A stretch of DNA of 64,000 nucleotides, taken from Bacillota bacterium. GTDB taxonomy: Bacteria; Bacillota; UBA994; UBA5500. Below the pieces are notes generated by a model. It did not search any database and was not told the origin of the DNA. It was given only the letters and a program-made list of their open reading frames with translations. A program made the translations under genes and the position numbers. The DNA lies in contig JAAYHE010000003.1 of NCBI GenBank assembly GCA_012735505.1, positions 1-64,000 on the forward strand, given 5' to 3'. This document shows positions 1-64,000 of this stretch, in pieces; the stretch's first letter is position 1, and each line of letters opens with the position of its first letter.

Positions 1-408
1 ATAGGAGATAGAGTACAGGCAGTTCCTATAGATATAGCTCTTTTGGCTAGCCCGTTGGGTAATGATCACTTCCTTATCAAAAAGTTGCAGGATTGTTGGC
101 TATCGCATGATCAGTTCTTGGCTAATGGCTTAGGAAACTGCGTCGTATGTGACGGTCGGGTTGTCAGTCTCTGTTTTTCCGGGTATGTGGCCGGGCACAG
201 ACACGCAGTTGTCGTAGAGACGTTACCAGAGTATCGACAACAGGGTTTTGCCAAACTGGCTGCAGCAGCACTGCTGGAACAGTATAAAGAACGAGGTATT
301 ACTGCTCATTGGGATGTGATGCCCACCAATCGGGGTTCCATTGCCTTGGCGGAAAGCCTGGGCTTTGCTAAGGCATATACCTATACGGTCTATTGCTTCT
401 CGCTATAG
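1..408 (+). CDS. GNAT-family N-acetyltransferase (5' end truncated by window; frame open from base 1)
   Basis: Frame open to window start; motif VVVETLPEYRQQGFAKLAAAALLEQYKERGITAHWDVMPTNRGSIALAESLGF is typical GNAT acetyl-CoA binding region. Confidence 0.8.
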   Translation: MGDRVQAVPIDIALLASPLGNDHFLIKKLQDCWLSHDQFLANGLGNCVVCDGRVVSLCFSGYVAGHRHAVVVETLPEYRQQGFAKLAAAALLEQYKERGITAHWDVMPTNRGSIALAESLGFAKAYTYTVYCFSL

Positions 409-448
409 GATCACATCAGCCCAAGCGAAAAAGTTTTGGGAGCCAGAA

Positions 449-1216
449 ATGAGAATTATCATATCGCCAGCTAAGAAAATGAATATGGATACTGACAGTC
501 TAGATTTCACCAGCCTGCCCCAGTTCCTGCCCGAAGCAGAAACCATAAAGTGCCAGCTGCAAGCGATGAACGCTAAGGAATTGCAGGCCCTCTGGCGCTG
601 CAACGATTCCATTGCTGCGCTTAATTTGGAGCGGTTGCGGGGCATGGACTTACAAAAGAACCTTACGCCGGCCATTCTTGCCTATGAAGGTCTCCAATAT
701 CGGTACATGGCGCCCGGTGTCTTTGAAAGGGGGCACTATGCCTATATCGACGAACATCTACGCATTCTCTCTGGTTTCTATGGATTGCTTCGAACCTTTG
801 ACGGTGTTGTGCCCTACCGCCTGGAAATGCAGGCGAAATTATCGGTTGCTGGTTCTAAAGACCTCTATGATTATTGGGGTGACAGATTGGCGAAACAACT
901 TGCAGCCGAGACCGACTTAATCTTGAACCTGGCATCTAAGGAGTACAGCCAGGCAGTGAAAGCAGGCTTGCCCGTGCAAGTTCGCTGGGTCGAATGTATC
1001 TTTGCTGAGGGGCAGGACGGTAAGCTCGTGCAAAAGGGCACCCGCTGCAAGATGGCCCGCGGGCAAATGGTACGCTTCTTAGCGGAACACAATATCACTA
1101 GTGTCGAAGAAATCAAGGCCTTCGCTCAGTTGGGGTATGTATATTCACAGCAGCACTCTAGCGCAGATCGTTTCGTGTTCATCAAGGAAGCGGCAGCTCA
1201 GGCTGATGGCAGATAG
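449..1216 (+). CDS. yaaA: YaaA family peroxide stress protein (DUF328)
   Basis: Starts MRIIISPAKKMNMDTD; conserved ISPAKKM and ...LNLASKEYSQAV... motifs. Internal ATG preferred to ORF-track start at 341. Confidence 0.9.
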   Translation: MRIIISPAKKMNMDTDSLDFTSLPQFLPEAETIKCQLQAMNAKELQALWRCNDSIAALNLERLRGMDLQKNLTPAILAYEGLQYRYMAPGVFERGHYAYIDEHLRILSGFYGLLRTFDGVVPYRLEMQAKLSVAGSKDLYDYWGDRLAKQLAAETDLILNLASKEYSQAVKAGLPVQVRWVECIFAEGQDGKLVQKGTRCKMARGQMVRFLAEHNITSVEEIKAFAQLGYVYSQQHSSADRFVFIKEAAAQADGR

Positions 1217-1364
1217 GTTGGGCGTCGCTTTATAGAAAATGGGAAAAGACGAAAATGGGCACCACAAGACTTATCAGTCTGCGGTGCCCATCTGTAACTT
1301 AGGGTGTTTTCCTTAGATGACGGCTCCACGTATCAACGGGGAGTCGCTGTTTGTCATAATTGTG

Positions 1365-1393
1365 TTGCCAGGGCAGAGGGGGCATGGTATAAT
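1365..1393 (+). promoter_or_regulatory. Predicted sigma-A-type promoter TTGCCA-N17-TATAAT upstream of tetR-like gene
   Basis: TTGCCA 1365-1370, 17-nt spacer, TATAAT 1388-1393. Confidence 0.6.
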
Positions 1394-1406
1394 TTTCACA
1401 GACAAA

Positions 1407-1424
1407 TGTGACCACCCAGTCACA
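1407..1424. promoter_or_regulatory. Inverted repeat TGTGAC-N6-GTCACA, candidate TetR operator
   Basis: Perfect 6-bp arms directly downstream of the predicted -10 and upstream of the RBS. Confidence 0.5.
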
Positions 1425-1438
1425 CAGGAGGTGAGGAA

Positions 1439-2056
1439 GTGCCGAAGCCCACCTTTTTTAATTTGCCAGCTGATAAGCGGGAGCATATCTTTAATTGTGC
1501 TTTAAGGGAATTTGCCGAGCATCCTTACGAACAAGCTTCGCTGACCGAGATTGTCAACGCGGCAGGTATCGCCAAAGGTAGTATGTATCAATATTTCGCA
1601 GACAAAAAGGACCTATATAAGTACGTAGTGCAAACGGTCTATCAACATAAACGGAGTTTCTTACAGCCGGTCTGGGATAAAGCTGGTGAAATCGAGTTTT
1701 TTGAGTTGCTTTCCTTGTACTACCGCCGGTCTTGGCGCTTTGCTCGCCAGTTTCCTTACGAACATCGGGTTACCGTCAACTTTTGGGATAGCCGCGATGA
1801 GGCTGTGAGGGCTGAAATATTGCGGGAGAGGGAAATTCGCAATGTCGAGTTTAGCGGTTTGTTAGAGCATGGGAGCCGGGCAGGGGTGATTGCGGCCGAA
1901 GTTGACCAAGAGGCAGCATGGTTTGTTTATCACGCTGTGGGCAGGGCATTGATCGACAATTTTCTTGAACAAGATGTCAGTGCAGAAGAACATGAGGTCT
2001 TTATTGATTCGGTTTTAGCCATCTTAGAGTGGGGACTCAGGTCGCGAAAGGGGTAA
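1439..2056 (+). CDS. TetR/AcrR family transcriptional regulator
   Basis: N-terminal HTH: ALREFAEHPYEQASLTEIVNAAGIAKGSMYQYFADKKDLYKYV; GTG start with RBS AGGAGGTGAGG. Confidence 0.9.
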   Translation: MPKPTFFNLPADKREHIFNCALREFAEHPYEQASLTEIVNAAGIAKGSMYQYFADKKDLYKYVVQTVYQHKRSFLQPVWDKAGEIEFFELLSLYYRRSWRFARQFPYEHRVTVNFWDSRDEAVRAEILREREIRNVEFSGLLEHGSRAGVIAAEVDQEAAWFVYHAVGRALIDNFLEQDVSAEEHEVFIDSVLAILEWGLRSRKG

Positions 2057-2059
2057 ATA

Positions 2060-3565
2060 GTGATGCAGAAAAGAATAGCGGTGATTCTGGTATTGACTTT
2101 AGGGCTGGTCTTCTTGAACGGATGCACCTTGCGAGGGCGTGAAGACGACAGTCTGGTGGTCGCTATCCCGACTGATCCTGATAGCTTCCACCCCCATCAG
2201 TCGTTAGCTGCTGCTACTGCTGAGATTGCCTTTAATATTTATGAAGGACTGGTCAAAGCTGCTCCCGATGGCACGGTGGTGCCGGCCTTAGCTGCCGATT
2301 GGAAAATAGAAGACGGGGGCTTGCTCTATATCTTCACTTTACGGGAAGATGTTAAATTTCATAACGGGCGCGAGCTAACAGCAGACGATGTCATTTACTG
2401 CCTGAACCGGTTACGTGATCCGCAAGTAGTAGCTAAAGCGAGAGACTATGGCCATATTAAGTCTATCACCCACGAGGGAAATACCATAAAGATACAGCTG
2501 GACCAGCCAGATGCTGCTTTTTTGGCTGCTCTCACCGAATTTAGCGCCGCCATCTATCCACAAGAGGCAGAGGAGCAATTGTCAACACAGCCCGTAGGTA
2601 CCGGGCCTTTTATCTTAAAGAGTTGGCAACCCAATAACGAAATAGTGCTAGAGCGGTTTGCCGACTATTGGCAGCCAGAATTAGTGCAGCTAAATCAAGT
2701 AACATTGCGGATTATACCAGAACCAGCTACCATGGTTAGCAATTTGCTTACCGGCCATGTTGATTTAGTTCCTCGACTAGAGCCTGACTACTTGCATCAG
2801 GTCGAGGGCAATGCCCAGTTAAAGATTGTTGAGAGTCCGATGGCCCTGGTGCAATTGCTAGCCATAAATAATGCCCGCCCACCCTTTGACGATATTCGGG
2901 TCAGGCAGGCTCTAAACTATGCTATCGATCGGGAACAGATTATCGAAGGAGCAGCTTGGGGCAAAGGCCAGCCTATCGGCAGCAACCTCTCTCCGGCCAT
3001 GGGGGCCTGGTATAAAGACTTGACCGACTATTACCCCCACGATCCCGAGAAAGCGAAGCAGCTGTTGGCAGAGGCCGGTTATCCCGACGGCTTCTCTGCT
3101 ACCTTGTATCTGCCTGCGCCGTATCCGCTGCATCGCAGCGCAGGTGAGATCTGCGCCGATCAATTAGCTGCCATCGGCATTCACGTAGATATTCAAGTGA
3201 TAGAATGGGCCTACTGGCTAGAAAAGGTATATACTAATCGCGATTTTGACCTTACAGTAATCGGCTTAGACGGTAGACTAGACCCCCATACAGTATTGGC
3301 GCGATATGAGAGCACGTCTAGCCGTAACTTCGGCAATTTCAATAGCCCCGAATATGATCGCTTGCTAGCCCAAGGCTTGCGGGAAACCGATATGGCTGCC
3401 CGGCAGGAGATTTACCATCAGTTGCAGACCTTACTGGCGCAAGAGGCATCCAATGTCTATCTTATGGACCCGAGCCAGTTGGCTGTTATGCGGAAGGATG
3501 TGACCGGCTGGCGCAACTATCCGGTTTATGTCCTAGACTTAGCTCCGCTAGCACGAGTTAGATAG
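2060..3565 (+). CDS. ABC transporter substrate-binding lipoprotein, peptide/nickel (SBP_bac_5) family
   Basis: Lipobox LNGC; LVVAIPTDPDSFHPHQS...FNIYEGLV...FTLREDVKFHNGRELTADDV. Confidence 0.92.
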   Translation: MMQKRIAVILVLTLGLVFLNGCTLRGREDDSLVVAIPTDPDSFHPHQSLAAATAEIAFNIYEGLVKAAPDGTVVPALAADWKIEDGGLLYIFTLREDVKFHNGRELTADDVIYCLNRLRDPQVVAKARDYGHIKSITHEGNTIKIQLDQPDAAFLAALTEFSAAIYPQEAEEQLSTQPVGTGPFILKSWQPNNEIVLERFADYWQPELVQLNQVTLRIIPEPATMVSNLLTGHVDLVPRLEPDYLHQVEGNAQLKIVESPMALVQLLAINNARPPFDDIRVRQALNYAIDREQIIEGAAWGKGQPIGSNLSPAMGAWYKDLTDYYPHDPEKAKQLLAEAGYPDGFSATLYLPAPYPLHRSAGEICADQLAAIGIHVDIQVIEWAYWLEKVYTNRDFDLTVIGLDGRLDPHTVLARYESTSSRNFGNFNSPEYDRLLAQGLRETDMAARQEIYHQLQTLLAQEASNVYLMDPSQLAVMRKDVTGWRNYPVYVLDLAPLARVR

Positions 3566-3566
3566 G

Positions 3567-4511
3567 ATGTATTGGCTTAGAAAGTTTTTCGCAATGTTGC
3601 TGACCCTAGGCCTGGTGACCATGGCTACCTTTTTTACCTTTTACTTGCTCCCGGGTGATCCAGCGGCTCTCATACTTGGTACTGAAGCTGATCCCGAGGC
3701 CCTGGAGCTGTTACGGTCCCAGTTAGGCTTAGATAGGCCTTTGTTAGCGCAATATTCCAGTTGGCTGCAAGGGGTGTTAAGAGGCGACTTAGGTAGCTCG
3801 ATCACCTTTAGTCGGGGTTATCCGGTGTCGAGTTTGATATTAGATGCGCTGCCGGTTACTATTCCCTTAGCCCTCTTGTCCATTGGTATTTCTCTTGCCC
3901 TAGGGGTAGTGTTGGGTACTGTTGCTGCTGTTAATCGAGGGGCTGGATCATTTATTATCCAATATTTGTCGCAGCTGTCCCTATCTTTGCCGGCTTTTTG
4001 GTTGGGTATTTTGTTGATTCAATGGCTGGCGGTGGGACTGGGCTGGTTTCCTCCTAGTGGCATACCCCGTTGGAGCGCCGATCCCGCTGGTGCCATGTTA
4101 TCACTCGTATTACCGGCTATCACTCTGTCGCTGCCGCGGACCGCTGTTTTAACCCGCACAGTCCGTTCGGCTTTACAAGAAACGTTACGTGAAGACTATA
4201 TTCGTACTGCTCGCAGCAAAGGATTGCCAGAAAAGACCGTTATTTTTAGCCATGCTTTACGGAATGCTTTAGTTTCGGTCAGCACGGTTACTGGCATCCA
4301 GCTCATTCAACTTATAGCCGGAACCATTGTTGTGGAGCAGGTGTTTTCTTTACCCGGTTTAGGCCGACTGATGCTTGCAGCTGTGTTATTGCGCGATTTG
4401 CCCTTGGTGCAAGGCACCGTTTTTGTCGGGGCGGCCTTAATTATTGTTGTCAACTTCCTCCTAGATAGCCTTTATCCTTGGCTGGATCCCCGTGTGCGCG
4501 TAGAGAGGTGA
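3567..4511 (+). CDS. ABC transporter permease, DppB/NikB/OppB-like
   Basis: LPGDPAALILGTEADPEALELLRSQLGLDRPL; EDYIRTARSKGLPEKTVIFSHALRNAL. Confidence 0.92.
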   Translation: MYWLRKFFAMLLTLGLVTMATFFTFYLLPGDPAALILGTEADPEALELLRSQLGLDRPLLAQYSSWLQGVLRGDLGSSITFSRGYPVSSLILDALPVTIPLALLSIGISLALGVVLGTVAAVNRGAGSFIIQYLSQLSLSLPAFWLGILLIQWLAVGLGWFPPSGIPRWSADPAGAMLSLVLPAITLSLPRTAVLTRTVRSALQETLREDYIRTARSKGLPEKTVIFSHALRNALVSVSTVTGIQLIQLIAGTIVVEQVFSLPGLGRLMLAAVLLRDLPLVQGTVFVGAALIIVVNFLLDSLYPWLDPRVRVER

Positions 4512-4517
4512 ACGCAG

Positions 4518-5330
4518 GTGCAAAAATACAATCTCTGGTCGGGCAGCATCTTAGTAGGGATAATGGTGCTGATAACAGTGGTCGGCTTTGTTTATACACC
4601 CGAGCTGCCTAACAAAATGGATATTGGTAATCAGTTGCAGCCCCCTAGCCCTGAGCACCTACTGGGGACGGATAACTATGGTCGCGATATTCTTAGTCGG
4701 ATTATGGTGGGGGGAAGACCTGCCCTAGAAGCTGGCATAGTCGGTGTAGTGATAGGCTTGAGCCTTGGCACTTGGCTGGGGGCAGTGGCTGGCTATTATC
4801 GGGGCTGGGTGGAAGAGGTTGTGATGCGCCTAGCCGATGGACTGTATGCCCTGCCTTCGATTTTGCTAGCCTTGGTGGCTGTCACTCTGTTAGGGCCTGG
4901 GCAGCTGAGTATTTTGGCGGCTGTGGCCATCGCTAACGTCCCTATTTTTGCTCGTCTTACCCGGTCTGCCTTTATCAGTATTCGAGAGGCAGAGTTTGTG
5001 GCAGCTGCTAAGGCAATGGGGCTGCGAGATAGCCGCATCATCTTACGTCATATTTTGCCTAACTGCTCATCCCTCCTGTTAGTTCAGGCTAGCGTGAGCT
5101 TTGCTAATGCAGTTCTGGCCGAAGCGTCGCTCAGCTACTTAGGCTTAGGGACCCAACCACCTGACGCCAGCTGGGGACGCATGTTAAAAGAAGCCCAGGC
5201 TTTCGCTGGGCAGGCACCGTGGACCGTAATCTTTCCTGGCTTGGCTATTGCGCTCACGGTTTTGGGTTTAAACCGTCTGGGCGATGGTTTGCGCGATCTT
5301 TGGGATCCGAAATTGTCACCGCACGAGTAG
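4518..5330 (+). CDS. ABC transporter permease, DppC/NikC/OppC-like
   Basis: HLLGTDNYGRDILSRIMVGGR; EAEFVAAAKAMGLRDSRIILRHILPNC. Confidence 0.92.
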   Translation: MQKYNLWSGSILVGIMVLITVVGFVYTPELPNKMDIGNQLQPPSPEHLLGTDNYGRDILSRIMVGGRPALEAGIVGVVIGLSLGTWLGAVAGYYRGWVEEVVMRLADGLYALPSILLALVAVTLLGPGQLSILAAVAIANVPIFARLTRSAFISIREAEFVAAAKAMGLRDSRIILRHILPNCSSLLLVQASVSFANAVLAEASLSYLGLGTQPPDASWGRMLKEAQAFAGQAPWTVIFPGLAIALTVLGLNRLGDGLRDLWDPKLSPHE

Positions 5331-5387
5331 ATATTAGTCCCCTTATTAACCACCTCCCCTCAGGGCAACCTATGCCTGTGGCGGGAG

Positions 5388-6134
5388 GTGATTTGTTTGA
5401 ACGAGAGCTTAGTAGTGGTCGTGCGTGGCCTGATGGCTTTCTTTACCTTGCTCATCATGACTAGGGCCTTTGGCAAACAACAAGTGGCACAACTAGACTT
5501 TTTTGAGTACGTGTTAGGCATTTCTATCGGCTCCATCGCAGCGACCCTCACTACAGATCTTTCTACCAAGGCCTTTCCCCAGTGGGTAGGGCTCGCGACC
5601 TGGGTTGGGGCGGTATTAGTGTTACAAAAGGCCAACGTTAAGTGGCGCGCCGTCTCCAAGTATTTTAACGGCGAGCCTGCCATAGTTGTTATGGACGGCA
5701 AGATTATGGAAAAGACTATGCGTCGCCTGCGTTACACTGCAAGCGATTTGTTGACGCAGCTAAGGCTGAAAGATGTTTTTGACCTTTCGCAAGTAGCTTA
5801 TGCGGTGCTGGAAACCAACGGGCAACTAGCGGTGTTGCTTAAGCCCGAATATCAGCCTGTAGTTCGGAAAGATATGAACCTCGTGGGGCCACCGGAAGCT
5901 GTTACTGTCGAACTCATTTTTAATGGCGTTATTGTGGAACCTAACCTGCAGCAGGCGGGGGTTAGTCAGGAGTGGTTGCTACAACAGTTGCGAGGGCAAG
6001 GCATCCAAGATGTGAGCGAAGTTTTTCTGGCTACGATTAACGCCCAGAAACAACTGTATATCGATCTATATAAAGACAAAATTGCTGACTGGGTTGATAT
6101 TGACGATGAACCGCAAAAGCGGGTGAGAGTATGA
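5388..6134 (+). CDS. DUF421 (YetF-like) membrane protein
   Basis: N-terminal TM region plus RAFGKQQVAQLDFFEYVLGISIGSIAA and FNGEPAIVVMDGKI... motifs; GTG or TTG start. Confidence 0.85.
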   Translation: MICLNESLVVVVRGLMAFFTLLIMTRAFGKQQVAQLDFFEYVLGISIGSIAATLTTDLSTKAFPQWVGLATWVGAVLVLQKANVKWRAVSKYFNGEPAIVVMDGKIMEKTMRRLRYTASDLLTQLRLKDVFDLSQVAYAVLETNGQLAVLLKPEYQPVVRKDMNLVGPPEAVTVELIFNGVIVEPNLQQAGVSQEWLLQQLRGQGIQDVSEVFLATINAQKQLYIDLYKDKIADWVDIDDEPQKRVRV

Positions 6135-6496
6135 AGCGCTGGGCAAAAATCGTGCTACCTGTTATGGTACTAGCCTTGTTTGTGCTGGTTATGACCAGCG
6201 ATACGTATTTGAAGCGGCCGCGTAGTTATAAGGATGATGTAGGCTTGCACATTCATAATGTGCGCAGTGCAGTGCTGGCTGAAGATTGGGCTCAGGGGCA
6301 GGCTTCCTTAGCTGAGTTAGACCAGGCTTGGCGATTAATGCTGGCACGGTTGCAATTTAGTGTAGAGCGCGATGAAATCAGGAAGTTAACGACCAGTTTG
6401 GCCCGCCTGCGCGGGGCTTTGCTGGCACAAGATAAGTCTGGGGCATTGATGGAGCTGGCGGAAGCAGAGCAGCATTGGCAAGACCTCGGCAGATAG
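6131..6496 (+). CDS. DUF4363-like protein, translationally coupled to the DUF421 gene
   Basis: Overlaps upstream stop by 4 nt; N-terminal TM, helical DUF4363-like body. Confidence 0.6.
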   Translation: MKRWAKIVLPVMVLALFVLVMTSDTYLKRPRSYKDDVGLHIHNVRSAVLAEDWAQGQASLAELDQAWRLMLARLQFSVERDEIRKLTTSLARLRGALLAQDKSGALMELAEAEQHWQDLGR

Positions 6497-6504
6497 AGAG
6501 ACCC

Positions 6505-6740
6505 CGGGCTACATTCCAACACAAGCGGCGGCACGGTCATCCGTAAAACGCATGGGAGCCGAAACAAAAAGAGCGAAGGAGCCAAGGATAAAGGAGCGGC
6601 CAGCAATCAATTGGAGCCTTCTAGGTTTTTGGCCGCTCCCCTTTGGCGACGAAGCTCTTACCAACAGTCGCTGGCTACCAGCGCGCGAGGATGGCTGCGC
6701 CGCCCGCTGCAAACAAAGCGCGTGAGCATGACCACGCCGG
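6505..6740 (+). repeat. Dispersed intergenic repeat family, copy A
   Basis: Shares GTCATCCGTAAA-CGCATGGGAGCC...GCCAAGGAT..GGAGCGGCCAGCA...TTGGCGACGAAGCTCT.ACCAACAG.CGCTGGCTACCAGCGCGCGAGGATG with 36930-37170. Confidence 0.75.
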
Positions 6741-6812
6741 CCAGGTAGGCCGCAGGCCGACCGCGGAAGCGTTGCCCCAGGCCGGATACCCATGTGGCCA
6801 GATAGGCATGTA

Positions 6813-8849
6813 TTAATTTACCTGCAGTGCGTCGCAGAGGAAGGCCCAAATATCAGCCTGCTCGTCTAGCGTCTTGCTGATAGGTTTGCCGGCGCCGTGG
6901 CCCGCCTTGCGCTCTACCCGGAGGACGATGTCACGCGGGTTACCGGCAGCTACTTGTAGGGCGGCATAAAACTTCAAAGAGTGCATAGGCACGACGCGGT
7001 CGTCGCTTTCCGCCGTCATGATCAGCGTTTTGGGGTAAACGGTAGCAAATTTGACGTTATGAATAGGTGAATAGGCGTATAGGAATTTAAAATGGTCTGC
7101 CCGTTCAATGGCGTTGCCGTATTCACCAGTCCAGAAACGACCAGCGCTAAACAGATGGTAGCGTAGCATATCTAACACACCTACCCGGCAGACAACAGCG
7201 GCATATAGTTCGGGGCGCTGGGTCATACAGGCACCGACCAGCAAGCCTCCGTTGGAGCCGCCCATAATCGCTAGTTTCTCTGTGCGGGTGTATTTTTCAC
7301 TAATCAGCCACTCGGCCGCAGCAATAAAGTCATCAAACACATTTTGCTTATTTTCTAGCATGCCAGCCCGGTGCCATTCCTCGCCATATTCGCTACCGCC
7401 TCGTAGGCAGGCTACGGCGTAAATGCCACCTTTCTCTAGCCAGACTAGGTTGCTAGCCGAAAAGGACGGTGTCATGCTGATGTTATATCCACCATAGCCG
7501 TAAAGCAGGGTGGGGTTGTTGCCGTCGCGTTGCAGGCCCTTTTTGTAGGTCATGAACATGGGAACGCGGGTGCCATCCTTAGAGGTATAGAAGACCTGCA
7601 CCGTTTCAAACTGTTCAGGGTCAAAATCTATTTCTGCTTGGAAGAAGGGCTCTAAGAGGTCATTAGCAATATCATAGCGGAAGATGGTCTGGGGATATAA
7701 GTATGATGTAAAGCTAATAAAAATCTGATCATAGTCTCGGTCCCCGGTAAGGCCGGCCACAGTGCCTAGAGTTGGCAACTTGATCTCCCGCACAAATTCG
7801 CCTGCAAGTGTATACAGCTTTAACTGGGAATAGGCGTGTTGTAGATAGCGGGCTACAAAATGGTTGCCACAGATACTGACTCCACTGAGCACAGCTTCTT
7901 GCTCGGGTATTAACTCGCGCCAGTTTTCCCGTTGGGGAGCAGTTATGTCGATTGCGATTAGGCGTTTCTTGGGAGCGTTGAGGTCGGTAAGGAAATAGAA
8001 AATGGGGCCATCATTGCCGACGAAGCGGTACATGGCTTCATTGTCGTCTAGTAGGCGAACAAAAGGACCATCGCTGTCTAGCTCGCGGTAATAAAAGCGG
8101 TTTTCTGGGTTAGTGCCCAAAGACACATGCAAGCACAGGTAGGTATCATCTTTAGTGACGATAGCGTTAAAACCCAGCTCCTTGAAATCCGGGCGTTCGT
8201 AGATGAGTTGGTCTTGGTCTTGATCCGTGCCTAAGCGGTGCAAATAGACTCGCGCATAATTGACGGCGTCAGTTTCGTCGACGCTACCCGGCTCGGGGTA
8301 ACGGGTATAAAAAAAGCCAGAACTATCGGGTAACCACGCTATGCCTGTAAACTTACACCACTTTATAACATCAGGTAGATCTACTCCTGCCTCAATATCG
8401 TGCACGTGAATGGTCTGCCAGTCGCTGCCGCTGACAGAGCGGGTGTAGGCTAAGAGGGTAGCGTCTTTGTTGCGCGACACATTCATCAGGGCGACGGTGC
8501 CGTCGTCACTCCATCGATTGGGGTCGAGTATGACAGTTGGCTCGCCTGTGAGGCCTTTCTGTCGGTAAAGAACAGCTTGGTTCTGCAGGCCATCATTCTT
8601 GCGATAGAAATAACAGTCGTCAGCCTGTACCGGTAGGCCTAGTTTCGGATAGTCAAAAAGCTGCGTTAATCTTTCTTTGATCTTTTCCCGCGTGGGAAGT
8701 TGTTCTAAGTAGCTGCTGCTAGTGGCGTTAGCTGCCTCGATAAAAGCCAATGTCCTGGGGTCGTTCGGATCCTCTAGCCAGCGAAAAGGGTCGGCTACGC
8801 GGGTTCCGTGGTAGTTGTCGACAATAGGCTCACGTTGAAAAGGTAGCAA
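6813..8849 (-). CDS. Prolyl oligopeptidase family serine peptidase (S9A)
   Basis: VADPFRWLEDPNDPRTLAFIEAANA; catalytic GGSNGGLL; C-terminal ESDDRVVP...AGHGAGKP. Confidence 0.95.
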   Translation of the reverse strand: MLPFQREPIVDNYHGTRVADPFRWLEDPNDPRTLAFIEAANATSSSYLEQLPTREKIKERLTQLFDYPKLGLPVQADDCYFYRKNDGLQNQAVLYRQKGLTGEPTVILDPNRWSDDGTVALMNVSRNKDATLLAYTRSVSGSDWQTIHVHDIEAGVDLPDVIKWCKFTGIAWLPDSSGFFYTRYPEPGSVDETDAVNYARVYLHRLGTDQDQDQLIYERPDFKELGFNAIVTKDDTYLCLHVSLGTNPENRFYYRELDSDGPFVRLLDDNEAMYRFVGNDGPIFYFLTDLNAPKKRLIAIDITAPQRENWRELIPEQEAVLSGVSICGNHFVARYLQHAYSQLKLYTLAGEFVREIKLPTLGTVAGLTGDRDYDQIFISFTSYLYPQTIFRYDIANDLLEPFFQAEIDFDPEQFETVQVFYTSKDGTRVPMFMTYKKGLQRDGNNPTLLYGYGGYNISMTPSFSASNLVWLEKGGIYAVACLRGGSEYGEEWHRAGMLENKQNVFDDFIAAAEWLISEKYTRTEKLAIMGGSNGGLLVGACMTQRPELYAAVVCRVGVLDMLRYHLFSAGRFWTGEYGNAIERADHFKFLYAYSPIHNVKFATVYPKTLIMTAESDDRVVPMHSLKFYAALQVAAGNPRDIVLRVERKAGHGAGKPISKTLDEQADIWAFLCDALQVN

Positions 8850-9145
8850 AATACCGCCTCCTTGTTTTACATCTCTTTATATCCTACTCCTTTGATTATT
8901 CTTGTTCTTACCTAAAAAACCTTTCTCCCACAAAACTCAAGCAGCTGTAATTCTAGATAGTTGCTTGTCTCTGACCGCGTTCCCTCTCGGAATGTTATGG
9001 CTCGGGGCTACGCTCCCGAATAAAGGTGCTAAGCTAGTTGAGCTAGAATTAGCTTAAAAAAGGCTGCCTAATATGGGTTTCAGCCTTACAAGCAGCAAAA
9101 AGCCTACTAGTGGTTTTGTTCGTAAGGTAGGCCTGTTAGCGAGGA

Positions 9146-9931
9146 GTGGATACTATTTCTGCCAGAAATGATCAGTTAGCCAAGAAGACCCCAATGCAAC
9201 TTTGCGGCGACCGCCCGGAAAAATTGCGGGAGACAGACCTTTTTCCACCTGTGCGCAATTTCCTAGAAAGGCAGGGTTACACTGTACAGGGCGAAGTCGA
9301 GGGTTGTGATGTGGTCGCCAAGAAGGGCGATACCTTGTTGATTGTGGAGCTTAAACTTAATTTCAACACTTCTTTGTTAGTGCAAGCGACCGACCGGTTA
9401 CGCTTGACTGATTTGGTCTACGTAGCTCTGCCTCAGCCGACGCGCCGGGCCTGGCGCCAAAACTGGCCTGGCTACCAGCAACTGTTGCGGCGTCTCGAGT
9501 TAGGGTTAATGCTAGTTTCTTTTAGTATGGCGGTACCGCGCCTAGAAGTAGTTTTTGATCCCCAACCCTTTCAGCAACGCCGCCATTCTCGCCGACAGCA
9601 AGCTGTGTTCCAAGAACTAGCCGGACGGTCTGGAAGTTATAATCTGGGTGGTAGTACAAGGCGCCAACTGGTCACAGCTTATCGGGAAGCGGCTTTGCTG
9701 ATCGCATGGCACCTAGCAGCCGCCCCGGGGCCTTTAACCCCCAGGGCATTACGACAGCTAGGCACTAGCCCCGAAACTAGTCGAATTCTTTACAACAACT
9801 ATTACGGTTGGTTCCACAGGGTAGGGCATGGACTGTATGAGATAAGCGAGGCCGGCAAGCAAGCGCTAGTCACCTATCGGGATGTGATCGAGTACTTCGC
9901 TCCGCCTACATCTCCTGGTCACGCGCTTTGA
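9146..9931 (+). CDS. DUF2161 family putative PD-(D/E)XK-type phosphodiesterase
   Basis: ETDLFPPVRNFLERQGYTVQGEVEGCDVVAKKGDTLLIVELKLNFNTSLLVQATDRLRLTDLVYVALP. Confidence 0.85.
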   Translation: MDTISARNDQLAKKTPMQLCGDRPEKLRETDLFPPVRNFLERQGYTVQGEVEGCDVVAKKGDTLLIVELKLNFNTSLLVQATDRLRLTDLVYVALPQPTRRAWRQNWPGYQQLLRRLELGLMLVSFSMAVPRLEVVFDPQPFQQRRHSRRQQAVFQELAGRSGSYNLGGSTRRQLVTAYREAALLIAWHLAAAPGPLTPRALRQLGTSPETSRILYNNYYGWFHRVGHGLYEISEAGKQALVTYRDVIEYFAPPTSPGHAL

Positions 9932-10316
9932 ACTTTAAGGCTGCCGAGTTGGTACAGTAGCGCAGATTGGTTGGTTCCGGCCCATCGGGAAAAACATGAC
10001 CGATATGACCGCCGCAGCGGGAGCAGCGAATTTCGGTGCGCACCATACCGTAGCGGGTATCAATTTCTTCCTCGATAGCATTGTCGATGGGCTTATAGAA
10101 ACTAGGCCAACCCGAGCCAGAATCGAATTTGGTGGTGGAACTAAAAAGCGCTTGCCCACAGCCGGCACAGTAGTAGGTGCCTTCACGATAGTCTTTGTCA
10201 TATTCGTTGTCGTGGGGTGGTTCGGTGCCCTGTTGGCGAAGCACCCGATATGCTTCCGAGCTCAATTGGCGGCGCCATTCTTCCTCTGTCTTTTCCACCG
10301 GATATTTCTTACCCAT
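9906..10316 (-). CDS. msrB: Peptide-methionine (R)-S-oxide reductase MsrB
   Basis: CxxC Zn motifs CAGCG and CSRCGGHIGHVFPDGP; GSGWPSFY; RYCTNSAALKF. Confidence 0.96.
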   Translation of the reverse strand: MGKKYPVEKTEEEWRRQLSSEAYRVLRQQGTEPPHDNEYDKDYREGTYYCAGCGQALFSSTTKFDSGSGWPSFYKPIDNAIEEEIDTRYGMVRTEIRCSRCGGHIGHVFPDGPEPTNLRYCTNSAALKFKARDQEM

Positions 10317-10458
10317 ACTAATTACCTCCTTTAGGATAGGATTCCCCAGATTAGGAAGCAGTTTTCCCCACTAGTTAGGGTTAGGGCAACAGGGTATTCG
10401 TCCCAGCCAATACTAATGCTAAGATAAGAACAGGTACTATTAGAAAGGGGTATTTCGA

Positions 10459-11352
10459 TTGCACGTTTATACCCTCAGCATACCGCAGCCGACTAGCATG
10501 CAAGCGTTCCGGACTCGCATTGCCCAATCGTCACAGAGCGCCTTTTGGCGATTGCAGGATAATGCCATCGGTCGCATCATTGGTCGGGGTGACGAAGCTC
10601 GCTATGTAGAAGTTACTCAGGCTGCAAACGATCCGGCTTGCTGGCAGGTAGCCGTGTACGCCGGTAACCCTGCTGCTGAGCCCGCGGTGACTGCTGTCCT
10701 GCGGCGGATTTTTTCTTTGGATGCCGATTTAAGCGCTTTTTATGACCACTGTGGCCAACATCCTGTCTTGGCTGGAGCCATCAGCCGCTGGTGGGGGGCA
10801 CGTTTGCTGCGTGACGCCGACCCCTTTGCGTGTGCGCTTAGCACTATTATTTCGCAACAGATTAACCTTAAGTTTGCTAGCGAACTGAAGCGCCGCTTGT
10901 GGGCTCTGGCGGGAACCCCTGTCCTAGTAGACGGGGGCACCTACTATGCCGATCCTCCTCCGGAAGCTATCGCTCGCCTCGATTATGAGGAACTGCAAGA
11001 ATTGCAGTTCACGCGTCGCAAAGCAGAATACATTATTGATTTTGCCCGAGCAGTAGTTGCTGGTGGCTTTGATCTGGCCGCTCTAGCCAACTTAGATGAT
11101 GAGACCGCCATGGCTCAACTTTGCTCGCTACGAGGTTTTGGCCCTTGGACGGCCGAGTGTATTTTGCTGTTTGGCCTAGGGCGACCCGACCTGCTACCGG
11201 CTAAAGATGTCGGCTTGCGAAGAGCCGTAACAGCGAGCTTAGGTTTAGAAGAACGTATTAGCGAACCCGAGTTACGGGATATGGCAGAAGCCTGGCGGCC
11301 TTGGCGTTCGTGGGCCACATACTATTTGTGGCTTGATGGTGGTGCGATGTAA
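10459..11352 (+). CDS. DNA-3-methyladenine glycosylase 2 family (AlkA-like, HhH-GPD)
   Basis: DPFACALSTIISQQINLKFASELKRRLWA; LRGFGPWTAECILLFGLGRPDLLPAKDVGLRRA. Confidence 0.9.
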   Translation: MHVYTLSIPQPTSMQAFRTRIAQSSQSAFWRLQDNAIGRIIGRGDEARYVEVTQAANDPACWQVAVYAGNPAAEPAVTAVLRRIFSLDADLSAFYDHCGQHPVLAGAISRWWGARLLRDADPFACALSTIISQQINLKFASELKRRLWALAGTPVLVDGGTYYADPPPEAIARLDYEELQELQFTRRKAEYIIDFARAVVAGGFDLAALANLDDETAMAQLCSLRGFGPWTAECILLFGLGRPDLLPAKDVGLRRAVTASLGLEERISEPELRDMAEAWRPWRSWATYYLWLDGGAM

Positions 11353-11452
11353 AACTAAAACAAGGAGGCACGCCCGTCGCAAGATGATGTAGCCTTAGGA
11401 TTGCATGCCTAGCCCTGATAGATGCGCAGGGCGTTGGAACCGTAGCAAAGAG

Positions 11453-11496
11453 AAAAAGACAAGTATAGCTGTCCGAGTGCTATGCTTGTCTTTTTT
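11453..11496. terminator. Intrinsic terminator-like hairpin AAAAAGACAAGTATAGC / GCTATGCTTGTCTTTTTT
   Basis: 17-bp stem with a single G-U-type mismatch, followed by a T-run on the + strand. Confidence 0.8.
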
Positions 11497-11504
11497 GTTA
11501 GTAA

Positions 11505-11532
11505 TTGATGGCTGGCAGCAAGCGCATATATT
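11505..11532 (+). promoter_or_regulatory. Possible promoter TTGATG-N16-TATATT ahead of tryptophanase gene
   Basis: -35/-10-like hexamers located after the terminator hairpin. Confidence 0.4.
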
Positions 11533-11615
11533 CAGAATAGGATTGGGTATGCAAAGGGAAGCGGGCTGTGCTTGCCGAAGATATATTTAAACTATTGGCA
11601 AAGGAGATGCATAAG

Positions 11616-12995
11616 GTGCCCAAGTATGTTCCCGAACCCTTTAAGATTAAGGTTGTCGAACCGCTGAAGATGACTACCAGAGCAGAACGCGAACGGTATC
11701 TGCGCGAGGCACACTATAACCTCTTTTCACTGAGGAGTGATTTTGTCTACATCGATATGCTAAGTGATAGCGGTAGTGGTGCCATGAGCGATAGCCAGTG
11801 GGCCGGTATGATGAAAGGGGACGAAAGTTACGCCGGATCTAGGGGCTATTACCGCCTGGTGGACGCAGTTAGAGACATTTTTGGTTATCGTTATGTGCAG
11901 CCTGTGCACCAAGGTCGCGCTGCAGAGAAGATATTATATCCGTGCTTACTGAAAGAAGGCCAATATTCTATTGCCAATATGCATTTCGACACCACGCGGG
12001 GACATGTGGCACTCTGCAACGCCACCCCCAAAGATATGGTTGTGCCGGTTGCTAAAGATACTGAAAACTATGCCCCTTTCAAGGGTAACATGGACATCCC
12101 GGCTTTGCGAGCTTTTATCGAATCAGTCGGCGCTGAAAAGGTCGGCGTTATTATCATGACCATCACTAACAATACCGCTGGTGGGCAACCTGTTTCTATG
12201 CAAAATATCCGGGAAACGGCGCAGGTAGCGAGAGAATATGACATTCCTCTGGTAATTGATGCTGCCCGGTTTGCAGAGAACGCTTACTTTATCAAGACAC
12301 GGGAGCCAGGCTATGCGGACAAATCTATTATTGAGATCACTCGCGAAGCTTTTAGCTATGCTACTGCATTTACGATGTCAGCTAAGAAGGACGGTATTGT
12401 AAATATTGGAGGGTTAATTGGAATCAAAGATGACGAGGAGCTATTTACGCAAGTACAAGGTATGACGGTACCTTATGAGGGTTTTATTACTTACGGCGGT
12501 CTAGCTGGACGCGATTTAGAAGCCTTAGCTATCGGCCTCTATGAAGGCATTGAGCTCGACTATTTGCGCTATCGTATTGGCCAAGTAGAATACTTAGGAG
12601 AACTATTGCGCCAAGCAGGCGTGCCCATTCAATATCCAGTAGGTGGCCATGCAATCTTCGTTGATGCCAAGAAGATGTTGCCCCATATTCCTTATTACCA
12701 CTTCCCAGGCCAAGCTTTGGCTATAGAACTATACTTAGAGGCTGGTATACGTGGCTGCGATGTCGGCTCTTTCATGCTAGATCTAGACCCGGTGACAGGT
12801 GAGCAACCAGAAAGCGAAATGGAATTTACACGCCTCTGCCTGCCGCGGCGAGTATACACGCAAGCTCATCTTGATGTAGTGGCCGAGGCCCTTATTAACA
12901 TTCAAGAACGAGCCGAGCAGATTAAGGGCTATGAAATTGTCTGGCAACCACAGGTGTTGCGGCACTTTACTGCCAAATTGCGCCCGCTAGAATAA
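11616..12995 (+). CDS. tnaA: Tryptophanase (PLP-dependent beta-eliminating lyase)
   Basis: [72 protein letters not shown] start at 11616 with RBS AAAGGAG preferred to 11568. Confidence 0.85.
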
Positions 12996-13081
12996 GCAAA
13001 GAAAAGTCAACTCCCCCTCTGGCTACAGACTGCTCCAGTTTTGCGTCTGCTAGCAAAGGGGGAGTTTTTACGTCCAACTGT

Positions 13082-14239
13082 CTAGTAAGCACAAACGCGG
13101 TTGCGCCCGTTTGCCTTAGCACATTTGGTGGCGGCCTCGATGGCTTCTAGTAGCTGGGCGGTGGAAGTGCCATTCTCGGGATGGGAAGCGATACCGATAG
13201 AAACTGTAATAGGAATTAGTAGCTCTTGACTTTCTGTTTGGATATGCTGTCGCAAACTATCTGCCAGCTCGAGGCACTCGTCTCGGGGACAGTCGGGCAC
13301 AAAAATCAAGAATTCGTCACCACACATCCAGCGGGCTACGAAACTGTTTGGCGGTGCCAATTGTTTAATATGCTGGCCCAACCAATAGATCATATCGTTG
13401 CCGGCAGCATAGCCAAATCGTTGATTGTAATCGGCTAGATTGTCTCCATCAACCAGCATCAGACAGAGAGACGTCTTTTCGCGCTTAGCTTCTCGTAACA
13501 TTCTTTGTAACATATCACGAGCCGCCCGTTGGTTGGGCAGTTGCGTAACCGGGTCAGTGAAAGCCATCTTTTTAGCTTCACTCAATTGTACTGCCGTGTT
13601 TAAAATTCTCTCCGAAAATGACTCGATTACCGCGGTGGCATTATTGTGGAGTTCGACGGACAAAAATTGGGCGTCTTGGTGCTCAGGGCTGCCAGGGCAG
13701 GCAAATTTAGCCCCACTTTCTTGGCTTTTCTTCAAAAAGAGGTTAGTATAAGCTATTAGGTGCCCTAAACTAACGGCGCAAGAAGGGAAGCAGGCGCCGC
13801 TAGTGCATAGGGTAACCCGTCCGGCTAAGCCGGGCCAACTTAAGTTGTTTACCGATTGCTGCAACTCGGCTACGAGATTTCTTAGATCTTGGCAACTGCT
13901 GTGCTGTACCAACAAGGCAAATTCATCTTTGCCCACTCTATATAGAGTGCCCTGCAAGTGAAGGCCATGTTTTTCTTTGAGAATAGAATAAAGGGTAGTG
14001 GCCACACCCTTTAGTAGTTCATCTGCCGCCTCATCCCCAATCTGTATACTGATGGCGGCAAAATCATCAATTTGTGTTAGTACTAAGGCTAAGAGGGTGC
14101 CTGGTTGCGCCATAGCCTCCTGTAACCCTACTTTGGCTGCTTGCAGCAAAGCGAATATGTTGCCTAGACCGGTTAGTGTGTCGATACTGATACTGCTGTC
14201 GATATGTTCAGCAGGAAATGCGGCCCACCGTGTACTCAT
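13082..14239 (-). CDS. Protein with two tandem GGDEF-like domains (variant signatures GKDEF and CGDEF)
   Basis: DTLTGLGN...RVGKDEFALLV and DPVTQLPN...RWMCGDEFLIFVP. Confidence 0.85.
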   Translation of the reverse strand: MSTRWAAFPAEHIDSSISIDTLTGLGNIFALLQAAKVGLQEAMAQPGTLLALVLTQIDDFAAISIQIGDEAADELLKGVATTLYSILKEKHGLHLQGTLYRVGKDEFALLVQHSSCQDLRNLVAELQQSVNNLSWPGLAGRVTLCTSGACFPSCAVSLGHLIAYTNLFLKKSQESGAKFACPGSPEHQDAQFLSVELHNNATAVIESFSERILNTAVQLSEAKKMAFTDPVTQLPNQRAARDMLQRMLREAKREKTSLCLMLVDGDNLADYNQRFGYAAGNDMIYWLGQHIKQLAPPNSFVARWMCGDEFLIFVPDCPRDECLELADSLRQHIQTESQELLIPITVSIGIASHPENGTSTAQLLEAIEAATKCAKANGRNRVCAY

Positions 14240-14449
14240 GAAATATTACCCCCCAGTTTCCAAACACACTTTCTATTTCGCCAAAAAGCCAGATAATCCT
14301 TTTTAAATTTTTTTGACGGGGGAAAAGTGAGGAAATTTTGCCTTTGAGGAAGGTTTGCTAGTTTCTCTGGCGAAAAACTGGCGAGGAAGAGTGAGCTGGC
14401 GTAACTCTTGCGCTGCCCGCTTAGATTGAAAAAGGAGGATAAGTAATAG

Positions 14450-16408
14450 ATGCCAAGACAACCTTTCGTTGCTGCTGATATATTGCAGATGCGCTTTGTG
14501 GGACAGCCGGTTCTGCACCCCTCGGGGAAAGAGGTCCTCTTTGTTCAAACTCACGTAGACGAAAAAGAGAATAGCTATACTGCCACTATTCAGCACTGGC
14601 GCTCTGGTAAAGCTACTCGCTTGAGTAATGGCAGCAAAGCAGGCAAAGTGCGCGAAAGTTCACCCACTTGGTCGCCAAATGGCCTGCTGGTGGCTTATTT
14701 ATCAAATTTTACAGGTAAGAACCAAGTTTGGTTGAAGACAGCGGCGGGCGACGTAGGGCGGGTAACGAGCCTTCCCCTCGGAGTAACAAGCTTCGTTTGG
14801 GCTCCAGACGGAGCAGGCCTTTACCTAGTGGCTAAAGAGGAAAAGCCACAGCCCGAGTGGCGACCAGGCGCTACTGTGCGTCGCATCACCAAGCTAAGAT
14901 ATAAGGCTAATGGTACCGGCTATCTGGATGGTAACCCGGCTCAGCTCTGGTATCTCGATTTGGCTACCCAGAATATTACCAAGCTAACTGAAGGTGATTA
15001 TGATTGTAGCCAGCCGGCCATATCGCCTTGCGGCCGTTATCTTGCGTTTGTTTCTAATCGGGAAGACGACGAATTGAAAACCCTAAATGATATTTGGCTT
15101 TTGGATCTAACCAACGGCGAGATGAAAAACCTGACCCAGGGCAAAGGTAATAGCAGCAACCCCCAATGGTTGCCTGACGGGCAACACCTGCTTTATGTAG
15201 GGCACCAGAAGGGAATTTACCCGGGAGGGTACCCCGAGTTGCGTCGGATCGATGTGAGCACAGGTGAAAATATCAATTTGATGCCCGACTTCCCCCACTA
15301 TATCGGTAACACCGTCAGCGCCGATACGCGTGTTGATAGGGGGAGCACCGGCCCGCAAATAACTGCCGACGGACGATATATTTACTTTGTGGCCACTGTT
15401 GGCGGCAGTAGCTACTTGTTCCGTCTTGATTACGAATCTGGAGAGGTGGAGCAAGTTTGGGGCCAAGGGCAGATGTGCATTACTTCCTATTCGGTGCAGG
15501 CCGACCATCTGGTTGTTAACGTAGCCACACCCGAAACCCCGGGGGATTTATGGTGGGGGCCTATCGGTGGGGAGTTGCATCAGATCACGGCACTGAACCA
15601 GGAACTCTTTGCGGACAAATATATCGGCTGGCCTGAAGTGATCCATTTCACCCACCCCGATGGTACTCTGCTGGAAGGTTGGCTCATCAAACCCATCGGT
15701 TTTACAGAAGGTAAAACCTATCCTCTGATCATGGAGATCCATGGCGGACCACACGCTACTTTCGGAAATGCCTTTTTTCACGAATGGCAAATATTAGCAG
15801 GGCACGGTTTTGGTGTGCTGTATACAAATCCCCGCGGCAGCCTCGGTTACGGTGAAGAATTTGCCCGCGCCTGCGTCGGGGATTGGTGTGGTATAGATGC
15901 AGATGATTTGCAGTTTATGGCTGAACAGGCTGCCCAGCTGCCCTGGGTGGACGAAAAGCGCTTTGGGGTTACCGGTGGCAGTCAGGGAGGCTATTTCACC
16001 AATTGGCTGATATCCCACACAGATCTGTTTGCTGCCGCCGTCACGCAGCGCAGCATGAGCAATTTGTATAGTAAATATGGTGTAGCTGATAACGGCTGGC
16101 GTGGCGACCGCTACGGCATGGGCGGCCGTGATCTATGGGATAGCGAAGACTTTATCATGGAGCGTTCGCCTATCCGCTATGCGCCTAACGTCAAGACACC
16201 GACCCTGATTATCCATAGCGATGAAGACTACCGCTGCCCGCTAGAGCAAGCAGAACAATGGTATGTAGCCTTAAAACGCCTAGGTGTTACGGTGGAAATG
16301 CTCCTCTTCCATGGCGAGAACCATGAGCTTTCCCGCGGTGGACGACCTGCTAACCGGATTGTGCGTTTGGAGGGGATTCTCGACTGGTTTCAGCGTTACT
16401 TGCAGTAG
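14450..16408 (+). CDS. S9 family peptidase (acylaminoacyl-peptidase/DPP-like)
   Basis: WD/PD40-like beta-propeller (SPTWSPNG, QPAISPCGRYLAFVSNRE), catalytic GVTGGSQGGYFTNWL, HSDEDYRCP, HGENHELSRGG. Confidence 0.95.
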   Translation: MPRQPFVAADILQMRFVGQPVLHPSGKEVLFVQTHVDEKENSYTATIQHWRSGKATRLSNGSKAGKVRESSPTWSPNGLLVAYLSNFTGKNQVWLKTAAGDVGRVTSLPLGVTSFVWAPDGAGLYLVAKEEKPQPEWRPGATVRRITKLRYKANGTGYLDGNPAQLWYLDLATQNITKLTEGDYDCSQPAISPCGRYLAFVSNREDDELKTLNDIWLLDLTNGEMKNLTQGKGNSSNPQWLPDGQHLLYVGHQKGIYPGGYPELRRIDVSTGENINLMPDFPHYIGNTVSADTRVDRGSTGPQITADGRYIYFVATVGGSSYLFRLDYESGEVEQVWGQGQMCITSYSVQADHLVVNVATPETPGDLWWGPIGGELHQITALNQELFADKYIGWPEVIHFTHPDGTLLEGWLIKPIGFTEGKTYPLIMEIHGGPHATFGNAFFHEWQILAGHGFGVLYTNPRGSLGYGEEFARACVGDWCGIDADDLQFMAEQAAQLPWVDEKRFGVTGGSQGGYFTNWLISHTDLFAAAVTQRSMSNLYSKYGVADNGWRGDRYGMGGRDLWDSEDFIMERSPIRYAPNVKTPTLIIHSDEDYRCPLEQAEQWYVALKRLGVTVEMLLFHGENHELSRGGRPANRIVRLEGILDWFQRYLQ

Positions 16409-16529
16409 CGCTTGCTATTCTCGTTAGGTTGGCCGAGAAATTATACGGCAGTTAGGGGCTAGCAGATGAATGTTCTTTTGGGCTACTGCTGAGCCCTATT
16501 GCAACTAAATACTGAAGGGAGGTGAAGTC

Positions 16530-17345
16530 ATGTTAGAACGGGCTCCTGCTCTGGCAGAATTGCGTAGTTTGTTGGGGGACGCTTACGACACCTGGCAAGA
16601 GCTCTACGACTATATTTCTGACCACTACATCATGGATATCCTCTGGGACGAGGGCGGTAAATACGGACATTACGAGTGCAAATTCCGCAAGAGCGGCAGG
16701 ACCTTATGTACGTTATACGTTAAGGATAACGAGCTCACCTGCTTGCTGATATTTGGCAAGAAGGAGCGCGAGCAGTTTGCAGCCATTAAAGCTTCGTTCC
16801 CAAGCGAATTACAAGCCGTTTACGACAACAGTAAAACGTATCATGATGGCAAATGGATGTATATCGGTTTGCAGGATTCGCGTCTGCTAGACTATATAAC
16901 TAAAATGCTAACTATCAAGAAGAAACCTAATAGAAACATGGCCATGTGCGGCTACTGCTGTGACCTTTGTAAGGCTTTGACTAGAAATATTAAGAGGCAG
17001 GATGAAAGACAACAGCTTTCGCTACTCTGGGAAAAATATTATGACTTGCAGATTCCTCCGGAAAAAATTGTCTGCGATGGTTGTCGGTCCAAGAAAAGGA
17101 GCGCAAAACGAGTCGACGACAACTGCCCCGTGCGGAAATGTGTGCTTGAACTGGGGCTAAATAGTTGTGGCGATTGTGCCGATTATCCGTGCGAGATTTT
17201 CGCCGAACGCGAAGGTCTGTCATCTGCAGACGCCAAGCAAAAACTGGGATCGTCTTATAACAACCAAGAATATGAGGATTATCTGTTGGCTTATGACAAC
17301 CGATCGCGCCTTGACCGTTATAAAGCTAGGCAGGCGAGAAGTTGA
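16530..17345 (+). CDS. DUF3788 + DUF3795 (Cys-rich) domain fusion protein
   Basis: N-terminal WDEGGKYGHYECKFRKSGRTLCTLYVKDNELTCLLIFGKKE (DUF3788-like), C-terminal CGYCCDLCKA...CDGCRSKK...CPVRKCVLELGLNSCGDCADYPCE (DUF3795-like). Confidence 0.75.
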   Translation: MLERAPALAELRSLLGDAYDTWQELYDYISDHYIMDILWDEGGKYGHYECKFRKSGRTLCTLYVKDNELTCLLIFGKKEREQFAAIKASFPSELQAVYDNSKTYHDGKWMYIGLQDSRLLDYITKMLTIKKKPNRNMAMCGYCCDLCKALTRNIKRQDERQQLSLLWEKYYDLQIPPEKIVCDGCRSKKRSAKRVDDNCPVRKCVLELGLNSCGDCADYPCEIFAEREGLSSADAKQKLGSSYNNQEYEDYLLAYDNRSRLDRYKARQARS

Positions 17346-17442
17346 CTTGCCAGGTTGACAGGCACCGACGTGGTGTTGAGTTAATATGATATACCGATGG
17401 CTATATTCGGGCCTATAACAAATTCAACCCCAAAGGAGGCTA

Positions 17443-18303
17443 GTGTCGGTGCCAAATCAGGACCATGATGATCTCTTGTTTGATGAACAGGACCTCTTAG
17501 AGGAAGATCAGGAGCTGCTAGAGTCTATTCCACCCGATCTGGATGAAACCCTGTTGCAGGAAGCTCGCTTTTGGACAGGGATCATGAAAGAGCATGCCCT
17601 TTTTATCGAGTTGGGCTTGCCGGCCGATCGGCGTGATTTACGCGCGGAGGCTGCTCGATTTAACCGATTGTTCGCTCGGTTAGAACGAGCCCTAGACAGG
17701 ACTTCCCGCTTGGGCGGCAGACTCTTGCAGCATCTCCAACGAGCCCTGGTAGCTTTCATCAATTTCAAAGAAAGGTTACTGCGTCTCTTGCTGGCTTGCC
17801 GCTTACCGGGCGGTGCCCTTTATCCCTTGTTGATCGACCATATTACCCGGGAGGCCAAGCGCTTCTTGCACCTGTTGAGCAAGCCAGAACTGGAAAATCG
17901 ATTACATGCCTTACTAAACGAGCAAGTATTCTGGCTGCGAGTTATGAAAGAGCATGCTGCCTTTGTGCGTCAACTGCTCGACCCGTCAGAGCGCACCCTG
18001 ATCGCGCAGGCAGAAGAATTTGTCATCATCTTCTCGCGCTTATCAGAAACAGCCAATGAGTTCGAGTCAATGGCAAGCGCTAATCCGCCTTCTTTTAACA
18101 CCGTGCGAAGGTTCACCAATGAAGTGATTCAGCAGACTATAGCGCTCCGTAATTTCAAGGCAGCAGCTTACGAATTGCTGCTCGAATGCCAGTTGTTAGG
18201 CATCTTTTCCTCACCCCTACTTGCTGACCACATTAGGCGTGAAGCCGATAAGTTCTTAGGTGAACTAGCCTTATTCACTCCGACTGAAGCTAATAGCAAA
18301 TAA
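17443..18303 (+). CDS. DUF2935 domain-containing protein (two internal repeats)
   Basis: Repeated FW..[IV]MKEHA.F[IV] units: EARFWTGIMKEHALFIELGL and EQVFWLRVMKEHAAFVRQLL. Confidence 0.85.
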   Translation: MSVPNQDHDDLLFDEQDLLEEDQELLESIPPDLDETLLQEARFWTGIMKEHALFIELGLPADRRDLRAEAARFNRLFARLERALDRTSRLGGRLLQHLQRALVAFINFKERLLRLLLACRLPGGALYPLLIDHITREAKRFLHLLSKPELENRLHALLNEQVFWLRVMKEHAAFVRQLLDPSERTLIAQAEEFVIIFSRLSETANEFESMASANPPSFNTVRRFTNEVIQQTIALRNFKAAAYELLLECQLLGIFSSPLLADHIRREADKFLGELALFTPTEANSK

Positions 18304-18347
18304 AAGCTAAGAGCAGCCACTGCGAACGGCTGCTCTTAGCCTTTTGC
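18304..18347. terminator. Terminator hairpin GCTAAGAGCAGCC / GGCTGCTCTTAGC
   Basis: Perfect 13-bp stem with T-rich tail, between convergent genes. Confidence 0.85.
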
Positions 18348-18362
18348 TTTGCATGTAAGCTC

Positions 18363-18935
18363 TTAGACCTGAAATCCTTCTTTGCGATTATGATTGGCTA
18401 TTTCTTGGGCGATATCCCTTCTTATCATTTTATACTGCTGTTCCGTCAGAGTACCGGGCGGGGCATTATTTACTTCAGATAATTTTTCGAAGATGGTGCT
18501 TCCCCTCGCAAAAAGGTCACCCATAAATTTGGGTTCTGCATGAATTACCCAACGCCCAGCGTTGGCGGGGGCCCTATCTGGAGGGGTAAACATTTTGTGA
18601 TATTCCTTGCCGCATTTTTTACAGTGGAGTACGCGAATGCCAATGGGGTCGAACCACCTCTGATTTACTCCGGTTGCCCCGGTGAAAGCGCCGCGGTCTT
18701 CTTTATGGAACATGGGCAGGTTGCATTTTGGGCATTTGATACCCACAATGCGGTGGATCACGCGTGCTACTAACAGCACGCCCGTGATGGTGGCTGCCAC
18801 CATAAGTAGGTAGCGCAAGAAACCGCCATGAAATGCTAGCCTGATAATGAAGACAGCTACTAGCGCCACGACCGCCATATATAGGGGCATCCAGCTACGG
18901 GGATCAAAATCTCGTCCAAAGTTTCTGTTAGGCAT
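18363..18935 (-). CDS. Membrane protein with a CxxC...CxxC zinc-ribbon segment, uncharacterised
   Basis: Two TM helices then IKCPKCNLPMF...LHCKKCGKEYH. Confidence 0.65.
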   Translation of the reverse strand: MPNRNFGRDFDPRSWMPLYMAVVALVAVFIIRLAFHGGFLRYLLMVAATITGVLLVARVIHRIVGIKCPKCNLPMFHKEDRGAFTGATGVNQRWFDPIGIRVLHCKKCGKEYHKMFTPPDRAPANAGRWVIHAEPKFMGDLFARGSTIFEKLSEVNNAPPGTLTEQQYKMIRRDIAQEIANHNRKEGFQV

Positions 18936-19054
18936 AAGATCACCTCCGCATTAGTTAATACGTATATAAATCAGAAAAGTTCCTCTATCGTAGGTGCCAT
19001 AGGGGCGTCATGAGAAATGAACAGCCCCTAGGTTGGACATTTCGAATCACGCCC

Positions 19055-19082
19055 GCCCGGGAGGCCCCAAGCCTCCCGGACA
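19055..19082. terminator. Stable hairpin CGGGAGGC-CCCAA-GCCTCCCG downstream of 5'-nucleotidase gene
   Basis: Perfect 8-bp GC stem, lacks a clear T-run. Confidence 0.4.
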
Positions 19083-19160
19083 AGGTTACATGTAGTGCGT
19101 ACAGCTAGAGGGCGCGCCATAGGCACAGGCCCGCGGCTGTCGTTTTAATCACACTTGAAG

Positions 19161-21128
19161 TTAGGCTGTTCGGGCTCGGCGGCGCCGCAGCCAAAAGACC
19201 AGTAAGGCGAGGACAGCTATCACAAACAGGGCGGGCACCAGCCAGATAGGCAATGTTCTTACTACTACTATGCGGTCACTAGTAGCCGAGTAATAGGTTG
19301 GCATTTCTGGCAGCCCGGTGCTGCCCGGCTCTTGGCTTACGGCATATTCGAGCACAGCCTGCCAGACCTTATATTCTTGTCCGTCGCGGTAGACGATGCA
19401 GTCGTCAACTTCTACCGGGTTGCCCTGCTTATCTTTCATGACGAGTCCGAGGCTAGGTAAAACTTCGCCCACCATAGGCAGGAAGGCGGCTAGATAATAG
19501 TCGGAAACAACGTGATAAAGCTGTTGGTCGCCTCGTTTTAAAGGAGCCCAACTGCTATCAGCCTGCTGTACACCACTGCCTGTATAGCGTTCCGCTTTGA
19601 CCACTGCCCTACCGGTAGGGATGGGCAGGTTCTTGATGGGAATGGTAGCCAAGATAGCTCGGGTCGGGTCATATTCCATGCGTAAACCAGACGTCTGCAG
19701 GAAAAAGGCGTTACCTTGCAACTGGGGTAAAAGGGCAGTGATTTCCAGAATTCGGCGCACTTCCTCGCCGGTGAAATAGATTGAAACCAGAGGGTAACCC
19801 GGCTGTTCATCGGGTCCGAGCCCCATGCCAACTTGATTGACCAAGTCAAATAAGGTCACTTGCCCTTCCCGCCCTGTCAGGGTGCCGGGTTCGAGCCCGC
19901 CCCGGATAACGCCGTTGGCTTGGAAAGCAAAATCTACTTTTTCACCGGTTACCTTTTCACCCATCAGGCGCATAGCGTCGGTCACGAAATTACCGAAAGG
20001 TGTTTCGGTAAACTTAGGCTTGTTGTCCACCGGAAAATCCGTATGTAGAATAACTTGGCTCATGTTCTGGAAGCGACCAGCGCTGAGCCGATTTAAGAAA
20101 GTGTCGAGTTCTTGCGCCCAATCGTCAACCTGGGACTTATACCCAGTATCAAAAGGTACGCTGGTGTCTAACGGGAGCAAATAGGGTTGCCCGCTGCTTT
20201 CGTTCCGCAAACTAACCTTGCCAGTTTCTTGATCATAGGCCAGCTCGAGCAAGCCCAAGTGAGACAGCTGGCTGCCGGCTTGTGCGATGATGGTATCGCC
20301 TACGCGCAGGGGCTGGTCTAGGGTCTTATGGGTGTGTCCGCCGATGATGACATCGATACCTGGCACTGCTTGTGCCAGCAGCGTATCTTCTATTTCGCCG
20401 CTATGGGAAATGGCCACGATTACATCAGCCTCGGCTGCCTTTAGTTCGGCCACTGCCTGTTCAGCGGCGGCTAGCGGGTCGGTGAAGGTGACGGGGGTGG
20501 CATAGGGTGTAAAGTTAGTAGCGTCTTTTCCTAAGATGCCAAAAAAGCCGATGCGTAACCCGTTATCTAATGTCTTCACCCAGGTGGATTGGATGCCTAC
20601 ATGCGCTAGGGGATGGTCGTTGGGAATATTGGCGTTGCTAGCTACAATTGGCATCTTACTCGCCGCTTCGGGGTAGCCGGCTGCCTGAAAATAACGAGCT
20701 AGCCCGTCGGAACCAAAGTCGAATTCGTGGTTACCGAGGGTGATTAGGTCGTAACCGAGGGAAAGCATAAGTTGTAGTTCGGGAGCCTGTTGGTTGAGGG
20801 CCAGCCAAGCAAAAGGAGAACCGGTCAGGTAATCACCGGCCGAAAGAAGTAATACTGGCTCTCCGACCGCCTGCTTAGCAGCCCGAATCCTATTTACAGC
20901 ACTAGCTAGACGGGCAAAGCTACCGGCGGCGCCTGTAGCGCCACTAGGGTCATAATCGATCAAGGGTAAAGGTAGCAGGGCGGAATGTTCATCGTTGGTG
21001 TGTAGAATGGTGAAAAACAGTTCGCGGGCTGCAGTTTCGGCTCTAACTGGTGAGGCGGTCAGGATGCTGTTCACCACCAGCAGTAAACCTAGGGCTGCAG
21101 CCAGGAAGCGTTGCATTACTCTTTGCAT
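19161..21128 (-). CDS. Bifunctional metallophosphatase/5'-nucleotidase, secreted and C-terminally anchored
   Basis: Signal peptide; ILHTNDEHSALLP; LGNHEFDFGSDGLARYF; IIGGHTHK; C-terminal TM + RRRRAR. Confidence 0.93.
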   Translation of the reverse strand: MQRVMQRFLAAALGLLLVVNSILTASPVRAETAARELFFTILHTNDEHSALLPLPLIDYDPSGATGAAGSFARLASAVNRIRAAKQAVGEPVLLLSAGDYLTGSPFAWLALNQQAPELQLMLSLGYDLITLGNHEFDFGSDGLARYFQAAGYPEAASKMPIVASNANIPNDHPLAHVGIQSTWVKTLDNGLRIGFFGILGKDATNFTPYATPVTFTDPLAAAEQAVAELKAAEADVIVAISHSGEIEDTLLAQAVPGIDVIIGGHTHKTLDQPLRVGDTIIAQAGSQLSHLGLLELAYDQETGKVSLRNESSGQPYLLPLDTSVPFDTGYKSQVDDWAQELDTFLNRLSAGRFQNMSQVILHTDFPVDNKPKFTETPFGNFVTDAMRLMGEKVTGEKVDFAFQANGVIRGGLEPGTLTGREGQVTLFDLVNQVGMGLGPDEQPGYPLVSIYFTGEEVRRILEITALLPQLQGNAFFLQTSGLRMEYDPTRAILATIPIKNLPIPTGRAVVKAERYTGSGVQQADSSWAPLKRGDQQLYHVVSDYYLAAFLPMVGEVLPSLGLVMKDKQGNPVEVDDCIVYRDGQEYKVWQAVLEYAVSQEPGSTGLPEMPTYYSATSDRIVVVRTLPIWLVPALFVIAVLALLVFWLRRRRARTA

Positions 21129-21328
21129 AGGATACCCCCCTCTAACTGGTCGTTGCTAGGCAACCATCACTTTCTCTGTTATATTCGCCTAGCTTGGAGG
21201 TTTACCTTCCCGGGAGGGCGAGCACACCCTCCCTCTGATCTCTTTTGCCCCTTTGTCTTGCGGACAGGCAGAAGCTTGGCAGGCTTGGCATAAAGATAAA
21301 ATGGCAGGACAAGGAAGGGGGAGATCGC

Positions 21329-22375
21329 TTGAGAGAAGAAAGAGTAGTGTTAGCTCAACCTGTTGATTGGGCTTTTTGGTTGCTATTAGCCCTGCTGTTA
21401 GGTGCCCCTATAGTGGGTAGGCCTTGGTTAGAAGGAGTCAGCTGGTCGGGCTACCTACAGGGTTTCACTATGATGTTTATCAGTATATTGTTAGAGGCTG
21501 TACCGTTTGTTTTGTTAGGTGCCTTGCTTTCATCTATGATTCACATCTATCTGCAGGAAGATGTCGTGGCCCGCATGTTACCCAGAAGCCACTGGCTAGG
21601 CCTAGCCAGTGCCGCCTTATTCGGATTTCTCTTTCCGGTTTGCGAATGTGCCATTGTACCGATAACACGCGGGCTCGTGCGTAAAGGAGTACCAGTAGGC
21701 ATGGCAACAGCCTTCCTATTAGCCGTGCCCATCGTCAACCCCATCGTGCTGACGTCTACCTACTATGCTTTTGGCGGTGCGTGGGGAGTAGTTCTCCTAC
21801 GAGGCGTGTGCGGTTTCTTGGTGGCTGTTTTCGTTGGTCATTATTCGGGCCGACTTTACCAGCGTTACAACCCGTTACGCACAGTTGGCTTTTACGAAGT
21901 GCAAGATTGTGACTGTGGTCATGTGCATGCGCATGGACCGGTGGCAGGCGGGGCTGGGCATACACTGAGCCAAGCCTTGCTTGGGCTTTTGCAGCATACG
22001 CGTGATGAATTCTTTGAGGTCGGCCGCTTTTTGATCCTGGGGGCTGCCTTGTCGGCAGGCCTACAAACTCTGGTCCCGCGCCAGTGGCTGCTATCGCTGG
22101 GCCAACATAGCCTGCTGTCTATCTTAGCCATGATGGCTCTGGCCTACTTCCTTTCTCTCTGCTCGGAAGCAGATGCTTTTATTGCCCGTACTTTTGTGGG
22201 GCAATTTTCCAGCGGGTCGATCTTGGCGTTTCTGGTGCTGGGCCCGATGCTGGATCTGAAGGGTACGCTATTGCTCTCAGGCGCTTTCGAAGGACGCTTT
22301 GTGCGCCAATTAGCCATGACAGTGACTTTAGCAGTGCTAGGCGTAGGGCTTTTGGCCAACGCCTTCCATTTATAA
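21329..22375 (+). CDS. Permease, UPF0718/DUF318 (YraQ-like)
   Basis: LGFLFPVCECAIVPITRGLVRKGVPVGMATAFLLAVPIVNPIVLTSTYYAFG; TTG start 21329 after AAGGGGGAG RBS. Confidence 0.9.
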   Translation: MREERVVLAQPVDWAFWLLLALLLGAPIVGRPWLEGVSWSGYLQGFTMMFISILLEAVPFVLLGALLSSMIHIYLQEDVVARMLPRSHWLGLASAALFGFLFPVCECAIVPITRGLVRKGVPVGMATAFLLAVPIVNPIVLTSTYYAFGGAWGVVLLRGVCGFLVAVFVGHYSGRLYQRYNPLRTVGFYEVQDCDCGHVHAHGPVAGGAGHTLSQALLGLLQHTRDEFFEVGRFLILGAALSAGLQTLVPRQWLLSLGQHSLLSILAMMALAYFLSLCSEADAFIARTFVGQFSSGSILAFLVLGPMLDLKGTLLLSGAFEGRFVRQLAMTVTLAVLGVGLLANAFHL

Positions 22376-22387
22376 GGGGGCGGTCCA

Positions 22388-23137
22388 ATGCGGGGCTTAA
22401 GTTCGGGTGCTTTCATGTGGATGTTGACCTTACTCCTTAGTGCGGCTGCATTATGCTATCTGTTTTGGAGTGGTCAGTTGGCTTTCTATGTGCATCCTCG
22501 CATCAGAGGTGCTCTAGCTGTGGCAACTGCTCTAATTGCGCTGTTGGGTGGAGTTAGCTTGTGGGATTTACGTCAGCGGGCAGGTTTCCGCGTAAGTTGG
22601 GTTCATGCCCTATTTCTTATGCCTCTGATTCTCGCCCTCTGCTGCCCACCACAAATGCTGTCGCCCGAAGTGATTTCCCAAAAAGGGTTGATGGGTGTAT
22701 TGCGAGGGCATATTAATACCTGCGCTTCTCTGCATGGCCCAGCTCCGGTGTTTGCTCCCGAGCAGACTATTATTATCTCGGAAGAGAATTTCTTGGCCAT
22801 GATGGAAGCCTTGTGGGAAGAACCTGACCAATACGTAGGGCGAGAGGTAGAAATGCTCGGGTTCTACTACGAGGACCCGACCCTGGGCCCCGATGACTTT
22901 GTCTTGGCTCGACTAGTTATGACCTGCTGCGCTGCTGATGCAGAAGTAGCTGGCCTCTTATGCCGCTATCCGGGGCGGGGTCAATTGGTGCCTGGCCAGT
23001 GGGTGTTAGTGCGCGGGCGCTTGGCTCAAATGCCCTATTACAATGTTGCCCACCATACCGTCAATAACATGCCTTATATAGAAGTAACTAGTTTATCTCC
23101 TAGCCCAAAACCTGCTCAGGAATATATTTACCCTTAG
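22388..23137 (+). CDS. TIGR03943 family putative permease subunit (YcgQ-like)
   Basis: Adjacent to UPF0718 permease; FYVHPRIRGALAVATALIALLGG; VGREVEMLGFYYEDPTLGPDDFVLARLVMTCCAADA. Confidence 0.88.
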   Translation: MRGLSSGAFMWMLTLLLSAAALCYLFWSGQLAFYVHPRIRGALAVATALIALLGGVSLWDLRQRAGFRVSWVHALFLMPLILALCCPPQMLSPEVISQKGLMGVLRGHINTCASLHGPAPVFAPEQTIIISEENFLAMMEALWEEPDQYVGREVEMLGFYYEDPTLGPDDFVLARLVMTCCAADAEVAGLLCRYPGRGQLVPGQWVLVRGRLAQMPYYNVAHHTVNNMPYIEVTSLSPSPKPAQEYIYP

Positions 23138-23238
23138 GTTGAGGCAGGTGAGCATGTAAGCAGGACTTACGCAGGCTTGGCGCGAAGCAGTTAGCAAGGG
23201 TTTACAACCCTAATTCTCAGTAAAGGAGTTTTGGCAAC

Positions 23239-24840
23239 ATGATTAACCAACTTACTGCCGAACAACAACTGCAGATAGACAGCATTTTTGCCCAATGGAA
23301 TCAGCCTGGCTCACCTGGCTGCGCTCTAGCCATCACCCTAGATGATGAAATTGTCTATGAGCGTGGTTATGGCTATGCCCAGCTGGAATACGACATTCCC
23401 ATCACTCCGGAAACTATCTTTCATGTAGCTTCTGTATCCAAGCAGTTTACAGCTATGGCAATCGCCTTACTGGCTGCTGAGGGTTTGGTAGATCTAGATG
23501 CTAACGTACGCCAATACGTGCCAGAGCTATATGAGTTTGACTACCCGGTCACAGTGCGGCAGCTTGTACACCACACCAGCGGCCTGCGGGATCAGTGGGA
23601 ACTCTTAATGGTGGCCGGTTGGCGCTTGGATGACGTGATTACAAAAGAACATCTCATGAAAATGATCATGCGCCAGCGCGAGCTAAATTTTGTGCCCGGC
23701 TCCGAATACCTCTATAGCAATACGGGGTATACGCTGATGGCTGAAATAGTAGAGCGAGTCGCGGGACAGACGCTGCGCCAGTTTGCAGCTGAGCGCATAT
23801 TCCAACCCCTAGGCATGCATGACACCCATTTTCACGATGATCACGAGGAAATTGTCAAGAACCGCGCCTATTCCTATGCGCCTAGGTTGGCAGGAGGTTG
23901 GCATAAGAGTGTACTCAGCTATGCTAATGTTGGTGCGACCAGTTTGTTCACGACGGTCCGCGATTTGAGCCAATGGCTGGCCAACTTTAGCCATGCGCGA
24001 GTGGGTGGTAATGAAGTAATAGAACAGATGCACCAGCGTTATGTGCTCAACAATGGTGAAACCATCCCCTACGGTTTCGGCCTTATGTTTGCCGAATATA
24101 AGGGTTGGCAGGAAATAGGACATTCGGGTGCCGATGCCGGCTTCCGCAGCTGGTGCGGCCGGATCGAACCCCATGGCCTAGGAATTGTGGTATTATCTAA
24201 TTGCTCTACGGCGGTGCCCCGCGAGCTAGCGCGACGGGTAGCGGATGTCATGCTAGCCGATAAAGAAGTTAAAGTCGTGGAGGCGGCCGAGCCGCACGCC
24301 CAGTTGTGCCCAGCCGATTGTGCAGGGGCCTACTTGGTGCAGTATTTGGGCCAGCAACTTTTAATCACAGTAAAAGACGGCGGTCTTTATGCCCAATTAG
24401 AGGAGGCTGATGTGCCGGAGCTGCTGCAGCCCTTAGATGAAAGCAGCTACAAGGCTACCGTGAGTGGAGCCAAGATCACCTTTAATCGCGACGAGGCTGG
24501 CCAAGTCAACGGCTGTACCTGGCAGCAACAGGGCATCAATATGGCCGGCAAAAAGATGCCCGATTATCAGCTCAGTGCTAGGGAGCTAGCCGAATACGTC
24601 GGCCGCTACTATAGCCCCGAGTTAGATACCACTTACCGCCTGGAGGTACGTGATGACGAGTTAGTCGTTTCCTTCCAACGCCACCCTGATGTAGTCTTGG
24701 TTCCCTGGGGTACTGACCATTTTGTGCGCCAGCGCACGCCTGCGACCGAGTTCAAGTTCATGCGGGAGGCAGGTGAGATCGTCGGGTTCCGGCTCAGTGG
24801 GGGTCGCATCCGTAACGTGTGGTTTAGACGGACTTTGTAA
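23239..24840 (+). CDS. Serine hydrolase, beta-lactamase/AmpC-like (PF00144)
   Basis: FHVASVSKQFTAMAIALLA (SxxK); YSNTGY (YxN); HSGADAGFRS. Confidence 0.93.
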   Translation: MINQLTAEQQLQIDSIFAQWNQPGSPGCALAITLDDEIVYERGYGYAQLEYDIPITPETIFHVASVSKQFTAMAIALLAAEGLVDLDANVRQYVPELYEFDYPVTVRQLVHHTSGLRDQWELLMVAGWRLDDVITKEHLMKMIMRQRELNFVPGSEYLYSNTGYTLMAEIVERVAGQTLRQFAAERIFQPLGMHDTHFHDDHEEIVKNRAYSYAPRLAGGWHKSVLSYANVGATSLFTTVRDLSQWLANFSHARVGGNEVIEQMHQRYVLNNGETIPYGFGLMFAEYKGWQEIGHSGADAGFRSWCGRIEPHGLGIVVLSNCSTAVPRELARRVADVMLADKEVKVVEAAEPHAQLCPADCAGAYLVQYLGQQLLITVKDGGLYAQLEEADVPELLQPLDESSYKATVSGAKITFNRDEAGQVNGCTWQQQGINMAGKKMPDYQLSARELAEYVGRYYSPELDTTYRLEVRDDELVVSFQRHPDVVLVPWGTDHFVRQRTPATEFKFMREAGEIVGFRLSGGRIRNVWFRRTL

Positions 24841-24945
24841 ACACTGGCCCTGGGTTTGCTTCCAGGCAAAACCCAGGGCATAATTCTAGCCTTGTTATGG
24901 TGTTGGGAATAGATTGTTATTACTAATAGAGATGGGTGAATGTGA

Positions 24946-25545
24946 TTGGGTGAAAAAACGTATGATCGAGCGCTACGTATTAAAACAATGGGCCTACGCG
25001 AGTGGCGAGATCATACGGTCGAATATAATCGTTATGAGGCTACGCCTTATGAGGCCCTAGATTTGTTATTCAAGCACTATAAGATAGAGAAGACAGACCA
25101 AGTAGTCGACTTTGGCTGTGGCCGAGGTCGGGTAGTCTTTTATATTCATAACCGCTTTCAGGTGCCGGTTACAGGCATTGAAGTTAATGAGCTAACCTAT
25201 GAAGAGGCACTACAAAACAAGGCTAGATACAGACAAAGGGCTCAGCATATCAAAGCTCCGATTCGTTTTGAATTTGGCTTGGCCGAACACTATCAGGTGC
25301 GCCCCGAAGATAACGTATTCTACTTTTTTAACCCCTTCTCCGCTAAAACCTTTAACAAGGTAGTTAAGAACATCGTGCGTTCTGCCCAAGAGGTTGAGCG
25401 CACGATGGATATTATTTTGTATTACCCCTTGCCCAAGTTCAAAATGATTATGCAACAGAATACCCCCTTTAGACTGATCAACAAAGTGAGGATGCCTAGA
25501 GCAAAAGACAAAGCCGAGAAGTTCTTGATTTATAGGTACCCATAA
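24946..25545 (+). CDS. Class I SAM-dependent methyltransferase
   Basis: TDQVVDFGCGRGRVVFYIHNRFQVPVTGIEVNEL; DNVFYFFNPFS. Confidence 0.85.
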   Translation: MGEKTYDRALRIKTMGLREWRDHTVEYNRYEATPYEALDLLFKHYKIEKTDQVVDFGCGRGRVVFYIHNRFQVPVTGIEVNELTYEEALQNKARYRQRAQHIKAPIRFEFGLAEHYQVRPEDNVFYFFNPFSAKTFNKVVKNIVRSAQEVERTMDIILYYPLPKFKMIMQQNTPFRLINKVRMPRAKDKAEKFLIYRYP

Positions 25546-25674
25546 GCGATCATAGAGAAGCAGAAGAGGTACCGTTTTAATCAGGCCCAAAGCATTCTCG
25601 TTCTTTGCCAGTCCGTCAGGTGCTTGACTTCCTCCTAGTGGCCTGTTAAAATTTAGCCAATTGAATAGGAGGCG

Positions 25675-25882
25675 TTGATAAGGAGGCTATTCTCAGTGCA
25701 TTTGCCGAAGCGAGCTAGGGAGGGTGGAAGCCTAGCGGCAGGTGGGGAATAGATGGCGCCTTGGAGCCTTATTTGTAATCAAGGTGGGCCCGATTAGCGG
25801 AAGCAAGGCGGGTCAATAAGGGTGGAACCGCGGAAGCACAGGCCTTTCGTCCCTTTAGGGATGCAAGGCCTGTTTATTTTTG
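25675..25882 (+). promoter_or_regulatory. T-box riboswitch (Gly) upstream of glycyl-tRNA synthetase
   Basis: Canonical T-box GGGTGGAACCGCGG; terminator ACAGGCCTT...AAGGCCTGTTTATTTTT; putative GGC specifier at 25756-25758. Confidence 0.93.
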
Positions 25883-25899
25883 TGTAAGGAGTGGTTGTT

Positions 25900-27288
25900 A
25901 TGGCAGTACGAGTGACTATGGAAAAGCTAGTTGCATTATGTAAATCACGGGGTTTCATTTTTCCCGGTTCGGAGATTTATGGCGGCTTGGCCAACACCTG
26001 GGATTATGGCCCTCTAGGTGTGGAGCTAAAAAACAACATCAAGCAAGCTTGGTGGAAGAAGTTTGTGCAGGAATCACCCTATAATGTAGGTCTCGATGCT
26101 TCCATCCTTATGAATCCGCAAACCTGGGTCGCCTCGGGTCATTTAAGCAATTTTGCCGACCCCCTCTTAGATTGCCGGGAGTGCCGGGCACGCTATCGGG
26201 CTGATCACCTGATTGAAGATTGGGCTGCTACAAGCGGCGAAACTGTTCAGGTTGAAGGCCTCGATAACCAGGCGCTGAAAGCCATTATCGACGCTAACGG
26301 TATTGCCTGCCCCAAGTGTGGCCAGGTCAACTTTACCGATATTCGCCATTTTAACCTGATGTTCAAGACTTTCCAGGGTGTTACTGAAGATTCCCAGGCA
26401 GAAGTCTACCTGCGGCCAGAAACAGCCCAAGGTATTTTCGTTAACTTTAAACATATTCAGCGTACGACCCGCAAGAAACTCCCCTTCGGTGTAGCCCAGA
26501 TTGGTAAGGCCTTTCGTAATGAAATTACGCCGGGTAACTTTGTTTTCCGTACCCGCGAATTCGAGCAGATGGAGCTAGAGTTTTTCTGCAAACCAGAGGA
26601 AGCTCTAGACTGGTTCGAATATTGGCGTGCCTTCTGCAAAGATTGGCTCCTAAATTTAGGGCTGCGGGAGGAGAATTTGCGTCTGCGCGATCACGCCCCG
26701 GAAGAACTCTCCCACTATAGCCGAGCTACCACCGACTTCGAATATCGCTTCCCCTTCGGTTGGGGCGAGTTATGGGGTGTGGCTGATCGCACCGACTATG
26801 ATCTTAAGGCGCACCAGGCTACGTCGGGTGAAGACATGAGCTACCTCGACCCGGAAACTAACGAGCGGTATGTTCCTTACTGCATCGAACCTTCGGTAGG
26901 TGTAGAACGGCTGCTCTTAGCTTTTCTCGCCGACGCCTATGAAGAAGAAGAACTTGGCAACGGCGATGTTCGCAACGTGTTGCATTTCCATCCGGCCTTA
27001 GCGCCCTATAAGGTTGCGGTGCTGCCTTTAAGCAAAAAGCTTAGCCAACCGGCTAATGAGGTTTATGACCTCTTGCGGCCCCATTTCACTTGTGACTACG
27101 ATGAAACTGGCAGTATCGGCAAGCGTTATCGCCGCCAAGACGAGATTGGTACGCCATTCTGTGTGACTTTCGACTTTGACTCCTTAGAAGATAAGTCTGT
27201 CACCGTTCGCCATCGTGATACCATGGAACAGGTGCGCCTGCCCATCGATCAGCTGGTAGCCTATTTAGAGGAACGCGTGCGCTTCTAA
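25900..27288 (+). CDS. glyS: Glycyl-tRNA synthetase (dimeric, class II)
   Basis: [88 protein letters not shown]. Confidence 0.97.
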
Positions 27289-27299
27289 GTGGTGAGGTG

Positions 27300-27400
27300 A
27301 GGAGGCGCTCTTTTACGGCTCCCACGCGCTTTACGGATGACACGCACCGCCGCTTGAGTAACGCCTGCAGGCAACATGTAAGGCCTGGGGTCTGGTCGGC
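27300..27400 (-). repeat. Dispersed intergenic repeat family, truncated copy B (reverse orientation)
   Basis: Reverse complement contains AAGCGGCGGTGCGTGTCATCCGTAAAGCGCGTGGGAGCCGTAAAAGAGCG, matching copies A and C. Confidence 0.65.
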
Positions 27401-27467
27401 TGAGCAGGGATTTGGCCTCGGCATTGCGAAGTAATATGCATACTTCTTAGAGAAAGGACTAAATCTC

Positions 27468-28310
27468 TTGAGTTTACAATTCTGTTCCTTTGCTAGCAGT
27501 AGCGCTGGCAACTGTTATTTCATTCAGAGTTCTGGGGGCACCAGCATCTTGGTAGATGCTGGTGTTCCTTTACGCCGTCTCGAACGCAATTTGCGTAGTA
27601 TTGGTGTTGATCCGAGGCAGTTACAAGGCATTTTTCTGACCCACGCCCATCGCGATCATGTTGCTTCGTATTTAATAAAGAAACCTTTTGCCACTCGCTA
27701 TGATGTGCCTACTTATGCTAGCACTGGCACTTGGCGCGAGCTGCTTGCGCGGGGTTGTGGCGAGTTAAACCATGACCTCTGCCATCGCCTCGAGCCGGGT
27801 CAAAGTGTGCAGGTTGGCGGCCTGAGAGTTTATGCACATGCTAAGTCCCACGATGCGGCGGGGGCGGTCTGTTTCGAAATAAAAGGGCGGAAGGAGCGGC
27901 TGGCGGTCGTTACCGATCTAGGCTGTCTGGCCGATAGCTTGCTCACGGCGCTACAGGGATGCACCTACTACATCTTTGAAGCTAACCACGATGTGATTAT
28001 GGAACAACAATCGGCTCGCCCCTGGGTATTAAAGCAGCGCGTACTGAGCGCCCATGGTCATCTTTCCAACGAACAGGCTGCGGCCGCCTTGGCAATCTTA
28101 GCTGCAGACGCCAAAGGTATCTGGTTAGCCCATATCAGTGAAGAATGCAATTGCCCCGATCTTGCCTGCCGCGTGGTAGAAGCGGCCTTACAGCATGCTG
28201 GCCTTCGGGTACCTGTAATGACCTTGCCAGCCCGGGACCCCAGCCCTATCTATGGCAATAAGGATCAAGGGCAAGTGGTCCCCCTGCAATTATGGGATTT
28301 AGCAGATTGA
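27468..28310 (+). CDS. MBL-fold metallo-hydrolase (WalJ/YycJ-like)
   Basis: FASSSAGNCYFIQSSGGTSILVDAGVPLRRLERNLRSIGVDPRQLQGIFLTHAHRDHV; FEANHD; SAHGHLSN. Confidence 0.88.
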   Translation: MSLQFCSFASSSAGNCYFIQSSGGTSILVDAGVPLRRLERNLRSIGVDPRQLQGIFLTHAHRDHVASYLIKKPFATRYDVPTYASTGTWRELLARGCGELNHDLCHRLEPGQSVQVGGLRVYAHAKSHDAAGAVCFEIKGRKERLAVVTDLGCLADSLLTALQGCTYYIFEANHDVIMEQQSARPWVLKQRVLSAHGHLSNEQAAAALAILAADAKGIWLAHISEECNCPDLACRVVEAALQHAGLRVPVMTLPARDPSPIYGNKDQGQVVPLQLWDLAD

Positions 28311-28364
28311 GTTAACTAGGGTTAACAGTTTATAATTAACCTGATTTATGCGAGAGAATGGAGG

Positions 28365-30194
28365 TTGTTCAGTGTGAAGCAGCGCTATAAGTTGGCAGAA
28401 GTCACCGAACGCTTAGTAGCTGTGGCTATGGGGCGGGAGCCAGCTCAAGTCGTGATTAAAGGCGGGCGTTTGGTTAATGTTAATACTGGTGAGATCCAGC
28501 CCGACATGGATGTAGCCATAACGCATGGTCGAATCGCTTATGTCGGTCCTGATGCAAGCCACACTATCGGAGCCGATACCCAGATAATCGATGCTGCCGG
28601 ACGGTACATAGCCCCCGGCTTTATGGATGGCCACATTCATATCGAAAGCAGTATGCTTACGGTGCGCGAATATACTAAGGCAGTAGTACCTCGAGGTACT
28701 ACCACCGTGTTCATGGACCCTCATGAAATTGCCAATGTGCTTGGATTGTCAGGGATTGAGCTCATGATTGAGGAAAGTAAGCTGGTGCCCCTGCGGGTGT
28801 TCGTGGCTATGCCTTCCTGTGTTCCCGCTGCCCCTGGCTTCGAAGACGCCGGGGCAACTATCGGGCCTGAAGAAATACGTGAGGCTATGCAGTGGGAAGA
28901 GGTAGTAGGCCTGGGGGAGATGATGAACTTTCCTGGGGTGATCTATGGCGATGCAGCTATGCATGCCGAACTGCAAGCTACCCTAGAGGCCAATAAGACT
29001 ATAACAGGGCATTTTTCCCTGCCCGAAACAGGGAAATCTCTGGTGGCCTATGCTGCAGCAGGTATTCGCTGCGATCACGAATCGGTGCGCATGGAAGATG
29101 CTTTGGCTAAGATGCGCCTCGGCATGTATGCCCAGTTTAGGGAAGGTTCGGCCTGGCATGATGTAAAAGAGACCGCTCGCAGCATTACCGAACACAACAT
29201 TGATACCCGCTTTGCCACCCTAATTTCCGACGATACCCATCCACATACTTTGATCGAACAGGGGCATCTAGACCATATCGTGCGTCGTGCCATCGAAGAG
29301 GGAATCAATCCCATCACGGCAATTCAAATGGTGACTATTAACGTGGCCGAATGTTTCGGTATGAGCCGCGATTTGGGTAGCGTTTCGCCTGGCCGGTGGG
29401 CAGATATTCTGCTCTTATCAGACCTATCGCGGGTACAGGTCGATAAGGTCCTAATAAATGGTGAACTGGTAGCTGAGCAGGGGCGTATGTTGATAGAGCT
29501 ACCCGAATTTATCTACCCCGAGTTTGCTCGTCGGTCGGTGAATTTGCCGGCGGAACTGATGCCTGTAGACTTTGCTATCCCGACCAGCCACGCCGGCGCG
29601 ACCAGCGTCATTGCCCGGGTGATGCAGATTATCGAAGCCAAGGTAGGTACTATTAGTAAGCAGGCAGTGCTGGCGGTAGACGATGGCTTTGTGCAGCCCG
29701 ATATAGAGCAGGATATAGCTAAAGTTGCCGTAGTAGAGCGGCACCACCGTACCGGTACTATTGGGCTAGGTTTTGTGCAAGGCTTTGGCTTGCAGGGCGG
29801 TGCTGTTGCTTCCACGGTGGCCCACGATAGTCATAATTTGCTGATCGTGGGTACTAACGATGATGATATGGCACTGGCTGGCAATAAACTGGCCGAGGTC
29901 GGTGGCGGCATGATCGTGGTGCGCGACGGACAGGTTTTGGCGCTATTACCGCTACCGATTGCCGGTTTGATGTCAGACCAGCCGCTAGAGGAAGTTGCGG
30001 CAGCTGTAGCAGAGCTGGACAAGGCTTGGAAGGAGTTAGGCTGCGATTTGGTTTCGCCCTTTATGACTATGGCCTTGTTGGCTTTGGCTGTGTTGCCCGA
30101 GCTGCGCCTAACCAACCGGGGTTTAGTGGATACGGTAAATTTCGAGTTTGTAGACTTGATTGTCGCCGAGCACTTTGAGCAAGTTCAGGTGTGA
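28365..30194 (+). CDS. ade: Adenine deaminase
   Basis: VIKGGRLVNVNTGEIQPDMDVAI; APGFMDGHIHIESSMLTVREYTKAVVPRGTTTVFMDPHEIANVLG. Confidence 0.95.
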   Translation: MFSVKQRYKLAEVTERLVAVAMGREPAQVVIKGGRLVNVNTGEIQPDMDVAITHGRIAYVGPDASHTIGADTQIIDAAGRYIAPGFMDGHIHIESSMLTVREYTKAVVPRGTTTVFMDPHEIANVLGLSGIELMIEESKLVPLRVFVAMPSCVPAAPGFEDAGATIGPEEIREAMQWEEVVGLGEMMNFPGVIYGDAAMHAELQATLEANKTITGHFSLPETGKSLVAYAAAGIRCDHESVRMEDALAKMRLGMYAQFREGSAWHDVKETARSITEHNIDTRFATLISDDTHPHTLIEQGHLDHIVRRAIEEGINPITAIQMVTINVAECFGMSRDLGSVSPGRWADILLLSDLSRVQVDKVLINGELVAEQGRMLIELPEFIYPEFARRSVNLPAELMPVDFAIPTSHAGATSVIARVMQIIEAKVGTISKQAVLAVDDGFVQPDIEQDIAKVAVVERHHRTGTIGLGFVQGFGLQGGAVASTVAHDSHNLLIVGTNDDDMALAGNKLAEVGGGMIVVRDGQVLALLPLPIAGLMSDQPLEEVAAAVAELDKAWKELGCDLVSPFMTMALLALAVLPELRLTNRGLVDTVNFEFVDLIVAEHFEQVQV

Positions 30195-30258
30195 TCTTAC
30201 AGGTTTTATCAAGACAGCAAGCCCGCTGCGAATAAGGCAGCGGGCCTTTGTGGTTCAT

Positions 30259-30681
30259 CTATTGCCAGATATAGAGCCCCGTTTCAGGGTCGCGGCGACG
30301 CTCTTGAGGTGGGCCGTCAAATTCGTGGATGGTTAGCTCGGTGACAAAAATCCGGCTGCCGGGCATGAGGTGGCCAGCGTAAATACGCCCACTCTTACCG
30401 GCCAAGACTACGTGCACGTGCACTGCTGTTTCGCCGTCTTTTTCTGAGATAGTTCCCATGCCGCTAGCGATTTCTGCAAACTCGTCAACCTCAGTGATTA
30501 CATATTCATTACTTTCTACATCGAAATAGCCAACGCGGGCCTCGTAGACTGCCCCGATAAATTGCAGCGTTCCAGCGTTAACAAACAAAGAACGCACTTT
30601 TGCTTCAATCTCCTGTAAGAGATCACCGTGTCGTGGCAACGGCAGCTGATAAATACAGCCAGATTCAAATTTGTTAACCAT
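30259..30681 (-). CDS. PPC/DUF296 domain protein (putative DNA-binding)
   Basis: AVYEARVGYFDVESNEY...AVHVHVVLAGKSGRIYAGHLMPGSRIFVTELTIHEFDG. Confidence 0.75.
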   Translation of the reverse strand: MVNKFESGCIYQLPLPRHGDLLQEIEAKVRSLFVNAGTLQFIGAVYEARVGYFDVESNEYVITEVDEFAEIASGMGTISEKDGETAVHVHVVLAGKSGRIYAGHLMPGSRIFVTELTIHEFDGPPQERRRDPETGLYIWQ

Positions 30682-30850
30682 GCTCGCGCCCCCCTTTAAA
30701 TTTTCTAAGTCTATTATAACCCATGAAAATTATTGGTGGACTATTTGGCATTTATGTGGTATGACGTTCTGTCACAAAACGGGAAGAGTCAGAGTGACGT
30801 GATTGTGCAATAACGACGGGCCCCGCGCCCGCAGAGGGAGGTAGCGCCCC

Positions 30851-31552
30851 GTGGCAGTTGAGTTAATTCCAGTTACAATTGAGGGGGAGACAGGCCTGGA
30901 TGTTCGTGTGCATAGGCAAGAGGCAACTGTGAGCGATCTCATCGCAGCTATGCAGCTTCCAGCCGACGACCCTAAGATCTTAAAGCCTTTTCACAAACAG
31001 CGTTACGCAGTTTGCCGGGGGTGCGTAAACAATTGCTGCAAATATAACCCGATTGTGATCGATTTAGTGGCAGCTGAACGCTTGGCTAGGCACCATAGCC
31101 TAAACTTAATGCAATTTGCCCGCCAATATTTAGCCTTGACGCCCGACCTGCCTTATCCCGAGTTGCGCCGTCGCCCTTGCCCCTTCTTACGGCAAAACTG
31201 CTGTACCGTCTATGAGGCTAGGGCCCTGATCTGCCGCCTATATCTGTGTACCCCAATGACGACTCGTTTGGAGAAGTTACGCTGTGCAGTGCTTCTTGCC
31301 GGCGAGGCAGCGTTACAACAACGCTTGGTAGAGCTTGGGGTAGCTCCGCGCAGCTGGCAGCCAACGCAGCTGATGGCTGCGCTAAAACACAGCTATCGTG
31401 CGGGCAAGTTGACGCCGGAGGCCTATCGGCGGGAAAGAGAGCAGTTAGACTTGCTGCTGGAACGCAACCCTTTTCTCGATGGCTGCGATTATGACGAGGT
31501 ATGCTTGCGCCAGTGTTGTACCGAGGACTTGTGGCAGACTATTTTTGGGTAA
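30851..31552 (+). CDS. YkgJ family cysteine-cluster protein
   Basis: CRGCVNNCCKYNPIVIDLVAAERLARH...RPCPFLRQNCCTVYEARALICRLYLCTP. Confidence 0.85.
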   Translation: MAVELIPVTIEGETGLDVRVHRQEATVSDLIAAMQLPADDPKILKPFHKQRYAVCRGCVNNCCKYNPIVIDLVAAERLARHHSLNLMQFARQYLALTPDLPYPELRRRPCPFLRQNCCTVYEARALICRLYLCTPMTTRLEKLRCAVLLAGEAALQQRLVELGVAPRSWQPTQLMAALKHSYRAGKLTPEAYRREREQLDLLLERNPFLDGCDYDEVCLRQCCTEDLWQTIFG

Positions 31553-31661
31553 CCCTTTCTCATGCAGCAAAGTCCTGCTCAATAGCCTACCCTTCCTTAA
31601 TTACTAAAAGGCTTGCGAGGACGAGAGAGGCTAGTCTATACTAAGAGTGTGAACTAAATAG

Positions 31662-31822
31662 GGTGTTAGGTGCCCCGCATGTCTCGGGGAGAATAGGGAA
31701 TCAGGTGAAAGTCCTGAGCGGTCCCGCCACTGTAACCGGATAAAAAGAGTGGTTTGCCACTGTCTGTTGGAGATGGGAAGGCGCCACAGAGAGACCGGAA
31801 GCCAGGAGACCTGCCTAACACT
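31662..31822 (+). promoter_or_regulatory. Cobalamin riboswitch
   Basis: Contains GGGAATCAGGTGAAAGTCCTGAGCGGTCCCGCCACTGTAACCGG and GGAAGCCAGGAGACCTGCC consensus blocks. Confidence 0.96.
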
Positions 31823-31890
31823 AGCAACACTAACCTTCGGAGCAAAGGGAGGTGGATGATGACCAATGCCTTATTTTGGGCCTGGTTATG

Positions 31891-31920
31891 CCCCGCTTTT
31901 TGCCTAGGCGGGGTTTTTTA
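31891..31920 (+). terminator. Terminator CCCCGC...GCGGGGTTTTTT, likely riboswitch expression platform
   Basis: 6-bp GC stem + T6 immediately upstream of btuF RBS. Confidence 0.8.
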
Positions 31921-31980
31921 CTGGGTTAAATGATTGTGTGTTTGGCAATATTGTTAGCTAGAACAGGAGGTTATATCCAA

Positions 31981-32904
31981 ATGAAAACTTATAGGCGTCG
32001 ACTTATACCTAGTTTGCTTTTGTTGTCCTTGTTAGTGACCCTGTTGGTCGGTTGCACTCGCAACGTAGAACCTGAAGAACCAGGTGAAATCTATCCTCTC
32101 ACTCTGGTAGATTCTTTTGACCGCGAAGTTACTGTGGAAAAAGAGCCAGAAGTAATAGTGTCGCTGGCGCCGAGCGCTACCGAAATTCTTTTTGCGTTAG
32201 GCTTAGGTGACAAAGTTAAAGGAGTCAGCGATGTATGCAATTATCCTGAGGAAGTTCTAGCCATCGAAAAAATGGGTGGCTATATGGGGGTAGACGTCGA
32301 GAGAGTAGTTTCCGTCCAGCCTGATCTGGTGATCGCCGATTCCCAGACCACCAAGGAAGTTGTCGAGCAGCTAGAGGGTTTTGGCATTGCAGTCTTGGCC
32401 CTCAAGGCTGACGATATCGAGGGTATGTTTTCTCACATTGAATTAATTGGCGAAGCGACTAACGCCAAGGAAGAAGCTGAGCAGCTCGTGCAAGAATTGC
32501 AGGATCGCCTGCAAGTAGTGGCAGATAAGACTAAGTCGCTCGAGCGTCCGGCTGTCTTTTACGAGGTATGGCACGAGCCCCTCATGTCGGCAGGAAAAAA
32601 CACTTTCATTAATAGTGTTATCGAGGCTGCCGGCGGTGAAAACGTGATGGTGGATGCTGCTACCGACTGGCCTGAGGTTGACCTCGAACTATTAATCAGT
32701 AAGGAACCTGCTGTTATTATTCTTGGGCATGACGGCCAAAGCGTAGACGAAGCGAAGGCTCGCGCCAACTGGCAGACGATGCCGGCTGCCAAAGAGGGAC
32801 GGATTTATGCAGTCAATCCCGACATTTTTAATCGCCCGGGCCCGCGCCTAGTCGATGCCGTGGAGGAACTGGCTAGACTACTACACCCAGGACTATTCGA
32901 ATAG
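31981..32904 (+). CDS. btuF: Cobalamin-binding ABC transporter substrate-binding lipoprotein (BtuF-like)
   Basis: Lipobox LLVGC; VSLAPSATEILFALGLGDKVKGVSDVCNYPEEV; preceded by B12 riboswitch; RBS AGGAGG before ATG 31981. Confidence 0.9.
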   Translation: MKTYRRRLIPSLLLLSLLVTLLVGCTRNVEPEEPGEIYPLTLVDSFDREVTVEKEPEVIVSLAPSATEILFALGLGDKVKGVSDVCNYPEEVLAIEKMGGYMGVDVERVVSVQPDLVIADSQTTKEVVEQLEGFGIAVLALKADDIEGMFSHIELIGEATNAKEEAEQLVQELQDRLQVVADKTKSLERPAVFYEVWHEPLMSAGKNTFINSVIEAAGGENVMVDAATDWPEVDLELLISKEPAVIILGHDGQSVDEAKARANWQTMPAAKEGRIYAVNPDIFNRPGPRLVDAVEELARLLHPGLFE

Positions 32905-32965
32905 CTTCGAACTCAACGGACCTCAAGTCGAACCTGGTCGAGAAAACACTATAATTCCAAATCTG

Positions 32966-33006
32966 AAGGGCGTAGCGCACATTTTGCGATACGCCCTTGC
33001 TTTTTG
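32966..33006 (+). terminator. Terminator AAGGGCGTA...TACGCCCTT + T-run
   Basis: 9-bp perfect stem, TTTTT tail. Confidence 0.85.
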
Positions 33007-33161
33007 ACATTTACTTGTCTCGTACTTTGGGAAAAAGCGTGGTAAAATAGAGGGGAATTAATCGCTAATATGCTAATAATATGTAACCTTTTAAGCAGTG
33101 TGAAACTTTTTTTGTTTGCATTGAGTATTTATTAGTGAGGTCAATTGTGAGGGGGTGCAAA

Positions 33162-33599
33162 ATGCCAAACTGGGCAATATGGATATTGGTTGCGCTAGCT
33201 TTTGGAGCCGTGGAACTGGCTACAGTCAGCTTCTTTTCGTTACTTTTTAGTCTTGGCGCTTTAGTAGCCGCGGCAGCCTCTTTTCTTACTGCTAGTTGGC
33301 CTTTGCAGGCAGTGATCTTTCTTGTGGCTTCAGGTATCTTCGTATGGTGGCTACTGCCTATCTTACAGAAGTCTTTCGGGAAAGAGAGCGTGAAGACTAA
33401 CGTTGCTCGAGTGGTTGGTCAAACAGGTAGCGTGATCGTCGCTATTGATAATACTCAGGGCGTGGGCCAGGTAAAGGTGGAAGGCGAAGTCTGGACAGCC
33501 CGTAGTTTGACGGGCGAGCCTATCCCTATCGATACGCGGGTTGAAGTCGTGCGTATCGATGGTGTTAGAGCTGTAGTAAAAGTAAAGGAGGATGACTAA
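33162..33599 (+). CDS. NfeD family membrane protein
   Basis: MPNWAIWILVALAFGAVELATVSFFSLLFSLGALVAA; C-terminal OB-like VGQTGSVIVAIDNTQGVGQVKVEGEVWTARS. Confidence 0.9.
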   Translation: MPNWAIWILVALAFGAVELATVSFFSLLFSLGALVAAAASFLTASWPLQAVIFLVASGIFVWWLLPILQKSFGKESVKTNVARVVGQTGSVIVAIDNTQGVGQVKVEGEVWTARSLTGEPIPIDTRVEVVRIDGVRAVVKVKEDD

Positions 33600-34580
33600 A
33601 TGAATATGGATGCCGTTAACCTCGCTGGCTATATTCTGATTCCTTTTGGGATTATCTTCGCTTTGATCCTCGTAAGCTCTACCGTGCGGGTTGTGCGCCA
33701 ATCCACGCAGGGCGTGGTGGAGCGCCTTGGCCGCTTCCATAAAGTAATGCATAGCGGCTTGAACTTCACTGTACCTTTTTTCGATCGCGTGCGGGCCATT
33801 GTTGATATGCGAGAGCAGGTAGCTGATTTCCCCCCCCAACCTGTAATAACGAGAGATAATGTCACCATGCAGATTGACACAGTGGTCTATTTCCAGGTTA
33901 CCGATGTCGTCAAGTATATCTATGAAATTTCTAGTCCCTACAGCGCCATTGAAAATCTAACGGCTACTACCTTGCGTAATATTATTGGTGAGCTAGATCT
34001 CGACGAAACTCTCACTTCTCGAGACATCGTCAACAGCAAATTGCGCAGTATTCTCGACGAAGCCACCGACAAATGGGGTATAAAAGTCAATCGGGTAGAG
34101 CTTAAGAACATTATGCCTCCCCGGGATATTCAAGACGCCATGGAGAAGCAGATGCGGGCCGAACGCGAACGGCGTGAGGCTATTCTACGGGCTGAAGGCG
34201 AGAAGGCCGCGGCTGTGCTGACGGCGGAGGGGCGTAAACAAGCTGTGATTTTGGATGCAGAAGCCCAACGTCAGCGGGAGATTTTGGCTGCTGAAGCTGA
34301 GAAGCAAGTTCGCATCCTCGAAGCTGAAGGTCAAGCTGAGGCTATCCTCAGGGTGCAAAAGGCAACGGCTGAGGGGCTAAGGTTGATCCAGGCTGCCGGC
34401 ATCACTCCAGAACAATACGTAATGTTGCAGGGCATCGAGGCTATGAAGGGAATAGCGCAGAGTCCAAGCAGCAAGCTAATTATTCCTACCGAGGCATCCA
34501 AGCTGTTAGGTGCTCTGCCAGCAATGGCCGAAGCTTTGACTATGAAACCGGTGGCTGAAGCTGAAGTCGAGGCCGAATAG
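33600..34580 (+). CDS. SPFH/Band 7 domain protein (stomatin/QmcA-like)
   Basis: VRVVRQSTQGVVERLGRFHKVMHSGLNFTVPFFDRVRAIVDMREQVADFPPQPVITRDNVTMQIDTVVYFQVTD. Confidence 0.95.
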   Translation: MNMDAVNLAGYILIPFGIIFALILVSSTVRVVRQSTQGVVERLGRFHKVMHSGLNFTVPFFDRVRAIVDMREQVADFPPQPVITRDNVTMQIDTVVYFQVTDVVKYIYEISSPYSAIENLTATTLRNIIGELDLDETLTSRDIVNSKLRSILDEATDKWGIKVNRVELKNIMPPRDIQDAMEKQMRAERERREAILRAEGEKAAAVLTAEGRKQAVILDAEAQRQREILAAEAEKQVRILEAEGQAEAILRVQKATAEGLRLIQAAGITPEQYVMLQGIEAMKGIAQSPSSKLIIPTEASKLLGALPAMAEALTMKPVAEAEVEAE

Positions 34581-34643
34581 GTTCAGGGCACGATTTTTCC
34601 GGCGTTGTTGTAGGTTCACGCCAGCAACCTTAACACGACAGAG

Positions 34644-34678
34644 ACCCCGTCCCTGGTATAACCGGGGCGGGGTTTATT
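34644..34678 (+). terminator. Terminator ACCCCGTCCCTGG...CCGGGGCGGGGTTT
   Basis: Long GC stem with short T tail after the NfeD-SPFH pair. Confidence 0.75.
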
Positions 34679-34800
34679 CTGGTTAATTTTGCATCTCGGA
34701 GTGTGTCATTATCTTAGAATGAAAGCTAGGGAAGGGCACGCTGTATCTATCTGAGCAGACGCGTGACCTTGTGAGATGGTTGAAAGGTGGGTAGAGAAAG

Positions 34801-35298
34801 ATGAAATCTGAAGCACGTTTGTTGCGGGCGCTACATTCGGTCATAACGCGCCTTGTGAGCCAGGGTTTGGAGACCGCCTTGGCCACCTACCAGCTCTCGG
34901 TGGCGCAATACCATACCCTGCAATATTTAGCTCACGTAGAGCAAAGTGATATTTCAGGCATAGCCTCGGCTTTTTCCATCAGCGTTCCTGCGGCTACCAA
35001 AATGGTTGACCGCTTACAAGCAGCCGGCTGGGTGGAAAGGCGCCCGTCGGAACAAGATAGGCGGCATGTGATAGTTGTCTTAACCGAGTCAGGGCAGGCC
35101 GTCATCGACGACTTAGCTGGCAAGGAAGCAGATAGCCTAGCACAGGTATTAGCGAAGATGGGGGAGGAGCAACGGGCTCAGCTCTTTGTTGGCGGGACTG
35201 CTTTTGTTACCCAGGCACGAGAAATGCCTGAGATTGAGGGTTTATGCCTATTTTGTGGCAAAGAACACACGGACGATTGCCCCTTATGTGGCCATTAG
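34801..35298 (+). CDS. MarR family transcriptional regulator with C-terminal CX2C-X7-CX2C tail
   Basis: SDISGIASAFSISVPAATKMVDRLQAAGWVERRPSEQDRRHVIVVLTESG; tail CLFCGKEHTDDCPLCGH. Confidence 0.9.
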   Translation: MKSEARLLRALHSVITRLVSQGLETALATYQLSVAQYHTLQYLAHVEQSDISGIASAFSISVPAATKMVDRLQAAGWVERRPSEQDRRHVIVVLTESGQAVIDDLAGKEADSLAQVLAKMGEEQRAQLFVGGTAFVTQAREMPEIEGLCLFCGKEHTDDCPLCGH

Positions 35299-35370
35299 CT
35301 CAAATGTATATCTTGCCTTTGCTGACGAAAACTAAGAAGACTGGTATTTCGGAAGCGGAGGAGACCTTGT

Positions 35371-36810
35371 ATGCGCAACAGAAGAAAACGAAATCGTAGT
35401 CATTCTTCCCAGTGGGAACTTATCCATTGGTTAGATAGGGCCGGTTACTTTGCTGCCCGTACTGCTCTCACCGGGGCGGGGCTTTTGTTAGCGGGTCGGC
35501 AGGTATTGGGCCATCTGGTGCGTCGAGCCACCAAAATATTGATGACGGACGATTATGCTGAGAACCTATTGGAATTATATTCGGCTGTTCGACGCACTGG
35601 GTTGCAGAATGTTGGCGAGACCAATCTACGGGCTTCTTCTGGACAAGTGATCCAGCGTCCCTTAGGTTCACCTAAGAAAATGCCCGATTTCTCTAACTTG
35701 ATGTTTGACGCCGCGCAGCTGGCTGCCCTACCGACGCAGTTAACAACTCCCGTGGCTTTGCAGACGGTGATCGGGCCCAACGCCGCTAAGCCGCTGCAGT
35801 TAGAGATACCCATCACTATTTCGGGCATGACCTATGGTTGGGCTCTTACCGAAGCGGCCAAACTTGCTTTGGCCTTAGGCGCCACTGGCGCAGGCACTGC
35901 TGTTAATACGGGACAAGGCCCCTGGCTCGAATCGTCTAGAAGGGCAGCCAGGAAGCTGATCTACCAATATGATCGTATCAATTTGACCAAGAATCCGGAC
36001 CATTTGAGGCGATCGGATGCCATTGAAATTCAGCTGGGCCAGGGGGCGGCTGCCGGCGCAGGCATGGTGTTGCCGCCCCAACTAGTTGACGCATGCTTGC
36101 AGCGCGAATATGGGATTGGGAAAGGAGAAGCAGTCGTTTCCCATGCTCGCCAGCCCCGCATGCGTCGTCCCCAAGACCTCGCCGCTTTGGTGGATGATTT
36201 ACGAGAGAAGGGTGACGGCATTCCTATTGGTGTAAAAATGTGCCCCAGCCAACACCTAGAACAAGACCTGCGGCTGGCGGTTGAGGCTGGCGTAGATTTC
36301 ATTACCCTTGATGGTGCTAGTGCCGCTACCAAAGGTTCCGCCCCTATTCTGCAAGACGACTTTGGCTTGCCAACCCTATTTGCCCTTGTACGGGCCAGTG
36401 ATTGGCTAAAAAAGCAAAATCTCAAGGGCGAAGTGACTCTCATTATATCGGGTGGACTAAAAACACCTGGTGATTATCTCAAGGCCTTGGCCCTTGGTGC
36501 CGACGTAGTAGCTATCGGTTCCATAGCCCTTTTTGCTATCACCCATACCCAAGTTACCCATGCTATTCCGTTTGAACCGCCTACCCAGGCGGCTTGGTAT
36601 GGCGGCAAAGGGGCACATCTCTTCGATGCTGAAGCTGGCGGCGAGTCTTTAAAAAACTATTTGTTAGCGGCGGCAGAAGAAATGGCCCAAGGCATTAGAG
36701 CCTTAGGCCTTACTTCCTTGCGTGAACTCGATAAGCGGCACTTGTTTGCCCTCGATCGTACTACAGCAGAAATTTGTGGCGTCCCCCTCGGCTGGGAGCC
36801 CCAAGAGTAG
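35371..36810 (+). CDS. FMN-binding glutamate synthase family protein
   Basis: LEIPITISGMTYGWALTEAAKLALALGATGAGTAVNTGQGP; IEIQLGQGAAAGAGMVLPP; GVDFITLDGASAATKGSAP. Confidence 0.9.
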   Translation: MRNRRKRNRSHSSQWELIHWLDRAGYFAARTALTGAGLLLAGRQVLGHLVRRATKILMTDDYAENLLELYSAVRRTGLQNVGETNLRASSGQVIQRPLGSPKKMPDFSNLMFDAAQLAALPTQLTTPVALQTVIGPNAAKPLQLEIPITISGMTYGWALTEAAKLALALGATGAGTAVNTGQGPWLESSRRAARKLIYQYDRINLTKNPDHLRRSDAIEIQLGQGAAAGAGMVLPPQLVDACLQREYGIGKGEAVVSHARQPRMRRPQDLAALVDDLREKGDGIPIGVKMCPSQHLEQDLRLAVEAGVDFITLDGASAATKGSAPILQDDFGLPTLFALVRASDWLKKQNLKGEVTLIISGGLKTPGDYLKALALGADVVAIGSIALFAITHTQVTHAIPFEPPTQAAWYGGKGAHLFDAEAGGESLKNYLLAAAEEMAQGIRALGLTSLRELDKRHLFALDRTTAEICGVPLGWEPQE

Positions 36811-36929
36811 TAGCCCAAATGCTGGGGTATGTCGCATGTTATCGTAGGGGCACGGCTTGGCTCTTAGCACCGGGCGGGCGCAACTACTTAGGCTCTGGAG
36901 CAGGCCCGAACGGGCCCACATAGTAACCT

Positions 36930-37170
36930 CAGGCCTGCATGATTGCACGCCGCCTGCAGAAGTGCGGCGTTGCGCGTCATCCGTAAAGCGCATGGGAGCC
37001 ATAATCAAAAGAGCGTAGGAGCCAAGGATGAGGGAGCGGCCAGCAGTAGATTGGCGCTTCCTGACTTCTGGCCGCGCCCCTTGGCGACGAAGCTCTCACC
37101 AACAGACGCTGGCTACCAGCGCGCGAGGATGACCGCAGCGCCAGCCCGCCAACAGGCCCAAGCAGTTGCA
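36930..37170 (+). repeat. Dispersed intergenic repeat family, copy C
   Basis: Same ordered blocks as copy A (GTCATCCGTAAAGCGCATGGGAGCC ... TTGGCGACGAAGCTCTCACCAACAGACGCTGGCTACCAGCGCGCGAGGATGACCGC). Confidence 0.75.
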
Positions 37171-37241
37171 GCCCCTATATGCCGCAAGAGCTGCAACCGC
37201 ATGGCTTGGGGTTTAGCCCTTTTCCCGCTCCGCTACCGGCT

Positions 37242-38303
37242 TTACGGAATTAAGAGGTAAACGAGGGCGAAGGTGACGACCGAGACTACCGTTTCTACGC
37301 CAAAACCGACCAGGAAAGGCTTAATGCCGGCGCGCAGGCGGCGAAAGTCGGTAGACAGGCCAACTCCGGCGAAGGTAATCATAAATAACCATTTGCTGGC
37401 GTTATTAAGCACCGAAGCTTGTGCAGGCGTGATGAAACCAATCGTCGCCAGCAAAGAGAAGGCTAGAAAGCCGATGAGGAACTTGGGCAAGCGGCTCCAG
37501 AGGAAAGCAGCTTTATTTTGTACTTCGCCTGTAATGCCCTTGCGCGCATAATGCAAGGCCATGAGGAGCACTACCACACCCATAACAGCATTACGAGACA
37601 ATTTTACCACCGTGGCAATATTGCCGGCTGCTTCCGAAAACGCGAAACCGGTAGCTACTGCCTCGGCAGTGTTATCGATAGATAATCCTGTCCAGTAACC
37701 AAAAGCGGTGTCGCTCAGGCCTATAAGGCGTCCGAGAAAGGGATAAACAAAGAGCATGATGGCACCGAACAGCAGAATCGTAGCAATTGCGTAGGTAGCA
37801 TCATCCTCCTCCGCCTCGATGGCACTAGTGGTGCTGATGATGGCAGAAACGCCGCAAACCCCAATACCAACTCCTAGCAAACTCGCGAGCTTTTCCTTCA
37901 GCCCAAATATCTTCCCCAGATAGGCTGCCGTCAAGATAGCCACGCTGATCTCCACAACTACCATGAGGATACCGCTGCCCCCGATAGAGAACACTTCTTG
38001 CAGCGCCAACCTCGCCCCTAGGCACACAATCCCGATCTTCATCCACAAATCATAAGTAGCAACACCGGCAGCAAAATACGCCGGTAGATTAAAGGCGTTG
38101 CGTACTACCATGCCAATGGCGATGGCAAACAAAACGTATTCGCTGTGCGGTATGTAGCTGGCAACAATTTTACCCGCATAGCCCACGACCAGCATGAGAA
38201 TTATCCCTGGCACGTAGTGCCAAGTTGCCGTGGCAAGACGGCTGATGCTAGGTAATACTGCCTGAGACGCACTCGTCGCCGTATTTAATACCTTATCTTG
38301 CAA
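37242..38303 (-). CDS. YeiH/UPF0324 family putative sulfate/sulfite exporter
   Basis: YVLFAIAIGMVVRNAFNLP; GSGILMVVVEISVAI; GVGICGVSAIISTTSAIEAEEDDATYAIATILLFG; TTG at 38303 with RBS GGGGGGAT preferred over 38339. Confidence 0.88.
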   Translation of the reverse strand: MQDKVLNTATSASQAVLPSISRLATATWHYVPGIILMLVVGYAGKIVASYIPHSEYVLFAIAIGMVVRNAFNLPAYFAAGVATYDLWMKIGIVCLGARLALQEVFSIGGSGILMVVVEISVAILTAAYLGKIFGLKEKLASLLGVGIGVCGVSAIISTTSAIEAEEDDATYAIATILLFGAIMLFVYPFLGRLIGLSDTAFGYWTGLSIDNTAEAVATGFAFSEAAGNIATVVKLSRNAVMGVVVLLMALHYARKGITGEVQNKAAFLWSRLPKFLIGFLAFSLLATIGFITPAQASVLNNASKWLFMITFAGVGLSTDFRRLRAGIKPFLVGFGVETVVSVVTFALVYLLIP

Positions 38304-38332
38304 TTGAATCCCCCCGAGTCTCTCACCTTGAC

Positions 38333-38437
38333 TTACCAAGGCAACTTGGTGATCAGTCCGGCCTTAACAACCAACATGAAGGCGGTGGCCGCAATGACTG
38401 CCCACCAGTCTTTAGAAATTTTAGTCCACCAAGCCAC
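38333..38437 (-). CDS. Small (34 aa) single-TM protein MAWWTKISKDWWAVIAATAFMLVVKAGLITKLPW, not in supplied ORF track
   Basis: GTG start, RBS GGGAGGT 8 nt upstream, hydrophobic segment, overlaps upstream stop by 17 nt, ends 29 nt before the YeiH start. Confidence 0.7.
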   Translation of the reverse strand: MAWWTKISKDWWAVIAATAFMLVVKAGLITKLPW

Positions 38438-39296
38438 CGTCGCCTACCTCCCAAGCAGGTCTTACTAGGTTTTTCGCTGTTAACGCTGCGAAAGAAAGCT
38501 GGAGGGTGTCCCCGCGCAGTCCGCAACGCAATGCCTCTACTGCCAGAACCTCGTCCGGTGCGATGTTGCCTAGATTTACATTAGGCCCGAAGCGTTTAAT
38601 CAAGCTCACTTGCTGGCTTTTCAAGGGAGCTTCCCAAAGCAGGGCATCTAGGTAGTTAAGGCCATGCACTAATTCTTCTACTTCCCGTACTTTCACCTTG
38701 CCTTCGCTATCAAAAATACCTACCCCTTTGCCCGACTCTCGCCCTTCGATAACAACTTTGTCGGCCCCGTGCTCCAAATCGTCCATAATAATCTGTTGCA
38801 TTTGGGGAATCGGAATGTGGGTACCGTCCTTTTTGCCTACCTCGGTAATAACCTTAAAACCAGCATCTTTGGCCATGCCGATACTGCGGCGCCGTTCAGG
38901 AGCACTAAGGGAAATCGTGCCATCGGAAATCTCTATGCCGCTAAACCCTAATTCTCGGGCCTGTCGCAAATAGGCAGGCAGTTGGTTGTGTAAAATGGCG
39001 ATCTCGCACAAGGTGCCGCCAGGATAAACATCGACCCCATAAAAGCGAATTAACCTAATCTTCTCCCGCAGTAGGGCTTCCGGGTACAAGGCGGAAGTGC
39101 CAAAAGTGAGTTTAATAATGTCGATATAATCGCCCGCTAACTCCAGCAGATCTTTGGTTTGACTTAAGCCTAGTCCTTTGTCTAATAGCATGGTACAACC
39201 TGTGCGGCGGGGTTTAGTGCTATGTCCCGACAGCGGAAACTGGGGAAAGGTGTTTTGCCAGGCCCGCTTCTGACTATAGATAGCCACATGTTTCAC
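38421..39296 (-). CDS. Phosphosulfolactate synthase-like protein (ComA/YitD family)
   Basis: DKGLGLSQTKDLLELAGDYIDIIKLTFGTSALYP; YPGGTLCEIAI; GFSGIEISDGTISL; VITEVGKKDG; VIIEGRESG-type motif VVIEGRESGKGVGIFD. Confidence 0.88.
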   Translation of the reverse strand: MKHVAIYSQKRAWQNTFPQFPLSGHSTKPRRTGCTMLLDKGLGLSQTKDLLELAGDYIDIIKLTFGTSALYPEALLREKIRLIRFYGVDVYPGGTLCEIAILHNQLPAYLRQARELGFSGIEISDGTISLSAPERRRSIGMAKDAGFKVITEVGKKDGTHIPIPQMQQIIMDDLEHGADKVVIEGRESGKGVGIFDSEGKVKVREVEELVHGLNYLDALLWEAPLKSQQVSLIKRFGPNVNLGNIAPDEVLAVEALRCGLRGDTLQLSFAALTAKNLVRPAWEVGDGGLVD

Positions 39297-39351
39297 TCCT
39301 TCTGTCAGTTGTCTTAAGTATGTTATTCACAAAGTCCCCCAGGGGTTCGAG

Positions 39352-39366
39352 TTACGCCTAGCGTAA
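39352..39366. promoter_or_regulatory. Perfect inverted repeat TTACGC-CTA-GCGTAA, candidate LacI-family operator
   Basis: Perfect 6-bp arms in divergent promoter region. Confidence 0.45.
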
Positions 39367-39377
39367 ATGAGGGGCCA

Positions 39378-39394
39378 TAGCTTGAGTCAAGCTA
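39378..39394. promoter_or_regulatory. Perfect inverted repeat TAGCTTGA-G-TCAAGCTA, candidate LacI-family operator
   Basis: Perfect 8-bp arms around a single G, 27 bp centre-to-centre from previous repeat. Confidence 0.5.
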
Positions 39395-39524
39395 ACTACC
39401 GGAGCTTTCGAACTCTGTTTGCAAATATGGGGGAATATTACTAGTCGCAATGCTGCGATACAGCAGGAAAATATAAAGATTATAGCGAAGAAAACATATT
39501 AAGGACAGCAAGGGGGGATGATAC

Positions 39525-40511
39525 TTGCCCAAGTTACGTGACATCGCAGCCGCTGCGGGTGTTTCTATAGCCACGGTAAGTCGTGTTTTACATGACCATC
39601 CTGGTGTGCGTCCCGAGAGCAGGCAAAAGGTTCTAAAGGCAGCAGCGCAGCTGCGGGCCAGGCAAGTAGTAGCCGAACAAGCTCTCGTTGCCGTCTTTGT
39701 TACCGATATCAAGAATCCCTATTGCCTGGAAGTTGTTAGGGGGATAGAGGAGGAAGCTCTTGCCCAAGGTTTGGGTGTGATAATAGGAAACATGAATTCA
39801 TCTGCCCGCAAAGTGCAGGCCTTCTTGCGGTTTGTTGACGAAAGAAAAATTAAGCGGGTTCTTGTCATCCTAGGGGGCTGTATCGATCACGTTTATCACC
39901 GATTGGCGCAAGAGCGTAAGCGGCATGGCAAAGTGGTCATGATCGGTGCCAACTCCTTAGGCCTGCCCACAGTAGCCGTTGACGAAGTAGCTGCTAGCCA
40001 GAAGGCTATAAAGCATCTATTAGATTTGGGGCACAGGCGTATTGCTATTGTCAGTGGCCCTCACACTTCGAGCACTGGACTTAACCATTTACAGGGCTAC
40101 ATGCGAGTTTTGGCCGAGGCCCATATTCCCTACCGGGCAGAATTGGTCTTAACCGGTGACTATACTGCAAAAGCCGGTTATCGGGCGGGGCAGAAATTGG
40201 CCCGCTTGCCCGAACCGCCAACGGCCGTTTTTTGTGGCAACGATTTGATGGCGCTAGGCCTTATGCGGGCTATGCGAGAAGCTGACTTGCGGATCCCAGC
40301 AGACATCAGTGTAGTTGGCTACAACAAAATACCAAGCCTGCAATATGGCTACATAGAACCTACCTCTATTCAAGTGCCAGCCTTTAGTCTTGGCATAATA
40401 GCCATGCGCCTCCTGTGTACGCCGCAAGAATTTTCTCAGAATCAGGTTCTGTTACCGACCGAATTATCCCTCGGCGAATCCTGTGGACCAGCGCCCGTTG
40501 CAATATTATAA
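39525..40511 (+). CDS. LacI family transcriptional regulator
   Basis: LRDIAAAAGVSIATVSRVLHDHPGVRPESRQKVLKAA; periplasmic-binding-like C-terminal domain; TTG start. Confidence 0.93.
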   Translation: MPKLRDIAAAAGVSIATVSRVLHDHPGVRPESRQKVLKAAAQLRARQVVAEQALVAVFVTDIKNPYCLEVVRGIEEEALAQGLGVIIGNMNSSARKVQAFLRFVDERKIKRVLVILGGCIDHVYHRLAQERKRHGKVVMIGANSLGLPTVAVDEVAASQKAIKHLLDLGHRRIAIVSGPHTSSTGLNHLQGYMRVLAEAHIPYRAELVLTGDYTAKAGYRAGQKLARLPEPPTAVFCGNDLMALGLMRAMREADLRIPADISVVGYNKIPSLQYGYIEPTSIQVPAFSLGIIAMRLLCTPQEFSQNQVLLPTELSLGESCGPAPVAIL

Positions 40512-40597
40512 TTACTAATTGGCTCTCCCACTCCAGTAGCCGCGGCAAATTTAGCCGGCCCGCGGCATAAAGTTTATTAGGAGGGGGGTGGAGCCAA

Positions 40598-41341
40598 GTG
40601 TGTGTTTATGTAAAGCCCCGTGAGCTGGCCGTATTGAAAATGGGAAGGAGAGCAAGTACAGCCGATTATGAAGGGGCTATAAATGTCTTACAAGAGAAAG
40701 TTTTGGCTATTCACGGGTTTGTTAGCAAGCAAGCTGATTGGCCAGCCTACTTAAGGCCCCACTGGCAGAGTAGCCGTATGATTTCCCATCGTTTTGTAAC
40801 CAACCATGCCGGCCGGACAGAGCTGCAATTAGAACTGTCTTACGGCAAGACTGAGGACGAGCTGCGGCAGTTACTACGAAATTTTGCCTTTCCCAGCGTC
40901 GGTGCTCATACCTTTTGGCAGTCAGCCTTGCTCGGTATACGTCTTACCTGCACCCATTGGCAGGTGCTTTTTAGTCTAGGCGAAAGGGCCTGGTTCGAAT
41001 CTAGTAACTTGCGAAACAAGGTAATGGCTAGCCGCGCTAACGAAATCATGCTTATTAACTTGCTTCGCGATTTGTTTAGCCACGGTTTCTGGCTAAAAGA
41101 TAACTTCCAAGCACGGGGGATAGGGGAAGATGCAAGTAAAGCCGAGATAATTTGGCTGTTACGTTCTTTTCAAAGTGCGACCGGGCAACTATATCTCTGC
41201 AAGAGCTATAGCCATACTGATCGAGCCGTCAGTCAGACGCGTATTTTCCAAGAATTATATAGTCAGCTCCAACTACTCTTACCCCTGTATGAATATGTGC
41301 GTTGGTCCCCTGCCAACGACTTCGTTTCACCTTGGTCCTAA
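40598..41341 (+). CDS. Hypothetical protein, no family recognised
   Basis: 247-aa ORF with GTG start and RBS GGAGGGGGG; no motif recognised by eye. Confidence 0.65.
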   Translation: MCVYVKPRELAVLKMGRRASTADYEGAINVLQEKVLAIHGFVSKQADWPAYLRPHWQSSRMISHRFVTNHAGRTELQLELSYGKTEDELRQLLRNFAFPSVGAHTFWQSALLGIRLTCTHWQVLFSLGERAWFESSNLRNKVMASRANEIMLINLLRDLFSHGFWLKDNFQARGIGEDASKAEIIWLLRSFQSATGQLYLCKSYSHTDRAVSQTRIFQELYSQLQLLLPLYEYVRWSPANDFVSPWS

Positions 41342-41420
41342 CTGTTGGTTGGTAAATAAAGGTCTTTGCTTTTGTGCCAAGTATTACATAGAGCTGGTGC
41401 AATTTGGGCATAACGGAAAA

Positions 41421-41442
41421 GAGCGGACCTAGTGGTCCGCTC
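41421..41442. terminator. Perfect hairpin GAGCGGACC-TAGT-GGTCCGCTC between convergent genes
   Basis: 9-bp perfect stem, no strong T-run. Confidence 0.5.
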
Positions 41443-41462
41443 GGTAGGCGAAACAACGATGG

Positions 41463-41699
41463 CTATTGTGGCTGCTGCTGGTTAGCCAACGACTGCTCAG
41501 CCATGGCGATCATCTTACGAACCATGTGACCACCGATAGCGCCGGTGTCACGGGTCGTCATGGTGCCCCAGTAACCGTCAGCCGGTACCTGGATGCCTAG
41601 CTCGTTGGCCACTTCATACTTGAACTGGTCGAGAGCCTTCTTAGCGCTAGGAACGACAGGAGTGTTGCTTGAAGAAGAACCTAATGCCATCTGCGTCAC
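41463..41699 (-). CDS. Alpha/beta-type small acid-soluble spore protein
   Basis: ALDQFKYEVANELGIQVPADGYWGTMTTRDTGAIGGHMVRKMIAMAEQ. Confidence 0.95.
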   Translation of the reverse strand: MTQMALGSSSSNTPVVPSAKKALDQFKYEVANELGIQVPADGYWGTMTTRDTGAIGGHMVRKMIAMAEQSLANQQQPQ

Positions 41700-41909
41700 C
41701 TCCTTTGCTGTTACTATCTAAAGTATTTCACCGAGTTCAGTTTTGAATACTGTCATTGTTTGGTGATGTTAACGGAAAGTAATAGCAAAGGTAATTCGCC
41801 TACAGTTAAAGGCTTCAAGTCTGCACGGGCTTGGAGCCTTTTATACTTTGGTGATTAAATCCAAATTGCTGCTATTTTAGTAAAATGGTTGTTTTTACAT
41901 TTAGCAGCC

Positions 41910-43154
41910 CTATTGCTTTATTGTCAGTTTTACCCGTTCAATAGTCCGTCTATCAATTTTATCCACTGTGAGTTGCACGCCGCCCAAGCTCACCGATTCG
42001 CCAGCCCGGGGTATGCGACCCAGCAGGTCGTAGATTAGGCCACCGATGGTGAGAGCCCTGTCGGTCGGAAGCGCTAAATTCAACTGCTCGTTTACTTCTT
42101 CTACCGTTAAACGGGCATCCAGGAAGGTCGTGTGGGCATCATATACTTCAACAGGCGGATCTTCTACGTCATACTCGTCGACAATTTCGCCCACGATCTC
42201 TTCAATCAGGTCTTCAATAGTGACTAAACCGGCTGTTCCCCCGTATTCATCGATGATGATAGCCATATATATGCGATGCTTCTGTAGTTCACGCAATACC
42301 AGGCTGCTGGCTTTGCTGGAAACCACAAAGATGGTGGGGCGCAACAACTGGCGTAAATCGAAGGCGGCTTTTTCTTCTTCGGTTAATGAACAAATATCTT
42401 TGGCGTGCAAAAGGCCGATAATGTTGTCGATATCGCCTTCGTACACGGGCAGGCGCGAATAGCGATCCCGGCGAATAATGGCTATTAGCTCGTCGTGGTT
42501 GGTGTTTACCTCCACCGCGGTCATCGCCGTGCGCGGCACCATAATGTTACGTACTGGCGTATCTGTCAGGGCCAGCACGCTATGAATCATACGACTTTCG
42601 TCGTCTTCAATGATACCCTGTTCTTCTCCTACATTAACTAGGGTACGAATCTCTGCTTCGGTAACTTGCTCTGTCTGTTCTTCTCCTCCTGGCACCAGCC
42701 GAGTCAGAAAGTTGGCCAGGCCGGTCAGGACATAAACCAAGGGCGACAAGAAGCGCATTAGGATGCTAACCGGCTTAGCAACACGATAGGCGACCCTCAG
42801 CGGATGGCGGGCTGCCATCGTTTTGGGGCCGATTTCCCCAAACACTAAAATGACCACAGTCATGACACCAGTAGCGATAGTAATAGCTCGTCCAGGCCCG
42901 AAGATTTGTAGCATCAGGGCGGTAAAGAGCGAGGAGGCGCCGATGTTTACCAAGTTATTGCCGACTAACAGGGCAATTAGCAGGGCCTCGGGTTGCTGCT
43001 TCAACTTAGCTACTAATCGAGCCCGCTGCTGCCCTGCCTCGATGAGGGCGCGTAGCCGCAAATGGCTAATCCCCATCAGTGCTGTTTCAGAGGCAGAAAA
43101 AAAAGCAGAAGCAGCAACCAAGAATATAAGAGGTAGCCATTGTGAAGTTGGCAT
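41910..43154 (-). CDS. Hemolysin C/CNNM-CorC family protein (DUF21 + CBS + CorC_HlyC)
   Basis: AFFSASETALMGISHLRLRALIEAG; RNIMVPRTAMTAVEVN; AIIIDEYGGTAGLVTIEDLIEEIVGEIVDEYD. Confidence 0.95.
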   Translation of the reverse strand: MPTSQWLPLIFLVAASAFFSASETALMGISHLRLRALIEAGQQRARLVAKLKQQPEALLIALLVGNNLVNIGASSLFTALMLQIFGPGRAITIATGVMTVVILVFGEIGPKTMAARHPLRVAYRVAKPVSILMRFLSPLVYVLTGLANFLTRLVPGGEEQTEQVTEAEIRTLVNVGEEQGIIEDDESRMIHSVLALTDTPVRNIMVPRTAMTAVEVNTNHDELIAIIRRDRYSRLPVYEGDIDNIIGLLHAKDICSLTEEEKAAFDLRQLLRPTIFVVSSKASSLVLRELQKHRIYMAIIIDEYGGTAGLVTIEDLIEEIVGEIVDEYDVEDPPVEVYDAHTTFLDARLTVEEVNEQLNLALPTDRALTIGGLIYDLLGRIPRAGESVSLGGVQLTVDKIDRRTIERVKLTIKQ

Positions 43155-43279
43155 CCGACTTTTTCCCTCCTTGTGGCAGTATTTAATCTAGTGTTTGCCG
43201 GACGGTGCGAAAGCATGCTTCTGCTAGGGATCGTGTGGGAACAAGGAGAGAAGTGAGAATTGTAGGCTGCTCGGAGGAA

Positions 43280-44188
43280 TCATTTGGCTTTCCGCAGGGT
43301 AACAATGGTTAACTCAGGGCGAGATAGGAAGCGGAGTGGGATACCTGTATAACCTAAACCGCGGGAGATATAGAGCCAACCACCAGCTTCTCGTGATAAG
43401 CCTTGCACATGCCGACGCGGGAAAAGCTCGCCACTAGCTGTGGTCACTGCACCGATAAATGGAAGCTTGATCTGACCGCCATGGGTGTGGCCGACTAAAG
43501 TGAGATTAGGGCGGGCCAAAAGTTCACCCCAAAGTTCTCGCTCCTGCCAGCCCATTAACATATTGCTGGGGTAATCAGCAAAAATCTGTGGCGAATGGGT
43601 CAAGAGCACGAGAGGCCACTGGCTGCTGGGTAGAGCAGCAGCCAAATCGGCAGTTGAAGAATATGGGTAAGACACACCACTCAACAGCAGTTGGGCGTCA
43701 CCGCGCTGTAGCGTAACATATTCGTCTTCTAGAACGCGAATGCCATGCTTCTGCAATATTGCTGCAATTTTGTCCCAGCCAGCCGCCCAGTCGTGATTGC
43801 CGTTGACGGCGTATGTAGGTGCGATTTCGGGAAGTAGGGCCAACAATGGCTCTAAACCTTCCATATCATGAACGTCCCGTCGCACATAATCCCCGGTAAG
43901 GGTAATAATGTCTACTCCTGCCCCAGACAACTGTTTCCGCACCCAATTACAGTTTAGCTTGCGTCCATGCAAATCAGTCAGCTGCCCAATGGTAAAGCCA
44001 TCGAATTCAGGGGGCAAAATATCTATAGTTATATCTACATTTACAACCTCAATCACCCAATTTTCTCTTATAAAGATGGCGATTGCACCAAATAGCAACA
44101 AGGCAGCTATGGCCATACGGGCAAAACGCGACAACTTCGGTAACATCTTTTTGCCTCCTAAGCTATTGTTGTAGCTATAATATAACAT
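43280..44188 (-). CDS. Membrane-anchored metallophosphoesterase (YkuE-like)
   Basis: FTIGQLTDLHGRKL; ITLTGDYVRR; VNGNHDWAAG; LVGHTHGGQI. Confidence 0.92.
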   Translation of the reverse strand: MLYYSYNNSLGGKKMLPKLSRFARMAIAALLLFGAIAIFIRENWVIEVVNVDITIDILPPEFDGFTIGQLTDLHGRKLNCNWVRKQLSGAGVDIITLTGDYVRRDVHDMEGLEPLLALLPEIAPTYAVNGNHDWAAGWDKIAAILQKHGIRVLEDEYVTLQRGDAQLLLSGVSYPYSSTADLAAALPSSQWPLVLLTHSPQIFADYPSNMLMGWQERELWGELLARPNLTLVGHTHGGQIKLPFIGAVTTASGELFPRRHVQGLSREAGGWLYISRGLGYTGIPLRFLSRPELTIVTLRKAK

Positions 44189-44435
44189 TTGTAAGAACTA
44201 GAGGCTGCTCCTTCTGAGACATAAGGCTAGGATCCAGATTGGCTGGGCCGTAAGCTGTCCGTAGGGATAATTTGCAGGCATTGGCAATGCTAATACCCTT
44301 TGTTGCTAGCTCTGTCTTAGGTACAATAGGAGACGATATTCCATTTCTGCCGGGCGGCTGCAGCGCGCTTTCTACGCCGATTGTGAGGTTGCGACTGACG
44401 CTACTGGCAGGCAGACCGACGAGGGGAGATACACC

Positions 44436-45113
44436 ATGAAACGCTTGGCCTTGGGCGTAGCGCTTTTTGCGGTTACTTTGGTGCTAGCCTATCATCTAGG
44501 GCCCACTATTTACCACTTGAGTAATGATCGGGCTGCATTAGAAGCTTTCTTAGACGCGGCTGGTATTTGGGCACCATTAGGTTTTATCTTGTTGGTAGCA
44601 AGCCAGGTAATTTTGGCACCCATTCCTTCCTTTTTGACGGGGATAGCTGGTGGATTCATCTTCGGCATTTTGCCTGGCTTCTTGCTCAATCTAGCAGGGA
44701 TGCTTCTGGGAGCCATGGTTGCCTTCTCTATGGTTCGCATCGGAGGCAAACCCCTAGTGGATCGTTTCCTCGGCCCCCGCTATGGTCATTGGCTCGCGCG
44801 CATTAACGGTCGCCGAGGCGCACTCGTTATTGGTGCTATCTTCCTAGTACCCTTCTTGCCCGATGATGCTATCTGCTGGTTGGCTGCCCTCACACCTATT
44901 CGAGCCAGGCTTTTTGCGGCGTTAGTGGTGGTCGGGCGCACCCCTGCCATACTGGTGGCTAGCTTGACTGGTGCCGGAGTAATAGACTTGCCCTGGTATG
45001 GCTGGGCGGTGGTTGCAGTTCTCTCCCTCATAGGCGCTGGGCTAGCTTGGTGGAAAAAGGATCTGATCGAACAGTGGTGCGGGCGTTGGCTCGACGTCTT
45101 GGGTGCCAACTAG
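44436..45113 (+). CDS. TVP38/TMEM64 (VTT/DedA-like) family membrane protein
   Basis: APIPSFLTGIAGGFIFGILPGFLLNLAGMLLGAMVAFSMVRIGGKPLVDRF; FLPDDAICWLAALTP. Confidence 0.88.
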   Translation: MKRLALGVALFAVTLVLAYHLGPTIYHLSNDRAALEAFLDAAGIWAPLGFILLVASQVILAPIPSFLTGIAGGFIFGILPGFLLNLAGMLLGAMVAFSMVRIGGKPLVDRFLGPRYGHWLARINGRRGALVIGAIFLVPFLPDDAICWLAALTPIRARLFAALVVVGRTPAILVASLTGAGVIDLPWYGWAVVAVLSLIGAGLAWWKKDLIEQWCGRWLDVLGAN

Positions 45114-45165
45114 GCACTGACCTAACTTAACTACTTTGCTTTAACTAGGCTCAAAAATTGCTAGA

Positions 45166-45212
45166 CGGCTGAGCTTAGCACTTACAAAAGGTGCTGGCTC
45201 GGCTGTTTTTTG
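45166..45212 (+). terminator. Terminator hairpin GGCTGAGCTTAGCAC...GGTGCTGGCTCGGCTG + T6
   Basis: Long stem with G-U pairs/bulge and TTTTTT tail. Confidence 0.7.
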
Positions 45213-45304
45213 TTGAAAGTCGTAATTCGCCCTACTTTGGCTAGGAGGTTATCCTTGAATCAGCAGGTTGGCCAACCAATTTGGCAAGAGGGAGGTGACA
45301 AGGA

Positions 45305-45541
45305 ATGCCGTTTAATAAGGAGGCACTAGATAGCCGTTTACTGCTGGTGGTGCAGGTAGGTACCGATGAAGATACCGGCAGGATTATCGAGCGCACCCGC
45401 TCGTTTAGTCGCGTGAATCCTGCTGCCAGCGACACCGATCTTTATGAGGTGGCCCAACTGCTAGCAGACCTGCAGGTTCATCCGCTGAAGGTGGTGCGTC
45501 GCGTCGATAATAGCGAATTCATCGAGCCGGTTGAAGGTTAA
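45305..45541 (+). CDS. DUF1659 domain-containing protein
   Basis: SRLLLVVQVGTDEDTGRIIERTRSFSRVNPAASDTDLYEVAQLLADLQ. Confidence 0.85.
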   Translation: MPFNKEALDSRLLLVVQVGTDEDTGRIIERTRSFSRVNPAASDTDLYEVAQLLADLQVHPLKVVRRVDNSEFIEPVEG

Positions 45542-45577
45542 AACGTTCGGGACGAAGTGTAAAGGAGGTGAGCAAGA

Positions 45578-45802
45578 GTGGAGACTACTAGCACACTGCA
45601 GATGGTTTTTACCAACGCCAAAGGAGGCAAGGTTACTATTAGCCTACCCGACCCACTGCCAGATTTGACCGAGGCTGAAGTGCAGAGTGCCATGCAGGCT
45701 ATCATAGACAAAGACATCTTCAGAACTAGCGGTGGCAGTCTAGTGGGCATCGCTGCGGCGAGGATTGTGAGCCAGCATACGACCGAACTAATCGAAGACT
45801 AG
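45578..45802 (+). CDS. DUF2922 domain-containing protein
   Basis: STLQMVFTNAKGGKVTISLPDPLPDLTEAEVQSAMQAIIDKDIF. Confidence 0.88.
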   Translation: METTSTLQMVFTNAKGGKVTISLPDPLPDLTEAEVQSAMQAIIDKDIFRTSGGSLVGIAAARIVSQHTTELIED

Positions 45803-45920
45803 GGAATCCAAGGCGCTGGGCTTTGCCTGGCGCCTGCCCTTTTAGGGTCTCATGCTAGGACCGTTTGGTACACTATTCTTCCAGCCGAGTAAATTAGCGA
45901 GCGAAAGAGGAGGTGAACCC

Positions 45921-46061
45921 ATGCAAGAACTGTTGCCTCAAATCGCTAATGTTGGCTTTCCAGTAGTGCTTTCTATGTACTTACTAGTGCGCATAGAAGG
46001 CAAGCTAGAGGTTTTGAGTGCGGCGATTAATGAGCTGACTAGAGCGATAATGGGCAGATGA
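45921..46061 (+). CDS. YvrJ family small protein
   Basis: MQELLPQIANVGFPVVLSMYLLVRIEGKLEVLSAAINEL; AGGAGGTG RBS; ATG 45921 rather than 45852. Confidence 0.85.
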   Translation: MQELLPQIANVGFPVVLSMYLLVRIEGKLEVLSAAINELTRAIMGR

Positions 46062-46085
46062 AGGCAAGGAGGATAGGGGTGGTGA

Positions 46086-46125
46086 AAAGGGGGCTGTTCC
46101 GCGCGAGAACAGCCCCCTTATTTTG
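46086..46125. terminator. Terminator AAGGGGGCTGTTC...GAACAGCCCCCTT
   Basis: 13-bp perfect stem with ATTTT tail. Confidence 0.88.
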
Positions 46126-46247
46126 CTCTAACTAGCTAGGGTTGGCTCAAAAACCTAATTGCAAAGTTGTGGTAAGTGGCAGGATAATGAATTTCTTAAG
46201 AGAACTATTACTTGGAAATGTGAAAGTTAACACTAAGGAGGTTGGTT

Positions 46248-47612
46248 ATGCAGATACGTGAACGCTTACGCAGTGCGGTGCAAGGGCAGCCAGCGGACTT
46301 TTTAGAAATTCGCCTAGAAGAAGAGGATATTACTACTTTTGCCCTTAGCGGCACTCAAGTAGAGGAAATTTCACAGTCCAAGAATTTTGTCGGCAATGTG
46401 CGAGCCTTAGTTGATGGTGGTTGGGGGTATGTGGCTTTTAACGACCTCGAGCAGCTAGATACTTTCGTTAGACAAGCAATAGAGCAAGCCCGTGCAGCCA
46501 GTGGTGCTAAGCGTGTATTAGCTCCCGTAGCACCTGTAGTAGATACCGTTATGGCCGAGCTCAAGGGTGACCCCCGCGATATCCCTCTAACGGAGAAGCT
46601 AGCTATGGTGGAGAGCTATGCCAAGATAGCTATCGGTGCCCGTCCGTGCATCGTCAATGTGCTCAGTACCTACCAAGATATCTTTCAACGGCGTTACTAT
46701 GTCAATTCTGAGGGTAGCGACATTTGCCAAGAGAAGTGCTACCTGAGTGCCGGCTTTTCCCTTGTGGCCCGAGAGAAAGGCGTCTTAGAGACCTATGGGA
46801 CTAGTATGCGTTCAGTAGTGGGCTATGAAGAATTGCTAGGCCGGGAAGAACAGATGCACGAAGCTGTTGAGCGGGTGAGTGAAATGGTGAAGGCCGATTT
46901 GGTACAAGCCGGGCGTTATACAGTCGTTCTAGACCCATCCATGTCAGGCTTGTTTATCCATGAGGCTTTCGGGCATCTAAGCGAAGCTGATGGTATTTTT
47001 GAAAACGAGGAGTTACGCAAGGTTATGGTTTTAGGGACCCAGGTTGCTTCTCCAATTCTCACCGTCAGCGATGGTGCCATCACACCCGGGCTGCATGGTT
47101 CTTATAAGTATGACGACGAAGGCACCCCGGCCAGCAAGACCTATTTGATCAAGAATGGCATTTTGACAGGTCGTCTACACTCGCGCGAAACGGCGGGGGC
47201 TATGGGAGAAGCTCCAACGGGTAATGCTCGTGCCATCAATTACCAGTATCCGCCCATCGTCCGTATGACCAACACCTGCATCGAACCAGGCGAAAGCAGG
47301 TTCGAAGACATGATCCGAGAAGTCCCCCTTGGCCTGTATATCCGAGGTACTCGGGGTGGCACTACCATGAAGGAAATGTTCACTTTTGCGGCGCAAGAGG
47401 CCTTCATGATCCGCGATGGGGAAATTGCAGAGCGAGTGCGGGGTGTTGTCATGATGGGCAACCTGTTTGAAACCTTAAAGAATATCGACGCTATCGGCGA
47501 TGACTTTGTCTGGCGCTTTGGCACATGTGGTAAGGGTGGCCAGGCCATGATTCCAGCAGGCATGGGTGGCCCCAGTGTACGGATCCATAACGTAGTAGTG
47601 GGGGGTAGATAA
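46248..47612 (+). CDS. tldD: TldD-like metallopeptidase (TldD/PmbA family, HExxxH subunit)
   Basis: VVLDPSMSGLFIHEAFGHLSEADGI; RGGTTMKEMFTFAAQEAFMIRDGEI. Confidence 0.93.
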   Translation: MQIRERLRSAVQGQPADFLEIRLEEEDITTFALSGTQVEEISQSKNFVGNVRALVDGGWGYVAFNDLEQLDTFVRQAIEQARAASGAKRVLAPVAPVVDTVMAELKGDPRDIPLTEKLAMVESYAKIAIGARPCIVNVLSTYQDIFQRRYYVNSEGSDICQEKCYLSAGFSLVAREKGVLETYGTSMRSVVGYEELLGREEQMHEAVERVSEMVKADLVQAGRYTVVLDPSMSGLFIHEAFGHLSEADGIFENEELRKVMVLGTQVASPILTVSDGAITPGLHGSYKYDDEGTPASKTYLIKNGILTGRLHSRETAGAMGEAPTGNARAINYQYPPIVRMTNTCIEPGESRFEDMIREVPLGLYIRGTRGGTTMKEMFTFAAQEAFMIRDGEIAERVRGVVMMGNLFETLKNIDAIGDDFVWRFGTCGKGGQAMIPAGMGGPSVRIHNVVVGGR

Positions 47613-47613
47613 G

Positions 47614-48939
47614 GTGGAAAAAGTCTTAAGTCTAATTCCGCAAGGGGTGGAAGCTGAAGTATGGCGGCTGCAAGCAGTCGAACGTTCGGTTAGTATTAAG
47701 GCGCGGGAACTTAAAGGAGTCCAAAAAAAGACCTTAGGCGGTTATGCTTTACGGGTGAGGCGCAACGGCCGTTTAGGTTTTGCTACCACCAGCAGTCCTA
47801 CAGGCATTGAGTGGATGGTGCAGGCTGCTCTGGCAACATCCGAGTTGGGCCAACCGGTAGAGTTTGCTTGGCCACAGGCAAAGGTAGAGAGCCCACCCCT
47901 CAACACCGAATTGGCCGAGTTGACTTCCGAACAACTGATTGCTTATACAAGAGAGTTGGAAGCTGCCGTGCAGAAGGTCAATTCGAACTTTGTAGTGAGC
48001 GCAGGCGCCACTGTGGTGGAAGAGCGGATAGAAGTGGCTAATACTGCCGGTGCCCATGGCACTACGCAAAGAGCCCGTTTAGCTCTCAACTGTGGGGGCG
48101 AGCTGGTTGGCGGCCAGGATATCTTAAATATTTGGGGCGGAGCTACGAGCGGGAAGCTGAACGAGGTAGATCCGGCGGCTATAGTAGAGCGCGCTTTTGG
48201 TCCCTTCCAGGTAGCTCCCGAAGTGGTACCGGCCACTAGTGGTATAATGCCGGTTTTGTTTACTAGTAAGGCGATGAGCAGTATTTTCGTTAGACCCCTT
48301 TTGGCTGGCTTAAACGGCCGCAATGTGCTGCGGGGCACATCGCCACTAGCAGGCAAAGCCGGGCAACAACTTTTTGCCCAGCGGTTGAACCTTATCGATG
48401 ACGCCACCTTGCCTAATGGCCCCAGCAGTGCCAGCATCGACGACGAAGGAACGCCTACGCGGCCTTACCCGCTCATTTCTGATGGTGCGGTAGTTGGCTT
48501 CATTTATGATCTACAAACTGCTGCAAAAGCCGGCACCCAGAGCACCGGCCATGCTCGCAAAATTGGGCGCACCTCTGGTGCACGCCTAAATTCTCTGCCA
48601 GCACCTGGCTACTCGAATGTGATGGTGGAACCGGGCGACAGTTCTTTCGCTCAGCTCTTGCAGGCAGTAGGCGACGGTGTGTTAGTCGATCAAATATCGG
48701 GTACACCTGGATTTAACCCGAGTGGTGAATTTTCGGTGACAGTGCAGCTGGGCTATTTGGTGCGTGGCGGTCAATTGGTGGGTCGTATCAAGAATGCCAT
48801 GGTTTCCGGCAATGTGTTTACCAACTTGAGCAATATTGTTGCCATTGGGCGAGATGTGATGTGGAGTGGCGGCGGCGAGGGCGGCGCTATAGCAGTCCCA
48901 GCTATGGTCATGGATGGTTTGCGGCTCACAGCCAGGTAG
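47614..48939 (+). CDS. TldE/PmbA-like protein (non-HExxxH partner)
   Basis: Adjacent paralogue; IDDEGTPTRPYPLISDGAVVGFIYDLQTAAKAG; NPSGEFSVTVQLGYLVRGGQLVGRIKNAMVSGN. Confidence 0.9.
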   Translation: MEKVLSLIPQGVEAEVWRLQAVERSVSIKARELKGVQKKTLGGYALRVRRNGRLGFATTSSPTGIEWMVQAALATSELGQPVEFAWPQAKVESPPLNTELAELTSEQLIAYTRELEAAVQKVNSNFVVSAGATVVEERIEVANTAGAHGTTQRARLALNCGGELVGGQDILNIWGGATSGKLNEVDPAAIVERAFGPFQVAPEVVPATSGIMPVLFTSKAMSSIFVRPLLAGLNGRNVLRGTSPLAGKAGQQLFAQRLNLIDDATLPNGPSSASIDDEGTPTRPYPLISDGAVVGFIYDLQTAAKAGTQSTGHARKIGRTSGARLNSLPAPGYSNVMVEPGDSSFAQLLQAVGDGVLVDQISGTPGFNPSGEFSVTVQLGYLVRGGQLVGRIKNAMVSGNVFTNLSNIVAIGRDVMWSGGGEGGAIAVPAMVMDGLRLTAR

Positions 48940-49018
48940 AAGATTAACAAAATATTAAGTAACACCTCCTGTGGCTATATCTATGTTATGATAGTCTACA
49001 GCAACAGGGGGTGTCAGA

Positions 49019-50347
49019 TTGAGAGATAAACGTCTAATTGTTGTCGTCACTTTAGTGCTAGGCCTGTTGGGCATTAGCTGGTATTTGGGTATGCAGCTCA
49101 ATCAGGCCAGCATGACCCGGGCAGTAGCTTTTACAGAATACTATCGCATCATGTTAAACAATCTACGCTCGGGCACGAGGGCGCTGAAGGATTACTTAGC
49201 TAATCCGAGCGAAGTCTTGCTGTGGCAAGGCAATTCAGAAATCGCAGCTGCGGCCAATGTTGCCCGCCCTTTGGTCAGCTTGGTGCCTAAGGGCATGAAC
49301 GGTCCTTGGTCGCGCTTTATGCGTAAAGACTGGGATATGATCACCAAGTCGCTAGATAAAGTGAATGAGAGAGCGCGCTACTACCACCCCGACCGCTTGC
49401 CCGCCGCTGACATAAAATATTTGAAAGCCTTGATTGTCGAGCTAGAGTCGATCATCGACGCTATGGATGCACCTATCGTGTCTAATGGTAGTGCCCCAGG
49501 GGTTCGGTTGCGTATGGACGAAGTAGAAAGCATGGGTAAAAAGGTGGATGTGGCAGTAGCTATGGCTGAAAGCTACCTGCTCAACGGCTTATTACCTGCC
49601 GAGGCAAGACATGCCTTTGTGAGCGAAACCGCGGCCGAGATATTGGCTCGTAATGCTTTTGAGCTCGACCTTGATGAATGGCAGTTGAAAGAAGTCAGAC
49701 CAGCGATTATCGAAATTCGCCAGGGGCGAGACTTTCATATTTTGTATTTCACACCCACGCGCCAATACCAGGGTGACAAAACAGGCCTTTTAGTGGGCGT
49801 GCACCGACAGACTGGCGAGATCGTGCTTACCGAGTGGGAAAAACCTGTAGCTAAGACAGCAGAACCCGTTACAGCTAGCCAGTTAGAAGCCTGGGCGTTA
49901 GCGGCCACGGAATCGCTAGAGGGCGAAAAAATGGTTTATGAAATTTATCAGCCCGAGAAAAAGCATCCGTGGGCGGTAGTTGTGCGCTTGCAGAACGATA
50001 TCCCGGTGCTGACCGACTACGTCATTGTCGGCTTTGACCAAGCGACCGGGGAGCTGCTCAAATGGGAGAACCATAACTGGGGTACGAAACTCAGTAATTG
50101 GCAGCCCCGTATGCAATCGGAGGATGTTGTGGCCCGTTTAGCCCTAAAGATTAATGTCTCAGATTTGAGCGGTTTTGAGCATAAAGGTTTGGTCGTAGCT
50201 CGTTCTCAGATTACAGACCAACCGACCTTATGCTACTGGCTAACCTATACTGATCCAGAGTTAATGGGGCAGGTAGAGCCCAAGGTTGGCCATTACTTTG
50301 TTAATGCCAATAATGGGCGTCTCGAGCGAAGCGGCTCTGGCTGGTAA
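49019..50347 (+). CDS. Membrane-anchored protein with PepSY-like C-terminal half (distantly YpeB-like), function unknown
   Basis: N-terminal TM; helical middle; repeated VGVHRQTGEIVLTEW / VGFDQATGELLKWEN / YFVNANNGRLERS PepSY-like strands. Confidence 0.5.
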   Translation: MRDKRLIVVVTLVLGLLGISWYLGMQLNQASMTRAVAFTEYYRIMLNNLRSGTRALKDYLANPSEVLLWQGNSEIAAAANVARPLVSLVPKGMNGPWSRFMRKDWDMITKSLDKVNERARYYHPDRLPAADIKYLKALIVELESIIDAMDAPIVSNGSAPGVRLRMDEVESMGKKVDVAVAMAESYLLNGLLPAEARHAFVSETAAEILARNAFELDLDEWQLKEVRPAIIEIRQGRDFHILYFTPTRQYQGDKTGLLVGVHRQTGEIVLTEWEKPVAKTAEPVTASQLEAWALAATESLEGEKMVYEIYQPEKKHPWAVVVRLQNDIPVLTDYVIVGFDQATGELLKWENHNWGTKLSNWQPRMQSEDVVARLALKINVSDLSGFEHKGLVVARSQITDQPTLCYWLTYTDPELMGQVEPKVGHYFVNANNGRLERSGSGW

Positions 50348-50386
50348 GACTCATGGCTACCGCAAGGTCGGTAAAGGAGGGGTTAG

Positions 50387-50902
50387 ATGAAGGCGTTACT
50401 TGTTATTGATATGCTAGCAGATTTCATTGACAAGGAAGGGGCTTTGTATGTCGGCCCTGAGGGTGAGAAGATCATACCCTTCATTCAGCAGAAGATGCAG
50501 GAATTCAGACAGGAAAAGGCTCCGGTCATCTTTATTTGTGATCACCATGAAAAGGATGACAGCGAATTTGCTATGTTTCCACCTCACTGCATAGCCGGAA
50601 CCCAGGGGAGCAACATCATCGCTGAGCTTGCTGTAGAATCCGACGATAAGATCGTTAGAAAACGTCGCTACTCGGCCTTTTTCGGGACTGATCTTGATAT
50701 TACCCTGCGGGAGCAGGGCGTCGACGAGCTATATCTCGTAGGGGTGTGCACCAACATTTGTGTGCTATATACTGCGGCCGACGCTCGCAACTTAGGGTAT
50801 AAAGTCACTATATTCCGCGATGGTGTAGCCTCTTTCGATTCGGCGGCGCATGATTTTGCGCTGCAGGAGGTAGAGAAAACACTCGGGTGTCAAGTCATAT
50901 AA
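50387..50902 (+). CDS. Cysteine hydrolase (isochorismatase/nicotinamidase-like)
   Basis: ALLVIDMLADFIDKEGALYVGPEGEKI; FICDHHEKDDSEF; KRRYSAFFGTDLD; LYLVGVCTNICVLYTAADARNLGYKV. Confidence 0.92.
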   Translation: MKALLVIDMLADFIDKEGALYVGPEGEKIIPFIQQKMQEFRQEKAPVIFICDHHEKDDSEFAMFPPHCIAGTQGSNIIAELAVESDDKIVRKRRYSAFFGTDLDITLREQGVDELYLVGVCTNICVLYTAADARNLGYKVTIFRDGVASFDSAAHDFALQEVEKTLGCQVI

Positions 50903-50923
50903 TTCTAGGTTAGGGCTTGGCAT

Positions 50924-50975
50924 GGGCGTTCTGCGCCCCGTTTGCATACAAGCGGGGCCTGGCAACGCCCTTTTT
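50924..50975 (+). terminator. Terminator GGGCGTT..GCCCCGTTTG..AAGCGGGGC..AACGCCC + T5
   Basis: Two-part stem plus TTTTT. Confidence 0.8.
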
Positions 50976-50996
50976 GTGTGCCAAAACAAATTTCCC

Positions 50997-51025
50997 TTGA
51001 CAATGTCTTCGTGCTAAGATATGCT
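50997..51025 (+). promoter_or_regulatory. Predicted promoter TTGACA-N17-TATGCT
   Basis: Consensus -35, 17-nt spacer, near-consensus -10. Confidence 0.7.
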
Positions 51026-51040
51026 AAAACCAAGATATAG

Positions 51041-51056
51041 ATACCCCTAGGGGTAT
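51041..51056. promoter_or_regulatory. Perfect palindrome ATACCCCTAGGGGTAT, CsoR/CstR-family-type operator
   Basis: 16-bp perfect palindrome just downstream of the promoter of an operon encoding a CsoR-family regulator. Confidence 0.75.
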
Positions 51057-51079
51057 GGGTATCAGGAGGTGACGAGGTC

Positions 51080-51283
51080 GTGCCCGAATATGATTTTCGC
51101 TGTCCGCAGTGCGGCAAGCGCTTCACCGTGCGCACCTCGATAGCAGAGCGGGAAAAGGTGCGCTGTCCTGCCTGTGGCAGCCAACCAGAGCAAGTGTTTT
51201 CGGCACTAAACTTTAATGTAAGTGCCGCCCCCGACGGCTGCACCGGCTGTGCCCAGTCGGGTTGCCAATGGGCAAGAAGGTAA
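51080..51283 (+). CDS. FmdB-type zinc ribbon small protein
   Basis: MPEYDFRCPQCGKRFTVRTSIAEREKVRCPACGSQPEQVFSALNF; Cys-rich tail CTGCAQSGC; RBS AGGAGGTGA, GTG start. Confidence 0.85.
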   Translation: MPEYDFRCPQCGKRFTVRTSIAEREKVRCPACGSQPEQVFSALNFNVSAAPDGCTGCAQSGCQWARR

Positions 51284-51326
51284 AGAAGATAATGTCCCCT
51301 GCTGCTTAGAGAAGGAGGTATTAGCA

Positions 51327-51647
51327 ATGCAAGTGACCGATGCCAGCTTTGTCAAAGAGGTATTAGAGCACAAGGGAGAACCAGTTTTAGTTGATTTTTG
51401 GGCCCCTTGGTGCATGCCTTGTCGGATTTTAGGCCCCATCATCGATCGCCTTGCTCAGGCCTATGCGGGTAAGGTGAAGGTTGTTAAATTGAACGTGGAT
51501 GAAAACCCAATCATGGCTCAGAAGTATGACATTATGGCTATTCCTACCATGATCGTTTTCCAGGATGGCAAAATAGTAAAGCACATTGCCGGCTTGCTGC
51601 CCGAGGGCCAGCTTAGACAAGTTTTGGAGGAAGTGCTGGCAGCCTAA
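51327..51647 (+). CDS. Thioredoxin (active site WCMPC)
   Basis: VDFWAPWCMPCRILGPIIDRLAQAYAGKVKVVKLNVDENP; ATG 51327 with GAAGGAGGT RBS. Confidence 0.92.
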   Translation: MQVTDASFVKEVLEHKGEPVLVDFWAPWCMPCRILGPIIDRLAQAYAGKVKVVKLNVDENPIMAQKYDIMAIPTMIVFQDGKIVKHIAGLLPEGQLRQVLEEVLAA

Positions 51648-51928
51648 TGCCCAAGGCCTCTGATAATCTAGAGCGGGTCAGACCAGACCTAATTCGGCGC
51701 CTACGCCGTATCGAAGGGCAGGCGCGTGGGTTGCAAGGGATGTTGGCAGACGGGCGCGGATGCGAAGAAATAGTGACCCAGGTTGCCGCTTTGAAGGCAG
51801 CCGTGCAACAGGTGGGCGTGGCGCTAATCGGGTGTGTGCTGGAAAACGAACTGCGCCAGGCTCTAAAAGATGGGAAGGATACTAGTCCTGCTATAGATAA
51901 AGCCAAGAAGCTCTTGAGCAAGCTGTGA
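51647..51928 (+). CDS. CsoR/CstR/FrmR-family (DUF156) transcriptional regulator
   Basis: RRLRRIEGQARGLQGMLADGRGCEEIVTQVAALKAAVQQVGVALIGCVLENEL; ATG overlaps trx stop. Confidence 0.9.
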   Translation: MPKASDNLERVRPDLIRRLRRIEGQARGLQGMLADGRGCEEIVTQVAALKAAVQQVGVALIGCVLENELRQALKDGKDTSPAIDKAKKLLSKL

Positions 51929-51984
51929 ACGAGGTTGTCAAGAAACCCAGCCGGGGCGTGGTGCCGCTGGCTGGGTTTTTGTCT

Positions 51985-52170
51985 TACTTGTCTTAGCAAT
52001 GAAAGAGGGCCCGTTGGGCGTGGCTTTGCGGTCATTCTCGCGCTGGTAGCCAGTGTGGTTGGTAAGAGCTTCGCCGCCAAGAGGAGTGGCCAGAAGTCTG
52101 GGTGTTCAAGTTTCCTGTTGGTCACCTCCTTCTCCTTGGCTTCTTCCCTTTCCAAAGTTAGCAGCTGAAT
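51985..52170 (-). repeat. Dispersed intergenic repeat family, copy D (reverse orientation, diverged)
   Basis: Reverse complement GCCAAGGAG...ACTTCTGGCCACTCCTCTTGGCGGCGAAGCTCTTACCAACCACACTGGCTACCAGCGCGAGAATGACCGC matches copies A and C. Confidence 0.65.
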
Positions 52171-52206
52171 TCGGCGTCCGCTTTTACGTTGGCGGTAGAT
52201 GATGAA

Positions 52207-52434
52207 TACATGTTCGGTACCCCAGTTTCGCAAGAACGTAATGTCTCCCGTGCTTTTGTCCCCGTGAACGAAAAACTCTTACTCCTTGGCGGCACGAACC
52301 CGGTAGCAGACGCAGGTTTTAAGAGCGAAGTGAATTATGCCTGGTGCGAAGAAGATGGCCAAATGGCCTTAATTAAGCTAGTAGTTACGATGGAACAATG
52401 GCAGGAGGAGCGAAAACAATACGCTCGTTTTTAG
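52207..52434 (+). CDS. Small hypothetical protein (start uncertain)
   Basis: ORF in-frame with plausible protein composition SEVNYAWCEEDGQMALIKLVVTMEQWQEERKQYARF; no family recognised. Confidence 0.35.
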   Translation, partial: YMFGTPVSQERNVSRAFVPVNEKLLLLGGTNPVADAGFKSEVNYAWCEEDGQMALIKLVVTMEQWQEERKQYARF

Positions 52435-52583
52435 TACATTGCGAGCTGCTTTGCTAGCAACCCCACAGGCAAATCCCCTCATCCGTAGTGGTCGAGGCTT
52501 TCTATATACCTCCTACGCGCGGCACATGCAGCTCTCTTGTTGCAGGATAATGTATGACGAGAGGGAAATAGCATAAACAGAAT

Positions 52584-53165
52584 ATGAATATGAAAGGAGA
52601 ATTGCGCATGCTATTTGCCAAACCAGGAGAAGAAAATAGCCACGAGACCGTTCGTTTAGCAGTCGAGTATGCCCGGGAGGCGGGAGTGAAACACATAGTA
52701 GTCGCTTCTTACAGCGGCGCAACTGCCGGACTATTAGCTCCTTATGCCAGCGAATTCAATATTGTGGTGGTCGGTCAGGTTTATGGCTTCGGTGGCGACG
52801 GAGCAACCAATCCCATGACACCCGAGGTAAGACGGAAATTAGAAGGCGCAGGTATGAAGGTGTATATGGGCACCCATGTTCTCTCGGGGGCCGAGCGGGG
52901 GCTGAGCAATCGTTTCCAGGGTGTTTATCCTGTAGAAATTGTTGCCCATACCTTGCGCATGTTTAGCCAAGGCGTCAAAGTGGGTGTAGAAATTAGCGTC
53001 ATGGCTCTCGATGCAGGTCTAATACCGCACGGGCAGCCAGTTGTGGCCGTTGGTGGCAGCCGTCGCGGCGCCGACACCGCCATTCTGATTCAACCCGCCC
53101 ACGCGCAGCGCCTTCTTGATACCAAAGTCATCGACGTCATCTGCAAGCCTAAGCCTGCTCACTAA
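52584..53165 (+). CDS. Pyruvate kinase alpha/beta (C-terminal) domain-like protein
   Basis: ENSHETVRLAVEYAREAGVKHIVVASYSGATAGLLAPYASEFNIVVVGQVYGF; free-standing domain. Confidence 0.8.
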   Translation: MNMKGELRMLFAKPGEENSHETVRLAVEYAREAGVKHIVVASYSGATAGLLAPYASEFNIVVVGQVYGFGGDGATNPMTPEVRRKLEGAGMKVYMGTHVLSGAERGLSNRFQGVYPVEIVAHTLRMFSQGVKVGVEISVMALDAGLIPHGQPVVAVGGSRRGADTAILIQPAHAQRLLDTKVIDVICKPKPAH

Positions 53166-54105
53166 CGCAATCTATCACTTGTTCCTCTGTCCCGAAATGG
53201 TTGGCACCCCATACGCCTAGCAAAATTGCCCCTGCACCCAAGGCGTGATACCAATGAAAAGGTTCTCCTCGCAGAGTAACACCGGCTACGATAGACACAA
53301 CCGTGGTTAGATTACTGAATACTGCTGCTTGCGAGGCAGGTAAATGAGATAGGGAATAGTTGACTAAGAAAAAGGCCAACACAGAAGAACCGACGCCTAA
53401 GTAGAGCAAGGCCAACAACACCTGGGGATCGGCTAGGGGCTGGAAGTAGCCAGCTAAACTACCGCTATGCCAGTGGGCAACTAGGGCTAGGATGTTGAAC
53501 ACCAGGGCTCCTGCCCACATCATCACATAGGTGATCTCTACTGGGGTGAACTGGGCGGACGCGCGGCGGGAGGCGATGTTAAATAGGGCCCCTGCCAGTA
53601 CCGCACCTAGGATTAGTGCTAGCCCTAACCAGTTGCCAGCCGCATCGGTGGCATTTTGCTGCCAAGCTATCAACATTACGCCTGCGACAGAAAGAAGCAC
53701 ACAAACAGCCTGCTGCCAGTTTGGCCTTTCTCCCAGGAAGATGGCACTTAGCACAATCACGCAGACAGGGATGAGGGCGATTAGCATCCCTGCCTGCGAG
53801 GATGTGGTCAGGCTTACTCCGTAGGTTTCAAAGAGGAAGTAGGCGACAGGTTCCAGCAGCGCCACCGCTAGCAGCGGACGCCAGTCTTTGCCGCGGGAAC
53901 GCCCTGGAATCAGGGCTAAGTCTAGCTTTAAACAACCGAGGGCGATCAAGGCGGTAATCACCAAGCAAGCCACTGCAAAGCGAAAGCCGATGAGCCGTAA
54001 GGCATCTACCTTGTCTAAAGCGCCTTTAGTAAACATGAAAGATAAGCCGAAGATTGCGGCCGAGCCAATCCCGGCCAGATAGGGTTTAGCACGCGAAAAT
54101 TGCAT
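53149..54105 (-). CDS. DMT/EamA family transporter
   Basis: Ten-TM EamA pattern; AIFGLSFMFTKGALDKVDALRLIGFRF; LPASQAAVFSNLTTVVSIVAGVTLRGEPFHWYHALGAGAILLGVW. Confidence 0.93.
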   Translation of the reverse strand: MQFSRAKPYLAGIGSAAIFGLSFMFTKGALDKVDALRLIGFRFAVACLVITALIALGCLKLDLALIPGRSRGKDWRPLLAVALLEPVAYFLFETYGVSLTTSSQAGMLIALIPVCVIVLSAIFLGERPNWQQAVCVLLSVAGVMLIAWQQNATDAAGNWLGLALILGAVLAGALFNIASRRASAQFTPVEITYVMMWAGALVFNILALVAHWHSGSLAGYFQPLADPQVLLALLYLGVGSSVLAFFLVNYSLSHLPASQAAVFSNLTTVVSIVAGVTLRGEPFHWYHALGAGAILLGVWGANHFGTEEQVIDCVSEQA

Positions 54106-54122
54106 GGCAGAACCTCACTTTA

Positions 54123-55043
54123 CTATTGCTGTATAAGTCTAAGAATCAGGGGCAGGGTAACGAAACATCCCAGCGTGGTAGCAAGAACACCCAAGGCAGT
54201 TTTTTGCCCTTCCCAACCAAAGCGATCTGAAAGCACGATAGAGCGGACGAAAGTGGGCATGCTGGCCAAGATTACTATGAGGGTTTTTGTGTCGTTCGCC
54301 AGCGGTAAAATACTGACCAAGGCAGCCGCTAGCAGGGGCGAGATCAGTAGTTTGCTGATGACGAGAGCCAAAGCTTGTCTGCCGCCTTGGGCAGTGCCCA
54401 CTCTAACCTCAGCCAGAGCTGCACCAGTTAGCAGTAACGCCAGGGGTGAGGTGACGCTCGCCATATTGCTCAAGGATGATTCTATGACCGATGGTAGTTC
54501 CCAATCGACTATGCCTGCACCTGTGCCTACTAGCAAGGCTACAAACGTGGGATTAAACACCTGTTTTAAATTGCTTACCGAAAAGCGAGCAGACTTCGCT
54601 AATAGCCACTGTCCGAGCGACCAGAGGATTAGATCCGAGCCAAAGGAATAGAGCAGCACAACGGCCACCCCTTGGGCGCCAAAAAGTGCGTGGGCAATAG
54701 GTAGGCCCAAATAAATGTTGTTGCCAAACATGTTGAGAAAGGCAAAAAGACGCCTTTCAGCCGGAGGAATGCGCCAGATGGCCGCAACTAAGACGGCGAC
54801 TAGCCCGTTTACAAGGGCGAGGCCGGCACCGAAGAGTAGGGGATAGTAGGAAGTTTGCAGCAGTTCGAGGGTCATACTTTCCCGCATGGAGTTAAAAATG
54901 AACAAGGGTAAAGCAAAGTAATAGAGGAGCTTATTAAGGCCTTGCCTCAGCTCTGGGGTAATTAGCCAGAACTTGGCTAACAGTGCGCCTGTGAGCATGG
55001 TAATCAGTAAAGCGAGCAGATTGTTGAACAATGTTGTAAGCAT
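54123..55043 (-). CDS. AEC (auxin efflux carrier) family transporter
   Basis: Multi-TM; LNKLLYYFALPLFIFNSMRES; FLNMFGNNIYLGLPIAHALFG. Confidence 0.88.
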   Translation of the reverse strand: MLTTLFNNLLALLITMLTGALLAKFWLITPELRQGLNKLLYYFALPLFIFNSMRESMTLELLQTSYYPLLFGAGLALVNGLVAVLVAAIWRIPPAERRLFAFLNMFGNNIYLGLPIAHALFGAQGVAVVLLYSFGSDLILWSLGQWLLAKSARFSVSNLKQVFNPTFVALLVGTGAGIVDWELPSVIESSLSNMASVTSPLALLLTGAALAEVRVGTAQGGRQALALVISKLLISPLLAAALVSILPLANDTKTLIVILASMPTFVRSIVLSDRFGWEGQKTALGVLATTLGCFVTLPLILRLIQQ

Positions 55044-55229
55044 CTTTTGCCTCCGGTATTATTATCTAATTTCATCATAACGTGAAACTAATGTTGGGTA
55101 AATGGGGCAGATTTACAAGTGGGCAAGGAGACGTTTTTGTTCGAACGCAGCCACCGAAGCTGGCTCACTTCGCTTGTTCCGAACATTGACAATGCTCTAG
55201 GGCCGATATATAATGTCTTAGAATAGGGC

Positions 55230-55465
55230 TAGGAAGAGGACTAGTAGTCGCGCCTGCTATCGCCTAGAGAGCTGCGGGTCGGTGCAACGCAGTCGATAGC
55301 GACGATGAACTCGCCTTGGAGCTGGTTGGCTGAAAGCAAGAGTAAGCTAACCCGGCGCCACCGTTAGCGGCATCGAGTGGGGTAGCAATCTGCTACCTAA
55401 TTGGAGTGGTACCACGGAAGTATGGCCTTTCGTCTCCTAGGGAGATGAAAGGCCTTTTGCTATTT
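55230..55465 (+). promoter_or_regulatory. T-box riboswitch (Leu) upstream of leuS
   Basis: GAGTGGTACCACGG T-box; terminator GGCCTTTCGTCTCCTAGGGAGATGAAAGGCCTTTTGC; putative CTC specifier at 55310-55312. Confidence 0.92.
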
Positions 55466-55492
55466 GTAGATAAATGAGAGGAGCGTATTAGA

Positions 55493-57943
55493 ATGGGAAG
55501 CTATTCGACTAAAGTTGATCGCAAGTGGCAAGAGCGTTGGGAAAAAACAAGGCTCTATTCCTTCGATCGGTCCCGCGTCGATAAAAAGCTCTATTGCTTA
55601 GAGATGTTTTCGTATCCGTCGGGTGCCAAGCTACATGTAGGGCACTGGTATAACTATGGCGTTACCGATTCTTGGGCCCGCATGAAACGCATGCAGGGTT
55701 ATGAAGTTTTCCAGCCGATGGGTTTCGACGCTTTTGGCCTCCCAGCCGAAAACTTCGCCATCAAGACGGGCGTGCACCCCTACGATTCTACGATGGCCAA
55801 CATTGCCACCATGCAGGAACAGCTAAAACAAATGGGTGGTATGTTCGACTGGGACTATGAGTTGAGTACCTGTGAACCAGAATATTACAAATGGACCCAA
55901 TGGATGTTCCTACAGCTGTATAAGGCCGGCCTAGCCTATCGCAAAGAAGCGCCGGTAAACTGGTGTGAACATTGTCAGACTGTCTTGGCCAACGAGCAAG
56001 TTATCGATGGATGTTGCGAACGTTGCGACCAAGAAGTGACAAGGCGCAACCTGACCCAATGGTTTTTTAAGATTACCGAATACGCTGACGAGTTGCTAGA
56101 AAAGCTAGACGAGCTTGATTGGCCTGAAAAAACAAAGCAGATGCAGCGTCACTGGATCGGCAAGTCCGTCGGGGCAGATATAACCTTCAATGTGATCGGC
56201 CACGAGGCAAGTTTTACCGTTTTCACTACGCGAGCTGATACACTCCTAGGTGCAACTTATGTCGTTCTGGCCCCCGAACATCCATTGGTAGAGCAAATCA
56301 CTACCCCCGAGCAACAGGCTGAAGTGCAGGCCTATCAAAATGAGGTTGCTAAGCAGAGCGAGCTCGATCGCCTGACTACAACCGAAAAAACTGGCGTCTT
56401 TACGGGTGCTTACGCCGAGCATCCCCTGACGGGAGTTAAATTGCCTATATGGATTGCCGACTACGTGCTGGCTTCGTACGGCACTGGTGCCGTGATGGCT
56501 GTGCCTGCCCACGACGAAAGAGACTTCGAATTCGCTGAGAAGTTTGACTTGCCGATAGTACGGGTCGTGCGGCCAGCTAGCGATGGGGTAGATGATTGTT
56601 TACCTTTCACCGACTACGGTGTGTTGGTAAACAGTGGTGTCTACGATGGCTTGACGTCGGAGGCAGCCAAAGAAAGGATCGTTGCCCAGCTGGCAAAGGT
56701 TGGCCGGGCTGAGTTTCGTACCAACTATCGTTTGCGTGACTGGCTGGTATCCCGCCAGCGTTACTGGGGAGCACCTATCCCTATCGTGTACTGCCCTGAA
56801 TGTGGTACCGTACCGGTGCCCGAAAGCGAGCTGCCAGTAGAGCTGCCTTACGACGTAGAGTTTACGCCCGATGGCAAATCGCCCTTAGCCAAGGCAGAAG
56901 ATTTCGTGCACACTAGCTGTCCCCAATGTGGCAGTGCGGCCGAGCGTGAGGTCGATACGCTCGATACCTTTGTCTGTTCATCTTGGTATTTCTTGCGCTT
57001 CCCCGATCCGCATAACAGCGAAGTGCCTTTTGACAAAGAGTGGATCAATAAGATGCTGCCGGTAGATATGTATGTAGGTGGGGCAGAGCACGCCTGTATG
57101 CACCTGCTATATGCGCGTTTCTTCACCAAGGCTTTACGCGATCTCGGCTATCTTGATTTCGACGAACCTTTTACCAAGTTGGTACACCAAGGCATCATTC
57201 TCGGACCCGACGGCAACCGTATGAGTAAGTCGCGCGGCAATGTCGTTTCGCCCGATGGCTATATCGCCGAATTTGGCTCCGATGTCTTCCGCATGTATCT
57301 GCAATTTGGCTTTAACTACATCGAAGGCGGCCCTTGGAGTGAGGATGGTATTCGCGCTGTTGCTCGTTTTGTCGACCGGGTCGAGCGTTTCATTGACCGC
57401 ATGGTAGAGCTGAAAGCGCAGGGTGGAGGAAAAACTACTATCGATAAAGGCGAAAAAGAGCTCAACTTTGTGCGTCATCAATCTATCAAAGGAATCACTG
57501 AAGACGCTGACAAATTCCAGTTCAACACGGCTATTTCACGCCTCATGGAACTAACCAACGCCTTGTATCGCTATGATAACGAGCAGGACGAGAAGAATGT
57601 GGCCTTCCTCAGTGAAGTGACCGACGACCTGGTGCGCCTGATGGCTCCTTTTGCTCCGCATTTCTCCGAAGAAATGTGGGAGCGCTTGGGCAATAGCTAC
57701 TCGGTCTTCAACCAGGCCTGGCCTGAGCACGACCCAGCTGCCCTTGAGCGCGAAGTCGTGGAAATGGCAGTGCAGGTTAACGGCCGGGTCCGCGACAGAA
57801 TCGAAGTTGCTGCTGATGCTAGCGAAGAGGACGTGCGAGCCATCGCCTTGGCGGCAGAGAAAGTACAGCCTTATCTAGAAGGCGTCAGTGTGCGCAAAGT
57901 TATTGTCATTCCTAAGCGCATCGTCAATATCGTCGTCGGCTAG
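55493..57943 (+). CDS. leuS: Leucyl-tRNA synthetase
   Basis: [57 protein letters not shown]-type RMSKSRGN. Confidence 0.98.
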
Positions 57944-58012
57944 CATTGACCGCTTACATGTTAGAGACATGGCACCCAAAGGCCTCAGGTCGGTAGCAGA
58001 GTAAATATCTCA

Positions 58013-58054
58013 ACTGGGCCTATTGTCCCCTTCGGGCGATAGGCCCAGTTTTTT
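58013..58054 (+). terminator. Terminator ACTGGGCCTATTG...CGATAGGCCCAGTTTTTT
   Basis: Long stem with T6 tail. Confidence 0.9.
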
Positions 58055-58279
58055 GTGCTTCTGCCAACGTAAAGCAGCTGTAGCTGGAGGGGGCGGGGGG
58101 GCTGGTCTAGGTGTCGAGGCAAAAAACAAAATAGACTGAGAGCGTGAAGAATTTGCCCATTTTATGCTAGGCAGGAATTCGCTAGGGGGTAACGAAGTAA
58201 TCTAGGACACTCGGCGCATACTAATGCAGGGTGTCACAAACATTATGCAAAATCAGGCGGTAAGGGAGGTTGTCATCAT

Positions 58280-59437
58280 TTGTTAGTCATCAAAAACGCC
58301 AAGATTTATACAGTAACCAACGGCGTAATCGAACAAGGTAGCGTCCTAGTGCAGGATGGCAAGATTGCGGCTATCGGCGCCGGTATCGACATTCCTGCAG
58401 AGGCAAAAGTTTACGATGCACAGGGTGCTATCGTTACCCCAGGACTTATTGACGCCCACACCCACGTTGGTGGTTGGGAGGAAGGCCTCGGGTGGGAAGG
58501 CAACGACATCAACGAAACGTCAAATCCGGTTACGCCACACGTGAGTATCTTAGACGGTATCAATCCCGCAGATGTAGGCTTTGCCGATGCACGCCAGGGT
58601 GGTGTGACTACGGTTCAGACTATGCCAGGTTCAGCCAACCTGATCGGTGGTCTGATGCTGGCTATGAAGACGAGTGGCGATATAGTAGACGAAATGGTCA
58701 TCAAATATCCGACCGGCATGAAGGCAGCGCTAGGTGAAAACCCCAAGCGCAACTATGGTAATCAGGGCAAAGCGCCAGCCACCCGCATGGGCTCGGCTGC
58801 TCTCGTGCGAGAAGCCTTGTTGAAGGCTAAGCAGTATAACGAAAAGAAAGAGCGCGGCGATAAAGACTGGAAGTTTGACTTAAAGCTTGAAAATCTAGCT
58901 AAGGTGATCCGTAAGGAAATCCCGCTGCGTATTCATGCCCATCGGGCTGACGATATTCTTACTGCCATTCGTATTGGCAAAGAGTTTGATCTAGATTTCA
59001 CCATCGAACACTGCACCGAAGGCCATAAGGTGGCTGACGTTATCGTCAAGAACAAGATATCTGCCTGTGTTGGGCCGGCTGTTTGGCAGCGCGCCAAGGT
59101 GGAAACTAGAGAACTGTCTCCGGCGACGGCGGGTGTTATTGCACGTGCCGGCGGCAAAGTGGCCATCATTACCGACCACAACATCGTGCCGCAGCATTAT
59201 CTGCGCATTGCTACTGGCCTTTGCATACGTGAAGGTCTGCCAGAAGAAGAAGCCCTTAAAGCTGTCACTATTAATGCCGCGGAAATTATCGGTGTAGCCG
59301 GCCGGGTAGGTAGCTTAGAGGTAGGGAAAGATGGCGACTTAGTAGTCTGGTCGGGCGACCCCTTTGAGCCGCTGACCCATTGCTTACTAACGGTAATCGA
59401 CGGCAATATCGTCTATCAGCGTGAGGAGGGCCGGTAA
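58280..59437 (+). CDS. Amidohydrolase (imidazolonepropionase-like), paralogue 1
   Basis: VTPGLIDAHTHVGGWEEG; IPLRIHAHRADDILTAIRIGKEFDLDFTIEHCTEG; IITDHNIVP. Confidence 0.9.
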   Translation: MLVIKNAKIYTVTNGVIEQGSVLVQDGKIAAIGAGIDIPAEAKVYDAQGAIVTPGLIDAHTHVGGWEEGLGWEGNDINETSNPVTPHVSILDGINPADVGFADARQGGVTTVQTMPGSANLIGGLMLAMKTSGDIVDEMVIKYPTGMKAALGENPKRNYGNQGKAPATRMGSAALVREALLKAKQYNEKKERGDKDWKFDLKLENLAKVIRKEIPLRIHAHRADDILTAIRIGKEFDLDFTIEHCTEGHKVADVIVKNKISACVGPAVWQRAKVETRELSPATAGVIARAGGKVAIITDHNIVPQHYLRIATGLCIREGLPEEEALKAVTINAAEIIGVAGRVGSLEVGKDGDLVVWSGDPFEPLTHCLLTVIDGNIVYQREEGR

Positions 59438-59439
59438 GA

Positions 59440-60588
59440 ATGAAAGCATTTGTTAACGCCAAGATCTATCCAGTAGCGGCCGAGCCCATCGAAAAAGGCA
59501 CGCTACTTGTGGACGGGCAGAAAATTGTAGCTGTAGGCTCAGAGGTTGAAATTCCCGCAGACGCCCAAGTAATCGATTGTGCTGGGCGCGTAATTTTACC
59601 AGGCTTTGTCGATAGCCATACCCATGTCGGTATTTGGGGTGAAGGAGAGGGTGCGGCTGGTTACGATGGTAATGAAAGCACCAATCCGGTGACGCCCCAG
59701 GTACGCGCTCTTGACGCTATCAACCCTCTGCATACCAGTTTTGCCGACGCCCGCATGGGTGGCCTTACTACTGTTGGTGTTTCGCCAGGCTCGGGTAACC
59801 CTGTAGGCGGGCAGATGTGTGTGGTGAAAACAGCGGGCACTGTTGTTGATGATATGGTGCTAGCAGAATATAACGGTATGAAATGTGCTCTCGGCGAGAA
59901 CCCAAAGGGGTCTTACGGGCAAAGACGTAACCTATTCCCCAAGACACGCATGGGGACGGCCGCTGCTATTCGTGGCGCCCTATATGAAGCTAGAGAGTAC
60001 CAGAAGAAGCGGCAGGCAGATCCTAAGACCGATCTGGACCTGCGCTGGGAGCCGCTGGTGCAGGTTCTAGAAGGTAAAGTGCCTCTGCGGATCCACGCCC
60101 ACCGTGCCGATGATATTGTGACAGCGGTGCGTATTGGCGAAGAATTTGGTGTTAAAGTTCAGATTGAACATGGCACCGACGCCGCGGCAGTGGCCGATTT
60201 CTTAGCCAAAAGGCGGATTCCTGTTAACCTGGGTCCATCTTTTTGGAACCGGGCTAAGATCGAAACCCAATCTATCTCGTTCGCCACTGCTGGCATCCTA
60301 GAGCAAGCTGGCGTGCCTGTGAGCCTCATTTCTGATCATCCGTTTTTCCCAATTCAGCATATGAGCGTGGCTCTAGCCTTGGCCCATGCGGCCGGTATGA
60401 CTGCAGCTGGGGCACTGCGGGCCTATACTTTGGATGCTGCCGAAAACATGGGTGTGGCTGACCGCGTTGGTAGCCTAGAAGCCGGCAAAGATGCTGACTT
60501 CACTATTTGGGATGGTTGCCCGTTCTCTATTCGCAGCCACATCCTAGAAACCTATGTTAACGGCGAGCTAGCCTATCAGCGTGATTAA
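59440..60588 (+). CDS. Amidohydrolase (imidazolonepropionase-like), paralogue 2
   Basis: ILPGFVDSHTHVGIWGEGEG; VPLRIHAHRADDIVTAVRIGEEFGVKVQIEHGTD; LISDHPFFP. Confidence 0.9.
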   Translation: MKAFVNAKIYPVAAEPIEKGTLLVDGQKIVAVGSEVEIPADAQVIDCAGRVILPGFVDSHTHVGIWGEGEGAAGYDGNESTNPVTPQVRALDAINPLHTSFADARMGGLTTVGVSPGSGNPVGGQMCVVKTAGTVVDDMVLAEYNGMKCALGENPKGSYGQRRNLFPKTRMGTAAAIRGALYEAREYQKKRQADPKTDLDLRWEPLVQVLEGKVPLRIHAHRADDIVTAVRIGEEFGVKVQIEHGTDAAAVADFLAKRRIPVNLGPSFWNRAKIETQSISFATAGILEQAGVPVSLISDHPFFPIQHMSVALALAHAAGMTAAGALRAYTLDAAENMGVADRVGSLEAGKDADFTIWDGCPFSIRSHILETYVNGELAYQRD

Positions 60589-60605
60589 GTTATTAGAACA
60601 AGCGA

Positions 60606-60640
60606 AAGCGCCCAACCCTGCACAGGGAGTGGGCGCTTTT
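60606..60640. terminator. Terminator AAGCGCCCA-ACCCTGCACAGGGAG-TGGGCGCTTTT
   Basis: 9-bp perfect outer stem between convergent genes. Confidence 0.85.
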
Positions 60641-60653
60641 GGATTTTGAGCCT

Positions 60654-61634
60654 TTATCTATTGGCAAATGCCCAGGCGATACGAATGGCTGCCCGGGTGG
60701 CAGATGCCACAATTTCGTGGTTTAGATTCTCATATGTATCTGTCGGCTGGTGCAGGTGCGGATGTTCTGCGAGCAAATCGCCCCAAAGCAAAGTGATAGC
60801 CGGAATCCGCTCGCGCGAGAAGCTCATGCTATCGACACCGCCGGGCAAGCGGTCTGTAGCTTTCACTTTAACACCCGTAACTGCACCTTCCTCGATAGCC
60901 TTCTCTACCCATTCCTTGTTTCCCTTATAACCACTATCGTAAACTACTAGGGTGTCGCCGCTTGCACCAGCGATAACGTCCAGATTAAGCAAGGCCACCC
61001 GCTGGTCTAACTTCTGTTTCTGTAAATACTTCACGAGCTCATAAGAACCAATTAGGCCCTTTTCTTCCGCTCCAAATAGGACAAATACGACCGTTGATTC
61101 AGGCGTTAAGCCACTTTTGGTCATAATACGGGCAATCTCGAGGACGGCGGCCGTGCCGACCGCATTGTCGTCTGCACCAGGGTGAATCACACCATCGATA
61201 ATGCCGATATGGTCGTAGTGAGCGCCAATCAGAAGATAATTGTCTTGGCTTTTCCCCGGTAAAACGGCAATGATGTTTTCTGCCGTGCCTGGCCCCCAGG
61301 GAAAAGAGTGCCTATAGTCGGAAAGCCCGGCTGCATGCCAGGGTTCTAACCCAAAGGACTGCAATAGATCAATGATGTAGTCACCGGCTAGGTCTTCATA
61401 TTCGGTACCCGCTTCGCGGCCGCCATAGGCATCGCTAGTGAGTTCTTTCACCCACGACATCATCAACTCGTGGTCGTACATGTTCACTATCCTGGCCATT
61501 TCCTCGGCCGGGACGTCTACCCAACTACGCCGATTAAAGAGCAACTGGCATCCCAGGGTGCTCATCGCCACAAGAACTATTAACAATAGGGCCAGCGAGC
61601 GCTGTTTAGCGCGCCGCCACGATTTGTCCATCAA
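60654..61634 (-). CDS. M28 family aminopeptidase-like metallopeptidase, secreted/lipoprotein
   Basis: N-terminal signal ending STLGC; LLIGAHYDHIG; HPGADDNAVGTAAVLEIARI; FVLFGAEEKGLIGS. Confidence 0.93.
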   Translation of the reverse strand: MMDKSWRRAKQRSLALLLIVLVAMSTLGCQLLFNRRSWVDVPAEEMARIVNMYDHELMMSWVKELTSDAYGGREAGTEYEDLAGDYIIDLLQSFGLEPWHAAGLSDYRHSFPWGPGTAENIIAVLPGKSQDNYLLIGAHYDHIGIIDGVIHPGADDNAVGTAAVLEIARIMTKSGLTPESTVVFVLFGAEEKGLIGSYELVKYLQKQKLDQRVALLNLDVIAGASGDTLVVYDSGYKGNKEWVEKAIEEGAVTGVKVKATDRLPGGVDSMSFSRERIPAITLLWGDLLAEHPHLHQPTDTYENLNHEIVASATRAAIRIAWAFANR

Positions 61635-61775
61635 ATAGTACCTCCTATGTTTAATGGGCTGCCTGCGGAACGCAAAGGTCTAACGACAAGAAGGCTGTCA
61701 GGACGCCTAGCTCTCGACGCCGACCATGACCGCGACCGACCGCACCTTTACAGCCACCCCCTGCCTTCATACCTC

Positions 61776-63470
61776 TTAAGCCAGTTTAACCACACGCGTT
61801 ACGGTGCCGCCACGCTGCGATATCAGGCGGAGGGTGACCTCAGCTTCGCTTATCGCCTCGTCTATGTGAACGGTCCAGCGCACACGGCGCGAAGTTCTTC
61901 CAGGGTTACTGCCCCACCTGTGCAAACTGCTGCCATAACCATCTAGATATCCTATCTCTTGCTTGGCCTGGCAATTAACTAGGGTCATACCCTCCGTTAG
62001 TTCTAGGTGTACGGCGTCTGGTCGCACGGCTTTTTGCTTTATCGCCATCTGGCTTATATTTGTAGGCAAGAAGCTGTGGTTAGAAACGACGGCCTGCACA
62101 TCGTACACGCCAGATGCCACAGAGCGTACGCTCACTTCGTCAATAGCCACTTCTGGCAGCGCCAGAGCATAGCTGATGGCAAACTGATTAATCTTATGAC
62201 ATTCTGCCTCGAGGAAACGGGGGGGTGGGTTTTGCCGCAATTCTTTCATCTCCCAGCCACCGATTTCCACCTCGCCCAATTGGGGGTGCTCCACCTTATG
62301 CCAGCGTATAAAGCCTTGCCCAGCTAGTTCGCGGTCGCACCAGCGCAGCAGGGCTAGTTCCAGCTGCTGGCGATCCTGTGGGGATAGCCGCCAGCCTTTG
62401 CCCTTAAACTCGGGTGCAGCGCGTCCAATGAGGTCCCACAACTCGGGTGTAAAAGCAAAGAGCCCGAGCTGCTCGTAGCACCAATCGTCCAGAACGCCCG
62501 ACCAAACATCGCCATAACAGCAAACCACTGGATACCCGGTCACCTCGGTGCCTAGCTTGCCGACAACTTCGTACATGGCAGCATCATTGCCGGGGAAATC
62601 CTTATCGGGCATAGTGCTATGGGGACGATACAGCACTCCGCCTGTCGTGTGGTATAACAAAACACCTGCAATATTCTTATGGCTATTGATAAACTCCACT
62701 AGGTTGCGTGTTTCAGGTTCGGACAGGGGGAAGGGCCCAGCGCCGGGTGTGAGTGGATTATAGCCGGCTGGGAAATTGCGGTTTAAATCCAGCCCATATT
62801 TAGTAGGAGCTGGGTCGAAGGGCCAGAAGCCTTCTTTTTGCAACTCGCCGTTTTCGTCACGCAGCACGCCTTCAGTTACCACATGGTAGAAAGGCCCCTC
62901 CAAATCACGGGGGGTACGCGCAACCATGAGGCGGTCATCTACCGGATCAATTTTCCAGGCACCACGGGCATCATCACGAATACGCATCTGTAGAATTTTG
63001 CCGTCGCCGTCGACATCTTCGGGATAGAGGCCAGGGGGGTCTTCCTGCAGTCGCCAGTCGGGGTAAGGGCGCACACTGCTACGCAGCATAGTTGGAGTAG
63101 TCAAATATAGCTCTGCCCCATCGGGGTTGGCCCGCGGTATAATATAAAAGGTGCGGTCATCTAGTAGCTTTTTGACGTGTCTATTAGAGGTGTAGTTGTT
63201 CAAAAGATAATCAATCAAGTAGAGACAGGCCATCGAAGCCGTTACTTCTCCGGCGTGAATATTGCCATCTATATACATAGCCGGCTTAGAGTTTGCAGGC
63301 CCGGTCGCCTGATTGGTAAGGGTTACAGCCCACACATCCCGACCTTCGTAACTCTTGCCGATAGAGCTAAGGGTGCAAAATTCGGGATAATGCGCTGCAT
63401 ATGCTCGGAGAAATTCTGTTAGGCGGTCGTAGGTGTAGTATTGGTTGAATTCGACTTTTACCTGACTCAA
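61776..63470 (-). CDS. M14 family zinc carboxypeptidase
   Basis: YDRLTEFLRAYAAHYPEFCTLSSIGKSYEGRDVWAVTLTN; DGNIHAGEVTASMACLYLIDYLL; GLDLNRNFPAGY. Confidence 0.94.
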   Translation of the reverse strand: MSQVKVEFNQYYTYDRLTEFLRAYAAHYPEFCTLSSIGKSYEGRDVWAVTLTNQATGPANSKPAMYIDGNIHAGEVTASMACLYLIDYLLNNYTSNRHVKKLLDDRTFYIIPRANPDGAELYLTTPTMLRSSVRPYPDWRLQEDPPGLYPEDVDGDGKILQMRIRDDARGAWKIDPVDDRLMVARTPRDLEGPFYHVVTEGVLRDENGELQKEGFWPFDPAPTKYGLDLNRNFPAGYNPLTPGAGPFPLSEPETRNLVEFINSHKNIAGVLLYHTTGGVLYRPHSTMPDKDFPGNDAAMYEVVGKLGTEVTGYPVVCCYGDVWSGVLDDWCYEQLGLFAFTPELWDLIGRAAPEFKGKGWRLSPQDRQQLELALLRWCDRELAGQGFIRWHKVEHPQLGEVEIGGWEMKELRQNPPPRFLEAECHKINQFAISYALALPEVAIDEVSVRSVASGVYDVQAVVSNHSFLPTNISQMAIKQKAVRPDAVHLELTEGMTLVNCQAKQEIGYLDGYGSSLHRWGSNPGRTSRRVRWTVHIDEAISEAEVTLRLISQRGGTVTRVVKLA

Positions 63471-63587
63471 GATAATCGCCTCGCTTTCTGTGCTTGTCTT
63501 GTTCCTAGATTATTTCGCCGTTCTAGTAATGATTCCTGCGAATAGATAGGCAAGAGAGGGCGAGATGTGAGAAAAGAGGTGTAGTTC

Positions 63588-64000
63588 ATGTACCAAACAG
63601 AAGCGCAATTGAGGGAAGCCATTTGCCAGGTCGGACGTTGCCTATACGAACAGGGATTTGCCGCTGCCAACGCTGGCAACATCTCGGTGCGGCTGGGAGA
63701 AAATCGCTTTCTGACGACACCGACTGGGGTCAGCAAGGGAGCCATGACTCCTGACATGCTAGTGCTCGTAGATGCCAGTGGTAAGGTCTTGGGGGGAGAG
63801 GGGCGGCCGTCTTCAGAGTTAAAAATGCACCTGCGCGTCTACGCCCGACGACTGGATATAGGGGCGGTCGTGCACGCCCATCCGCCGTATGCTACCAGCT
63901 TTGCGGTGATCGGGCGGCCCCCCACCGAACCGCTGCTCGCCGAGGCTGTTGTGCTGCTTGGGCCCGTGGCTTTGGCACCTTACGCCACTCCCTCCACCGA
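63588..64000 (+). CDS. Class II aldolase/adducin family protein (3' end truncated by window)
   Basis: AAANAGNISVRLGENRFLTTPTGVSKGAMTPDMLVLVDASGKVLGGEGRPSSELKMHLRVYARRLDIGAVVHAHPPYATSFAV; open to window end, hence absent from ORF track. Confidence 0.95.
   Translation, partial: MYQTEAQLREAICQVGRCLYEQGFAAANAGNISVRLGENRFLTTPTGVSKGAMTPDMLVLVDASGKVLGGEGRPSSELKMHLRVYARRLDIGAVVHAHPPYATSFAVIGRPPTEPLLAEAVVLLGPVALAPYATPST

Follow-up and report, generated by a model that had tools for sequence, protein, structure and literature searches.

We report that a 34-codon open reading frame in the window (the whole stretch of 64,000 nucleotides analyzed here, positions 1 to 64,000 of contig JAAYHE010000003.1 from a Bacillota bacterium) is a real gene, most probably encoding a single-pass membrane subunit of the adjacent YeiH/PSE transporter; the whole of the mechanism proposed below is likewise likely. 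We infer the translation of the peptide, its binding to the exporter, its role in transport, and the substrate. The features concerned are the following:

38421..39296, minus strand: phosphosulfolactate synthase of the comA type (TIGR03849, E 3e-102), heading a putative three-gene operon
38446..38452, minus strand: ribosome-binding site GGGAGGT, 8 nt upstream of the GTG at 38437
38333..38437, minus strand: gene for a predicted 34-aa single-helix membrane protein, GTG start at 38437, TAA stop at 38333
38333..38339, minus strand: TTGGTAA, possible stop/start overlap between the small gene and the exporter (ATGGTAA in relatives)
37242..38339, minus strand: YeiH/PF03601 exporter (PF03601, E 5e-72), start at TTG 38339 or TTG 38303

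The small frame encodes (V/M)AWWTKISKDWWAVIAATAFMLVVKAGLITKLPW, which is laid out as an N-terminal flank (TKISKD), a helix (WWAVIAATAFMLVVKAGLI), and a C-terminal LPW. Its coordinates, its ribosome-binding site with 8-nt spacing, and its overlap of 17 nt with the comA frame (comA stop at 38421) had all been proposed in the initial annotation and were confirmed on the sequence, and 29 nt separate the frame from the TTG at 38303, as given there. At the 18 other loci compared, the GGGAGGT site is matched in the alignment by GGGAGGTGA/GGAGGTGA or a variant close to it. Profile searches assigned the peptide to no Pfam family at E ≤ 1 and to no NCBIfam family; 14 homologues matched no NCBIfam family at E ≤ 5 and gave, against Pfam, two weak matches to unrelated families. 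Because homologues occur in other genera, dN/dS is 0.18, and the place before YeiH is invariant, the frame goes beyond what chance would produce, and on this comparative footing it is a genuine conserved gene that has gone unannotated.

Conservation of the separate gene was traced at several scales, all within one phylum, to which our claims are limited. Among 60 related genomes searched, homologues of the peptide were found in G002, G003, and G033 (E 1e-8 to 9e-8), and a profile search of 399 genomes of the phylum returned two kinds of match (homologues in other genera at E 1e-19), namely short frames (31-57 aa) and longer frames (~440-495 aa) matched at their N-termini. The loci parsed from this phylum-wide search and from a later class-level search comprise 35 homologues with a gene of their own, spread over 12 families, and all of them (35/35) lie directly upstream of a PF03601 gene; the search for the peptide ahead of YeiH in relatives, proposed in the initial annotation, thus gave a positive result. 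The peptides end in Pro-Trp-stop in 33 of the 35 cases, the exceptions ending in VP (L006) and SW (L184). No short ORF ending in PW was found upstream of any of 94 YeiH genes outside the group, a set that includes second YeiH copies from genomes that also have a helix-type exporter. Estimates of dN/dS in two subgroups of separate genes (0.18, bootstrap 0.10-0.30, and 0.19, bootstrap 0.11-0.31) indicate purifying selection on the small protein in both. Weak peptide matches lacking a YeiH gene (L005, L007, L008, L010-L012, L063, L068, L070, and L072) were dropped as chance.

The exporter of the window matches PF03601 over nearly its full length (E 5e-72, model positions 1-303 of 304) and TIGR00698 at E 5e-36, with 124.6 bits against a cut-off of 232.6, a profile of scores that places it in the PF03601 family and outside the strict YeiH subfamily TIGR00698. 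A sequence search of the PDB with this exporter found no relative. Its start is best judged from the seven loci among the window's closest relatives (G002, G003, G033, L027, L031, L032, and L033) in which the small gene's final codons contain the exporter ATG (ATGGTAA, in the context ccATGGtaa). Since the window has ccTTGGtaa at the same point, the homologous start is probably TTG 38339, with a 7-nt overlap with the end of the small gene; TTG 38303 is a possible alternative. In the window's own genome we also observed a 66-aa frame (L026; G000 contig 32, 9113-9238) that matches only the C-terminal end of PF03601 and is either a truncated second exporter copy or a contig-edge fragment.

In a tree of 137 exporters, those bearing the helix (34 separate-type and 9 fused-type) form one group, with support of 99 when the long-branched, helix-less L158, an unsure member, is included and of 76-87 for the clean partition without any helix-less exporter. 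The remaining helix-less exporters fall outside the group, among them second YeiH copies in G128, G124, G161, G211, and G123. Three lineages make up the group: one of 27 separate types, one of 4 separate and 9 fused types, and one of 3 separate types. Each of the three deep lineages has separate genes, whereas fusions are confined to one; on a tentative root, the separate gene is therefore probably ancestral and the fused form derived, and the simplest reading of the tree is that fusion occurred once or twice within one lineage. The idea of a separate subunit, put forward in the initial annotation as a natural split, is supported by strict adjacency, by restriction to a single clade, and by fusion; the direction of evolution is probably the reverse of the one it implied, and the number of helices changes as described below. 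Within the first lineage, every separate peptide examined carries a lysine some three quarters down the helix (VK.G/VK.Q; K25 in the window), which none in the second lineage has. A divergent third small-protein lineage (L186, L187, and L188, family f143; DDWLAFLLG...LPFLPW) precedes a divergent YeiH.

The same helix is found at the N-terminus of nine long YeiH proteins, where it carries the motif EDWWAVW..L...I..VP (L064 begins LEDWWAVWMGFILIFLAASGVITKVPSIAKW). After it come another extra hydrophobic helix, a short loop containing 1-3 Lys/Arg, and core TM1. Alignment of the peptide with these N-termini, a check suggested at the outset, was positive: a profile of the separate peptides matched L059, L060, L062, L064-L067, and others at E 1e-4 to 1e-2, and a wider profile reached E values down to 2e-7. 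In the published scheme, PSE_1 has 9 helices and PSE_2 has 11, corresponding to PSE_1 plus two N-terminal helices (PMC8396727), and the long YeiH proteins are this 11-helix PSE_2 form. The original suggestion that some YeiH-family exporters carry an extra N-terminal helix accordingly holds for the helix itself and not for its number, which is two (PMC8396727). No extra helix was found on the exporter of the window or on other separate-type exporters, whose chains begin with core TM1.

Counts of charged residues offer an account of this difference. Since the separate peptides mostly carry 1-4 Lys/Arg ahead of the helix and 0-1 behind it, they should be oriented N-in/C-out, and the charge pattern of exporter TM1 indicates that it is also N-in. 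Were the two fused directly, the exporter would consequently begin on the wrong membrane face, a topological problem that the second PSE_2 helix would solve; the peptide ends outside and the exporter starts inside, so a fused form would call for an extra connector helix. We propose that the N-terminus of the peptide, rich in Lys/Arg and followed by Asp/Glu-Trp, stays in the cytoplasm, that one helix spans the membrane, and that Pro-Trp closes the chain at the outer face. The peptide would pack on the N-terminal (scaffold) part of the exporter, at the place occupied by the fused helix in long YeiH proteins, and would be needed to assemble, stabilize, or gate this branch of YeiH. It would be kept as a separate gene because an outward-ending helix cannot be joined directly to an inward-starting exporter, and the lineage that fused the two would for this reason also have the connector helix.

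Helix placement was not taken from structure prediction. An AlphaFold2 model of the small protein of the relative L041 joined to its exporter, which shares its frame there (TAG read as Gly, 35-row alignment), was too weak for this, with a mean pLDDT of 68.8 and 51-62 in the helix, and a Foldseek search of the model against the PDB gave CitS as its best match (E 0.06, not significant). A further observation comes from G446 (L185, match at locus 1501-1599, minus strand), in which an in-frame TGA interrupts the small gene at the conserved D-W site and no YeiH is left downstream; the sister genomes G445 and G447 keep the small gene and YeiH intact. This is one case of shared decay of the small gene and YeiH.

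We found no description of a small YeiH subunit in the open literature, though several systems resemble this one in part. PSE_2 (PF03601, TC 2.A.98; PMC8396727) has the same D/E-W...VP N-terminal helix before the same core, but its helix lies within the exporter chain together with a second extra helix, whereas the window encodes the helix as a 34-aa protein of its own and lacks the second one. Separate auxiliary subunits in the reentrant-helix-reentrant fold type are provided by LrgA/LrgB and LysA/LysB, with a smaller membrane subunit, fused in some organisms and on its own in many, acting with a core of that fold type; no separate PSE-family subunit is described in the same source (PMC8396727). 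LrgA has 4 helices and LysA 3, whereas the present peptide has 1 and shows no detectable relationship to either, and neither the peptide nor its 14 homologues matched the LrgA/LysA Pfam models (PF03788, PF03956). YeiH of E. coli and Salmonella (PSE_1, 9 helices) shares the PF03601 core, but the E. coli gene was checked and has no small helix gene upstream, and its product falls outside the helix clade in the tree. AcrZ, KdpF, and CydX are likewise small (30-50 residues), with one helix each, and either share a locus with a larger membrane complex or act on one. We know of no sequence relation between them and the present peptide. Their partners also differ, and the fusions described above concern YeiH specifically.

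AcrZ acting on AcrB and MgtS acting on MgtA are models for a different role, that of a small membrane regulator whose transient binding tunes the stability or activity of the exporter without being a structural part of it. A single helix of ~30-40 residues in an operon with its target fits such a role, as does the fact that other YeiH members, like Salmonella yeiH (PMC12880088), function without the peptide. We nevertheless regard regulation of this kind as unlikely: virtually all exporters of its clade come with the peptide, nine of them in fused form, a pattern more typical of a constitutive subunit.

Less probable by some distance is that only the act of translating the frame matters, with the frame serving as a leader peptide or as a translational coupler that brings ribosomes to where the exporter starts. 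The ATGGTAA stop/start overlap in the window's closest relatives is what such coupling would look like, but many relatives have instead a spacer and a separate GGAGG site before the exporter ATG, the amino acids themselves are under selection (dN/dS ~0.19), and the peptide is fused to the exporter elsewhere. We give least credence, and very little of it, to an artefact or chance ORF, that is, a sequencing frameshift or what is left, as a pseudogene, of a long exporter's N-terminus. Long exporters with the same N-terminus do exist (L024 and others), but a long exporter would leave a second extra helix, which the separate-type exporters lack, and there are ~35 independent intact short frames with conserved ribosome sites. 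Across these genes TAA, TAG, and TGA are all used as stops, three frame relations to the exporter occur, and the exporter often has its own GGAGG site in the spacer; comparison of the ~35 independent genes thus excludes a sequencing frameshift or read-through, which the initial annotation had named as one outcome that would overturn it. Constitutive association with the exporter, as a subunit, is the reading that we retain.

The neighboring comA gene is a secondary link. It adjoins the small gene in families f19 and f82 and in most members of the window's group, is not adjacent in L052, L055-L058, L061, and L006, where the small gene persists, and is absent from the genome of G249, where the small gene is present. 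As a main partner comA was rejected, since the small gene persists without an adjacent comA and YeiH is always there. Two single-contig genomes (L173 and L174) have comA and comB side by side, ~3-4 kb from the small gene and YeiH, suggesting an older shared cluster, and a comB-type phosphatase was found in 10 of 10 genomes tested. The comA enzyme combines sulfite and phosphoenolpyruvate into phosphosulfolactate. We also observed an alpha/beta-type small acid-soluble spore protein gene 2-3 kb away (window 41463-41699, minus strand; PF00269, E 8e-30); the organism or a recent ancestor makes spores. Spores of B. subtilis are rich in sulfolactate (PMC517825), and spore formation could connect comA with the sulfolactate of spores. 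In vitro, Salmonella owes its sulfite resistance mainly to YeiH (PMC12880088). From the consumption of sulfite by comA and the sulfite resistance conferred by enterobacterial YeiH, we infer that the cargo is likely sulfite or a related sulfonate such as sulfolactate.

We lean, by a small measure, toward the broader view that this branch of YeiH/PSE is an obligate two-protein transporter in which the one-helix scaffold subunit is ancestral, and that PSE_2 arose from it by fusion together with the connector helix that fusion needed. The YeiH family is widespread, with members in 185 of the 399 sampled genomes of the phylum, and its tie to sulfite resistance is recent. If the branch does need an unannotated protein of 30-40 residues, then heterologous expression, structural work, and gene naming for this branch have missed a component, and the system would offer a clear example from nature of a membrane subunit that topology seems to hinder from being fused.
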